This document shows positions 1-40,009 of a DNA stretch of 40,009 nucleotides, in pieces. The translations under genes were made by a program, and so were the position numbers. Origin of the DNA: a virus; the IMG/VR virus record IMGVR_UViG_3300049847_000422, positions 1 to 40,009 of that record. One strand, written 5' to 3'. The notes under the pieces were generated by a model. That model was not told the DNA's origin, did not search any database, and saw only the letters and a program-made list of their open reading frames with translations. Positions within the stretch are counted from its first letter, which is position 1; each line of letters opens with the position of its first letter.

Positions 1-641
1 GTAATAACTTAGGGCTTACCATTAATTCAAGCGGAGTTACAGGCGGTGCAGCAACTTTTACAACGGGCAATTTTACTGGCACAGTAAATATAAATAATAC
101 TTCTGCCACACAAGCTCAATTTTACGGATACTCAGATTTCACTTCTCAAACTTATGACGGCAAGACAGCTTGGGGTTCTTCAACAGGAAATCAGGGCGTT
201 ATCCAATATAGTTCTGCTGGACAAACAGTGTTCTATATAGATAATACTTATAACAGTGCTTCGGCTGCGATTAATTTTCGACTAAGAACTGCAGGAACTC
301 CTGTTGTTGCACTATCGTTAGTTGGGTCAGGAGCCGCAACTTTTGTTAGTTCTGTAACCGCCACAGCCTTTTACGAGTCTTCTGATTTACGCTTAAAGAA
401 CGTACTGTCAAAAGATGGCGACATGATAACCTTCAAATGGAAGAAAGGAGACGAGAGGGTTCACTACGGATATATTGCTCAGGAAGTTCAGAGGTGGATG
501 CCTGATGCAGTAAACGAAGGGAATGACGGTTTTCTTTCGGTTAATTATACCGAAGTACTCGTTAAGAAGGTTAATGAATTAGAGAAATCGAACGCTTCCT
601 TATTAATAAGAATTACTCAACTTGAAAACAGATTAAGATGA
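1..641 (+). CDS. Tail fibre/tail spike C-terminal part with S74 chaperone domain (5' truncated)
   Basis: The reading frame is open from the first bases of the window, so this is the 3' end of a longer gene. A GTG at 228 is only an internal codon. The first part is Gly/Thr/Ser-rich and repetitive, as in the shaft of Bacteroidota phage tail fibres. The end matches the peptidase S74 (intramolecular chaperone of endosialidase) family: SSDLRLKN, then YGYIAQEVQRWMPDAV, then VNYTEVLVKKVNELE and a short coiled coil. In this family the domain helps the fibre trimerise and then cuts itself off just before the Ser of the SD-R-K motif. The product should act in host recognition at the tail tip. It overlaps the next gene by 4 bases (ATGA). 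The family is well supported; the receptor is unknown. Confidence 0.88.
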   Translation, partial: NNLGLTINSSGVTGGAATFTTGNFTGTVNINNTSATQAQFYGYSDFTSQTYDGKTAWGSSTGNQGVIQYSSAGQTVFYIDNTYNSASAAINFRLRTAGTPVVALSLVGSGAATFVSSVTATAFYESSDLRLKNVLSKDGDMITFKWKKGDERVHYGYIAQEVQRWMPDAVNEGNDGFLSVNYTEVLVKKVNELEKSNASLLIRITQLENRLR

Positions 642-1153
642 AAAGAATACTATTGTTATTATTGATTTTTCTTGTTTCGTTCTCTCCGAAGTATTATTCT
701 ACAACTTGGGCAGGAACAGCGAGTAATCAAGGAATAACACAGACAGCAATAAAAGATGCAGTAACTACCGCTGCGCTTTATCAAACACCAGTATATACTA
801 TACCGCCATCGTTGCGTTGCATAACAAAGGCCGATGCAGCAACTTACCACCTTGACAGTTACTACGGCGTTAGTTTAAAAGGAACGAACGATTTGTTGGT
901 TAAAGAGGATTTTAGAGTATGTCGCGTTGATGTTACCGAGGGCCAGACAGAGTGCGACGTACATACTTCGAGTTATACGCTTACGGTGTACTTAGATGCA
1001 GAGTATATGTACGCAACACACATATATACAGACAAAAAATTAACAACATCTTACGTTGGTTCAGGGGCTTGGATAACTATTACTGATGGATTCTGGACGT
1101 ATCAAGTAAAAGTTAATAGTAGTGGTGTTATAACACAAATTTCGGCATGCTAA
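638..1153 (+). CDS. Exported protein of unknown function, tail-fibre associated
   Basis: 171 residues with a clear N-terminal export signal (MKRILLLLLIFLVSFS), followed by a mature region rich in Thr, Tyr and Ser. The stretch TASNQGITQTAIKDAVTTAA and a following IPPSLRCITKADA segment resemble short modules found in Bacteroidota phage tail or surface proteins, but I cannot name a family. The gene starts within the stop of the fibre gene (4-base overlap), so the two are probably translationally coupled, which suggests a role near the tail or in host surface interaction. The function is inferred from position only. Confidence 0.7.
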   Translation: MKRILLLLLIFLVSFSPKYYSTTWAGTASNQGITQTAIKDAVTTAALYQTPVYTIPPSLRCITKADAATYHLDSYYGVSLKGTNDLLVKEDFRVCRVDVTEGQTECDVHTSSYTLTVYLDAEYMYATHIYTDKKLTTSYVGSGAWITITDGFWTYQVKVNSSGVITQISAC

Positions 1154-1281
1154 TGTTTAAAACAAACCAATTTGGGTATATAACTGATATGTGCGGTTTG
1201 TAGGGGGATGTAAGCTTAATACAAAGGAATTGTACCGCAGTGTATATCCTTATACATTCGTCGAATAAACCTATATACAGT

Positions 1282-1635
1282 ATGAAAAAATTAGCAGTGA
1301 TCCTCCTAATGTTGGTAGCCTCAGGAGTACAAAGTCAGCCGAAAGCTTCAAAGAGTATCGACACTACTGGGCAAAAAACAGACACCCTTACAGTAAAGCC
1401 TGGTGGATTTATCAGACTTAACGATGGAAGTATCGTTAATACAGATGCACTTCAAGCAGCACTTAAAAGTGGTATTGTTGTTGCTTCAGATAAGTACTGG
1501 TACGAGCTACTGGTTTTCATGAAAACAAGCAAGAACGGTGACTTTACAGCTGCTCAACAAGAGCAAATGCAAGCTCTGTTTATTGAATATGCTAAACGTT
1601 ATGAGGCTGAGCAAGCAAAGAATCGACCTAAATAG
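1282..1635 (+). CDS. Small exported protein, unknown function
   Basis: I chose the internal ATG at 1282 (117 residues) because it starts a typical signal peptide (MKKLAVILLMLVASGVQSQ). The upstream ATG at 1240 would put 14 unrelated residues before it. The mature part is hydrophilic, with a GGFIRLNDGSIVNTDALQAAL segment and a charged, Gln/Glu-rich helical end. It lies between the fibre genes and the lysis cassette, so it may be a late periplasmic or virion accessory protein. No family recognised. Confidence 0.65.
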   Translation: MKKLAVILLMLVASGVQSQPKASKSIDTTGQKTDTLTVKPGGFIRLNDGSIVNTDALQAALKSGIVVASDKYWYELLVFMKTSKNGDFTAAQQEQMQALFIEYAKRYEAEQAKNRPK

Positions 1636-1666
1636 TTAACCCCGTTTTTAAACCAATATCCTATCC

Positions 1667-1954
1667 ATGAAAAAGTTAATCAAATCTTTTGATCGTACTG
1701 AAGTTTTACTACTCGTTACATTCCTGTTAATGTGCGGTGTTGTATGTGCTCAGGGCGAAGCGTCTGAAACATCTGCAATCGATTCTGTTGTAGCCTTGCT
1801 GATTACCAAATACCCGGCAATCGGTATAGGTGGTATTGCATTGTTCTTTGTCTCAGAAGCACTTGCATTTATCCCGGCTATTAAAGCCAATTCCGTGTTC
1901 CAGCTTGTATGGGGACTTTTAAAGAGATTATTCGGCTCAAAAGTGCCTAAGTAA
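1667..1954 (+). CDS. Holin candidate (small membrane protein)
   Basis: 95 residues with two hydrophobic segments: about 13-29 (LLLVTFLLMCGVVCA, possibly a cleaved signal or first helix) and about 50-70 (AIGIGGIALFFVSEALAFI), followed by a basic end (LLKRLFGSKVPK). Size, two membrane spans, charged C-terminus and position just ahead of the spanin and endolysin genes fit a phage holin, which makes inner-membrane holes to time lysis. There is no sequence match that I can name, and the gene at 2124 competes for the same role. Confidence 0.5.
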   Translation: MKKLIKSFDRTEVLLLVTFLLMCGVVCAQGEASETSAIDSVVALLITKYPAIGIGGIALFFVSEALAFIPAIKANSVFQLVWGLLKRLFGSKVPK

Positions 1955-1976
1955 CTCATTATTTCATACTTACAGT

Positions 1977-2007
1977 AGAAGCCCTTGCACCCAGTGTAAG
2001 GGCTTCT
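1977..2007 (+). terminator. Hairpin, probable weak terminator
   Basis: A perfect 10-bp inverted repeat (AGAAGCCCTT / AAGGGCTTCT) follows the holin candidate by 22 bases. The T-run after the stem is short (GTTTG), so termination may be partial, or the hairpin may stabilise the 3' end of the message. Confidence 0.55.
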
Positions 2008-2123
2008 GTTTGAAGGGGATAGGAGCTTAATAGCATAGTATTTTTTAACTGCTTTTATAGGCTTTACTTTGAAGCGTAAATATCAAAAGTGATACCTACT
2101 ATGAAAACTCAAATATCTAGGTA

Positions 2124-2336
2124 ATGTCAGACGAATTAAGAAGCACAGCAATAGGATGGATTACCGGACTAGGTGTTGCAATTGTCAAGAATGATATTGT
2201 CGTTGCTGTAATCACTGCATTCTTAACAGGAGGTGCAGCCCACACTGGACAGATTGTACTCAAGAACATTCACGCCCGTGTGAAAGTATTTATGCACGAA
2301 TGGCGCGAGAAGCATCAAGATAAAACCAATCTATGA
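2124..2336 (+). CDS. Small membrane protein, second holin candidate
   Basis: 70 residues with a hydrophobic, Gly-rich first two thirds (GWITGLGVAIV and VVAVITAFLTGGAA) and a basic, helical C-terminus (KNIHARVKVFMHEWREKH). Short length, one or two membrane spans and the charged tail suit a holin or antiholin. Its stop overlaps the start of the spanin candidate by 4 bases, which ties it to the lysis cassette more tightly than the gene at 1667. Confidence 0.5.
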   Translation: MSDELRSTAIGWITGLGVAIVKNDIVVAVITAFLTGGAAHTGQIVLKNIHARVKVFMHEWREKHQDKTNL

Positions 2337-2995
2337 AAGATATAATAGCATGTTTCGTACTCTCGCTTTTATTTACATCTTGTAGTCATGAACAAAAGAT
2401 TGCTTCAGCCACCAATACTATACTAAGGGATCCAAAAGCAAAGCAAGAACTCTTCGATATTTTGCTTACCACCTGGCCTTGCGTTAATGTTGTAACAAGA
2501 ATAGACACTTCTTCAACTAATTTTAAGCAGGTTGATGTAAGGCTCATTCCTTTCAATATACCACTACCTTACCCGGTTTTTACTAAATCCAACAAGTCGT
2601 TTGATACTACAGTCAATGGATTGACTATCTATGCAGATAGTACCGGTATTGTTGTAAGTGGCTACTATAAATGTAACCAGCCAACTATCACAATTACAAA
2701 CACTATTGAAGATGGTAGGCGTTTAAAGATGCTTGCTGATACACTTGCTATGGAGCGTCTTGCAAATGCAAGTCTTGTAGGTAAATTGTCAGCAGCACCT
2801 AATGTGGATGCAGTTTATACGACCGTGTTAAAACAGCGTGATTCAACAATCACTAAGCAAACGATTACCATTATTTTATTATCTGTCTTTTTACTGCTGC
2901 TTATAATTTACCTGTTATATAACAACACCGTAGGTGCTGTGTCTAAGATTTCTTCTGGCATTTCCGTGCTTACTAAACTATTCACTCGTTCATGA
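2333..2995 (+). CDS. Probable unimolecular spanin (outer-membrane lipoprotein with C-terminal inner-membrane span)
   Basis: 220 residues. The N-terminus is a lipoprotein signal with a Cys at residue 17 (SLLFTSCSHE). Near the C-terminus there is one strong membrane helix at about 176-195 (TITIILLSVFLLLLIIYLL) followed by a short tail. Known u-spanins such as phage T1 gp11 have this topology: lipid anchor in the outer membrane, single span in the inner membrane, periplasmic linker between. They fuse the two membranes at the last step of lysis. Gene order supports it, with a small membrane gene before and the endolysin after, each overlapping by 4 bases. It is longer than T1 gp11. An unrelated lipoprotein with a membrane tail is the alternative. 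Confidence 0.6.
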   Translation: MKDIIACFVLSLLFTSCSHEQKIASATNTILRDPKAKQELFDILLTTWPCVNVVTRIDTSSTNFKQVDVRLIPFNIPLPYPVFTKSNKSFDTTVNGLTIYADSTGIVVSGYYKCNQPTITITNTIEDGRRLKMLADTLAMERLANASLVGKLSAAPNVDAVYTTVLKQRDSTITKQTITIILLSVFLLLLIIYLLYNNTVGAVSKISSGISVLTKLFTRS

Positions 2996-3708
2996 GTACA
3001 CTAAACTTGAGTGCGCGCGGAGTGCATCTACTAATAGGCTCTGAGATTGGGGCTGAGTACACTGGTGATACAAGATACTATAACAAGTATTTAATACACC
3101 CAACATGGCCAGGAGCCTCCAGTGGAATCACTATTGGTTTTGGATATGACTGTGGGATGAATACACGAGAACAAATTCTGAGGGATTGGCAGGGGTATGT
3201 ACCCGGTAATATACTAGCTTATCTTGTTTCTTGTTCAGGGGTTTATGGGGCTAACGCTAAAGCAAAACTACTACCTCATGTTAAGCTGTTCAATATCCCT
3301 TACAAAACTGCGTTTGATGTATTTACCAAATCAACTCTACCACGGTATTGTACAGAAGCAATTAACGCATTTCCTGGATTAGAGAAATTGAACCCAGACA
3401 CTCAAGCAGTTGTTGTCAGTGTTGTATTTAATAGAGGCACACGCATGAAAGACTCAGGAGAGAAGGAAATCAAAGAACATGCAAGGGAAGAGATGAGAGG
3501 GTTAAAAGTTGCAATTGCTAATGCTGACTACGATGAAATCGCAAGAGAGGTAGAATCGATGAAAAGACTTTGGGACGGTATCCCCGATTTTGAAGGCGAT
3601 GCTGAAGAAAAGTTTAACGGACTTGTAGAAAGACGAATGAGCGAAGCTGCATTAGTTCGTAGGAGTCCAACTGCTTTACTAGACACTGTTATAACCGTAC
3701 ACTGTTAA
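2992..3708 (+). CDS. Endolysin, lysozyme-like muramidase (GH24/pesticin-like)
   Basis: 238 residues. The N-terminal domain has the lysozyme-like layout: a candidate catalytic Glu at 18 in GSEIG, then HPTWPGASSGITIGFGYDCG at about 36-55, and later LPRY, FPG and VVSVVFNRG elements. Proteins with this pattern in Bacteroidota and other phages are annotated as lysozyme or pesticin-like muramidases that cut the sugar backbone of peptidoglycan. There is no signal peptide, so release to the periplasm would need the holin. It overlaps the spanin candidate by 4 bases and ends 8 bases before the phosphoesterase. Enzyme class is fairly sure; the exact fold family is less so. Confidence 0.8.
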   Translation: MSTLNLSARGVHLLIGSEIGAEYTGDTRYYNKYLIHPTWPGASSGITIGFGYDCGMNTREQILRDWQGYVPGNILAYLVSCSGVYGANAKAKLLPHVKLFNIPYKTAFDVFTKSTLPRYCTEAINAFPGLEKLNPDTQAVVVSVVFNRGTRMKDSGEKEIKEHAREEMRGLKVAIANADYDEIAREVESMKRLWDGIPDFEGDAEEKFNGLVERRMSEAALVRRSPTALLDTVITVHC

Positions 3709-3716
3709 ATCCCACT

Positions 3717-4613
3717 ATGCCTACCTACAAAATTAAAAGACTCAATTCAATGACAATGGTTGTTGACGTTACGCTTAAAAAATCAGAGAAACACTTTGAT
3801 ATCTTTTTAAGCCCGGATCACCATTGGGATAACCCGAAATGCAATCGTGACTTACTTAAAGAAGATCTTAATGAGTGCAAAAGACTCAATGCTTCTATCA
3901 TTATGCCAGGGGATACTTTCTGCTTAATGCAAGGTAGTTATGACCCTAGAAAGAGTAAGAGTTCTATTCGTCCTGAGCATAATGTAGATAAGTATATTGA
4001 CGCTGTTATTAATGATGCTGCAAGCTGGTACGCCCCCTACAAAGAAAACATCCACTGTGTAGGTCAAGGTAACCATGAAAGTAGTATTCTTAAACGTCAG
4101 GAGACTGATGTATTAGAAAGGTTTACTGAGCGAATGGGTACTGAGGTAGCTATGGGCTATCACGGCTGGGTAATATATCGGGTATTTGTTGAGGGCATCA
4201 AACACTCACGCTCGGTTTACAAAGTGTATTACAATCACGGTACAGGTGGTGATGCTCCGGTTACATACGGACTTATTGAACACAACCGTATGAATGTGAA
4301 TGTAGAAGGTGCAGATGCGATATCCATGGGCCACAATCACAATAAGTACACACAAGAAATAATGGTGCACTACTTCGATGACCACAGTTTTTGCTATAAA
4401 CCAAAGATCAAGAGCGTCCTCAACGTACGTTCATCTACTTACAAGCAGGAATATATTTCTGGAGGTTTCCACATTGAGAAAGGCGGACGTAAGCCAAAAC
4501 CGTTGGGAGGTTCGTTTATTCGCCTTCATTTGAAGAGAGCTAAAAATGAAAGTTGGTTTTTACAGGCTGAACCTCGGTTCAAATCAACCCCGACTCTCGA
4601 AATTGCCCATTAA
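3717..4613 (+). CDS. Calcineurin-like metallophosphoesterase
   Basis: 298 residues with the family's metal-binding motifs in order: SPDHHWDN (D34, H36), MPGDTF (G65-D66), GQGNHES (G118-N119-H120-E121) and MGHNHN at about 204-209. These enzymes hydrolyse phosphoester bonds using two metal ions. Phage members have been linked to nucleic-acid or nucleotide phosphate removal, but the substrate cannot be read from sequence. It is the last gene of the plus-strand late block, before a strong terminator. No export signal, so cytoplasmic. Confidence 0.85.
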   Translation: MPTYKIKRLNSMTMVVDVTLKKSEKHFDIFLSPDHHWDNPKCNRDLLKEDLNECKRLNASIIMPGDTFCLMQGSYDPRKSKSSIRPEHNVDKYIDAVINDAASWYAPYKENIHCVGQGNHESSILKRQETDVLERFTERMGTEVAMGYHGWVIYRVFVEGIKHSRSVYKVYYNHGTGGDAPVTYGLIEHNRMNVNVEGADAISMGHNHNKYTQEIMVHYFDDHSFCYKPKIKSVLNVRSSTYKQEYISGGFHIEKGGRKPKPLGGSFIRLHLKRAKNESWFLQAEPRFKSTPTLEIAH

Positions 4614-4829
4614 GGTAAATGCCGTATATTTATCTACGAAATAAAGATAGAACTCCAGATAAGTCTTCTACCTGAGATTTCCAAATATTTATTTCTTAAC
4701 CCGTTAAAATGACCCGTGTAAGCTCTCTGTAGGAGTTCTTTTGAAATAACCCGTGTAACATACACATAATCAATCTATTGTAAAGAAGTATTGAATCCGC
4801 TCGGGACCTCTACGCTTTAAAACTTACAG

Positions 4830-4851
4830 CCCCCGTAAACCGGGGGTTTTT
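4830..4851 (+). terminator. Rho-independent terminator
   Basis: Six-bp GC-only stem (CCCCCG / CGGGGG) with loop TAAAC, followed by TTTTT. It closes the lysis/phosphoesterase transcript and insulates the integrase. Confidence 0.88.
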
Positions 4852-4926
4852 CGTTGAAAGTGCCTTCCATAGAGGATTTGGAGGGAAAGAGAAAGGGAGT
4901 GGGAGAGAGTGGTTTTACAGGAAAGT

Positions 4927-4945
4927 GGGCTAAAATGGCCCATTT
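4927..4945 (+). promoter_or_regulatory. Palindromic operator candidate upstream of integrase
   Basis: Perfect 13-base palindrome AAATGGCCCATTT (4933-4945), overlapping a GGGC-TAAAAT-GGCCC hairpin (4927-4941), 37 bases before the integrase ATG. The 12-mer AATGGCCCATTT recurs at 39932-39943 in the leader of the minus-strand operon, which suggests a binding site shared between the integrase and early promoters. Confidence 0.45.
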
Positions 4946-4982
4946 CGTAGTACCATTGTAGTACCTGCAGTAAATTGAACTC

Positions 4983-6149
4983 ATGGCAAATCATTCAGTA
5001 GCCCTCGTGCTTAAAACGAAGGATAAGGGGGTAAATCCGGTATGTACTATATACGTACGGATTACAGTTAACAGAAAGCAGACCTTTATATCAACCGGTA
5101 AGACGGTTAGAAGGGATGAATGGGATGATAGGGCACACCGAGTGAAGGATCACCCGGCAGAACAGCAATACAATGTCGCTATCTACGGGTTGTACAATCA
5201 AGTGTTGCAAAATGTCAATCTCCACAATCTGGAAAGTAAGGCTTTTACGGCTAAATCACTCAAGACTTCCTTTGATTCTAAAGACCAACACAACATCTTT
5301 AACTTCGTTGAAAAGTACACCCAGGACGTTAAGAGTAAACGTGGTAGTGGCACAATTACCAATTACGATAAACATATCAGAAAACTAGAAGAGTTTCATG
5401 GAAGTAGAAACTTAACCTTTGAAGAGATTGATGTTGAATTTTTAAATCGGTATGAGCATTACTTACGTACACTGGGTAAGTTGGGTAAAACCGAGCATGG
5501 ATTAGGTAATAATTATGTACATCTGTTGCTTAGAGCTTTGCGTACCTTCTTCAATGCGGCAATCAAGCAAGGGATTATATCACACTACCCTTTCAGAACT
5601 TACGAGTTTCCTACTTATCAGGCACCGATTAAAGACTATCTTAACTTAAGTGAATTAGCACTGTGGGAAGAATTTGCAGATACCACCATCAATCCTGTGT
5701 GGAAGCAAACTGCTGTTTATTTCCTTCTAGGCTGCTATACAGGGCTGCGAATATCAGATTGGCAAGCATTCTCCCTAGATAAACACATAGTCGATAACAG
5801 GCTCCTATTACGTGCCATGAAGAATAAGGAGTGGGTAGGGATGGAGATAAGCAGACCACTGTCCCGAAACCTCATTCGGATTAAGCAAACCCCTTTGACA
5901 ATTGAAGAGCCAACCCTTAATGAAAAGTTAAAGGTCATAGCCAGTAAACTGGGGATTAACAAGAGAATTACCTCTCACAGTGGTCGCCATACATTTGCAA
6001 TAACCTTATGTGCAGACCAGGGGGTTAGCTGTGAAACGTGTGCAGAGCTAATGGGTATCACTGTGCAGACCTGTGTAGACAACTACTACCGGGTAACAAG
6101 GGCAAAATTAGATAGAGAAACCAGTAATGCCTGGAAGGATTTGAAATAA
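4983..6149 (+). CDS. int: Tyrosine-type integrase (Bacteroidota phage/transposon type)
   Basis: 388 residues in the usual order: an N-terminal arm-binding domain (VRITVNRKQTFISTGKTV with DEWD), a SAM-like core-binding domain (about 105-205), and a C-terminal catalytic domain. Visible active-site parts are TGLRISDW (Arg at about 255), HSGRHTFA (His and Arg at about 332-336) and the nucleophile region NYYRVT (Tyr 368 or 369). The enzyme cuts and rejoins DNA at att sites to integrate the phage. The usual LGH before the nucleophile is replaced by MGI, so one supporting histidine seems to be missing. It is followed immediately by a small DNA-binding-like gene. Family assignment is secure; the site is unknown. 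Confidence 0.92.
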   Translation: MANHSVALVLKTKDKGVNPVCTIYVRITVNRKQTFISTGKTVRRDEWDDRAHRVKDHPAEQQYNVAIYGLYNQVLQNVNLHNLESKAFTAKSLKTSFDSKDQHNIFNFVEKYTQDVKSKRGSGTITNYDKHIRKLEEFHGSRNLTFEEIDVEFLNRYEHYLRTLGKLGKTEHGLGNNYVHLLLRALRTFFNAAIKQGIISHYPFRTYEFPTYQAPIKDYLNLSELALWEEFADTTINPVWKQTAVYFLLGCYTGLRISDWQAFSLDKHIVDNRLLLRAMKNKEWVGMEISRPLSRNLIRIKQTPLTIEEPTLNEKLKVIASKLGINKRITSHSGRHTFAITLCADQGVSCETCAELMGITVQTCVDNYYRVTRAKLDRETSNAWKDLK

Positions 6150-6209
6150 ATGGGGATAAGGGAATTCTTCATGCTTCTCTGCATTATTTTGCACTATCAA
6201 TCTATACAG

Positions 6210-6524
6210 ATGGATACTGAACTAAAAAAGAACTTTAATCGGATCAACGAGAAGTTGGCTGCGTTGCTCACAGGGAAAGAGCAACAACAAAAAATCACAT
6301 TGGTTAAAATGGGAGTTGTTAGGGCACTTACCGGCTTAGATAAAGAAGGTATGAGACGTGCCCGAGAGAATAACTTCCTCACTCAACACAGAACCCCAAC
6401 CGGTATCTGGTATGAGCTTGAAACAATTCACCCTATAATACTTAAAGGAGATGGAATTATTGAAAAAATTAAGCTTGGTAGCACAAGGGTGGTACCACTA
6501 CATTCAAGGAAGTCCGCAGGATAA
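6210..6524 (+). CDS. Small possible DNA-binding protein, perhaps excisionase-like
   Basis: I chose the ATG at 6210 (MDTELKKNFN, 104 residues), since the open frame upstream to 6150 encodes an unlikely hydrophobic lead. The N-terminus is a short coiled-coil-like helix (FNRINEKLAALLTG). The middle, ITLVKMGVVRALTGLDKEGMRRARENNFL followed by YELETIHPIIL, could be a small helix-turn-helix with wing like excisionases. Position right after the integrase supports such a role but does not prove it. Its end overlaps the next gene by 74 bases. Confidence 0.5.
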   Translation: MDTELKKNFNRINEKLAALLTGKEQQQKITLVKMGVVRALTGLDKEGMRRARENNFLTQHRTPTGIWYELETIHPIILKGDGIIEKIKLGSTRVVPLHSRKSAG

Positions 6525-6744
6525 GCAGATGATTGTAGCTCGCTTGGAGATATGTGATACTTGCCCTTTAAAAAAAGAGTTAAATCCTGCTGGCCTTGCA
6601 ATTGTCAAGGCACTTAATAGTGAGGGATCAACTTATGTATGTGGGGCTTGTGGATGTCCACTAGCTAGTATAACAGCAGCGCCTGATTACAAGTGTAAAG
6701 AAAATAAGTGGGGAAAGTGGGTGGTAGAGGAGTCCTACTCTTAA
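6451..6744 (+). CDS. Small cysteine-rich, probable zinc-binding protein
   Basis: 97 residues with C35-x2-C38 (ICDTCPLK), C64-x2-C67-x-C69 (YVCGACGCPL) and C82 in KCKENKW. Short proteins with this spacing, often with the CGCPL segment, are common in Bacteroidota phages and have no known function. The cysteines probably hold one zinc ion. It is the last plus-strand gene and ends just before a two-way terminator. Confidence 0.7.
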   Translation: MELLKKLSLVAQGWYHYIQGSPQDKQMIVARLEICDTCPLKKELNPAGLAIVKALNSEGSTYVCGACGCPLASITAAPDYKCKENKWGKWVVEESYS

Positions 6745-6757
6745 ACCGCCTACGGGT

Positions 6758-6796
6758 AAAAAAAAGCCAGAGCTCTTAACGAGTCTCTGGCTTTTC
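6758..6796. terminator. Bidirectional terminator between convergent operons
   Basis: Stem GCCAGAG (6766-6772) / CTCTGGC (6785-6791) with an A-run before and a T-run after, so it works on both strands. It lies exactly between the last plus-strand gene (stop at 6744) and the last minus-strand gene (stop at 6797). Confidence 0.9.
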
Positions 6797-7345
6797 TTAT
6801 TCTTCAATCTTCGTAAATATCCTTTCTTGCGGAATACTTAATAGTTCCATATTGTCTGGAATATCCGGATATGATCGGTAGGTATGCAGTTCTACGGATA
6901 GCTCTGCAATCCACTGTTCTCTTAATATTGGGTGCATATCAAGTGCCAGGATTATAGCGTCAGTTCTTCTGTTACCAGCTTCATCTACATGCTCATATTT
7001 CAAGCCGCTACCTTCCTTGATTGTTTGCTTAGCAAACTCTGACATCTTACTATACGCTCCCCTCAGGAATTGACTCATATCCTCAGCCCAGTTCTCTGGA
7101 ATCTTAAATACCAATCTGTCGCAATTAATTCCTACCTCTTTCCGTACATAGGTTTTATTCGTTGGAATACTTGGACACAAATTCCAATCAGCTACTTCAA
7201 CAACAATATAGGCTCCATCAACTGTGATAAAGCTATCTATGAAGTTACCCTCCTGAAAATGGAACTTGTTCAAACCTATGAGCGGTAGTATGTACCACGT
7301 ACAGAGAGTATTTTTGTTGATAGCTTCAATAAAAGCACTTCTCAT
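6797..7345 (-). CDS. Hypothetical protein, last gene of the replication operon
   Basis: 182 residues, soluble, with no recognisable domain. The middle has a beta-rich stretch (FIDSFITVDGAYIVVEVADW) and a KTYVRKEVGI segment; the C-terminal half is helical. It follows the 5'-3' exonuclease by 13 bases and ends at the shared terminator. Cotranscription with replication genes suggests DNA metabolism, without direct evidence. Confidence 0.6.
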   Translation of the reverse strand: MRSAFIEAINKNTLCTWYILPLIGLNKFHFQEGNFIDSFITVDGAYIVVEVADWNLCPSIPTNKTYVRKEVGINCDRLVFKIPENWAEDMSQFLRGAYSKMSEFAKQTIKEGSGLKYEHVDEAGNRRTDAIILALDMHPILREQWIAELSVELHTYRSYPDIPDNMELLSIPQERIFTKIEE

Positions 7346-7358
7346 ATACTCCTTGATT

Positions 7359-8186
7359 TTAAGCTAAAACTACAACCTTTTTAGTGTAGTCAGCTGTACG
7401 AAATCCAAACCTATCCCATTCAGGATGGGAAAACTCCATCATCATTACAACAGATTGATTTTCAGTGAAAATGACAGGCCCGTAATAACTACCATAATAG
7501 TCATCATACGCTGCTTTTACCTGAATTTCCCACATAAAAGGGTCGTTCGGATCCAATAGCTTTTCAGCTTTAACCGGGCCAAATTTTGGGATACCTTTTA
7601 TGTTGTCTGTGGTATCCCCAGTTAAAATCTGCTTATACAGGTTTCGAAGAGCTTCAGTAGCACTTAGTGTAACACTAACGCCAGTTCTATAGTCGTAATG
7701 TTCGCCTGGGGTTTGCTTTAAGTCTTTGTCAGGCGAGCATATAACAACATCCATTTCAAACCCCTTAGCATGGATGCCGCGAGCTTTGAATTGAACTGCC
7801 ATTGCTACTACTACATCATCAGTCTCTAAGTGTTCAGGAGCACGAACGAACTGCCATTTGGTAATTAAACGATTCTCAATAATCGGTTTCCACTTAACTA
7901 CCCATTCAGGAGTCTCTGTCCTGTTACCTTTGTACGCAGCTACTTTGTAGATCTTCCTACGGAAATTACCTGCTGAACTTTCAGGCCCAATTACACCTAG
8001 ATAAGCACCTGCATTTAAGTTCCGAAACAGGTTATTTAGGATGTCATCCACAGCAATTTCCACTGCAAAATTATCCATATCATCCCTGTGGTTCCAACCT
8101 ACAATGTAACTGATTGAATCGCCATCAATTAGCAAACACTTATAAGAGCCTTGCTGCTGCGGCATTAATTGTGTCAAGTCTGTCAT
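7359..8186 (-). CDS. 5'-3' exonuclease / flap endonuclease
   Basis: 275 residues, like T4 RNase H and the 5' nuclease domain of Pol I. Acidic metal ligands are visible: LLIDGDS (D21, D23), LETDDVV (about 118-124) and SPDKDLKQ (about 150-157). The helix-3-turn-helix that grips double-stranded DNA is GDTTDNIKGIPKFGPVKA at about 190-208. The polymerase encoded at 22469 lacks this domain, so this separate protein would remove RNA primers and flaps, with the ligase sealing the nick. Its start overlaps the winged-helix gene by 47 bases. Confidence 0.9.
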   Translation of the reverse strand: MTDLTQLMPQQQGSYKCLLIDGDSISYIVGWNHRDDMDNFAVEIAVDDILNNLFRNLNAGAYLGVIGPESSAGNFRRKIYKVAAYKGNRTETPEWVVKWKPIIENRLITKWQFVRAPEHLETDDVVVAMAVQFKARGIHAKGFEMDVVICSPDKDLKQTPGEHYDYRTGVSVTLSATEALRNLYKQILTGDTTDNIKGIPKFGPVKAEKLLDPNDPFMWEIQVKAAYDDYYGSYYGPVIFTENQSVVMMMEFSHPEWDRFGFRTADYTKKVVVLA

Positions 8187-8436
8187 GGTTCAAAATATAA
8201 CTGATTTCGCGCCCGAGTTTGTCTTTCCGCACTAAACCGATTGCCTCCATTCTTCGGAGATACTTAAGTATAAGCGGAACCTTGTACTCCCCTGACGTCA
8301 AGTCAAGTGCAAGCAGATTTCTTCTCCGCTCAAGCAGGTTCATAATGTGAATTACTATTGGATTACTCACAACCTCAAATACTTCGGAGGCTTGTGAGTA
8401 TGCACTAACTGCAATTTTAGTGGGGGAACAATTCAT
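8140..8436 (-). CDS. Winged helix-turn-helix protein (ArsR-like fold)
   Basis: 98 residues. The segment VSNPIVIHIMNLLERRRNL..GEYKVPLILKYLRRMEAIGLVRKDKLGREISYILN reads as an ArsR/MarR-like winged helix: two helices, a recognition helix, then a beta-hairpin wing. It has no cysteine-based metal site. It may regulate phage genes or attach to DNA as part of replication. It overlaps the HNH gene upstream (20 bases) and the exonuclease downstream (47 bases), so all three are coupled. Confidence 0.72.
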   Translation of the reverse strand: MNCSPTKIAVSAYSQASEVFEVVSNPIVIHIMNLLERRRNLLALDLTSGEYKVPLILKYLRRMEAIGLVRKDKLGREISYILNHDRLDTINAAAARLL

Positions 8437-8839
8437 AGGATTTATTTACAACTTTTTGTTTTTCTTGAGCGGTTTTCCAGTGATGGCAAGGCTTACATAC
8501 AACCTGATAGCTATCTACATCTTCACAAGCAAGACGTTCTACAAAAGGCCCAATGTCTTCGTAACTGAGTAGTCTACCACATGGCACGATATGGTCTACT
8601 TCAATATGCTTACGTGGAAACCACTGAGTGCACATGGCACACAGGTACTCCTTCTTCAAACGCTTATTAGCGCTTTGCGATGGTCTGCTAGCCTTCTCTA
8701 ATGCTAACCTTATTGGAACCCACCATTGAAATCCCCTGCGAAACATACTACGGAGTTTGCCCCAAAAAGCAGCCTCAGTCATAGTACCCCCATTACGGGA
8801 TTTAATGGGCTTGGGTTTTGAAACTTTTACTTTAGCCAT
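8417..8839 (-). CDS. HNH endonuclease
   Basis: 140 residues. Zinc Cys pairs C67/C70 (LCAMC) and C115/C118 (VVCKPCHH) flank the catalytic IEVDHIVP (D82-H83), with a further His at 119-120: the HNH/beta-beta-alpha-metal nuclease fold. The N-terminus is basic. It may be a free-standing homing-type nuclease or may serve packaging or recombination. It sits inside the replication operon, between rIIB and the winged helix gene, which is where homing HNH genes often insert. Confidence 0.85.
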   Translation of the reverse strand: MAKVKVSKPKPIKSRNGGTMTEAAFWGKLRSMFRRGFQWWVPIRLALEKASRPSQSANKRLKKEYLCAMCTQWFPRKHIEVDHIVPCGRLLSYEDIGPFVERLACEDVDSYQVVCKPCHHWKTAQEKQKVVNKSYELFPH

Positions 8840-8848
8840 AGTAGAATA

Positions 8849-8876
8849 ATCACGGGGAAGGTTAAGTCCCCGTGAT
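8849..8876. terminator. Hairpin after the rIIB-like gene
   Basis: Perfect 10-bp stem ATCACGGGGA / TCCCCGTGAT with an 8-base loop, between the rIIB-like stop and the HNH start. On the minus strand the following T-run is weak (TATTCT), so it may attenuate transcription rather than stop it. Confidence 0.55.
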
Positions 8877-8883
8877 ATTTTAA

Positions 8884-10047
8884 TTAAAGAAGATTACGTT
8901 TTTCGTCAAGCTCTTCTGCATGCGCATCAAGCTTCTGCTGATGTTCTTCAACAGCTTTTGTAAACATATCTGCATACTCCATATCAGTAAGTTTAGCGTA
9001 CGAGCTACTGTGATAGATGTTTGCATTTGCTCCGGCAAAACTGCTGTGTACAAAGTACCTACGTACTCTGAGCGCACCGGTTCCATCGTCCGTTATAGCC
9101 CCGATATCCATCGGATCTACAAAAACGTTATGGGTTACTGTACCTTCGTTTTGGTAATGCTCGATATACCTCAAGCCTCCAACATGGAGACCTTTAACAC
9201 AGGACGCACTGTCGTTGCAGTTTACCTTATCCCATGTATCCAAGTAATGAGCAAAGCCTACCCGAATAACATGCCCTTCCTTTTCACCGCAGAAGAATGC
9301 ATCATAGCCTTGACCCATAACAGCGGGCTCAAATACACGCTCTTCAACGGTATCGGGTTGCTTGTATGTTTTTAAGCCGGTGATTTCATCCACCTCGTAC
9401 GCATAGCGTCCTGTCTTCCTCACTCCATCTTCTGCATTTTCGTCTGCAACATATTTCCAGTCAATCTCTTTGCTTACCTTATAGGTATTAAGCAAACCCT
9501 CCTGGGTGATCGCAACATCGTAAATCGTAGCTCTTTGGTTCGCAACGTACATGTTCAAACCATGAGTATCCATCAATTCAGCTGCAAGCCTCTTGTTAAG
9601 GAAAGTGGTATTGATATACTCAGCAAATTTCTTTGCTTTAGCATCGGTGTAGTTAGGGTTACGCAATAAACGAGCCCAACATTTCACCAATGGTAGTACA
9701 TCAATCTTTTTCTCAACAGAGGTAATAATTCGATCAACAATCGACTGTGGAAGAGCCTTTGAAGACACCTTCCCGTTGATAGCGAGGTATATCTTTCCAG
9801 TGTGGTTATTCACGTACAGGAACTGGCCTCCTTGTGCGTGCTCTACAAGTTCTTTGTAGGATTCTACGGTCATTGGTTTAAACTCTTCAAGAAGACTTTT
9901 AAGATCTTCCATTGAGGCTACTTGAGTAGCTTTATATTCCAACTCCTTCATCTGAGCATACTTCTGGTCTGAGTAGCTCACTCCGAAAGGTTTACCGTTG
10001 TAAAAACCGGTGATAGAATCACCGATGCGGTTAACTGTAATCATCAT
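8884..10047 (-). CDS. rIIB-like protein
   Basis: 387 residues. The C-terminal part carries the pattern of T4 rIIB and its phage relatives: SASCVKGLHVGGLRYIEHY at about 279-297, then VFVDPMDIGAI and ALRVRRYF. Ahead of it is VGFAHYLDTWDKVNC. The N-terminus (DSITGFYNGKPFGVSYSDQKYAQM) is also typical. In T4, rIIA and rIIB act together at the membrane in rapid-lysis control and in exclusion by lambda Rex; the molecular activity is unknown. It lies 21 bases downstream of the rIIA-like ATPase, the same order as in T4. C-terminal residues are charged and helical. Confidence 0.75.
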   Translation of the reverse strand: MMITVNRIGDSITGFYNGKPFGVSYSDQKYAQMKELEYKATQVASMEDLKSLLEEFKPMTVESYKELVEHAQGGQFLYVNNHTGKIYLAINGKVSSKALPQSIVDRIITSVEKKIDVLPLVKCWARLLRNPNYTDAKAKKFAEYINTTFLNKRLAAELMDTHGLNMYVANQRATIYDVAITQEGLLNTYKVSKEIDWKYVADENAEDGVRKTGRYAYEVDEITGLKTYKQPDTVEERVFEPAVMGQGYDAFFCGEKEGHVIRVGFAHYLDTWDKVNCNDSASCVKGLHVGGLRYIEHYQNEGTVTHNVFVDPMDIGAITDDGTGALRVRRYFVHSSFAGANANIYHSSSYAKLTDMEYADMFTKAVEEHQQKLDAHAEELDEKRNLL

Positions 10048-10068
10048 TGCTGATTTATTGGTAAAGAT

Positions 10069-12798
10069 TTAAAATGCGCTGAGTGGACAATCCCTGTACT
10101 TAAAATAAGAACGAATTGCCTCTTCCTGCTCTTGCGAAAACGGCAGTCCTTCTACGAGTGGGTTAACCATATTAAGCATACACTCAACCGGTTGTGCCCA
10201 ATCCGTAAACTTCATGAATAAATCATAAGCCCAAGGTTCAATAGCAAGACCGTCTTCAATTTCAACACCAGGTTGTGGGTTAAACATACGCTTAGCAAGT
10301 TCAGCAATAGCCTCTTTATCCTCTGCATTATCACGTACAAAGAGCTGAAATTGTCCCACTTTGTCGAGGTGGCTAATTAATTGACCGGTTGTAGTCTCGT
10401 CAGCGCCTGTTACTCTGGTGCTAATATCAAGGCTACGCCAGTTAACTTCTACATACTTTACCAAACTCTGATATTTAGTAAATGCTGTAGGGTCAAGAGA
10501 TTCAAACCCACGTAAAAAGTTCAACTTTTCTAAACCGTTCTTTATAATTCTTGCAGTGTTCCACCTAATAAGTGCATTACTCATAGTAATAGTTTTGTTC
10601 CGTATTTCTTTGAAGAATTTGGTGATATGCTTGAAGTCCTGGTAATACTTCACATTGTCTTGAGCAACTTTAATAAGTCGTACAGGAGAGTTCTCATGAA
10701 ACCATGCAATACGTTGGAATTCGTATCTGTTACTTCCAGTATATCCTGCATTTTTCCACGAATCACATGCATTGTCATCATACGGAGCGTATTTACGTAC
10801 TTCTTCAAAAGGACGTGTGATTATTGCAACTGTATGCATCAATTTTTCAAAGTCTTGATTAGACCAATACACTTCCTCATTCTGCCATGTGTCGATTAAG
10901 TGGGCAGGAACTTCAACCTTATTCATTTCGTACAGCTTAGTGTCCAAAGATTTATCACAAATACGGGGTGTATGAATAATAGTTGACCCCGTTAATTTTC
11001 TACGTTCTGCTGCAGACAATTCTGCCTCAACTGTTTCCACAGTGTCTTCGGACATTAGTTCCTCCTCTTCTTCTGTTGCAACAAAATCATCAGGTACTGC
11101 AATATTCTCATAGTTGATTCCAGCTTTAGACTCCCGGATGTAGTTATGAAGATCTGCAATACGCTGTGCGGCATCTTGTCTGGTAAAACGTTTAGCCATA
11201 GCATTGTGCGCCTCAGTAATCATTTCCTCACGGAACAAATCAGTACTAAGTACTTCTTCTCCCATAGGTCTGTCCGTATCCAATCGGATAAGAATGAAAC
11301 CTTGAGGGTAAAGATGCTTCATAATAAACTTGTTCTTACGGTTCGAAGTTGCTTTATGCTGAACTACAATAGGGAAATTTTGAGAGAGTGCACTATCCCA
11401 GTGTTCATTGTATTCAATCTTCATGTAGGTTTTAGATCCTTTACGTGTCTTTTCAGAGGAAACTCTATGCACACGTACCCCGGCCAAAATATTATGACTG
11501 AATCGATAGATTGGGTTTAGTGGGTATGCCAGCTTTACCTTTGACATATCAACAACCTGAGCAAGTCTTCCGATAACAGAATCTTCTTTACTGCTATTCC
11601 ACCACCTACCGGAAGCAGACATTGTTGAACACACTTTAAGCCATTTAATGAAGTCACGCTCTTGTAACTCAGCACTGATTGTCTTTTCAGCAATCCCCAC
11701 TACCTCGTTGAATTTATCGATTACAACCTGACGTGTTACTTCATCCCAGATAAGGGATTCACGGGATGGGGTAATTGACACAAACTCTGGAGATACTTTA
11801 ATTCCAATATTACCTAACTTTTCTTCGAGCTCAAGCTCACGAAAATCAATATACCCATAATTAACTCCGTTGAGGATTAAGTGGGGTTTATTGTAAGGGC
11901 TGTTATTAGATAAGACAATTAAGTCGTCTTCAAACATAATCTGTGCCTTAATCGGAATCTCCTTCAGTTGGTTATCCCCACTGGTATTTTGCGTGTACAA
12001 TTTAACATTTGTGAAGTAAAGCAACTGAGAAGTTACAGCGTCAATATATTGTTGCTTGTGGTGCTTTTTTGTATGTAAGCGTATCTCAAGCATATTCTTT
12101 TCTGCCGTACGTTTGTAATGGACGGTTACTTCATTTGAAGTTTTAATCCCCTCTTCGGTAAATGTCGCTGGCCAGGTGAAGGTTGGATTTTCAATCATTT
12201 TCTCAAGGTCATACTGAGGTACAATACTCTCAACTTTATGGTTGTAGATATTGAAGCAAAACTCCATACCATTAAACCTGCTGACCACAGTATAGAATGG
12301 GGCACCTGTTGAAAGTGGGCTTTTTGCTCCTAATCCAAATTTACCTAATGCAAACTTGTTAAGACGCTTGCTTGAATACCCAAGATTGAAGTATCCTTTA
12401 AGACGATCACCGCCCAAGCCAACCCCATGATCTCTGATTACAAGCATGTCCTTGCCCATTTCACCGCCGTCCTGATAAATGATTTCTACCGTATCTTCTG
12501 TGCTTAAAAAGTTTAACGAGTAGTAATTAGGGTCAAATCTACTGTCTTTGAATACTGCACCCTCTCTCTCTACAAAATGGTCTTCTACTTTTGCTTTTCC
12601 TGTCAATATACTCACTGCAACATTCTTCTCTCTAATACTATCCAAACCATTTGAAACTATCTCCCTGATAGTTGACTTTATAGGGTACTGATACTGAAAC
12701 CTTTGAAGGTTATCGAATATCATTCCCTGTGCTCCGGCATCTATCTCCTTTGAGAATCCGCCGGATATCTCTGTTGTCACCTCTTGATGTATTGCCAT
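10069..12798 (-). CDS. rIIA-like GHKL-type ATPase
   Basis: 909 residues. The N-terminal GHKL (gyrase/Hsp90/histidine kinase/MutL) ATP site is complete: N-box REIVSNGLDSIREKN at 45-59, G1 box IRDHGVGLGG at 121-130 and G2 box GKFGLGAKSPLS at 152-163. The rest is a long helical region with no named domain. Phage rIIA proteins have this design, and the adjacent rIIB-like gene makes the assignment likely. It is longer than T4 rIIA (about 725 residues). Another phage GHKL ATPase is the only alternative. The start is fixed by the ATP site and overlaps the 106-residue gene upstream by 89 bases. Confidence 0.8.
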   Translation of the reverse strand: MAIHQEVTTEISGGFSKEIDAGAQGMIFDNLQRFQYQYPIKSTIREIVSNGLDSIREKNVAVSILTGKAKVEDHFVEREGAVFKDSRFDPNYYSLNFLSTEDTVEIIYQDGGEMGKDMLVIRDHGVGLGGDRLKGYFNLGYSSKRLNKFALGKFGLGAKSPLSTGAPFYTVVSRFNGMEFCFNIYNHKVESIVPQYDLEKMIENPTFTWPATFTEEGIKTSNEVTVHYKRTAEKNMLEIRLHTKKHHKQQYIDAVTSQLLYFTNVKLYTQNTSGDNQLKEIPIKAQIMFEDDLIVLSNNSPYNKPHLILNGVNYGYIDFRELELEEKLGNIGIKVSPEFVSITPSRESLIWDEVTRQVVIDKFNEVVGIAEKTISAELQERDFIKWLKVCSTMSASGRWWNSSKEDSVIGRLAQVVDMSKVKLAYPLNPIYRFSHNILAGVRVHRVSSEKTRKGSKTYMKIEYNEHWDSALSQNFPIVVQHKATSNRKNKFIMKHLYPQGFILIRLDTDRPMGEEVLSTDLFREEMITEAHNAMAKRFTRQDAAQRIADLHNYIRESKAGINYENIAVPDDFVATEEEEELMSEDTVETVEAELSAAERRKLTGSTIIHTPRICDKSLDTKLYEMNKVEVPAHLIDTWQNEEVYWSNQDFEKLMHTVAIITRPFEEVRKYAPYDDNACDSWKNAGYTGSNRYEFQRIAWFHENSPVRLIKVAQDNVKYYQDFKHITKFFKEIRNKTITMSNALIRWNTARIIKNGLEKLNFLRGFESLDPTAFTKYQSLVKYVEVNWRSLDISTRVTGADETTTGQLISHLDKVGQFQLFVRDNAEDKEAIAELAKRMFNPQPGVEIEDGLAIEPWAYDLFMKFTDWAQPVECMLNMVNPLVEGLPFSQEQEEAIRSYFKYRDCPLSAF

Positions 12799-13030
12799 AG
12801 ACGATAGTTGTGTTCTCTACAAAATATTGCAGATCAACAGTGTACTTTGTGTGTTGTATAAAAAATGTAACCATGATATCGTCGCCTTCAACATTAACGG
12901 CGACTCTCTCTATTTTTCCGGATATTAGCCTATCGCGTATGTCTATGAAATCGACAACACGTCCTACTAACCCTCTCTCCAGATTTGTTTCGATCTCTAA
13001 CCTAGTTAGGAGTACTTTTTCTTGAGCCAT
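12710..13030 (-). CDS. Hypothetical protein between primase and rIIA
   Basis: 106 residues, no recognised family. The first 80 residues look like a compact alpha/beta domain (VVDFIDIRDRLISGKIERVAVN and ITFFIQHTKY-like strands). The last 25 are basic and overlap the rIIA-like start in another frame by 89 bases. It begins 9 bases after the primase stop, so it belongs to the operon. Confidence 0.6.
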   Translation of the reverse strand: MAQEKVLLTRLEIETNLERGLVGRVVDFIDIRDRLISGKIERVAVNVEGDDIMVTFFIQHTKYTVDLQYFVENTTIVYGNTSRGDNRDIRRILKGDRCRSTGNDIR

Positions 13031-13039
13031 CTTAGTAGC

Positions 13040-13984
13040 TTAACCAATCAGCTGTTTTAACAATTCAGCAGCTGCATGGGGTGAGTAATCTCTTGTGAAG
13101 TCTGATATATCCTTAGCTCCGGTTTCTATAGGAATATAGATTTGTGGAAACGGGTACCAATCTCCTCGATGCTTCATATCGTTATCGAATAGGACAAGTA
13201 TGTGTTTATACCTCTCTTTGAAGTATGGGAATGCTGCATCAGGCATGGGTGTATTTTCACTCCGGGGTGAAACGGAGTCATACCCGTAACTGCGCAAGCA
13301 CATTACATCTTTATAACTCTTAGTAATTATAAGAGTGTCTGTTGAGTAAGTCAATTGCTGCATTCCCATAACATGATGCTCAGTAAGGTCATTACGGAAC
13401 TTATACTGCTTGTCCTTGTGTGGAAAGTATAGCTGATACCTGTCGTAAATTCGATACACAAATGATAAACCACTTGGAAACACCGGTGCTTTTTGTGAGG
13501 GGGATAACCAGTAGCAATACAGAGGTGAAACTCTATATTGCTGTAACAGACTTTCAGTAATGTTAAACTGACTCCAATATACAAGGTCATGTGCTTTAAA
13601 AGCACGGGCTTGTACCCGAATGTCACAATCATTATGAGGTTTAGGCACATGCTTGACAATCTTTTCCACATTTGCTACTGTTTCGCCTAACCCAAAGTCT
13701 GATAAAACGCGTGCTAAAGCTTCTTCTCTGCTATTATACCCAAAGAGTCTTTGAATAAGCTTAAAGATGTCTCCACTATCCCCATTACCCCCAGCATCTT
13801 TCCAGAAGAACTCCCTAAAGAGTTTCTTTGACGGAAAAATTCCAAACGAAGGCGAATCATCATCATCCCTTAAAGGCGAGCTATAGTTGATCTTAATGTC
13901 GGGTTGAAATTCAAGATAGTGACAGTAGAGCGTGTACTCATCGACACGCTCTAAAGTACTATCCTCGTCAATCATGAAATCCAT
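13040..13984 (-). CDS. DNA primase (Toprim, DnaG/phage type)
   Basis: 314 residues. The N-terminal part (SSPLRDDDDSPSFGIF, then FFWKDAGGNGDSGDIF and a short helical FKLIQRLFG) resembles the DNA-binding front of DnaG-like primases, but the usual zinc cysteines are missing. The Toprim part shows TLIITKSYKDVMCLRSYGY at about 215-233 and ILVLFDNDMKHRGDW with the DxD metal pair. The Glu expected in the first Toprim motif is Lys here; I recall the same variant from other Bacteroidota phage primases. It makes RNA primers for the fork. The separate helicase at 16583 completes the primosome. Confidence 0.82.
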   Translation of the reverse strand: MDFMIDEDSTLERVDEYTLYCHYLEFQPDIKINYSSPLRDDDDSPSFGIFPSKKLFREFFWKDAGGNGDSGDIFKLIQRLFGYNSREEALARVLSDFGLGETVANVEKIVKHVPKPHNDCDIRVQARAFKAHDLVYWSQFNITESLLQQYRVSPLYCYWLSPSQKAPVFPSGLSFVYRIYDRYQLYFPHKDKQYKFRNDLTEHHVMGMQQLTYSTDTLIITKSYKDVMCLRSYGYDSVSPRSENTPMPDAAFPYFKERYKHILVLFDNDMKHRGDWYPFPQIYIPIETGAKDISDFTRDYSPHAAAELLKQLIG

Positions 13985-14005
13985 GTTGAGAGTTTAAATG
14001 GAAAA

Positions 14006-14851
14006 CTATACAGGTACAGCCGGAGCAGCCGGAATTGGCGCAACCGGAGCTGCAAATACGTCAACAGTAGCTTGTTGAGGGACAGCAATAGGCACCGCAG
14101 GCACTGTTGTAGCAATATTAGCACTTGCAGCAGGTGCAAACGGGTTTGTACCCGCACCCGGAAGAACACCAGGGCCAGCAGTTGTTGAATCTTTAGATTC
14201 TGCTGTACTTGCTGATGTTGGTGTGCCGTCATTTAGCCCTTCTTTCAACTCGTAAGGAGTAAACTTCAGGCGGCTAGCAGCCTTGTTTACTGTCATCAGT
14301 TCAATGAACGGATTTTCAACAATGAAGTTCTTAGGGATAGTTGCATAATGCTTATCCTTACTCTGACGAATCAACTTGAAGCGTACAGGTTCCTTATTAG
14401 GAACTAAATTAAACAACTGGATGAAGCGATTTACCATGTTCTTGTAAATCAAATCCAGTACATCCTGCCTTAAAATGTTCATCTTGTAAGTTGCACTGTC
14501 TGTAATACCGGTACCAGCATAGGCAATCGCTTGAGCGCTGATGTCGATGTGACTCTGAAGCATGAATTGCTCCAAAATCTGCGTCAATTGGTTTCTCAAA
14601 CGACTAATGTCTCCTGACACAAGCGTGATGTTCTGCTCAACAGTCTTTCCATTATCTGCTTTTGGTGCCAAGAATGACAGCAAGTTAACTTTAAGACTGG
14701 TGTTTCCTTCAGCTGCATAACCTGAGCTGGTCATAGAGGCAAATAGATCCTTCTCGGCACCCATCTCCTCCAGTTCAATTGTTAATCTCTGCTTCTCGTC
14801 AAGCATTACTGACTTAAACAGGATGTTTTCGTTAATTCCTACCTTAACCAT
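14006..14851 (-). CDS. Unknown replication-block protein with Ala/Pro-rich tail; single-strand DNA-binding candidate
   Basis: I chose the ATG at 14851 (MVKVGINENILF, 281 residues); the frame is open further upstream but that part has no coding character. The first 210 residues are mixed alpha/beta with a helical middle (DISRLRNQLTQILEQFMLQ). The last 70 are a low-complexity Ala/Pro/Val/Thr tail. Together with its neighbour at 14937 it sits between a Sak4-like ATPase and the primase. Sak4 systems often have their SSB nearby, so this is a candidate for ssDNA binding or annealing. The fold is not visible, so this is inference. Confidence 0.65.
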   Translation of the reverse strand: MVKVGINENILFKSVMLDEKQRLTIELEEMGAEKDLFASMTSSGYAAEGNTSLKVNLLSFLAPKADNGKTVEQNITLVSGDISRLRNQLTQILEQFMLQSHIDISAQAIAYAGTGITDSATYKMNILRQDVLDLIYKNMVNRFIQLFNLVPNKEPVRFKLIRQSKDKHYATIPKNFIVENPFIELMTVNKAASRLKFTPYELKEGLNDGTPTSASTAESKDSTTAGPGVLPGAGTNPFAPAASANIATTVPAVPIAVPQQATVDVFAAPVAPIPAAPAVPV

Positions 14852-14936
14852 ATTATGGGTTTTTAGAGCATGATAGGGATGTTGTGAAACACGACATCCC
14901 TTACCAAATGAAAAAAAAATGAGGATTACAAACTTA

Positions 14937-15800
14937 CTATGCCTCAACTGTAGCGCCAATTTCCATGGCAACAGCATCTGCCTCATCGCTGGACGTAACC
15001 ATCTCAGAGACAGCAGGTTGCGTTTGTGGTGCTTTTGCCTCTTCTATCAAGCTCAAAGGGAGCAATGCATAGAAAACAGGGCACTCCCTGCGTACAGTAC
15101 TGAAAGTTCCTTTGTCCTTACCCCGGCTAATTTGCTTAGGAATATAAGCAACCTCTTTGCCGTTAGGTAATGCCCACGGTAGCCCGGTTGTTGGATGAGC
15201 TGTAACCACCAGGTCAATAAACTCAACCCCATCTTCGATTGCTGCAATTGCAGTTTCATCAGCTGTTGCGGCTTTTGCTGCGCGGTTAAACTTAACCCCA
15301 TAGATTTCTTCAACCATTGGAATCATAGAGTCCATACCAAAGGTCTTAGCACCCTGATCAATAACGGAAGCTTTTGGTGTTCCATCTTCATTGTACACCG
15401 TAGATGCAAATAAATCAACTTTTGGTTGGGCTTTGCTTACAGGTGAAATAATCAGCAAGCGTCTTCCAAAATTGAAGATGGAAGCTTTGTCAGTATCGAT
15501 TACATCAAAACCAAATCCTTGGCTTTCCTGTGGCCCGAAACTGAACACATTCTTAAATTGCTGTTCAGCGGCTGGGTTTGATCCTTCCGGTAAAGGAATT
15601 GCCTGCTTAGAAACAGTTGCTTTGGGGTACTCCAATCCGAACTTTTCAATCAGTTCAAGTGAAGGGTAAACACTACCGTCTCTGAATAAACGGATAGCTT
15701 GTCCTAGAGGAGTTCTTTCCTTCGTAGGGCCGCCAATCTTCTTGGCGGTAACATGTTCGGCTACATCTAAAATGGTAGCGCTGGTTAAAAAATCCAACAT
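14937..15800 (-). CDS. Unknown replication-block protein, partner of the Sak4-like ATPase
   Basis: 287 residues. The central part has FGFDVIDTDKASIFNFGRRLLIIS and VYNEDGTPKASVIDQGAKTFG, and a later beta-rich stretch with VRRECPVFYALLPL. It ends in an Ala/Glu/Thr tail (AVAMEIGATVEA). No family recognised. It starts 28 bases after the ATPase stop, so the two are cotranscribed and may work together in recombination or ssDNA handling. Confidence 0.65.
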   Translation of the reverse strand: MLDFLTSATILDVAEHVTAKKIGGPTKERTPLGQAIRLFRDGSVYPSLELIEKFGLEYPKATVSKQAIPLPEGSNPAAEQQFKNVFSFGPQESQGFGFDVIDTDKASIFNFGRRLLIISPVSKAQPKVDLFASTVYNEDGTPKASVIDQGAKTFGMDSMIPMVEEIYGVKFNRAAKAATADETAIAAIEDGVEFIDLVVTAHPTTGLPWALPNGKEVAYIPKQISRGKDKGTFSTVRRECPVFYALLPLSLIEEAKAPQTQPAVSEMVTSSDEADAVAMEIGATVEA

Positions 15801-15827
15801 ATATGTGCTTGTTTAAAACGTGGGCGG

Positions 15828-16571
15828 TTAAGCAGATACTACTAATTCAGTAGCAACTACAATGGGAATAGCAGGGACAGGAGCATCCATCTCATAAGCA
15901 GCAATACAATCACGTACATACTGCAGGTCGTTTGGAATTTCGTCAAACGGGAACATACCCTGTGGAGCTTTACAGGTGTTAGCGCCGTTGTTCTTCGTTT
16001 CAAAGACATGGCGTAATTCTCCTTCCTTGTTTTTCTTCAGTTTAGCGAAGAGTACAATGGTAAAGAGACCCTCAAGTGTTAACTTCTCATCGACCATTTT
16101 GCCAATTGTTTTAGCCTTCACTTTGCGGTTACCTTCTAAATCTTGGGAGTCCTCTGCGTGTATTAAGAATACGACGAGCAGATCTTCTCTGAAGTTCTTT
16201 GGCATTTTAGAGATTTTTGCTAGTGAAGCCCCAATCTGTACAAACTTCTCAAAACCTTTTTCAGCTGAACGATCGAAGAATTCGAACGAGCTCATATACT
16301 GCCAGTCATCTACGACAATTGTCTTGATCTCAGGGCGGTATAGATTAACCGCATCCATCCACTGCTCAATAGCAAGGGGAGAGGATACGTTTACCATGTT
16401 ACCGGATGGATTAGCCAATTGGTCATACATGGTGTAATTTTTCTTCCATCCTCTGAATGGCAAGCCCTTGCCTGCTACATTGATGATGAATGTTTCCTTG
16501 GGATTTAAAGTTCCACACGCTGTGGACTTCCCGGAGCCAGAGTCTCCGACGATTAACAGGTTTTGTCCCAT
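15828..16571 (-). CDS. RecA-fold ATPase, Sak4-like recombinase (AAA_24 type)
   Basis: 247 residues: a bare RecA core. Walker A is GDSGSGKST (9-17), Walker B is KTIVVDDWQYM (about 83-93), and there is a sensor-like LVVFLIHAE and a C-terminal strand KTIGKMV..FTIVLFA. Small phage ATPases of this type (Sak4 family) anneal or pair single strands, usually with the phage SSB. The C-terminal tail is rich in Pro, Ala and Val (VPAIPIVVATELVV), resembling the tail of the protein encoded at 14006. The start is set by the P-loop only 9 residues in. Confidence 0.82.
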   Translation of the reverse strand: MGQNLLIVGDSGSGKSTACGTLNPKETFIINVAGKGLPFRGWKKNYTMYDQLANPSGNMVNVSSPLAIEQWMDAVNLYRPEIKTIVVDDWQYMSSFEFFDRSAEKGFEKFVQIGASLAKISKMPKNFREDLLVVFLIHAEDSQDLEGNRKVKAKTIGKMVDEKLTLEGLFTIVLFAKLKKNKEGELRHVFETKNNGANTCKAPQGMFPFDEIPNDLQYVRDCIAAYEMDAPVPAIPIVVATELVVSA

Positions 16572-16582
16572 AATTGTACTTA

Positions 16583-17767
16583 TTAGTAATTTGTGAATTC
16601 GCGACTAACGCTATCAAGCCTTACAGCTTCTTGCTCGCAAAAATTAAGCGCTGCATAGTCTGTAGCACTTGGCATATCGTAGAAAATACCTGAAAGAAAA
16701 TTTGCAAACAGGGGAATCATACGTCCATCCGGGCCATAGCGATTCTTGATCAGGTGTAATGCGACAAAGTAGGTGGCTACTGCTCCTTCCAGACTATACC
16801 CAAAGTATGTTTTACGATTGAACTTTCGAGGGCTAATCAGTGCAAACACATAATCAGCATCTCGAAAGGTATATTTACTGTCTCCAAAGTCAAGACGTTG
16901 GGGTGCGATGTCGTGGTCTTCTTTACTTTTACTATTTTCTCTGGCTGCACTTTGCAATCCGGTTGAAAACTGTTGAATTGCAATAATAGTTGTATGGAAG
17001 ATATTCCGCATATAGACAAAATACATACTGGCACGGTCAATGGACTGTTTAGTTGTAACAGCACCAGCTTCTTCTTGGATTAATGCCATGTGGTCTACAA
17101 TACATACAGTTATTGCCTCAGGATCTGCAGGCTTAAACCCAACAATTGTCCCTTCTTTCTGTCCTTCTACCGGAGCATCACGTATGATTGTTCCAATTTG
17201 AGCGTAGTGCTTTAACATCCGGGTAAGAATACCTGTTGCACTAAGTGAAACATCAAACATTTCAATATCTAACATCATCTGCTCAACAACAGCATAGGCT
17301 TGAATTACAAGCCTGTGGTGCTCTGGTGTCATGGTTTTACCGCTAACCCGCCCCATGATGTAGTCCGTGGTAAGGTCAACATGAAACTTATGCTTAATCC
17401 ATATACATACCCACTTTGCTTTCTTATCAACACGTCCGAGTTCGAAGGAGAAATACTTGATGTAAATCTTCTTATTTGCAGCGCGTGCTGCCAGCCAAAG
17501 TTTATAGATGTACATAAAATCTGCAAGTGTAGTCTTACCTATACCAGAATCAGCTCCAACCAAATAGTAGCGTGCTTTATGGGTGCCGTGAATAAACCGG
17601 CTGAGTAACTTAGACCCGTTATCAAGTCCCACGTTCTTACCCTGCATACCGCGATTTACCTGTTCGATGAAATCGTCATCTCTACGGGAGTCCCAGTGAG
17701 TCCAAGCTTCATCCCATTCAGTATGTTCAGTCGTGAGCGCTTCTCCAGTGACTAAATTCGCTTCCAT
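16583..17767 (-). CDS. DnaB-type replicative DNA helicase (RecA-like)
   Basis: 394 residues. Walker A is GADSGIGKTTLA at 71-82. A Walker B-like strand ITVCIVDHMALI sits at about 205-216, followed by the FVYMRNIFHTTIIAIQQFS element typical of DnaB helicases (sensor Gln), and a C-terminal FRDADYVFALISPR / YFVALHLIKNRYGP block, close to the DnaB arginine-finger region. The N-terminal DnaB domain is very short, as in many phage helicases. It unwinds the fork as a ring. It overlaps the gene upstream by 41 bases. Confidence 0.87.
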   Translation of the reverse strand: MEANLVTGEALTTEHTEWDEAWTHWDSRRDDDFIEQVNRGMQGKNVGLDNGSKLLSRFIHGTHKARYYLVGADSGIGKTTLADFMYIYKLWLAARAANKKIYIKYFSFELGRVDKKAKWVCIWIKHKFHVDLTTDYIMGRVSGKTMTPEHHRLVIQAYAVVEQMMLDIEMFDVSLSATGILTRMLKHYAQIGTIIRDAPVEGQKEGTIVGFKPADPEAITVCIVDHMALIQEEAGAVTTKQSIDRASMYFVYMRNIFHTTIIAIQQFSTGLQSAARENSKSKEDHDIAPQRLDFGDSKYTFRDADYVFALISPRKFNRKTYFGYSLEGAVATYFVALHLIKNRYGPDGRMIPLFANFLSGIFYDMPSATDYAALNFCEQEAVRLDSVSREFTNY

Positions 17768-18272
17768 CTGCTATAGATTTTTGAATGTGAGATTGTATTG
17801 CTTCTTTACCTTCTGCAGCTGCCGAAGCAAGCGCATAGTAGTCAGTACGCCATAGTCCATCTGCTATATAGTTACTGATGGTTTTCTGGAACTGTTTGTG
17901 CGTTTTGTAGTAAAGCATGGTACTTTTGACAAGCAACTGGTAGTTGACCTTGTCTTTTTCAAGCATCCGTTTAAACGCTTTCATAGCAGGTTCTGAATAC
18001 TTATTGATATCATAAGTTCCATCTTTACCACTTCCCATAGTAGGGACTTGTGCTTCCACGATGAAGTTCATAAACCTCATAGGCCAATCTATAGGGGTTG
18101 CAATAATAAGGGGTTCATACTCCTGAACTACCGGTTCGTTATTGAGCTTAATTAACCCTACCTCCTTACCGGTCATCTCTTTGTTGAACTTTGCAGTTAC
18201 AACGTACTTACCTTTCACTATCATCATATACCCGTTCTCCAAGAGAGAGTGTACTGTTTCTTTCAAGTTCAT
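17727..18272 (-). CDS. Hypothetical protein between two helicase genes; possible helicase loader/cofactor
   Basis: 181 residues, not recognised. The N-terminus is beta-rich (YMMIVKGKYVVTAKFNKEMTGKEVG). The C-terminal half is helical (MKAFKRMLEKDKVNYQLLVKSTMLYYKTHKQFQ). It is joined to the SF2 helicase by a 4-base overlap and to the DnaB-type helicase by a 41-base overlap. Phage helicase loaders commonly sit next to the helicase gene, which is the only argument for that role. Confidence 0.6.
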   Translation of the reverse strand: MNLKETVHSLLENGYMMIVKGKYVVTAKFNKEMTGKEVGLIKLNNEPVVQEYEPLIIATPIDWPMRFMNFIVEAQVPTMGSGKDGTYDINKYSEPAMKAFKRMLEKDKVNYQLLVKSTMLYYKTHKQFQKTISNYIADGLWRTDYYALASAAAEGKEAIQSHIQKSIADGSEFSHWRSAHD

Positions 18273-19597
18273 CCCTGTATGTCTTTAGCGAAGTAATAAC
18301 TGATTTTACTGTGATCAAATCCCTCCAAACTTAACTCTAGCCACTTCTGGTCAACTGTGTCCGGAACGCATACGATGTAAATAACGGCCTTATGGCCTTC
18401 ACGTACCCTTAAGTTCCTTCCAATCCGCTGGACAAGATTTCGAGCGTTGCTGTCTACCTGTAGTACAAGGGACTGGTCAAGATCGATAAAATTAATACCC
18501 TCATTTGCTGCATTTACAACACCTAAGGTGTCAATCAGTTTAGCGTTAAAGGCTGTAAATGCATCATTTCCGGATTTGGAGTGATACACCCTTTCTTTAA
18601 GTAAATGATTGGCCTGCGCTATACTGCCGCAGAACACAAGTGTCCGTTTACCTTGTCCTTCCATTGCTTTTAGAGCACGTTCAGCTATAACTGTCTTTGA
18701 GGTTAGATTATAAATGAAACGAGTTCTAGCAAATACCATCCGTTCACATTGCGACTTCAAGTATTTTATATGCTTTTCTGCTTTTGTGAATGCATCTGGA
18801 TCTTTGAAGATGTCAAGTGTACCGTCTGTAAACGATTTGTATGCAGCGGTGATGCCTATTTGGGTACGTTTAATTACTTTCTGGATGTACGCGTAGTGAG
18901 CAAACTCAGTAACTTTAAAAGGCTTAGCCTTAGTTCCACCGGGAATATTTTTTGTTTTGTTGTCGAGTGGTGTCCAAATCACCCTAATCTCATAGTCTGC
19001 TATAAGTCCGTCTGTTACCCCTTGGTCTAAGGAATAACGAAATATAACAGGGGCGATTTGCGCGATAATACGGGCTTTGGTTGGGTCTCGATTACCATCA
19101 GGCTCAGTTGCAGTAAGTCCCATAACTGCGTCAGTTAATCCGGTAGAGAAAAAATCAGTTAAGATATCGTTCTCTTCCTCAAAACCTGCAGTTGAAAAGG
19201 CTTGTGCATTAAGCATAGTCAATCTGTGAATTTCATCCAGTATTACCAACCTGTAACGTTTGCCGTATGCAACCATCAACTCATATTCCTTACGCAGGGA
19301 GGCAAAGCAGATTGAACGTACGTGAGCTCTAAATAAGTCCCCAGCTCCCCAATCTTCAAACTCCTGAGGCCAGGTTATATCACGTAACTTTTCAGTTGGG
19401 GATACAAGTAGTACCTCAACCTCAGGGGCATTCGGAGAAAGTAAGCCCGCCATAGCCATTCGCTGCACTTCCATCACTGCGAGCCTACTCTTTCCAAACC
19501 CGGTACCTGCGGCAATCGTTCCATTTCTACCAACTTGAGACCAAACCCGGTGAGCTTCTTGCTGTACCTTCTCTTTGGCTTCATTGCTTGGTTTCAT
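18269..19597 (-). CDS. Superfamily 2 DNA/RNA helicase
   Basis: 442 residues with two RecA domains. Motif I is AAGTGFGKSRLA (29-40), motif II is LVILDEIHRL (DEIH at 121-124), motif III is GLTATEP, and the second domain has TLVFCGSIAQA, then a motif VI-like NLVQRIGRNLRVR at about 388-400. UvsW-like phage helicases of this size remodel forks or recombination intermediates. It starts within the stop of the SF1 helicase gene (TAATG) and ends in a 4-base overlap with the next gene. Confidence 0.88.
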   Translation of the reverse strand: MKPSNEAKEKVQQEAHRVWSQVGRNGTIAAGTGFGKSRLAVMEVQRMAMAGLLSPNAPEVEVLLVSPTEKLRDITWPQEFEDWGAGDLFRAHVRSICFASLRKEYELMVAYGKRYRLVILDEIHRLTMLNAQAFSTAGFEEENDILTDFFSTGLTDAVMGLTATEPDGNRDPTKARIIAQIAPVIFRYSLDQGVTDGLIADYEIRVIWTPLDNKTKNIPGGTKAKPFKVTEFAHYAYIQKVIKRTQIGITAAYKSFTDGTLDIFKDPDAFTKAEKHIKYLKSQCERMVFARTRFIYNLTSKTVIAERALKAMEGQGKRTLVFCGSIAQANHLLKERVYHSKSGNDAFTAFNAKLIDTLGVVNAANEGINFIDLDQSLVLQVDSNARNLVQRIGRNLRVREGHKAVIYIVCVPDTVDQKWLELSLEGFDHSKISYYFAKDIQG

Positions 19598-21051
19598 TAT
19601 TTAACGAATAAAGTGTGACGAGGTCTTGTAATTGCTACATACAAGATGCGATTACGCTCCTCAATACGTTTAGTTTTCTCTCTGGCATTTTGCTCGTACT
19701 TACCGTTCAAAGCAATATCCCGCTCAAGTACAAAGGCATTTTGATAACTACTTCCTTGACTTTTATGTGCGGTTACTGCGTAGTTGTAGCGTACATCAGC
19801 AAACTTGTCTTGCAATTTCCAGTATTTGTGCCAGAGAGGTTTACGAAGACTTGGCATAGTTTCTACAGTGATAGTCTGATACATCTCGTTCAGTATTTCT
19901 CTGTATTTCGCCATTGAGACGTCGTGTACAATAGTAATAACAGCACTCTTTTCAGTCTCGTTTTCTATCCAGACAACTGTTGCTTCATAACAGGTAAGGA
20001 TTACCGTACGTGGCCCAATAGGAGAGTCAAACAATTCAACTTCTACTGAACTTGTTTTAAGCTCCTCAATCACAACTTCTTCATTATTGGTTAATACAAT
20101 CTTACCACGCTGAGTATAAGCTTTGTTCATTACCAACTTTTCCCCAACGAGTAGTGCGGGAAGGTCTGGTATGTTGTCATTAATGAGACTTCTGATAAGA
20201 ATATTGTACTGATCTACCGTCGCATTACGCCAAGCTATTACCTTCATAAAGTCAGAGTCGGCTTCAAATTCCGGAGATTTAAAATACTTAGTAAGTATGT
20301 CCAATTCCTGTGTATCAGATTTAATCCGTATAATCCCGGAACCGTCTGAGTGTGTGCATTCATCAATAGTATAATCTGTAGCAGTCTTGTAAGTATCCCT
20401 GATATGAGTTGCTAACTCAAGTATGGGGTTACCTTCGGCCTGCCTGCGTACTTCTGTAAGTTCTGTAAACAGCATATTGTGTTCAGAATTACGTAGAAGA
20501 GGAATACTATCAATCAAACCTACAGGTGGAATTTGAACTTTGTCCCCACAGAAGATGAGTTTCAAGCCTTTCGCCACATAAGGCATTAATAGCTTGTAAA
20601 GCTCATCATGAAGCATCGATACCTCATCCAGAATAAGCACCTTAACTCGTTCAATTGGAATTGCAAAATCAGGATTATATTCAGGTTCAAAAGTAACCTT
20701 CCCTGTGTGCTCATTCTTCTTTTCCTTCAGTCTCAATAAACTGTGAATAGTGCTATAGATAACCCCACGAATAGCCTCTCGTTTGAGCACCCTCACAGCT
20801 TTGTGTGTTGGTGCGGTGATCGCTACATCGCTATGCGGATTCTCCAGCTGATAACTCTTGATGAGTCTGCTGATTGTCCATGTCTTGCCCGTTCCCGCTG
20901 AGCCCACCATTAACGCCATGTCGAACTGAGTCTTTCCCAACAAGTAATTCAGAAGCTGATCGTGTACTACTAACTGGCTGGGACTTAACTCGCTTAGGTG
21001 CTTCGGTAAGGTAGTTAACGGCTCCTGCGTACTTAGGATTGCTGTATTCAT
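19597..21051 (-). CDS. Superfamily 1 DNA helicase (RecD2/Dda-like)
   Basis: 484 residues. Motif I is GSAGTGKTW (50-58), motif II is VLILDEVSML, motif III is LIFCGDKVQIPPVG, motif V-like is AVTAHKSQGSSYQ, and motif VI is LYVAITRPRHTLF at the extreme C-terminus. This is the layout of Dda and RecD-type 5'-3' helicases, with an SH3-like insert (KIVLTNNEEVVIEEL). In phages they help start replication and clear proteins from DNA. The P-loop lies 50 residues in, so the ATG at 21051 is needed. That forces a 221-base overlap with the zinc-ribbon gene. Confidence 0.9.
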   Translation of the reverse strand: MNTAILSTQEPLTTLPKHLSELSPSQLVVHDQLLNYLLGKTQFDMALMVGSAGTGKTWTISRLIKSYQLENPHSDVAITAPTHKAVRVLKREAIRGVIYSTIHSLLRLKEKKNEHTGKVTFEPEYNPDFAIPIERVKVLILDEVSMLHDELYKLLMPYVAKGLKLIFCGDKVQIPPVGLIDSIPLLRNSEHNMLFTELTEVRRQAEGNPILELATHIRDTYKTATDYTIDECTHSDGSGIIRIKSDTQELDILTKYFKSPEFEADSDFMKVIAWRNATVDQYNILIRSLINDNIPDLPALLVGEKLVMNKAYTQRGKIVLTNNEEVVIEELKTSSVEVELFDSPIGPRTVILTCYEATVVWIENETEKSAVITIVHDVSMAKYREILNEMYQTITVETMPSLRKPLWHKYWKLQDKFADVRYNYAVTAHKSQGSSYQNAFVLERDIALNGKYEQNAREKTKRIEERNRILYVAITRPRHTLFVK

Positions 21052-21313
21052 TTGCCATGAAGGTTTTAAGGTGTGATTGGGTAATAAACGCTATTCCGGG
21101 TACTAAATCCTTATACAGATTTGCAATGGTTGCTACAGAATACCCGGTTGGTTTCTTTCTTTCTAGTGTAGACGTGTCTTTCAACTCAATTAACACTATG
21201 TATCCATCTGATATTAACTTAGAACAGGATGGACACGTTAGCTCTCTTCCTTTACCACAGCATCTGCATGAATTGTCGCGTGTCTTAAGGTTAATGAAAT
21301 TACTCTTGTTCAT
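20831..21313 (-). CDS. Zinc-ribbon protein overlapping the SF1 helicase gene
   Basis: 160 residues. Four or more cysteines near the start (SCRCCGKG at 15-22 and CPSC at 27-30) make a zinc ribbon. Residues 31-95 look folded (YIVLIELKDTS, TGYSVATIANLYKDL). The last 74 residues run over the helicase N-terminus in another frame and have a low-complexity look. The true functional part may be the first 90 residues. A frameshift joining it to the helicase is an alternative. It overlaps the dNMP kinase stop by 14 bases. Confidence 0.65.
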   Translation of the reverse strand: MNKSNFINLKTRDNSCRCCGKGRELTCPSCSKLISDGYIVLIELKDTSTLERKKPTGYSVATIANLYKDLVPGIAFITQSHLKTFMANEYSNPKYAGAVNYLTEAPKRVKSQPVSSTRSASELLVGKDSVRHGVNGGLSGNGQDMDNQQTHQELSAGESA

Positions 21314-22049
21314 GTTCTTTAATTTTTGGTAAGAAGAGTGATGTTAATTTATTTTCAAGGTCTTTTAAAGACCCTCCATTGTCAATAACAATGTCAAATG
21401 TTGCATTGTCCAATGCTGTTTCTGACGTATGCAATCGTTTGCGCCACGCATCAAATAAATTTTGATCCGAAAATTCAGGGTAACGATTGATACGGATAGT
21501 TAAACCGCCAACTTTCTTTATAGCGGCTAATTCATTCGGAAATCGCACATCTGTAATAATCCAGTCAGGCCATTTACAAGCACTATAGTCAATAACATTT
21601 CCCATAGATGCTCTAAGTTCTGGATTAATTGGCCTGTACGAAGCCATCGTTGCAATCACCCAAGCATTTTCATGGATATTATTACGAATAGCGTCTGTTC
21701 CAAGTCTTTGCAGGAATTCTCTTCCTGTCATTTCTTTTAATTCGAATTCATCAGTTCTCATACCGCGAATTGAGTGAGGAATCAATTGACTCCACTCTTT
21801 AGGTAGGTAAGCCTGTTTAAATTCATTTGTATAGAGATACTCAAGCGGAAGTCCTGTAAGAATTGCTGCTACCTTACGTAAAGGGTTAGCAAACTTCTTA
21901 ATTTTCCATCCTGATGTCACATATTTTATCCCGGGCTTAAACTCGCCCTGAGGACAGAACGGGCGGGACTCTTTAGCGAAGAGGTAACGAAGGAGTTCTC
22001 CAGTTGTGTCTTTACCGCTGCCTGCGTACCCAGAAATACCGATGACCAT
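21300..22049 (-). CDS. Deoxynucleoside monophosphate kinase (T4 gp1-like)
   Basis: 249 residues. The P-loop is GYAGSGKDTT at 7-16. Later KEMTGREFLQRLGTDAIRN and WIITDVRFPNEL are the signatures of phage dNMP kinases (T4 gene 1 family), followed by GGLTIRINR. The enzyme phosphorylates dNMPs, raising dNTP supply for phage DNA synthesis. The P-loop fixes the ATG at 22049, so the gene starts 124 bases inside the DnaA-like gene in another frame. Confidence 0.88.
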   Translation of the reverse strand: MVIGISGYAGSGKDTTGELLRYLFAKESRPFCPQGEFKPGIKYVTSGWKIKKFANPLRKVAAILTGLPLEYLYTNEFKQAYLPKEWSQLIPHSIRGMRTDEFELKEMTGREFLQRLGTDAIRNNIHENAWVIATMASYRPINPELRASMGNVIDYSACKWPDWIITDVRFPNELAAIKKVGGLTIRINRYPEFSDQNLFDAWRKRLHTSETALDNATFDIVIDNGGSLKDLENKLTSLFLPKIKEHEQE

Positions 22050-22462
22050 GATGTAAAAATTTTATTGTCGATAAATTGCGTTAACGTGCTAAGGTGGTGT
22101 TTTGAGAATCTTCCTGTATCCAAATCATCCTTTATACGCTTAACACCGTTGATTACTGATGTATGATCAAAACCTTCATAGATATAGCTTCCAATCTTCT
22201 TTAACGAAAGTTTAGGTCGATAAAAGATTTTCATCAAATAACAGTATAGATGTCTTGCTGCTGCAACTTCTGTAGTTGCTCCTGGCGACTTTCTCGCCTT
22301 GCTTTTTTTATCTCGGAAGTGAAACTGAGCTAAACTCACCTCAAAGTGAGCGCAACTCTGTTCAATCACTACCTTAACCAGGACTCCTGTCGAGACACTT
22401 AAAAGACACGTTTTGTCTGTTAGTCCCGGCAATACCCTTGGATTTACAATTGCGGTCTTCAT
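21926..22462 (-). CDS. Stand-alone DnaA domain IV (origin-binding) protein
   Basis: 178 residues. Residues about 65-115 match the C-terminal DNA-binding domain of DnaA: AAARHLYCYLMKIF, SLKKIGSYIYEGFDHTSVINGVKRI. The GFDHTSV element corresponds to the GxRDHTTV signature that reads DnaA boxes. No AAA+ ATPase domain is present. The first 50 residues are unrelated and perhaps beta-rich. The last 40 overlap the dNMP kinase start. The protein could bind a phage origin or the host DnaA boxes. It starts 6 bases after the polymerase stop. Confidence 0.78.
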   Translation of the reverse strand: MKTAIVNPRVLPGLTDKTCLLSVSTGVLVKVVIEQSCAHFEVSLAQFHFRDKKSKARKSPGATTEVAAARHLYCYLMKIFYRPKLSLKKIGSYIYEGFDHTSVINGVKRIKDDLDTGRFSKHHLSTLTQFIDNKIFTSWSSVFLGTQAAVKTQLENSFVTSSLKSPARSVLRASLSPG

Positions 22463-22468
22463 AGCTAT

Positions 22469-24655
22469 TTATTTACTCCATACGTCTGTAATCGTGGTTT
22501 CAGCTTTGAGAATTCCTGTCGGAATAATTACCCGGGCTGCCTCCTCCATCAACCACGTTAAGATTGGTGCCCATTGATCTGCAAAATCTGCTCTTGCTAC
22601 TGTATCTACCTGATCATGCACTTGAAGCTTAAGCTTTACCTTATCTTCAAGTTTATTATCATGGATATACCAATAGATAAGGATTACTGCTACTTTACAC
22701 ATATCCGCTGAGGCTCCTTGAATGGGCATATTTTTACTAGCCCTTTCAATTTCTCCCAATGAAGGATGATACTGCATACCGCTTAAGTGAGATTGGATGT
22801 AAGGCTTATAAAATTTCCAAAAAGGAAAGTATCTCTTTCGGTAGAATGGATATATTGTTTGTATATACCCACGTTCAATACCGAATTTACCTAAGTATTC
22901 CAATAGCGCTCCAATACCTGGAAAAGCTTTAAAGTAGTCTACAATGAGTTGTTTTGCCTCTTTGACACTAATTCTGAGAGTTCCCGCTAACTTGAAGTGT
23001 GACATACCGTATGCCAAACCGAAATTAATAGTCTTACAACCGGTTCTCATAAGCTTGTGTCCTTTACATTTACACTTCTCTTTAGCTTGTACTAGTTTAC
23101 CGTCTGCATTAACTACCAGTTCGTAGTAGGCGCAATTAGGTTGAGTTGCTTCAACCCATTTCTTTCCAAATACAAGCTCGGCTGCAATACTGTGTAAATC
23201 TTGACCTTTACCTAAAGCCTCTTGCCATACAGGATCTTTTGAGAGGTAAGCAATAACTACCAACTCTTGTGATGCAAAATCAGAGGATACAAACTTCCAC
23301 CCTTTTGGAGGGTGAAATGCATTTCTGTACTTATTACCCACTGACTCTTTTGCAGGAATTTGTTGCATGTTAGGCTTAGATGAAGCTATACGGCCTGTGG
23401 TCATTATCTGATTAAAGGATGTACGCACCATACCATCCGGTTCTACATGTTTATGTAAAAACTTCTCTCCAAATGATGATATCAACTTCAAAGAATCCTT
23501 GTAGTCTTCATAATCAAGTGCAATCGGGTGTGAAACACGACCCATACTCTCTGCATTTAGATTCTTAAGCTGAGGTTCGATAACCTGCAATAATGGTAGT
23601 ACTTTGTCGGTTGAATTCCAATTAAGCGTACACTGACCAGCAGGAATCAGGAAATCATTCTCTATAAGCCACTCTCTTTTAGTTGCAATGAGATGCTTTG
23701 TGAGCTCTTCCTTATCCCCGTCAACAAAGAAGGGGAGCCATTCAGGATATACTGTATCAGTTTGAATACAGTTTGAAATGTACCTCTTAAGAATAGACTT
23801 GGTAGTACCAGGCAATTCAGGAAACAATTCTGCAAATACTTGAGACGTTTGTTTTGGGCTTGCCCAATTAAGTAGAATAGTATCAACTTTTGAGATGTAT
23901 TTAAGCGTTAAAGCTTTCTCATACAGCTCAGAAGTATTTACAACCCACTCAGTAAGCCTTGCGTGAGCTTCTGCAACCAAAGGTTCGGCCTCATCCTGCA
24001 ATTTTCTCCAGACTTCTGGAACAATTTCCATTCCCTCAAAGGTCATTTCAGAGAAACCAAGAACTGCTTCATACTCAAGAGCTGCAACCATCGTCAATTC
24101 CTCAGCAGCTAGCTCATCACATTGCTGTAGATGGATCAAGCCCATATACGTTACATCCTGAGCAGCATACCAAATCTTCCCTGGTGTCAGTATGTTATCA
24201 CCAAAAGCTGTTTGGTACGTTTTGTCAAGTGTTATACCAAGTCTTCTAGATACAACATCGTCTAATGCATAGCTAACAACATCCTGGTCACCTCCATACA
24301 GCACCATCTCTGCAAGCATAGTGTCGACTACATTCTGAACTCGCACTTTGTGAAAGAGCATTACAATGCATTCAAATGCTGCATTGTGTATAATCTTCAA
24401 GGTAGACCCTTCAAGTAGTTGCTTAACAGTTTCTTTTTGCTGTTCAGTAAGTTCACTCCACTGTAGAATCCACTGGGTATCCCGCCATCCGAACTGTACT
24501 GTGATCAGTTGTTTATCACACCAGTAAGGAGTAACGGAAGTTTCAATATCAAACTCAACACGATTAAGTATTTTTACCCACTTTTGAAATAACTCAAATG
24601 GAGCGGTTTCAAAGAAAGGCGCTTGATTTGTAGAATTTCCAACTAGATAAATCAT
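22469..24655 (-). CDS. Family A DNA polymerase with 3'-5' exonuclease domain
   Basis: 728 residues. The exonuclease domain shows FDIETS (D36, E38), IHNAAFE (about 89-95), VDTMLAEM and YAAQDVTY. The polymerase domain shows motif A SSDFASQELVVIAYL (about 457-471), motif B RTGCKTINFGLAYGMS (about 535-550), and motif C LQVHDQVD (about 678-685). It has no 5' nuclease; the gene at 7359 supplies that. Two oddities: motif C reads HDQ where HDE is usual, and the exonuclease motif II acid is Glu, not Asp. This is the replicative polymerase of the phage. Its start overlaps the preceding gene by 4 bases. Confidence 0.93.
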   Translation of the reverse strand: MIYLVGNSTNQAPFFETAPFELFQKWVKILNRVEFDIETSVTPYWCDKQLITVQFGWRDTQWILQWSELTEQQKETVKQLLEGSTLKIIHNAAFECIVMLFHKVRVQNVVDTMLAEMVLYGGDQDVVSYALDDVVSRRLGITLDKTYQTAFGDNILTPGKIWYAAQDVTYMGLIHLQQCDELAAEELTMVAALEYEAVLGFSEMTFEGMEIVPEVWRKLQDEAEPLVAEAHARLTEWVVNTSELYEKALTLKYISKVDTILLNWASPKQTSQVFAELFPELPGTTKSILKRYISNCIQTDTVYPEWLPFFVDGDKEELTKHLIATKREWLIENDFLIPAGQCTLNWNSTDKVLPLLQVIEPQLKNLNAESMGRVSHPIALDYEDYKDSLKLISSFGEKFLHKHVEPDGMVRTSFNQIMTTGRIASSKPNMQQIPAKESVGNKYRNAFHPPKGWKFVSSDFASQELVVIAYLSKDPVWQEALGKGQDLHSIAAELVFGKKWVEATQPNCAYYELVVNADGKLVQAKEKCKCKGHKLMRTGCKTINFGLAYGMSHFKLAGTLRISVKEAKQLIVDYFKAFPGIGALLEYLGKFGIERGYIQTIYPFYRKRYFPFWKFYKPYIQSHLSGMQYHPSLGEIERASKNMPIQGASADMCKVAVILIYWYIHDNKLEDKVKLKLQVHDQVDTVARADFADQWAPILTWLMEEAARVIIPTGILKAETTITDVWSK

Positions 24656-25011
24656 GCGGTGTGGTATTTAGTTTCAAATAATTCACTAGATGACGATAGG
24701 TCAAACCTTTGATCTTCATCAGCTTTCGTTCCAATTCTGTACTCTATGTACACATACCTGCCAAACTCATCGATATACCAATTGTCTTCAGTACCGATTC
24801 GCTGTGAATCTGCTAATTGTGTCATTGTCAGCTTACCCTCTTGAAGTGAGATGTAATTTGCAAATGATACAATAGGCTCATGACTCAACACCGAGTAGAT
24901 GTGAAGGTTGGGATTAGCTAACAGGTATGCTTCAAGCACTTCAATTGGGTCTTTTAAAGGACGTTGAACACTACGAAGATTACTTACGCATTTTAGACAG
25001 GTGTTCCACAT
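24652..25011 (-). CDS. Hypothetical protein before the polymerase gene
   Basis: The frame is open from 25092, but I prefer the ATG at 25011 (MWNTCLKCVSN, 119 residues), which leaves a 32-base overlap with the gene upstream instead of 113. The start is uncertain. The middle (LANPNLHIYSVLSHEPIVSF, then DNWYIDEFGRYVYIEYRIG) looks alpha/beta and globular. No family recognised. The 4-base overlap with the polymerase start suggests coupled translation. Confidence 0.55.
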   Translation of the reverse strand: MWNTCLKCVSNLRSVQRPLKDPIEVLEAYLLANPNLHIYSVLSHEPIVSFANYISLQEGKLTMTQLADSQRIGTEDNWYIDEFGRYVYIEYRIGTKADEDQRFDLSSSSELFETKYHTA

Positions 25012-25306
25012 CGTTAAGGGTAGCATCGGTACCATAGGTGTCATCTCGACCAGAATCACAGAATTTTTGTCCACTGATTGTATTGTTACCATGTTTTAAC
25101 CTTGCCTTTGTGTAATAAAGAAGTGTCTTTAATACGGGTTTATCTAAGCTACTTGTAAGCTTAAACATAAATGTAGCCTGAGCTCTACTGCTCAAGCAGG
25201 TGATACTGCTTACCACCTCATCAAATGAGATTGTTTCCACATCAGGTATAACAACTACATCTGGTTTACGTACTTTGAGTAACTGCCTTAAGCTCATCCT
25301 TTTCAT
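24980..25306 (-). CDS. Hypothetical protein
   Basis: 108 residues, helical (MKRMSLRQLLKVRKPDVVVI..FDEVVSSITCLSSRAQATFMFKL), unknown. It overlaps its neighbours by 41 and about 32 bases. Position in a tight run of genes upstream of the polymerase supports expression. Confidence 0.5.
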   Translation of the reverse strand: MKRMSLRQLLKVRKPDVVVIPDVETISFDEVVSSITCLSSRAQATFMFKLTSSLDKPVLKTLLYYTKARLKHGNNTISGQKFCDSGRDDTYGTDATLNDVEHLSKMRK

Positions 25307-25592
25307 CTTTTCTTTGTTCTTTCTTAGCCATTACCAAACTACGGTGCTTAAGTGAGGCTTTGAATTCTTTAATCTTAGCCGTAGGCTGTTGAATTGCCTT
25401 GGTATCAGCAGATGGCACTGTAACTTGTCCAAATGAGGTAGTCACAGGAACCATCACCGGCACAATCTGGTACTTACGCCCAGGAGTACCTTTACGGTTA
25501 TTTGCAGAGGGCTTCTTTAACGCTGCTCTTCTCTGAGCTCTATTCGGCCCTGACTGTACGGGCACAAGACCACGCTCTGATGTTTGTTCCAT
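25266..25592 (-). CDS. Small basic protein, unknown
   Basis: 108 residues, rich in Lys, Arg and Gln. It has an N-terminal SGPNRAQRRAALKK motif, a type of Asn-Arg-x-x-Arg-Arg element seen in many short phage proteins, a beta-like middle (KYQIVPVMVPVTT) and a charged C-terminus. It could bind nucleic acid, but no family is recognised. Confidence 0.55.
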   Translation of the reverse strand: MEQTSERGLVPVQSGPNRAQRRAALKKPSANNRKGTPGRKYQIVPVMVPVTTSFGQVTVPSADTKAIQQPTAKIKEFKASLKHRSLVMAKKEQRKDEKDELKAVTQST

Positions 25593-25621
25593 TTTGTAGT
25601 TTTGGGATTTACTTATAGGTG

Positions 25622-26044
25622 TTAATCGTGAGACTCTTCAGGAGGAAGAGGTTTCCGTTTAAATAGATTTATCAAAGGTTCAATACCTGAGTCTTTAATA
25701 AACCGTGCGCTTGCCTTTGAGATGAAGTACCGCTCTGCTGCTGAATGGAGCGCACTGCAGACTTCAAACCATAGTATGGCTTTTGCAACTACTGTGTACT
25801 CTGGAAATCTAAGATCGATTCTCTCAGCTATATCCTTACACATGGTAACAGGCATTAAATCAAGACGTGTTTCATTTGTGATTTGACCGGGTTTTGGGAT
25901 ATTGAGTAGAGCTATGTGAGCCTCAATCAATATTGCAAACTCACGCATCAACCTATCATATTCTTCAACAGATGCGGTAACACCCGCCATTTCAGCCAGT
26001 CCCGGCACACTTCCATCGATATAATCTTTGAGAATGTCTGACAT
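25622..26044 (-). CDS. Hypothetical helical protein, possible paralogue of the next gene upstream
   Basis: 140 residues, almost all helical. Its segment VVAKAILWFEVCSALHSAAERYF is reminiscent of LVAKAYLFGLWLQTFTNASINYF in the protein encoded at 26050: the same length, the same place in the protein, and a shared VAKA..F pattern. That hints at an old gene duplication. Function unknown. It starts 5 bases after the stop of that gene. Confidence 0.6.
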   Translation of the reverse strand: MSDILKDYIDGSVPGLAEMAGVTASVEEYDRLMREFAILIEAHIALLNIPKPGQITNETRLDLMPVTMCKDIAERIDLRFPEYTVVAKAILWFEVCSALHSAAERYFISKASARFIKDSGIEPLINLFKRKPLPPEESHD

Positions 26045-26049
26045 ACAAT

Positions 26050-26481
26050 TTAATTTAAAGTGATAATTCGGGATTTAGCGCCAGCTTCTTTCCTCATGAT
26101 GATTTCTGTACGAATACGCATCATTTCTTTGAAGTAATTAATACTGGCATTTGTAAATGTCTGTAACCAAAGCCCAAACAAATAAGCTTTAGCTACAAGT
26201 GTAAAATCAAGACTCTCAATTGTTTCCGCCAAAAGCTCATTAAATCCTTTGGGAAGAAGTTCAATCTCAAGCTCTTCAAGCTCCTTAACTGTGGTTTTAC
26301 TTTCCACTAAAGCCTGAACATTCTGACCTTTAAGGTAGGCCCAAATAACGGGTTCGGCCTTCTCCTGTAATAATTTCAAGGCAGCGTCATAACGCGCCTG
26401 AACATCTTTGGCTCCTAGCATAATCTCGAGGACATTGCCTCCAGATAAATCCAACTGAGCTGTTAAATTTTGTCCTTTCAT
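26050..26481 (-). CDS. Hypothetical helical protein
   Basis: 143 residues, helical throughout (LEIMLGAKDVQARYDAALKLL and EELEIELLPKGFNELLAETIE), unknown. It is the first gene after the internal terminator at 26539-26610, so it may start a new transcript leading to the polymerase. See the neighbouring gene for possible relatedness. Confidence 0.6.
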   Translation of the reverse strand: MKGQNLTAQLDLSGGNVLEIMLGAKDVQARYDAALKLLQEKAEPVIWAYLKGQNVQALVESKTTVKELEELEIELLPKGFNELLAETIESLDFTLVAKAYLFGLWLQTFTNASINYFKEMMRIRTEIIMRKEAGAKSRIITLN

Positions 26482-26538
26482 ACGGGTTTTCTTAATTACA
26501 ACTGGTAGTTTTTCAATAACAGGGCGTCAAAACTAGGT

Positions 26539-26610
26539 AAAAAAAGCTCAAACCCTCAGTAATTTAGACAATTAAATGACAGTTAAATTACTTTAAGTCT
26601 GAGCTTTTTT
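26539..26610. terminator. Long bidirectional terminator hairpin
   Basis: Outer stem AAAAAAGCTCA / TGAGCTTTTTT and inner stem GTAATTTA / TAAATTAC, with A- and T-runs at both ends. It lies in the 144-base gap between the genes at 26626 and 26050, and splits the minus-strand operon into an upstream and a replication-core transcript. Confidence 0.85.
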
Positions 26611-26625
26611 GTTTAAATAGGCGGC

Positions 26626-27045
26626 CTATTCGGCCTCCATCACCTCTACAAGTTCGGTGTAGTGACGAGCGTGGTTAACTCCTTGATCGTCAATTACTAC
26701 CCACTTCTGGGCGTGTGTTGCAAAGTCAATGGTCTTTCTTGCGAGTTTGGTGTCTTTGCTGTAATTAACAGCATCGGTGGGCCAATTGCCTGGGACTACT
26801 CTTCCAGCACGTAAATCGTCAGCGGAAAACTCTGGAGTCCATCCTTGAGCTACCATAACGTTTAAGTGTTTCAAGTCATCCCTTTTAGCATCTTCCCATG
26901 ATGCAGCTTCAGCAATACCTGCTTCCTGTGGTGCTTGTTCAGCAACAGAGGGCAGTTGCAATTCCCCTGTGTTCGACACAGAAGCTGTCTCCTGTGTCTC
27001 CGGCGCATTCTCTGCAGCCTTGGTGTCAAGTGGTTTGTCTAGCAT
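26626..27045 (-). CDS. Hypothetical protein with disordered N-terminus
   Basis: 139 residues. The first 60 are Ala/Glu/Gln/Thr-rich and probably unstructured. The second half (VMVAQGWTPEFSADDLRAG, then GNWPTDAVNYSKDTKLARK) looks folded. Unknown family. It is the last gene before the internal terminator. Confidence 0.6.
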   Translation of the reverse strand: MLDKPLDTKAAENAPETQETASVSNTGELQLPSVAEQAPQEAGIAEAASWEDAKRDDLKHLNVMVAQGWTPEFSADDLRAGRVVPGNWPTDAVNYSKDTKLARKTIDFATHAQKWVVIDDQGVNHARHYTELVEVMEAE

Positions 27046-27083
27046 AAAGATTGATTTGTAACATGGGAGCAGTAATTATTCTG

Positions 27084-27293
27084 TTACCAGACTGCAGCTC
27101 TCATTACACTAACAAATCTTTCTATTCGACTCACTGTAGGGGTATTCGAAACCCAGTATTTACATTGTCCTTTCAAGTTTCTGAAGTTCCAACGAGCTAC
27201 TAAGACCGGCTGATCGCACAAAAAACAAAGAGGTTTAGATGGGATATGCAAGTTCTGAAATTTACAAAACTTGCAGTCATTACAATTCTTCAT
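27084..27293 (-). CDS. Small cysteine-rich, probable zinc-finger protein
   Basis: 69 residues with CNDCKFCKF at 4-12, CFLCDQP at about 23-29, and a later GQCKYW. Four of the cysteines can form a zinc site. The C-terminus is basic. Small proteins of this kind are common among phage early genes and have no general function. Confidence 0.6.
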   Translation of the reverse strand: MKNCNDCKFCKFQNLHIPSKPLCFLCDQPVLVARWNFRNLKGQCKYWVSNTPTVSRIERFVSVMRAAVW

Positions 27294-27299
27294 AGCGTG

Positions 27300-27530
27300 T
27301 TATTCAGTGATGAATGTTCCTCTGGCAATTACCCTGTATTTCTGTTTAGAGATTGTAAAGGTTCTAATGCGTTTGTTTGATGCAGCATCCGTAAGAATTT
27401 CACTACAGTTAGATTCGTTGAATATCTCCTGTTCTCCTGGTGGATGCACGTTAATCGCTTTAGTGCCGTTAAAAAAGAAATGCATACTGTCTACCTCCCG
27501 ATAGAACAGCACCCAGTTATTTTTGTTCAT
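27300..27530 (-). CDS. Hypothetical small protein
   Basis: 76 residues, beta-rich (NNWVLFYREVDSMHFFFNGTK, then KYRVIARGTFITE). Unknown. It fits tightly between its neighbours (2 and 6 bases), which supports it as a gene. Confidence 0.55.
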   Translation of the reverse strand: MNKNNWVLFYREVDSMHFFFNGTKAINVHPPGEQEIFNESNCSEILTDAASNKRIRTFTISKQKYRVIARGTFITE

Positions 27531-27532
27531 AC

Positions 27533-28099
27533 TTAAACATTTGCGAGATAGTCCTCAATGAATGCAACTCTGTTTGTTACACCGTATTTATCCAAACGTG
27601 TAATCAAATCCAACACACCGGCTGCATTAATCTGCATGGTAGGAGCCGCTGTGCTATTGGACAGTTCTGCTTTTTCAAGTACTTCAGGCTCAAATAGCGT
27701 TTGTTCAACCAGAGGACTGCCAGCAAGCGCTTTTAACTCATCCATCTTGTCCAAGGCAATCTGCTCATCGACAATAGAAAGAGTATTCCGTAATTTACGC
27801 TTGGCTCTAAGATCTGCTTCATACACTGCTAAGTCAGCTGTAACTTCTTCAGCCAACTCGTTCCAATTACATGGAACTGGCCCAATCCATCTGTAAGTTC
27901 CTGCTAGTAGTATATTTCCCGGTTCGCTCCGGGTTAATCTGATTAAAACTCTGTCACGCAGTACTGTAAGTATGCCTGCAGAGATTTTGATGTGTTCAGC
28001 TTGGCAAATAAATTTACCATTAAATAGCTGCAACTGTTGCATGTAAATCAAAAGTTGTTTAACTTTTTCAACACGGGGAATACTAGATTTAGTTTCCAT
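27533..28099 (-). CDS. Hypothetical protein
   Basis: 188 residues. The N-terminal half is beta-rich (KFICQAEHIKISAGILTVLRD, then PGNILLAGTYRWIGPVP). The second half is helical with a charged segment (ADLRAKRKLRNTLSIVDEQI) and ends in a repeat-like helical bundle. No family recognised. Confidence 0.58.
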   Translation of the reverse strand: METKSSIPRVEKVKQLLIYMQQLQLFNGKFICQAEHIKISAGILTVLRDRVLIRLTRSEPGNILLAGTYRWIGPVPCNWNELAEEVTADLAVYEADLRAKRKLRNTLSIVDEQIALDKMDELKALAGSPLVEQTLFEPEVLEKAELSNSTAAPTMQINAAGVLDLITRLDKYGVTNRVAFIEDYLANV

Positions 28100-28108
28100 T
28101 TGTAGAAT

Positions 28109-28339
28109 TTACTGGTTAGTTAATTTCACAGGAATACCTGTGATTTTGATAATGTTCCAAGCGCGTATTGTTTTGGTAGTAACAGAGAAACACTGCCGTT
28201 CGTCACTCCACACATTTACCCTTACTGTCCCTTTTAGAGAAATGGAGTGTATACGCCCTGCAGAGATTATATTCTTTGAACACCAACAGATTGTATCGCC
28301 TGGGTTGAGTTGTTGATCGTAGATGTCGTAGCGTGTCAT
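28109..28339 (-). CDS. Hypothetical small beta-rich protein
   Basis: I chose ATG at 28339 (MTRYDIYDQQLNPGD, 76 residues), one base after the stop of the gene upstream; the frame continues upstream only by overlapping that gene. The sequence (LNPGDTICWC..ISAGRIHSISLKGTVRVNVW) looks like a small SH3/KOW-type barrel. Function unknown. Confidence 0.55.
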   Translation of the reverse strand: MTRYDIYDQQLNPGDTICWCSKNIISAGRIHSISLKGTVRVNVWSDERQCFSVTTKTIRAWNIIKITGIPVKLTNQ

Positions 28340-28340
28340 A

Positions 28341-29129
28341 CTAGTAAGATTGTAATGCTTCGATTGGATACTTATTCCAGAAATCATCAATAAGCTTGGT
28401 TGCTATACGTGGTACAGACTTTGTAGTATCTACCACGAATTGAATCTCTCGCAAGCCAAATTTCGATTCTTCGATAAACATGTTCTTTGCATCAACACGC
28501 TTAGTGATTTCCTGCCATTGATCCAAAACTCCATCAAAAAGTTTCATCAATGCTCTACGTCCATCCATGCCATCGTAAGCATACTTACCATAAAGACGTT
28601 CTGCAAGACGAAAGCCATACCGATAAGCATTTTGAATCAGTGAAAGTTTAATACCTTTAGCATGAAGCTCTTTAACGCTGTATTTCCCTGTGAGTATGTA
28701 CCAATACTCTGAAATCACTCCTTCGAGTGTGTAGTCTTTTGTATTTTTTTGGTACGGGATGTGTATAGGCTCTACGGGATAGCTATAGTACTCTTCCTCT
28801 ATGAAGTCATAGAGGATGTACTGCGTGTCTTCAAAATAAGTAAGTTGCACCCAAGGACGATTTCTATGTCTGAATATATCGAATGAAGCATAGTGTCTCA
28901 TCCATACACGTATTGCTGATGCAACCATTTCACCATACACATTGCACATACTATTACCACGAAAGTACCTGAGCTGTCCTTCAAACCAATGTTCAAGTAC
29001 GTCATGCACTATACCATCAGCTGACCAAAAAGCATCAAAAGAATTCGTAGTGTCGTATGTTTCAATGTGTGTGAGACCGTAGTTACCGCTATCATCCTCA
29101 AATGGCTTGAGTCTAACGGTGTATTTCAT
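28341..29129 (-). CDS. Hypothetical protein
   Basis: 262 residues, rich in aromatic residues (for example HYASFDIFRHRNRPWVQLTYF), mixed alpha/beta, no recognised motif. It starts 9 bases after the ligase stop and ends 1 base before the next start, so it is cotranscribed with both. Confidence 0.6.
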   Translation of the reverse strand: MKYTVRLKPFEDDSGNYGLTHIETYDTTNSFDAFWSADGIVHDVLEHWFEGQLRYFRGNSMCNVYGEMVASAIRVWMRHYASFDIFRHRNRPWVQLTYFEDTQYILYDFIEEEYYSYPVEPIHIPYQKNTKDYTLEGVISEYWYILTGKYSVKELHAKGIKLSLIQNAYRYGFRLAERLYGKYAYDGMDGRRALMKLFDGVLDQWQEITKRVDAKNMFIEESKFGLREIQFVVDTTKSVPRIATKLIDDFWNKYPIEALQSY

Positions 29130-29138
29130 GGTAGGATT

Positions 29139-30326
29139 TTATTCGTCTCTGAATGCTTTACCGATTGGGAATCTTGGTAGACCATCATCAGTCCAACCGA
29201 AGTGTTTAACAGTGAGTTGCTTTCCGGACAGTTTATGTCCTGCGTTCCACAGCTCTTCTTTCTGCTCCCGATTGCCAACCATCTTAGCTTTGAACAGTTG
29301 ACCATTTGTAGTTTCGCATACAACGATAAGATCTTCGTCTCTTTGTCCTTTCTCAAAGCTGACAAACATGAATTCACTATCATCAAACTCTTTCACTTTA
29401 AGCAAGTCAGAACTACGTTGTCCTTGTCCGTACATACCATCAAGATGACGAATCATTGCACCTTCGTTGCCTTCTTTCACCCAAGCATTATGCATACTCA
29501 TCACATCTTCTTTGGAGTTAACCATGTGTGTTTCAACAGTAGTAATATGAGGTGAACGTAAAACATCAACAAGTCTGAATGTAAACCCCCACCTATCTGC
29601 CTGATTAGCGTCATTCACGATATCGTAAGCCCGAAACTTTAATTTCAAACTGTCAGAACGCTGTTTCTTAACGGCTGCAATAATCTCCTGAAACGTGAGT
29701 TTATCTGAATAAACCTCACCATCAAGAATCCACTCAGCCGGTTCGCCGTCTGCAAATACTCCTTCAGAGAATACCTGAGGAATGCTGTCAGCGATGTGTT
29801 GGAGTGTGGTGTATTCTTTGCCATTGCGAGATAAGAATTTAATACTACCGTCTTTAACAACCATCAAACATCTTACACCATCCAATTTAGGCTGTACATA
29901 ACATGGGTACCTAACTTTATCCCAATTGACTGCCTTAGCAAGCATTGGTTTCACATTGCCAGCTGCGTCAGTGTTGAACTGTGGAAGTACAGCATTTAAA
30001 GCTTCTGTTAACGTATTGTAACGTACGTGATCAACAGAGTAATGCATTAGATCTCCAGAGATGTCAATTTTTAAGTCTTGTCTACTCTTGTAACCTTCAT
30101 CTTGCTTCTTCTTCCAATCACTTTCTGCTTGTGATATAGCTTGTTCCATTGGTGATCGTTTCTGCTTACCTTCTGTAACTGTCTCTCTATGTTCAGTTGG
30201 TGACGAAGTACCAAACTGTCCGGATTCTTTGTAAATGGTTGGGTAAGTAACAGCGGCTACACTAATTTTCCAATATTGTATTGCACCTGTCTTTGTCCTC
30301 TTGTAGAGGGTGTCAAATGTTTTCAT
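29139..30326 (-). CDS. ATP-dependent DNA ligase
   Basis: I chose ATG at 30326 (MKTFDTLYKRTKTG, 395 residues), which overlaps the preceding stop by one base (TAATG). Ligase motifs follow in order: motif I QPKLDGVRCL with the AMP-accepting Lys at about 146, motif III WILDGEVYSDKL, motif IV EGNEGAMIRHLDG, and motif V SDLLKVKEF, then an OB-fold C-terminus (VVCETTNGQLFKAKMVG). It seals nicks at the lagging strand. An N-terminal extension of about 130 residues precedes the nucleotidyltransferase core, with an RTKTGAIQYWKI segment recalling WGR domains. Confidence 0.9.
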   Translation of the reverse strand: MKTFDTLYKRTKTGAIQYWKISVAAVTYPTIYKESGQFGTSSPTEHRETVTEGKQKRSPMEQAISQAESDWKKKQDEGYKSRQDLKIDISGDLMHYSVDHVRYNTLTEALNAVLPQFNTDAAGNVKPMLAKAVNWDKVRYPCYVQPKLDGVRCLMVVKDGSIKFLSRNGKEYTTLQHIADSIPQVFSEGVFADGEPAEWILDGEVYSDKLTFQEIIAAVKKQRSDSLKLKFRAYDIVNDANQADRWGFTFRLVDVLRSPHITTVETHMVNSKEDVMSMHNAWVKEGNEGAMIRHLDGMYGQGQRSSDLLKVKEFDDSEFMFVSFEKGQRDEDLIVVCETTNGQLFKAKMVGNREQKEELWNAGHKLSGKQLTVKHFGWTDDGLPRFPIGKAFRDE

Positions 30327-30547
30327 TAATCTCGTTTTAAAGGTTTCCATTCAATACTAACTGTATCCACATAGTCTTTGTTAGGCATTGGATATTGGGC
30401 TATAAGCTTTGCGGCCTCTTCCGAAGTATAAACTTTTGATACAATGAGTAAACCGCCTAATGTTTGGTATAAGTTTACCCAACCTTTACCTTTTTCACTT
30501 GTAGTGTAAACTGGTGTTGGTAAATGTTGTTTGATGGATGTACTCAT
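30326..30547 (-). CDS. Hypothetical small protein
   Basis: 73 residues, alpha/beta (KGWVNLYQTLGGLLIVSKVYTSEEAAKLIAQ), unknown. It overlaps the gene upstream by 4 bases and the ligase start by 1 base, so it is coupled to ligase synthesis. Confidence 0.55.
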   Translation of the reverse strand: MSTSIKQHLPTPVYTTSEKGKGWVNLYQTLGGLLIVSKVYTSEEAAKLIAQYPMPNKDYVDTVSIEWKPLKRD

Positions 30548-30777
30548 AGTGGGTAGTTTTCGTTTAAAAATGTTTCGATATCTGATGTAGTAGTTGAGTA
30601 ATCTCCAAGCATGGTAAAAACATCCTCTGCCGTATCCCTTTCTTTTTTTCGGATGTAGTTTTTTTCTATTTCTTTAAAATCTTTCATGATTTTTTCATAC
30701 TCGAAAGTATCTTGTCCGTAAAAAACGGCTGCCATTCTTTCAAATAGTTCTCCTATTGGTGTTAGTTCTTTACTCAT
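30544..30777 (-). CDS. Hypothetical small helical protein
   Basis: 77 residues, acidic and helical (FERMAAVFYGQDTFEYEKIMKD..), no known family. It is linked to both neighbours by overlaps of 4 and 8 bases. Confidence 0.52.
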   Translation of the reverse strand: MSKELTPIGELFERMAAVFYGQDTFEYEKIMKDFKEIEKNYIRKKERDTAEDVFTMLGDYSTTTSDIETFLNENYPL

Positions 30778-31237
30778 TTGGTTTTGTTTTAGGTGGTGAG
30801 GGTAATGGTTGCCAATGGGTGTGATTTTCTCTTAATTCATCCCAGCTAATAATATTTACATAATCATCTTCATCGCAAACCAATATTGTTTTATCGAACT
30901 TTTCAGGTAATCTATCCTCCACACTCACCCATCCACTACTACCCATCTTACGGGCTTTGATGTGGGCGGCTCTTTGTACTGCGACAAGACCAATATACAA
31001 ATCTACTTCGCTATTTGGCATCGAATACAACTCCTCCGCTTCTTTCTCCAGTTCTTCATCGGTTAACTGGGTAACTTCTGTCAGCCCTACTGCTCTGTAG
31101 ATTTCAGGGGTGGTAAGGGCTTTTTTAAAGCCGTAGATAACGGCGGTTGTAATGGTATATTCACCGCTATCAACAAATGCCAATCCTTCAAGTTCTTTTT
31201 GTATCAACTCAATACATTCTTTTGTTAGTGGTTTCAT
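30770..31237 (-). CDS. DUF551-domain protein
   Basis: 155 residues. The C-terminal part, WVSVEDRLPEKFDKTILVCDED..ISWDEL..THWQPLPSPPK at about 100-148, matches the DUF551 pattern (Trp-x-x-Val..Leu-Pro..His-Trp-x-Pro-Leu-Pro), a small domain widespread in phage early and accessory genes and of unknown role. The N-terminal 95 residues are helical. The domain call is from memory of the motif. Confidence 0.65.
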   Translation of the reverse strand: MKPLTKECIELIQKELEGLAFVDSGEYTITTAVIYGFKKALTTPEIYRAVGLTEVTQLTDEELEKEAEELYSMPNSEVDLYIGLVAVQRAAHIKARKMGSSGWVSVEDRLPEKFDKTILVCDEDDYVNIISWDELRENHTHWQPLPSPPKTKPNE

Positions 31238-31238
31238 T

Positions 31239-31433
31239 TTACTGGTGTTTTAAAATTATGACTGGTTTTTTTGAATCGTACAATATTACTAAGGTGTCTT
31301 GCTTTTGGATAATATAAAATAATGGCTTTGTATTCAGCATATTTGCATAGGATTTACTTAAATACAAATCAGGGATTGTATCGGTTTTACAGATACCTGA
31401 ATTTAAAGCTAAGGCGAAAAGTAGTGTTTTCAT
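31239..31433 (-). CDS. Small possibly exported protein
   Basis: 64 residues. The N-terminus (MKTLLFALALNSGIC) resembles a short signal peptide with a Cys at its end, so it could be a small lipoprotein or secreted peptide. The rest is beta-rich (LFYIIQKQDTLVILYDSKKPVIIL). It lies in an AT-rich accessory stretch. Start coupled by an ATGA overlap to the 48-residue gene upstream. Confidence 0.5.
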   Translation of the reverse strand: MKTLLFALALNSGICKTDTIPDLYLSKSYANMLNTKPLFYIIQKQDTLVILYDSKKPVIILKHQ

Positions 31434-31576
31434 TTTTTCAGTTTTAAATTTCTAATAACTATCCAACTGGTTGCACCTCCAGGCTTATCGGATGGTGTTA
31501 CCCTACCGTAAATAAACCATGTATGCAAAAAGGGAACATAACACACGAGTAATTTAGGAAAATAATTATTTTTCAT
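31430..31576 (-). CDS. 48-residue small protein
   Basis: ORF from ATG at 31576 to TGA at 31430. It starts MKNNYFPKLLVCYVPFLHTW, contains TPSDKPGGATSW and ends in a basic KLKK. It overlaps the next gene by ATGA and is 2 bases after the gene at 31579, so it fills the gap exactly. This layout is good evidence for a real gene despite its size. Function unknown; perhaps membrane associated. Confidence 0.55.
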   Translation of the reverse strand: MKNNYFPKLLVCYVPFLHTWFIYGRVTPSDKPGGATSWIVIRNLKLKK

Positions 31577-31578
31577 AT

Positions 31579-31797
31579 CTATTTATTTTCGTTGAAAATT
31601 TGGTAAAGTTCGGAAGTGGTGCAAAAACACAATTCTTTGGTTACGGGATGAATCCCTTTCCAAGAAGAATTTTTTCTGAGAATCCATCTGTTATTAAAAG
31701 CCCATTCTACACACTCTTTGGCGTGTATTTCCAGTACTTCTACTGGTGGCGTATCTTTCCACATTTCGTTATCTATTAGGTTTTGTGCTTTTGTCAT
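31579..31797 (-). CDS. Hypothetical small protein
   Basis: 72 residues, helical with many aromatic residues (AKECVEWAFNNRWILRKNSSW), unknown. It is the first gene downstream of the tRNA cluster at about 31.86-32.02 kb. Confidence 0.52.
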   Translation of the reverse strand: MTKAQNLIDNEMWKDTPPVEVLEIHAKECVEWAFNNRWILRKNSSWKGIHPVTKELCFCTTSELYQIFNENK

Positions 31798-31859
31798 TGG
31801 TTAAGGTTTTACTTGTTCGCTTATTTATTAGTTATAAGCCACTAAAAAAAAGACCTCCG

Positions 31860-31949
31860 TTTACCCAGTTTACTTTCGTAACGGTGGAATTGAACCACGC
31901 ATCGGACTTTACCAAATCTCGGTCATCGAGCAGAATTGAACTGCATTCG
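31860..31949 (-). other. tRNA-like remnant downstream of tRNA-Phe
   Basis: Two T-arm-like elements occur on the minus strand directly after tRNA-Phe: GCAG-TTCAATT-CTGC and GTGG-TTCAATT-CCAC. I could not build a full cloverleaf with matching acceptor arms and a valid anticodon loop around either, so this is probably one or two decayed or highly divergent tRNAs. Confidence 0.35.
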
Positions 31950-32022
31950 TGGAAACGGTTGGTATCGAACCAACATCTAAGGATTTTCAGTCCTCCGCAT
32001 AGACCATCTTTGCTACGTTTCC
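31950..32022 (-). tRNA. tRNA-Phe (anticodon GAA)
   Basis: On the minus strand it starts GGAAACG and ends CGTTTCC plus discriminator A: a perfect 7-bp acceptor. The anticodon arm is GAGGA-CTGAAAA-TCCTT (one G-U-type pair), giving anticodon GAA with T33. The T-arm is GTTGG-TTCGATA-CCAAC. CCA is not encoded, so the host enzyme must add it. Confidence 0.9.
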
Positions 32023-32041
32023 AAAATTAACGGATTATAAC

Positions 32042-32150
32042 AGCACATTGCCAAAAGTGGCGGTTTAGTGCTAATATCAACTGTTGTGATTCGGTTTAAT
32101 ATTTGTTTTTATATCAAGTTTAATGCTTCGATTTCGCCACATTCGGCAAT
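32042..32150. repeat. Inverted repeat upstream of tRNA-Phe
   Basis: ATTGCCAAAAGTGGCG (32047-32062) and CGCCACATTCGGCAAT (32135-32150) are reverse complements except for two bases. The left copy also forms its own hairpin, AGCAC..GTGCT (32042-32072) around GCCA/TGGC. It may be a regulatory element or the mark of an inserted piece. Confidence 0.45.
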
Positions 32151-32173
32151 CTGCAAAACGTTAGTGGCAATCG

Positions 32174-32446
32174 TCAAGAAAGCTCTATAGGCCTCCAACG
32201 ACTTCCCTTAGTTAACCAATGTGGATTATCCCCTGATTTACCGAATGACTTTTGAAACTCAATCGTCTTTCCTGTGTTGCCTTCAAAGTAAGCATCTAAC
32301 ATGTGTGGTGATTCTTTGGTGTAAACCCAACCTTCTTCATCAATAATGTCTTTAACCACATCCCAGAATTGAGCGTAAGCCGATTGAAAACGACTGCCAC
32401 TAACATCGGTTTGGCAAGATTTGGGGTTTTGTTCTGAATTGTTCAT
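32174..32446 (-). CDS. Hypothetical protein
   Basis: 90 residues, acidic, alpha/beta (FWDVVKDIIDEEGWVYTKE). Unknown. It is flanked by structured elements on both sides: the inverted repeat downstream and the hairpin with T-run at 32461-32535 upstream. Confidence 0.5.
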   Translation of the reverse strand: MNNSEQNPKSCQTDVSGSRFQSAYAQFWDVVKDIIDEEGWVYTKESPHMLDAYFEGNTGKTIEFQKSFGKSGDNPHWLTKGSRWRPIELS

Positions 32447-32460
32447 TTGTATTTCTATTT

Positions 32461-32535
32461 AAAAAGAACGGCTGCGATGGATGGTTTCCCAACTACTGCT
32501 GATACTATCAGACAGGCTACAACGCAGACCGTTCC
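32461..32535 (-). terminator. Structured RNA element ending in a T-run; probable terminator
   Basis: On the minus strand GAACGG-t-CTGCG pairs with CGCAG-CCGTTC (11 pairs, one bulge), closing a loop of about 46 bases that itself holds CTGATA-G-TATCAG (32499-32511). TTTTT follows the closing stem. It may end the transcript of the DUF3307-like gene. The large internal loop is unusual for a simple terminator, so a structured small RNA is possible. Confidence 0.55.
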
Positions 32536-32598
32536 AAGGTTGTTGTTCGCTTATTTCTTAGTTATAGGTAATTGTTTTAAAAATTCCCACCACCCAAG

Positions 32599-32934
32599 TT
32601 ACAAGTAAGCAAGTGCTACATAATTACAAACCAAGTGCATTGTATTATCTACTGCAAAGATGCTCCACGGTGCTAATGGCGGTTTGGCAAAATCGCTTTT
32701 CCCTGTTATGTTCATATACCACATTACAAACTTGCTTCTATCAATAGCATAATGTGTAAGGTATATTGCCAATACCGCCCAACCGCTTCCAATTAAAAGG
32801 AATGGTAGCGAATAAGTAATACAATGCACTTGGCAAGCTAATTCTCCCTTCCAAGTAAGCACTTTTTTGTTTTGAGCCATCCAATCATTTTGGATTAGAT
32901 AATCTCCTACTGCGTGTAAAATGAATTGCAACAT
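32599..32934 (-). CDS. DUF3307-like membrane protein
   Basis: 111 residues with hydrophobic helices (SLPFLLIGSGWAVLAIYLTHY and the C-terminal HLVCNYVALAYL) and polar motifs HAVGDYLIQNDWMAQNK at 7-23 and YAIDRSKFVMWYMN. The HxxGDYxxQ start and later HYxID are the pattern I associate with DUF3307, small inner-membrane proteins found in phages and bacteria with no established role. The start is 26 bases after the class II tRNA. Confidence 0.7.
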   Translation of the reverse strand: MLQFILHAVGDYLIQNDWMAQNKKVLTWKGELACQVHCITYSLPFLLIGSGWAVLAIYLTHYAIDRSKFVMWYMNITGKSDFAKPPLAPWSIFAVDNTMHLVCNYVALAYL

Positions 32935-32960
32935 TTTTATTTAGTTTAAAGTTTAAAATG

Positions 32961-33047
32961 TGAGAAGGTCAGGATTCGAACCTGAAAGCTTTTATGCAAA
33001 GCATACGCCATCTCGGCGTACTTGGTTACCATTTTCAACACCCTCTC
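32961..33047 (-). tRNA. Class II tRNA (long variable arm), anticodon uncertain
   Basis: Acceptor GAGAGGG / CCTTCTC pairs fully (one G-U), discriminator A. The T-arm TCAGG-TTCGAAT-CCTGA is perfect. D-arm TTG..CAA with GGTAAC fits. Then a TACGC-CGAGATG-GCGTA hairpin and a GCTTT-GCATA-AAAGC hairpin follow, giving 87 bases. By position the first is the anticodon arm and the second the variable arm, as in Ser/Leu/Tyr tRNAs. The centre would be AGA (Ser), but base 33 would be G instead of U. It may be a misread of the arms, a special tRNA or a decaying one. Confidence 0.72.
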
Positions 33048-33058
33048 ATAGAATACAC

Positions 33059-33472
33059 TTAGTATTCTTTGTTAGAAAAATTAGCTAAGAAGCCAATCCC
33101 TATGAACTTTTGATATGCGTAGACATCCAGCATAAGATTGTTTGAAAGTTCAAACTTCAAGGAAGGTTTAAAGTACCAACCAATAGCACTATACCCAATT
33201 TGTACTGTAGGTAAGAATTTACCAATTCTGAAATACACACCAGTCTCAATAAAGAGGGTATTAGATGGAGCAAGAAGCATTGTATCTCGAAATTGCTGAA
33301 GACCAGCAGTTGCAATAAAAGAGTTTGTTATTGTGCCAACCTCAGCTTTTTGCATAAATTTCCCCGATTGAAACGCTGCACTAAGACCTCCAATCAATTG
33401 AACACGCGGTTCATACTTAAACTGTGCATAAGCAGTCGAGTTAAGTAAAAGTAAAAAGACTAGCTTTTTCAT
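33059..33472 (-). CDS. Exported, probable outer-membrane beta-barrel-like protein
   Basis: 137 residues with a signal peptide (MKKLVFLLLLNSTAYAQF, cut likely after AYA). The mature part alternates polar and hydrophobic residues with Gly and aromatic residues (TVQIGYSAIGWYFKPSLKFEL, then GIGFLANF), as in small beta-barrels. It may sit in the outer membrane of the infected cell and alter phage or nutrient uptake. That role is inference. Located between a tRNA and the structured intergenic region, typical of accessory genes. Confidence 0.62.
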   Translation of the reverse strand: MKKLVFLLLLNSTAYAQFKYEPRVQLIGGLSAAFQSGKFMQKAEVGTITNSFIATAGLQQFRDTMLLAPSNTLFIETGVYFRIGKFLPTVQIGYSAIGWYFKPSLKFELSNNLMLDVYAYQKFIGIGFLANFSNKEY

Positions 33473-33510
33473 GTAAACTGTTTTGAATGTGAGTTAACTA
33501 GTTAAAAATT

Positions 33511-33669
33511 ACAGCAGCCCCGTTACGGTAGTTAGATTTTACGTCTTCATCCTGCGGTTAGGAACACGTATTGACGACACACGTTAACTATATCTGCTTA
33601 AACATCAGTGTAACGACTGACCGCAGGGTGCTTTAAGATAGCATGCGTTGTTCTGCAAATAGCTGCTGT
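33511..33669 (-). ncRNA. Candidate structured small RNA, about 160 nt
   Basis: On the minus strand an 8-bp closing stem ACAGCAGC (33662-33669) / GCTGCTGT (33511-33518) encloses an 8-bp stem CCTGCGGT / ACCGCAGG (33620-33627 with 33551-33558), with a large internal loop. After the closing stem the strand reads AATTTTTAAC, a T-run suited to termination. No coding frame of note. The single long hairpin with a central bubble recalls 6S-like RNAs in outline only. Confidence 0.5.
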
Positions 33670-34026
33670 AATTATAATAAGCATATCCTTCTGTTTTGAT
33701 TTCCTGGACTCTGTGTATGCCTACACAGCAGTACTTTCATGGCATGAGCACGAACTTAATCATGTCGATAGGGAAAGATCACCACTTCTACTTATTGCCC
33801 TCGGATAGGGATCACTCACACACCGAGGGTTGATGGATGCTACGACTTCAGTAGTACCTCGCCACGTAGTTCCGTTTAAGAGCATGTCGGCCGACAGTTC
33901 TCGAGAACTGTGTACACCGCCGCTACTCTCCATCTCTCCAAGACCGCATGCGTTCTTGAAGTTTATACGCCTTAAGAGCGTACCATCTACTGGAATGCCA
34001 CCAGCATTGCTCTATATTTCAGAGCA
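33670..34026 (-). ncRNA. Hairpin-dense region, possible part of a large structured RNA
   Basis: Perfect or near-perfect stems follow one another: CTGTGTA-TGCC-TACACAG (33711-33728), CCCTCGG / CCGAGGG (33798-33829), TGTCGGCCGACA (33885-33896), ACAGTTCTCGAGAACTGT (33894-33911), CAAGA / TCTTG around CGCATGCG (33930s-33950s) and TACGC / GCGTA (33969-33985). A plus-strand frame at 33830-34030 has no supporting features. Stem density points to RNA function. The 5' end may extend through the short ORF at 34027 into 34190-34627. Confidence 0.45.
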
Positions 34027-34179
34027 TTAATTTTCATCCTCATCTAAAGCTGCTATGCGGTCTTCACATTCAGACTGAATGGTCTCAAGTAAAGATCGAT
34101 AGTCTTCAGCCGCCAGATTAGAAGCTGCATCTAGTTTAGAGATAAGGTCTAACTCGATTTGTTGCCATAGTTGTCCCAT
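34027..34179 (-). CDS. 50-residue acidic small protein
   Basis: ATG at 34179 to TAA at 34027. The product starts MGQLWQQIELDLISKLDAAS, is helical and acidic, has RSLLETIQSECEDRI and ends LDEDEN. Composition and amphipathic pattern look protein-like, and the AT-rich leader (GTGTTTTAATAA) is like other starts in this window. It stands alone between two structured non-coding stretches. Confidence 0.5.
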   Translation of the reverse strand: MGQLWQQIELDLISKLDAASNLAAEDYRSLLETIQSECEDRIAALDEDEN

Positions 34180-34189
34180 TTATTAAAAC

Positions 34190-34627
34190 ACTTTGTTGTG
34201 TGCTTTGCTCTTATGCACCCATCACTGAGTGCATAAGAATTGTACACTCTCGTAGTACACACGTCACTGTAGCCTTTATAGTAATGAACCTACACTAAGC
34301 AAGCGGGGAATCTAAAAGCAAGGCTACTATGTCTAACCCAACCCTGTGACAAGGGTACAAGGGTAACTATTCCCCTTCAAATTGCTCCCGCATGATCGTC
34401 ACCGGTCATACGGGAATGCAGTAATGAACACGTAGGGTTCGACTGCTTTCATGCATTGGCATGAGTATTAATGTACCCTTAGATATGATCACGGGCGTAC
34501 TTAATTTCCAATAAGTCAAAGAACAAGCAAACTTGTACCAATACCCATTATGGCGTAGATAGACACTTGAATATTTGATTCCTTTCGGTCACCAAACAGA
34601 GCTGTGATGTGTAGTTGGTCAGCTATC
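34190..34627 (-). ncRNA. Candidate large structured RNA downstream of the methyltransferase
   Basis: About 440 bases without a credible gene, packed with stems on the minus strand: ACAAG-TTTG-CTTGT; CATGC-caat-GCATG inside AGGGT / ACCCT; GCAGT / ACTGC crossing that pair; CCCGTATGA / TCATGCGGG (34386-34413); GGGGAAT / ATTCCCC; ACCCTTGT / ACAGGGT; GTAGCCTT / AAGGCTAC crossing the previous pair; and CTTATGCAC / GTGCATAAG (34210-34237). GTTCATTACT occurs twice. Crossing pairs suggest pseudoknots. With the next 600 bases this is a candidate for a giant phage RNA such as GOLLD or ROOL, or a new class. Confidence 0.5.
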
Positions 34628-35944
34628 TCATTTTACAGTTTGCTTACAAAGGTTGTTATCGGTTCTGGCCTTATTAAAGACAGCAGCTTTCGCTTCAGCC
34701 CATGCTTTAGGCACATGTGGTACAACGGCGTTCCCAATTCCTTTCTTCTGTTCTGTCTGGGTTCCTTTAAGCGTATAACCTGGTGGGAATCCCTGAATGC
34801 GTAAGAGTTCAGGTATTTTAAAGGCACGCATATAAACATCACTAAGATTATTTTCAGCCATGTATTCCTTAATAGCAACCATAGTTGGGCTATCTGTGTC
34901 GTAAATAGGAATTTTCATTATGCCATTTACAGCTGTAATTAAGTACAGTGGTGCTTTATCCTGCCTGGCTACCACGACAACACAAGGATAGTCTATTGAG
35001 CTTGCATGTCCCCCGTGTGATGGGTTAAGAGTAAAAGGCTGCAATTGCACTAGTGCTACCCGATCTTTTGTAGTAAGTGTAGGACAGGGTTCATCTGTTG
35101 ATGCAATGTTTCCACCTGCGGTGTAGTAAAGCTTGAGAAATGAACTCTTACCTGTAAATTTCTTCATACCCTTGAATACACGGAGTAATGACGCTTCTAC
35201 CAAAGGTTTACTTCTTGTTACTATACTCTCACCTAAATTTTCAAAATCAAGAACCTCTCGTACCGGCTTCCAGCGCTCCAGTCCACCACTTCCTTCCCGG
35301 TTGTGTGTTCCTACTGGCCATATAATAGGCAGTTCATACTTAGCAAAGCATCCGAATAAGCGGTTGCGCCTTGTATGAGCGCCGAAGTCAGCACTGTTTA
35401 GTTCTTTCCAGTCATCGTAATATCCGTAGGATTTCATGATAGTTCTCCACTTCATCCAATCTTCTCCTTTGCGTGTACTAAATGGTTTGCCATCACTTGC
35501 CAACGGCCCCCAAGCCATAAATTCAACTACATTTTCAATCTGTACATAGTCAGGATTTAGAGCTTCAACATAACGGGGTAAATGATCGGCAAGTGTTCTA
35601 CTGTCTGCATCACGGGGTTGGCCTCCTTTCGCATTACTGAAGTTAGTACACTCAAGAGATGCCCAAAGAATAACAAAGGCAGTAGGGTGCATCTTACGTT
35701 GTTCATTCACAAGAGTTGTCAATTCTGTAAGATTTAAAGTACGAATGTCTTCCTCGAAATGTTTTACATCCGGGTGATTAGCCCAGTGACTTTTAATTTG
35801 TACAGGATCGTGATTTACACAAGCCACTACTTTTGCAATGGGGTGCAATTGACCATTACGATCAACTGCCATTGCTTTAGTAAAACCTGTAGTAGTACCA
35901 CCTGCACCACAGAATAAATCAATAACAATGAATGTAGGTTCCAC
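34628..35944 (-). CDS. C5 cytosine DNA methyltransferase
   Basis: 438 residues with the family's ordered motifs: I DLFCGAGG (9-16), the catalytic-loop motif IV ASLECTNFSNAKGG with Cys 99, VI QIENVVEF (Glu 137), VIII GAHTRRNRLFG, and IX/X LLRIQGFPPGY and GIGNAVVPHVPKAW. It would transfer a methyl group from SAM to C5 of cytosine, probably to protect phage DNA from restriction. Motif IV reads ECT where PCQ is usual; the nucleophile itself is kept. No restriction enzyme gene is next to it. Target sequence unknown. Confidence 0.9.
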   Translation of the reverse strand: MEPTFIVIDLFCGAGGTTTGFTKAMAVDRNGQLHPIAKVVACVNHDPVQIKSHWANHPDVKHFEEDIRTLNLTELTTLVNEQRKMHPTAFVILWASLECTNFSNAKGGQPRDADSRTLADHLPRYVEALNPDYVQIENVVEFMAWGPLASDGKPFSTRKGEDWMKWRTIMKSYGYYDDWKELNSADFGAHTRRNRLFGCFAKYELPIIWPVGTHNREGSGGLERWKPVREVLDFENLGESIVTRSKPLVEASLLRVFKGMKKFTGKSSFLKLYYTAGGNIASTDEPCPTLTTKDRVALVQLQPFTLNPSHGGHASSIDYPCVVVVARQDKAPLYLITAVNGIMKIPIYDTDSPTMVAIKEYMAENNLSDVYMRAFKIPELLRIQGFPPGYTLKGTQTEQKKGIGNAVVPHVPKAWAEAKAAVFNKARTDNNLCKQTVK

Positions 35945-35969
35945 AGTGTGGTGAGTTTAAAGGTTTTAA

Positions 35970-36149
35970 TTACTCATGCGCCATAATATTGGCCATGCGG
36001 TTTTCTTCATGTTTGGTAACTCGTAAGTCTAAACTAACTTTGAATTTTTCCAAAACTTCAAGTTGGTCTTGCAAGTCAAGATGAGCAGTTTGTTCATTGA
36101 ACATTTCATCAAGCACTTTAAGTGTGTTGTTTACTTTTCTGTTTGCCAT
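35970..36149 (-). CDS. Small helical protein between tmRNA and methyltransferase
   Basis: I chose ATG at 36149 (MANRKVNNTLKVL, 59 residues) because the frame upstream runs through the tmRNA 3' end. The protein is a charged helix (LDLQDQLEVLEKFKVSLDLRV) with heptad-like spacing, so a coiled-coil dimer is likely. Function unknown. Confidence 0.6.
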   Translation of the reverse strand: MANRKVNNTLKVLDEMFNEQTAHLDLQDQLEVLEKFKVSLDLRVTKHEENRMANIMAHE

Positions 36150-36160
36150 AGTATAGGTTT

Positions 36161-36578
36161 TGGTGGAGACGAGGGGAATCGAACCCCTGTCTCTGAAAGT
36201 GCTCATAATACCTTTCTTACATGCTTAGTCATACTGTACACAGTGACGAGAGTTGATCTGTTGTTGTTGATTACGGTCAACATTAAGCCCCACAATGCTC
36301 CTATGGAGACTGAGCACACATCTGATCAGTAAGGGCGCACGGTTAAGTGAACTCCACCACCTCATTTACGTTGAGGAACGTAGGCTTTTGGTCGTCTGTA
36401 AGCTGACCAGGCTGCGTACTACGCGGCTTCTGCCATGCGTACTGCTGCGAAAGCACCATTGATGATGCTTGCACCTACTTCTTGACGTGTTGCGTCTATT
36501 GTTTAGAGATTGTTTGCCTTCTCCAAGGCTTGCATGTGATACTACCAACATCATCCAGATCAATCGCCTGTCGTCCCC
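36161..36578 (-). ncRNA. ssrA: Transfer-messenger RNA (tmRNA)
   Basis: 418 nt. The 5' end GGGGACG pairs with 3' CGTCTCC, followed by A and an encoded CCA (36161-36163). The T-arm AGGGG-TTCGATT-CCCCT is perfect. After a D-like loop comes CATGCAAGCC, matching the conserved tmRNA 5' region. The tag frame lies between TAA and TAG (stop at 36419-36421). With the resume codon GCA at 36493 the tag has 24 residues, starting ATRQEVG and ending AFAAVRMAEAA. tmRNA with SmpB frees stalled ribosomes and marks the unfinished protein. The phage copy is complete, so probably functional; no smpB is seen in this window. Confidence 0.9.
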
Positions 36579-36583
36579 ATATA

Positions 36584-36607
36584 CCAGCAGAGCATAAGCT
36601 CTGCTGG
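36584..36607. promoter_or_regulatory. Perfect hairpin just upstream of the tmRNA
   Basis: CCAGCAGAGC / GCTCTGCTGG with a 4-base loop (10-bp stem), between the DUF6011 gene stop (36611) and the tmRNA 5' end (36578). No T-run follows on the minus strand, so it is more likely a processing or protection element of the precursor RNA than a terminator. Confidence 0.5.
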
Positions 36608-36610
36608 ATA

Positions 36611-37057
36611 CTAACTAACCGATTGCTTGGGTACTACAATACCGAGCTTCTTTCTACAGATTGGGCCAAGCCCATATTCAATTGAGATAGCGTCTGTAAG
36701 TGGTCTATTGCAGTAGGAGCAATTACCATCATGCAGAATGTGCACCGTGTCCGGAACTTGCTGAAACATGATTCTCTTCCACATATTTGCAAATGCGTTT
36801 GTAGCATCAGCCCGAACAAACGGTACATTGGGGTCTTTTGTGTACTTAATAAACACATCTCCCCGTATATATCCGATTAAATCATCACATACTGTCACCC
36901 AGAAGCTTGCCCCATTAACTTGAACATTATCTCCTAACCTCTGACGTGCAATAGTGAAGGTGAACTGGTTGTTTGTGATTGTATTGTGAAATGTAACCGT
37001 AGCTCTGCCCCCAGTGAGGTAAGCATACGCTTTCTCTTGTATGACTCTGTTAGTCAT
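36611..37057 (-). CDS. DUF6011-domain zinc protein
   Basis: I chose ATG at 37057 (MTNRVIQEKAYAYL, 148 residues), directly after the stop of the membrane gene. The C-terminus has the DUF6011 pattern GNCSYCNRPLTDAISIEYGLGPICRKK with C113, C116 and C134, a small zinc knuckle common in phage and mobile-element proteins. The N-terminal 100 residues are beta-rich with RATVTFHNTI and GASFWVTVC segments. Role unknown. Confidence 0.68.
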   Translation of the reverse strand: MTNRVIQEKAYAYLTGGRATVTFHNTITNNQFTFTIARQRLGDNVQVNGASFWVTVCDDLIGYIRGDVFIKYTKDPNVPFVRADATNAFANMWKRIMFQQVPDTVHILHDGNCSYCNRPLTDAISIEYGLGPICRKKLGIVVPKQSVS

Positions 37058-37058
37058 A

Positions 37059-37295
37059 TCAAAACCATTTAAGCCAAGTGGGAACCGGACGTGCTGCCCA
37101 ACGTGCATCAAGTGCTAAGTTGAGGAGTGATACAAATCCAATTACTACCAGTGTAGCCCAGGAGAATGCGAGGCACACAAAGCGTAGTATGAAGTTTTCC
37201 CAGTTGTAAGTAACAGATTTTCCATCGAGCTTGCGCACAGTGAGATATGCAAGTAATGCCCCAATAAGGTAGACGCTCAAGAACAGTGTTGACAT
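37059..37295 (-). CDS. Small membrane protein with two spans
   Basis: 78 residues from ATG at 37295 (MSTLFLSVYLIGALLAYL). Hydrophobic helices at about 3-19 and 37-60 (FVCLAFSWATLVVIGFVSLLNLAL) flank a polar loop; the C-terminus is RPVPTWLKWF. An inner-membrane protein of unknown function. Its stop is one base before the next start. Confidence 0.6.
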   Translation of the reverse strand: MSTLFLSVYLIGALLAYLTVRKLDGKSVTYNWENFILRFVCLAFSWATLVVIGFVSLLNLALDARWAARPVPTWLKWF

Positions 37296-37486
37296 GATTT
37301 GTAGTTTTAAAATGATGAATGGGTTTGTACAGAAAGGGACATAAATTGACACTCACATTTCTGCATTAGAGTGTTGTCCTGAAAGGATTGTAAGGTATTC
37401 TACCAATATAGAATTGCTTCTTCTCGAAGCCGTCTGACCAGGGGAGCGCAAATGTATATGTGCACTTTTATCCGGCCAAATAAATC

Positions 37487-37585
37487 TTAATTTCTTTTTT
37501 CCACACGCTCTTCGTGTGAGATAAATACAATACACAGTCCTACAACAATAAGCGCGATTAAAATGAGCTGAGGAATTTGTAACAT
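37487..37585 (-). CDS. 32-residue single-span membrane peptide
   Basis: ATG at 37585 to TAA at 37487. Residues 2-22 are one hydrophobic helix (LILIALIVVGLCIVFI), followed by a charged tail SHEERVEKRN. Single-span peptides like this are common among phage early genes. The leader (AACTGAAATCT) is AT-rich. A longer frame on the same strand (37353-37703) overlaps it but encodes an unlikely protein. Confidence 0.5.
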   Translation of the reverse strand: MLQIPQLILIALIVVGLCIVFISHEERVEKRN

Positions 37586-37602
37586 AGATTTCAGTTTTAA
37601 GA

Positions 37603-37707
37603 TTTATAGAAAACACCAGCTCTTGACCTATTGGGAGAGAGCCTGGTGTCTGTCTTACCTTCGATGAAATGAGAAAAGAGAGGGAGGGAGATGGGAGTGG
37701 CACTCCC
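37603..37707. promoter_or_regulatory. Hairpin pair in the gap upstream of the membrane peptide
   Basis: GGGAGTG-G-CACTCCC (37693-37707) is a perfect 7-bp-arm palindrome with further GAGAT / ATCTC pairing outside it. Nearer the peptide gene, ACACCAG.CTC / GAGCTGGTGT followed by TTTTC (minus strand) looks like a terminator or leader hairpin. The rest of the 37296-37782 gap, apart from the small ORF, shows no gene. Confidence 0.45.
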
Positions 37708-37782
37708 GATCTATCTCACGAGCGTGATGTGGTTTCTCTCCAACATACACACTCTCTCGCCTACGACTCCCACTCTTTAAGT

Positions 37783-38136
37783 TTATACAAGTACTTTACG
37801 TACACTTGACAGTGTAGCCAATTCCTCCATTGTATGCTCAATGTCCGATTCTTTGTACCAGGCATCAAGCTCAATAATACGACTGGTATGTACTGCATAC
37901 AAAGCTTTCTCTAGTGCCAACTTTGCAGCTGGTTCGAGCTCTATGGTAGTACCGGTAGATTGAGAGTTGGGTGTCAATACTACATTTGATACACACACTT
38001 CATCCGGAATACCGGGAATGCAAGACAGAGGATCTTCTAAGTCTCTGTACCCAAGTATGCCCAGTGTAAATGTGTAAGTGATTTCAAGCGCACCAACTAA
38101 GGTGTCAATCTTGATTGTGTGTTTTGTTTTAGGCAT
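37783..38136 (-). CDS. Hypothetical protein
   Basis: 117 residues. The N-terminus is beta-rich (HTIKIDTLVGALEITYTFTLG), then comes PLSCIPGIPDEVCVSNVVLTP with two cysteines, and a helical C-terminus (AKLALEKALYAVHTSRIIEL). No family recognised. It begins 6 bases after the stop of its neighbour. Confidence 0.55.
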   Translation of the reverse strand: MPKTKHTIKIDTLVGALEITYTFTLGILGYRDLEDPLSCIPGIPDEVCVSNVVLTPNSQSTGTTIELEPAAKLALEKALYAVHTSRIIELDAWYKESDIEHTMEELATLSSVRKVLV

Positions 38137-38142
38137 GGCAGC

Positions 38143-38685
38143 TTAAAGTTTAATGATTTGATTAGATGAGGTTGTTATATCGAATTGATTGAGGTCAATC
38201 TTTAGAAGTTTGGTTAGATTACGGATATTTTCCGGGCCAACGCGTACCACCCCTTCCAGCTCATTCTGTATTGCACAGAGCACACTAGCACGAGTACCAC
38301 GTTTTATATACTGCGGATTGACGTAGTGGATTCTTGGATCTTCCAGCTTAAACAGTATATTCTTATCCCGCAATTCTTTAATAGTAGCTGCATCCCGTGT
38401 ATTCTTGGTGTGGTCGAAATACCACAGTGGGTTGTTAAGCTTGAGCTCTTCCATGATGTCAAGTATCATGAGTTTGGCTCTGGTTGACAGGTTAAGTTCA
38501 TTGATGAAGCCTTTTGTGAGTACTGTGAAGTCTTCTGCAATTGAGCGCTTCTGTAATCCGGTTGACAATTTCTCGTAGCTAAAGTCAAAGGTTTGCTCCA
38601 CACTTATCTTCATTGTTCTGGAGTCACGCATGAATGTATTGTACTGCGTAACAGCTATCTCGTACGCTTTGGATTGTTTAGCCAT
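38143..38685 (-). CDS. Hypothetical protein with hairpin leader
   Basis: I chose ATG at 38685 (MAKQSKAYEIAVTQYN, 180 residues). The frame upstream to 38796 would translate through the two hairpins of the leader. The protein is helical and basic, with FVNELNLSTRAKLMILDIMEEL-like and YIKRGTRASVLCAIQNELEG segments. The latter might be a small helix-turn-helix. Unknown; perhaps an early regulator. Confidence 0.6.
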   Translation of the reverse strand: MAKQSKAYEIAVTQYNTFMRDSRTMKISVEQTFDFSYEKLSTGLQKRSIAEDFTVLTKGFINELNLSTRAKLMILDIMEELKLNNPLWYFDHTKNTRDAATIKELRDKNILFKLEDPRIHYVNPQYIKRGTRASVLCAIQNELEGVVRVGPENIRNLTKLLKIDLNQFDITTSSNQIIKL

Positions 38686-38723
38686 AAAAGTGTTTGATTG
38701 GACTACAAGAATAGGAGTGATTT

Positions 38724-38741
38724 CTCCACGAAATGGTGGAG
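38724..38741. promoter_or_regulatory. TCCAC-N6-GTGGA inverted repeat, copy 1
   Basis: CTCCAC-GAAATG-GTGGAG, a 6-bp-arm inverted repeat 38 bases upstream of the 38685 start codon. The same half-sites with the same 6-base spacer occur at 39913-39928 and 39956-39971. Confidence 0.5.
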
Positions 38742-38784
38742 TTCTATACAGCTTATCCTCCCTAGAGTGGAGAAATGATGTCGT

Positions 38785-38814
38785 GTATGACGCCACCTTT
38801 TCGTGACATCATAC
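38785..38814 (-). promoter_or_regulatory. Leader hairpin
   Basis: On the minus strand GTATGATGTCAC pairs with the segment ending GGCGTCATAC (12 pairs including two G-U) around a loop GAAAAG. It sits in the 240-base gap between the lipoprotein gene and the 180-residue gene. No T-run follows, so it is a leader structure rather than a terminator. Confidence 0.5.
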
Positions 38815-38926
38815 AGACACCGCAATAAATGACCGGCTAAGGCTCTTGTAGTCTTACATCACAAAGCTATAAGTGAAGGCTATCTTGTGGGTTTACTTTC
38901 TCATGTGATCCTATTTTAAGAACTTG

Positions 38927-39199
38927 TTATCTGATGATCTTCCACCACATTGATCGGATGTATATCGTGTCTCCAACGTGGTATATGGTGTCAATGTTCT
39001 CAATTGACTTGAGCTGATATGCATCAGTACAAGCAACTAAGCGTTTGACTGTTTGTTCAGTGGACTTAGGTGCCAGTGTAACTGCATCCTGTTGCTCAGC
39101 TCTTCTACCTGAGGCAAATGAACATGAGGTGAATGTCAGTACAACTCCAAGGAGTATGATGCTGGCCATGATGACGAGGAACTGCGTTGATTTTCTCAT
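38927..39199 (-). CDS. Small lipoprotein or membrane-anchored protein
   Basis: 90 residues. The N-terminus MRKSTQFLVIMASIILLGVVLTFTSCS is a lipoprotein signal with the Cys at residue 26, or else a membrane anchor. The mature part is short and polar (ASGRRAEQQDAVTLAPKS) and ends in a beta-like segment (IDTIYHVGDTIYIRSMWWKIIR). Unknown; small lipoproteins of this sort can act in superinfection exclusion. Confidence 0.6.
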   Translation of the reverse strand: MRKSTQFLVIMASIILLGVVLTFTSCSFASGRRAEQQDAVTLAPKSTEQTVKRLVACTDAYQLKSIENIDTIYHVGDTIYIRSMWWKIIR

Positions 39200-39225
39200 T
39201 GTAGTGAGTTTAGGGTTTGAGTGAG

Positions 39226-39555
39226 TTAAGGTCTTTTAGCTGGTAATACTTTATCCGGACACATGTCTTCCAAGTATGTGTATACATCATCAACATGTTC
39301 TGAAGCAGATCTGTAGTGATTACGTCGAGTGCACTCTGCAACTTCACCACAGAATATCGTGATGTTGTTCATAAGCGATGCGTATTCTTTGTAGTAATCC
39401 CCAAGTCCAGACTTCAGACAGTTACGTAAGCATTCGAGTTCAATGATGTGTTTGTAATTCTGGTCAACTGTAAGGATTAACTCTAGTTGACTTGTGAAGT
39501 GCTGTTTCAAGCTGGAGTCATTGAGACATACAGCTCTAATTTCTGAGTAAGTCAT
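39226..39555 (-). CDS. Hypothetical helical protein, first gene of the minus-strand operon
   Basis: 109 residues, helical, with five cysteines scattered (VCLN, ECLRNCL, FCGEVAECTRR, MCPD). Unknown. It is the first protein gene after the long leader region at the right end of the window, so it is probably expressed early. Confidence 0.55.
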   Translation of the reverse strand: MTYSEIRAVCLNDSSLKQHFTSQLELILTVDQNYKHIIELECLRNCLKSGLGDYYKEYASLMNNITIFCGEVAECTRRNHYRSASEHVDDVYTYLEDMCPDKVLPAKRP

Positions 39556-40009
39556 AAGCGATATGGCTGTGACGTAGCCTTACGAGTTGTGAATGATGTG
39601 ATGGTTTAAGCTCTGAGTCTGTGAATTGAGACTCCTGAGATGGTATGAGTTTGTGATGAGAGACGTTGAAGACAGAGCTATCTGGGACGATAGTTTAAGC
39701 TCATCAGGGGATGAGAGCTGGGTACTCAGGACGAGTAACAAGCGAATGGAGTTGAGACGGTAGGCAGGAGACGGCGGAGAAGGCGAAGGGTTATCTGGGC
39801 TCTCGAGCCCGTGAGACGAGACAGTTTCACAGCTACAGATTTATCGCTCTTCAGTGTCCTCAGATAGAGGCTCCAACGAGCTCGAAAGTAGTCGCTCTCA
39901 GGGCGTGTCCGCTCCACGTTTTCGTGGATAGAATGGCCCATTTTAGGGCCTGTTCTCCACGGTTTGGTGGATCGATTTCTCTGTAGATGCACTGATAGCA
40001 AGGGGTTTG
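39556..40009 (-). promoter_or_regulatory. Leader/regulatory region of the minus-strand operon
   Basis: 454 bases. A 91-codon frame (39726-40001, minus) has no supporting feature. The plus strand is strongly purine-rich with repeated GAG, so the minus transcript is CUC-rich. Hairpins include GAGTCT / AGACTC (39616-39635) and GGGCTC-TC-GAGCCC (39797-39810). TTTAAGCTC occurs twice (about 39607 and 39696). The right end holds the palindrome cluster 39913-39971. It is a likely early promoter with long leader, or a replication origin. Confidence 0.45.
39913..39971. promoter_or_regulatory. Cluster of three palindromes: two TCCAC-N6-GTGGA repeats flanking GGCCCATTTTAGGGCC
   Basis: TCCAC-GTTTTC-GTGGA (39913-39928) and TCCAC-GGTTTG-GTGGA (39956-39971) flank a central element that reads AATGG-C-CCATT (39932-39942) and, overlapping it, GGCCC-ATTTTA-GGGCC (39935-39950). 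The repeats start 43 bases apart, about four helical turns. This is what an operator array for one or two dimeric regulators would look like; stem-loops in a leader RNA are the alternative. Confidence 0.55.

Follow-up and report, generated by a model that had tools for sequence, protein, structure and literature searches.

A phage-borne one-piece tmRNA whose long tag is conserved in a family of viral contigs

Phage tmRNAs are known but have seldom been explained. A locus on the minus strand of the window (the whole stretch of DNA analyzed here, a 40,009-base IMG/VR virus contig) raises the question of what such an RNA, and the tag that it encodes, does for a phage. The best explanation as a whole, to which we assign a probability of roughly 0.68, is that the locus encodes a functional one-piece phage tmRNA with a family-specific tag and that it serves ribosome rescue and probably the disposal of tagged fragments.

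A first-pass annotation made from the sequence had proposed an intact phage ssrA gene and suggested running both ARAGORN and the Rfam tmRNA model. ARAGORN called positions 36161-36578 (minus strand) as a tmRNA with the tag ATRQEVGASIINGAFAAVRMAEAA closed by a stop codon, and Rfam RF00023 returned identical coordinates over the full length of the model (positions 1-374, E = 1.9e-23). Rejection of the fold by the covariance search, which the annotation had named as decisive against the gene, was not seen (65.4 bits versus a gathering score of 47 bits). The following elements were located within the gene.

36161..36578, minus strand: tmRNA (ssrA) gene, one-piece, 418 nt (ARAGORN; Rfam RF00023)
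36552..36578, minus strand: 5' half of the tRNA-like domain, with acceptor strand GGGGACG, D loop, and start of P2 (ARAGORN secondary structure)
36504..36529, minus strand: pseudoknot PK1, stem 1 GCCU/AGGC and stem 2 UGGAGA/UCUCUA (pair counts, homologues)
36419..36493, minus strand: tag frame, 24 codons, ATRQEVGASIINGAFAAVRMAEAA (ARAGORN; frame conserved in homologous viral tmRNAs)
36161..36199, minus strand: 3' half of the tRNA-like domain, with T arm, CGTCTCC, discriminator A, and encoded CCA (ARAGORN secondary structure; sequence)

Read from the window sequence, the acceptor stem GGGGACG/CGUCUCC contains G3.U70, the alanine identity pair, and the T arm is canonical, with an encoded CCA. 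The G3.U70 pair was also present in all seven aligned homologues (described below), among which both-sided changes in acceptor stem P1 could be read by eye. When PK1, which lies upstream of the resume codon in the window tmRNA, was written as a pseudoknot over nine sequences, 93.3% of cells were paired and both sides had changed in 20 cells. The resulting covariation score was 0.728, compared with 0.313 for shuffled sequences (0 of 500 shuffles scored as high), and as a control, a one-base shift of the partner halved the pairing. A permuted two-piece tmRNA was excluded because ARAGORN and Rfam both give the linear one-piece order. We consider a functional phage tmRNA well supported.

The first-pass annotation had left the tag at either 24 or 17 residues, the shorter form resulting from resumption at 36472. 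The longer alternative was retained: translation resumes at GCA (36493-36491, context AAUAGAC|GCA) and stops at TAG (36421-36419), giving 24 residues that end in MAEAA. The 17-residue option was unsupported, as the homologues keep the longer frame and the same resume position after a conserved C at -1. Since TAG ends 6 of the 45 listed window genes under the standard code, readthrough of the tag TAG by recoding is unlikely, and it is read here as an ordinary stop.

Three features flank the tmRNA.

36611..37111, minus strand: upstream gene of the DUF6011 family (Pfam PF19474, 45.4 bits; phrog_20259)
36584..36607, minus strand: 10-bp perfect hairpin, CCAGCAGAGC-ATAA-GCTCTGCTGG in plus-strand letters (read from sequence)
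35970..36156, minus strand: small downstream ORF (MANRKVNNTLKVLDEMFNEQ...), starting 4 nt past the encoded CCA (ORF list, sequence)

The small ORF, whose listed start at 36206 falls within the tmRNA, had no PHROGs match. Since both it and the DUF6011 gene lie on the tmRNA strand, the arrangement fits co-transcription of all three. The hairpin lies 5 nt upstream of the mature tmRNA 5' end with no T run after it, and is possibly a processing signal.

The most striking feature of the locus, which was absent from the first-pass annotation, is that the tag is conserved across divergent phages. A loose 3' pattern scan of viral contigs led to L176, for which ARAGORN gave a tag plainly related to that of the window, and scans with conserved elements then extended the set to 15 other IMG/VR contigs with a homologous tmRNA. 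With the window, the family comprises 16 contigs and ten distinct tag forms. Its tags are 24 to 27 residues long in a conserved frame, with the core GASII-x-MAFA and the consensus RVEEGASIIxMAFAxxExAxAA; the window has a tag of this length, a GASII-x-MAFA-like core, and the shared 5' element TGNNNNTGGTAGNATCACATGCNAG. Read at the same frame position, the tags of the homologues are as follows.

L281: VDHQSVGASIINMAFASVELAVAA
L176: DNTISRQEEGARIINMAFANVEMAVAA
L196, L234: ANKTANLDFANNVINMAFSNAPVALAA
L286, L288, L291: ANKTANFDFANNVINMAFANAPVALAA
L198, L236: AKTKSERVAEGGAIIASLFAGRVAVAA
L282, L284, L285, L290: VKSQSERVEEGASIIAMAFASELALAA
L283: VKSQSERVEEGASIIAMAFASEYALAA
L287: VKSQSERVAEGEAILASIFATEYALAA
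L289: AKTKSQRVEEGASIIAMAFSRVAVAA

In local alignments, the window tag scored better against the tags of L281, L176, L282, and L289 than 2,000 of 2,000 shuffles (P ≤ 0.0005), with weaker values for L286 (P = 0.007) and L198 (P = 0.04). The comparison with L287 was not significant alone (P = 0.49), yet L287 is identical to L282 at 16 of 24 positions. Estimates of dN/dS (Nei-Gojobori, last 24 codons, hence small samples) were 0.42 for window/L281, 0.24 for window/L176, and 0.09 for L281/L176. The simplest reading of these ratios is that selection acts on the tag peptide, and constraint at the RNA level could contribute. The last 17 residues of the family tags are hydrophobic (mean Kyte-Doolittle values of 0.98 to 1.67; three short tags from bacteria gave -0.13 to -0.43), and a comparison of a family tag with PDB chains found no similarity to any. 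Because the related contigs differ from the window in their polymerase and most other genes, the tmRNA is common to otherwise divergent phages.

Eight of the nine family loci searched passed the Rfam tmRNA cut-off. They include L212, a more distant 27-residue case (DNTTVELSNYTFESLVAELEGSELELA, frame start uncertain) that has the RNA 3' element common to the family and a tag too divergent to align with the family tags. The only locus that did not pass, L281 (IMGVR_UViG_3300028392_000477), is split at 7387-8053 by a group I intron of ~667 bp (RF00028, 86 bits) in the tmRNA T loop. This intron contains a LAGLIDADG-like ORF, and joining the exons on either side, GGGGTT and CGAATCCCC, restores a normal T arm; comparable tmRNA introns are known in bacteria (PMC11915505), whereas the L281 case is in a phage contig. 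A conserved insert of ~65 nt (GTGTGAAGACTAGACG..ATTTTGG..CGTGATTTTAGAGCTTACACAGTAGTATGCCAAT) between the tag and the 3' half was present in L196, L198, L286, and their copies and missing from other family members. Several of the 3' ends of L176, L196, L198, L282, and L286 lack a full encoded CCA (ACGG, ACTG, ACAA), so CCA addition by the host would be needed, and the discriminator of L176 is U. A ClpP-family frame with one stop codon was observed in one related phage record (L294; G143:29636-30040); since ClpP was found in that related record only, we rejected a phage-encoded ClpP as a family feature.

Exact and protein searches found no close relatives of the window phage in the collections searched, and comparison of the whole tmRNA with named phages gave distant matches restricted to the T arm. 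The window encodes homologues of phage-type replication and lysis-inhibition proteins, with a DNA polymerase, Dda-like and DnaB-like helicases, a primase, a Sak4-like annealing protein, a DNA ligase, RIIA/RIIB, a C5 methylase, a tail-fibre end, and an integrase.

4983-6149: tyrosine integrase

A genome scan with this integrase found nothing. The first-pass annotation had assumed a Bacteroidota host, which fits the gene starts: a Shine-Dalgarno-like motif is absent at 39 of 40 window starts, with depletion of G and a peak of A at -13 to -10, and the related contigs likewise lack such sites. Because Bacteroidota genes characteristically lack Shine-Dalgarno sites (PMC6847099), a host in this phylum is likely rather than proven. 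The comparison with host tags that the annotation had called for set the window tag apart. Among 66 tags called by ARAGORN in sampled genomes of the phylum, 64 end in [LM]AA and nearly all have 9 or 10 residues, the remaining 2 being apparent frame misreadings; the window tag has 24 residues and ends in EAA. The 5' signature of the family, with one mismatch allowed, was found in 0 of 396 Bacteroidota genomes. One Bacteroidota-phylum genome carries, beside its normal tmRNA, a second one with a GENNYALAA frame (G120:C1:772761-773172; L141); we set it aside, as it resembles a host copy in decay and its neighborhood lacks phage genes. On the minus strand of the window at 32960-33047, ARAGORN also called a tRNA-Ser with anticodon AGA that did not rise above the Rfam cut-off; this anticodon is rare in bacteria.

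In the mechanism that we propose, the phage tmRNA, with its G3.U70 pair, would be charged with alanine by the host AlaRS. No SmpB was found in the window or in 17 related records, a weak negative given that most of these records are fragments; the protein was found in control bacteria and in four Bacteroidota genomes. Host SmpB would thus have to serve as the partner. In infected cells, the charged tmRNA would enter ribosomes that have stalled on broken mRNAs and would append the 24-residue tag to the stalled product, most likely for the purpose of ribosome rescue and disposal of the tagged fragments by host proteases. The hydrophobic core, probably retained by selection on the peptide, could act as a recognition element, so that the long tag would confer a protease or adaptor preference of the phage's own.

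The suggestion of the first-pass annotation that -AEAA is a changed degron, through which tagged fragments could be spared, redirected, or mislabelled, fared less well. The window tag is indeed unlike host tags, but the Glu at -3 is peculiar to one copy and rests on a single metagenomic sequence: all nine other family forms end in A[VL]AA (AVAA or ALAA; this ending did not serve to define the family), and a single base separates the GAA codon of the window from the GTA found in L281 and L176. Most simply, the Glu would reflect either a derived one-nucleotide V-to-E change in the window lineage or a mistake in a single assembly. Faulty sequencing or assembly, or an unfixed variant, masking a true AVAA ending like that of the relatives, would account for the single-base difference in a lone assembly for which close relatives were not found; we consider this quite unlikely, since the adjacent codons show the synonymous differences expected of genuinely diverged sequences, and no further sign of error is seen in this part of the contig. 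If the Glu is real, it may weaken binding by ClpX, and tagged fragments could be protected from ClpXP, giving rescue without destruction, or be redirected to a different protease (Lon or FtsH, for example), which the long hydrophobic core could draw. A Glu at -3 is unusual among both the host tags and the family forms, and changing ALAA to ADAS strongly reduces degradation by ClpXP in E. coli (PMC8512704). However, the window tag retains the terminal Ala-Ala, which is the main contact of ClpX in E. coli ClpXP, where antepenultimate changes raise KM modestly (PMC7652416), and the homologues retain a hydrophobic residue before Ala-Ala, so selection in the family favors a degron-like end. Sparing of tagged proteins is thus a possible outcome but not the default reading, and we judge it unlikely, although Bacteroidota proteases may differ from those of E. 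coli.

Two further explanations dispense with a phage tmRNA that rescues ribosomes or with its phage origin. The RNA might hinder host trans-translation by titrating SmpB instead of performing it, as the tRNA-like-domain-only (TLD-only) tmRNA of phage DS6A inhibits tmRNA (PMC4131195), and the failure to find a phage SmpB would suit such a role. A pure decoy, however, needs no resume site, PK1, or conserved frame of 24 to 27 codons, all of which have been kept under selection, making interference very improbable. Integrases often target ssrA, and the contig encodes a tyrosine integrase, so a host ssrA could have been captured at a prophage attachment site; most IMG/VR matches to a generic tmRNA pattern carry the host-type tag ANDENYALAA. 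Yet the integrase is 30 kb distant, the tag and body of the window tmRNA are unlike those of host tmRNAs, and the family signature that is missing from the sampled hosts is common to other phage contigs. Capture is accordingly the least credible of these explanations, and we give it almost no weight.

Going beyond the main reading of a functional tmRNA that rescues ribosomes, Bacteroidota phages may keep a tmRNA lineage of their own in which the long hydrophobic tag serves as an address specific to the phage. Such a tag would direct proteins to one particular protease or adaptor of the host, or to a membrane or aggregation route, instead of the standard ssrA degron pathway, and the Glu in the window copy would tune it further. 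This idea is tentative and on balance improbable; if true, rescue in infection would be uncoupled from the normal disposal of tagged proteins. A conserved long tag unlike the sampled host tags argues that the tag itself matters to the phage beyond ribosome rescue, and the family supplies both a defined peptide motif for protease and adaptor tests in Bacteroidota and a search signature for further members.

Phage tmRNAs are not new, having been encoded in 402 of 18,146 phage genomes (PMC9004378), and neither are long or unusual phage tags. Non-ALAA tags read here in other phages include AKNEELLAVA, ANTQLAVA, AKLNITNNELQVA, and ADNIDAEYEALCAEYALVTV, and a mycobacteriophage tag, ATDTDATVTDAEIEAFFAEEAAALV, is annotated; the emphasis of the first-pass annotation on a non-ALAA ending is weakened by how common such tags are among phage tmRNAs. 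In the limited literature searched, we found no published description of a family of tmRNAs in Bacteroidota-type phages that conserves a long tag. Homology of the tag to those of mycobacteriophage C1, Circinus, S-CAM1, and L216 was at best marginal by shuffling; L216 (IMGVR_UViG_3300032103_000228) is a viral tmRNA with an apparent 32-residue tag, ANTVNVDFAPSVAEADAVLARFGYVNAEAVAA, and an unrelated body. The DNA-ligase relatives L002 to L007 were dropped as a lead: L006 carries a tmRNA (L008) with a tag read as GNVEEKMAA, but it is not a close relative, since Shine-Dalgarno sites precede its genes (14 of 20) and the window DNA polymerase does not match it. MT836377.1 (tag DNKTVALAA), in which smpB is present, was also set aside; it is probably bacterial.

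Compared with a standard one-piece RF00023 tmRNA, the window RNA has the full-length match, tRNA-like domain, PK1, resume site, tag frame, and CCA, but it scores 65 bits versus roughly 106 to 200 for most Bacteroidota tmRNAs, has an unusual D loop, GGCGAUUGAU instead of GGAUUCGAC, and encodes 24 tag residues. Bacteroidota host tmRNAs (GENNYALAA, ANDYSYAMAA, DNNYSYRLAA, and others) are the same RNA type and probably use the same translation machinery, but differ in their short tags with [LM]AA ends in nearly all cases sampled. The tmRNAs of mycobacteriophages Asterius, Janiyra, and their relatives are likewise phage-borne, with a long annotated non-ALAA tag (ATDTDATVTDAEIEAFFAEEAAALV, 25 residues), but belong to another host phylum, and tag homology was undetected (shuffle P = 0.4 to 0.8). 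Streptomyces phage Circinus (ADNIDAEYEALCAEYALVTV) and Bacillus phage G (AKLNITNNELQVA) also combine a phage-borne tmRNA and a divergent tag with no SmpB in the record, but their tags have no core in common with the family. Methylophage Melnitz resembles the window in carrying a complete phage tmRNA in an operon, although its tmRNA is a permuted two-piece form of alphaproteobacterial origin; this RNA has been proposed to maintain hijacked translation or to recycle host proteins (PMC9004378).
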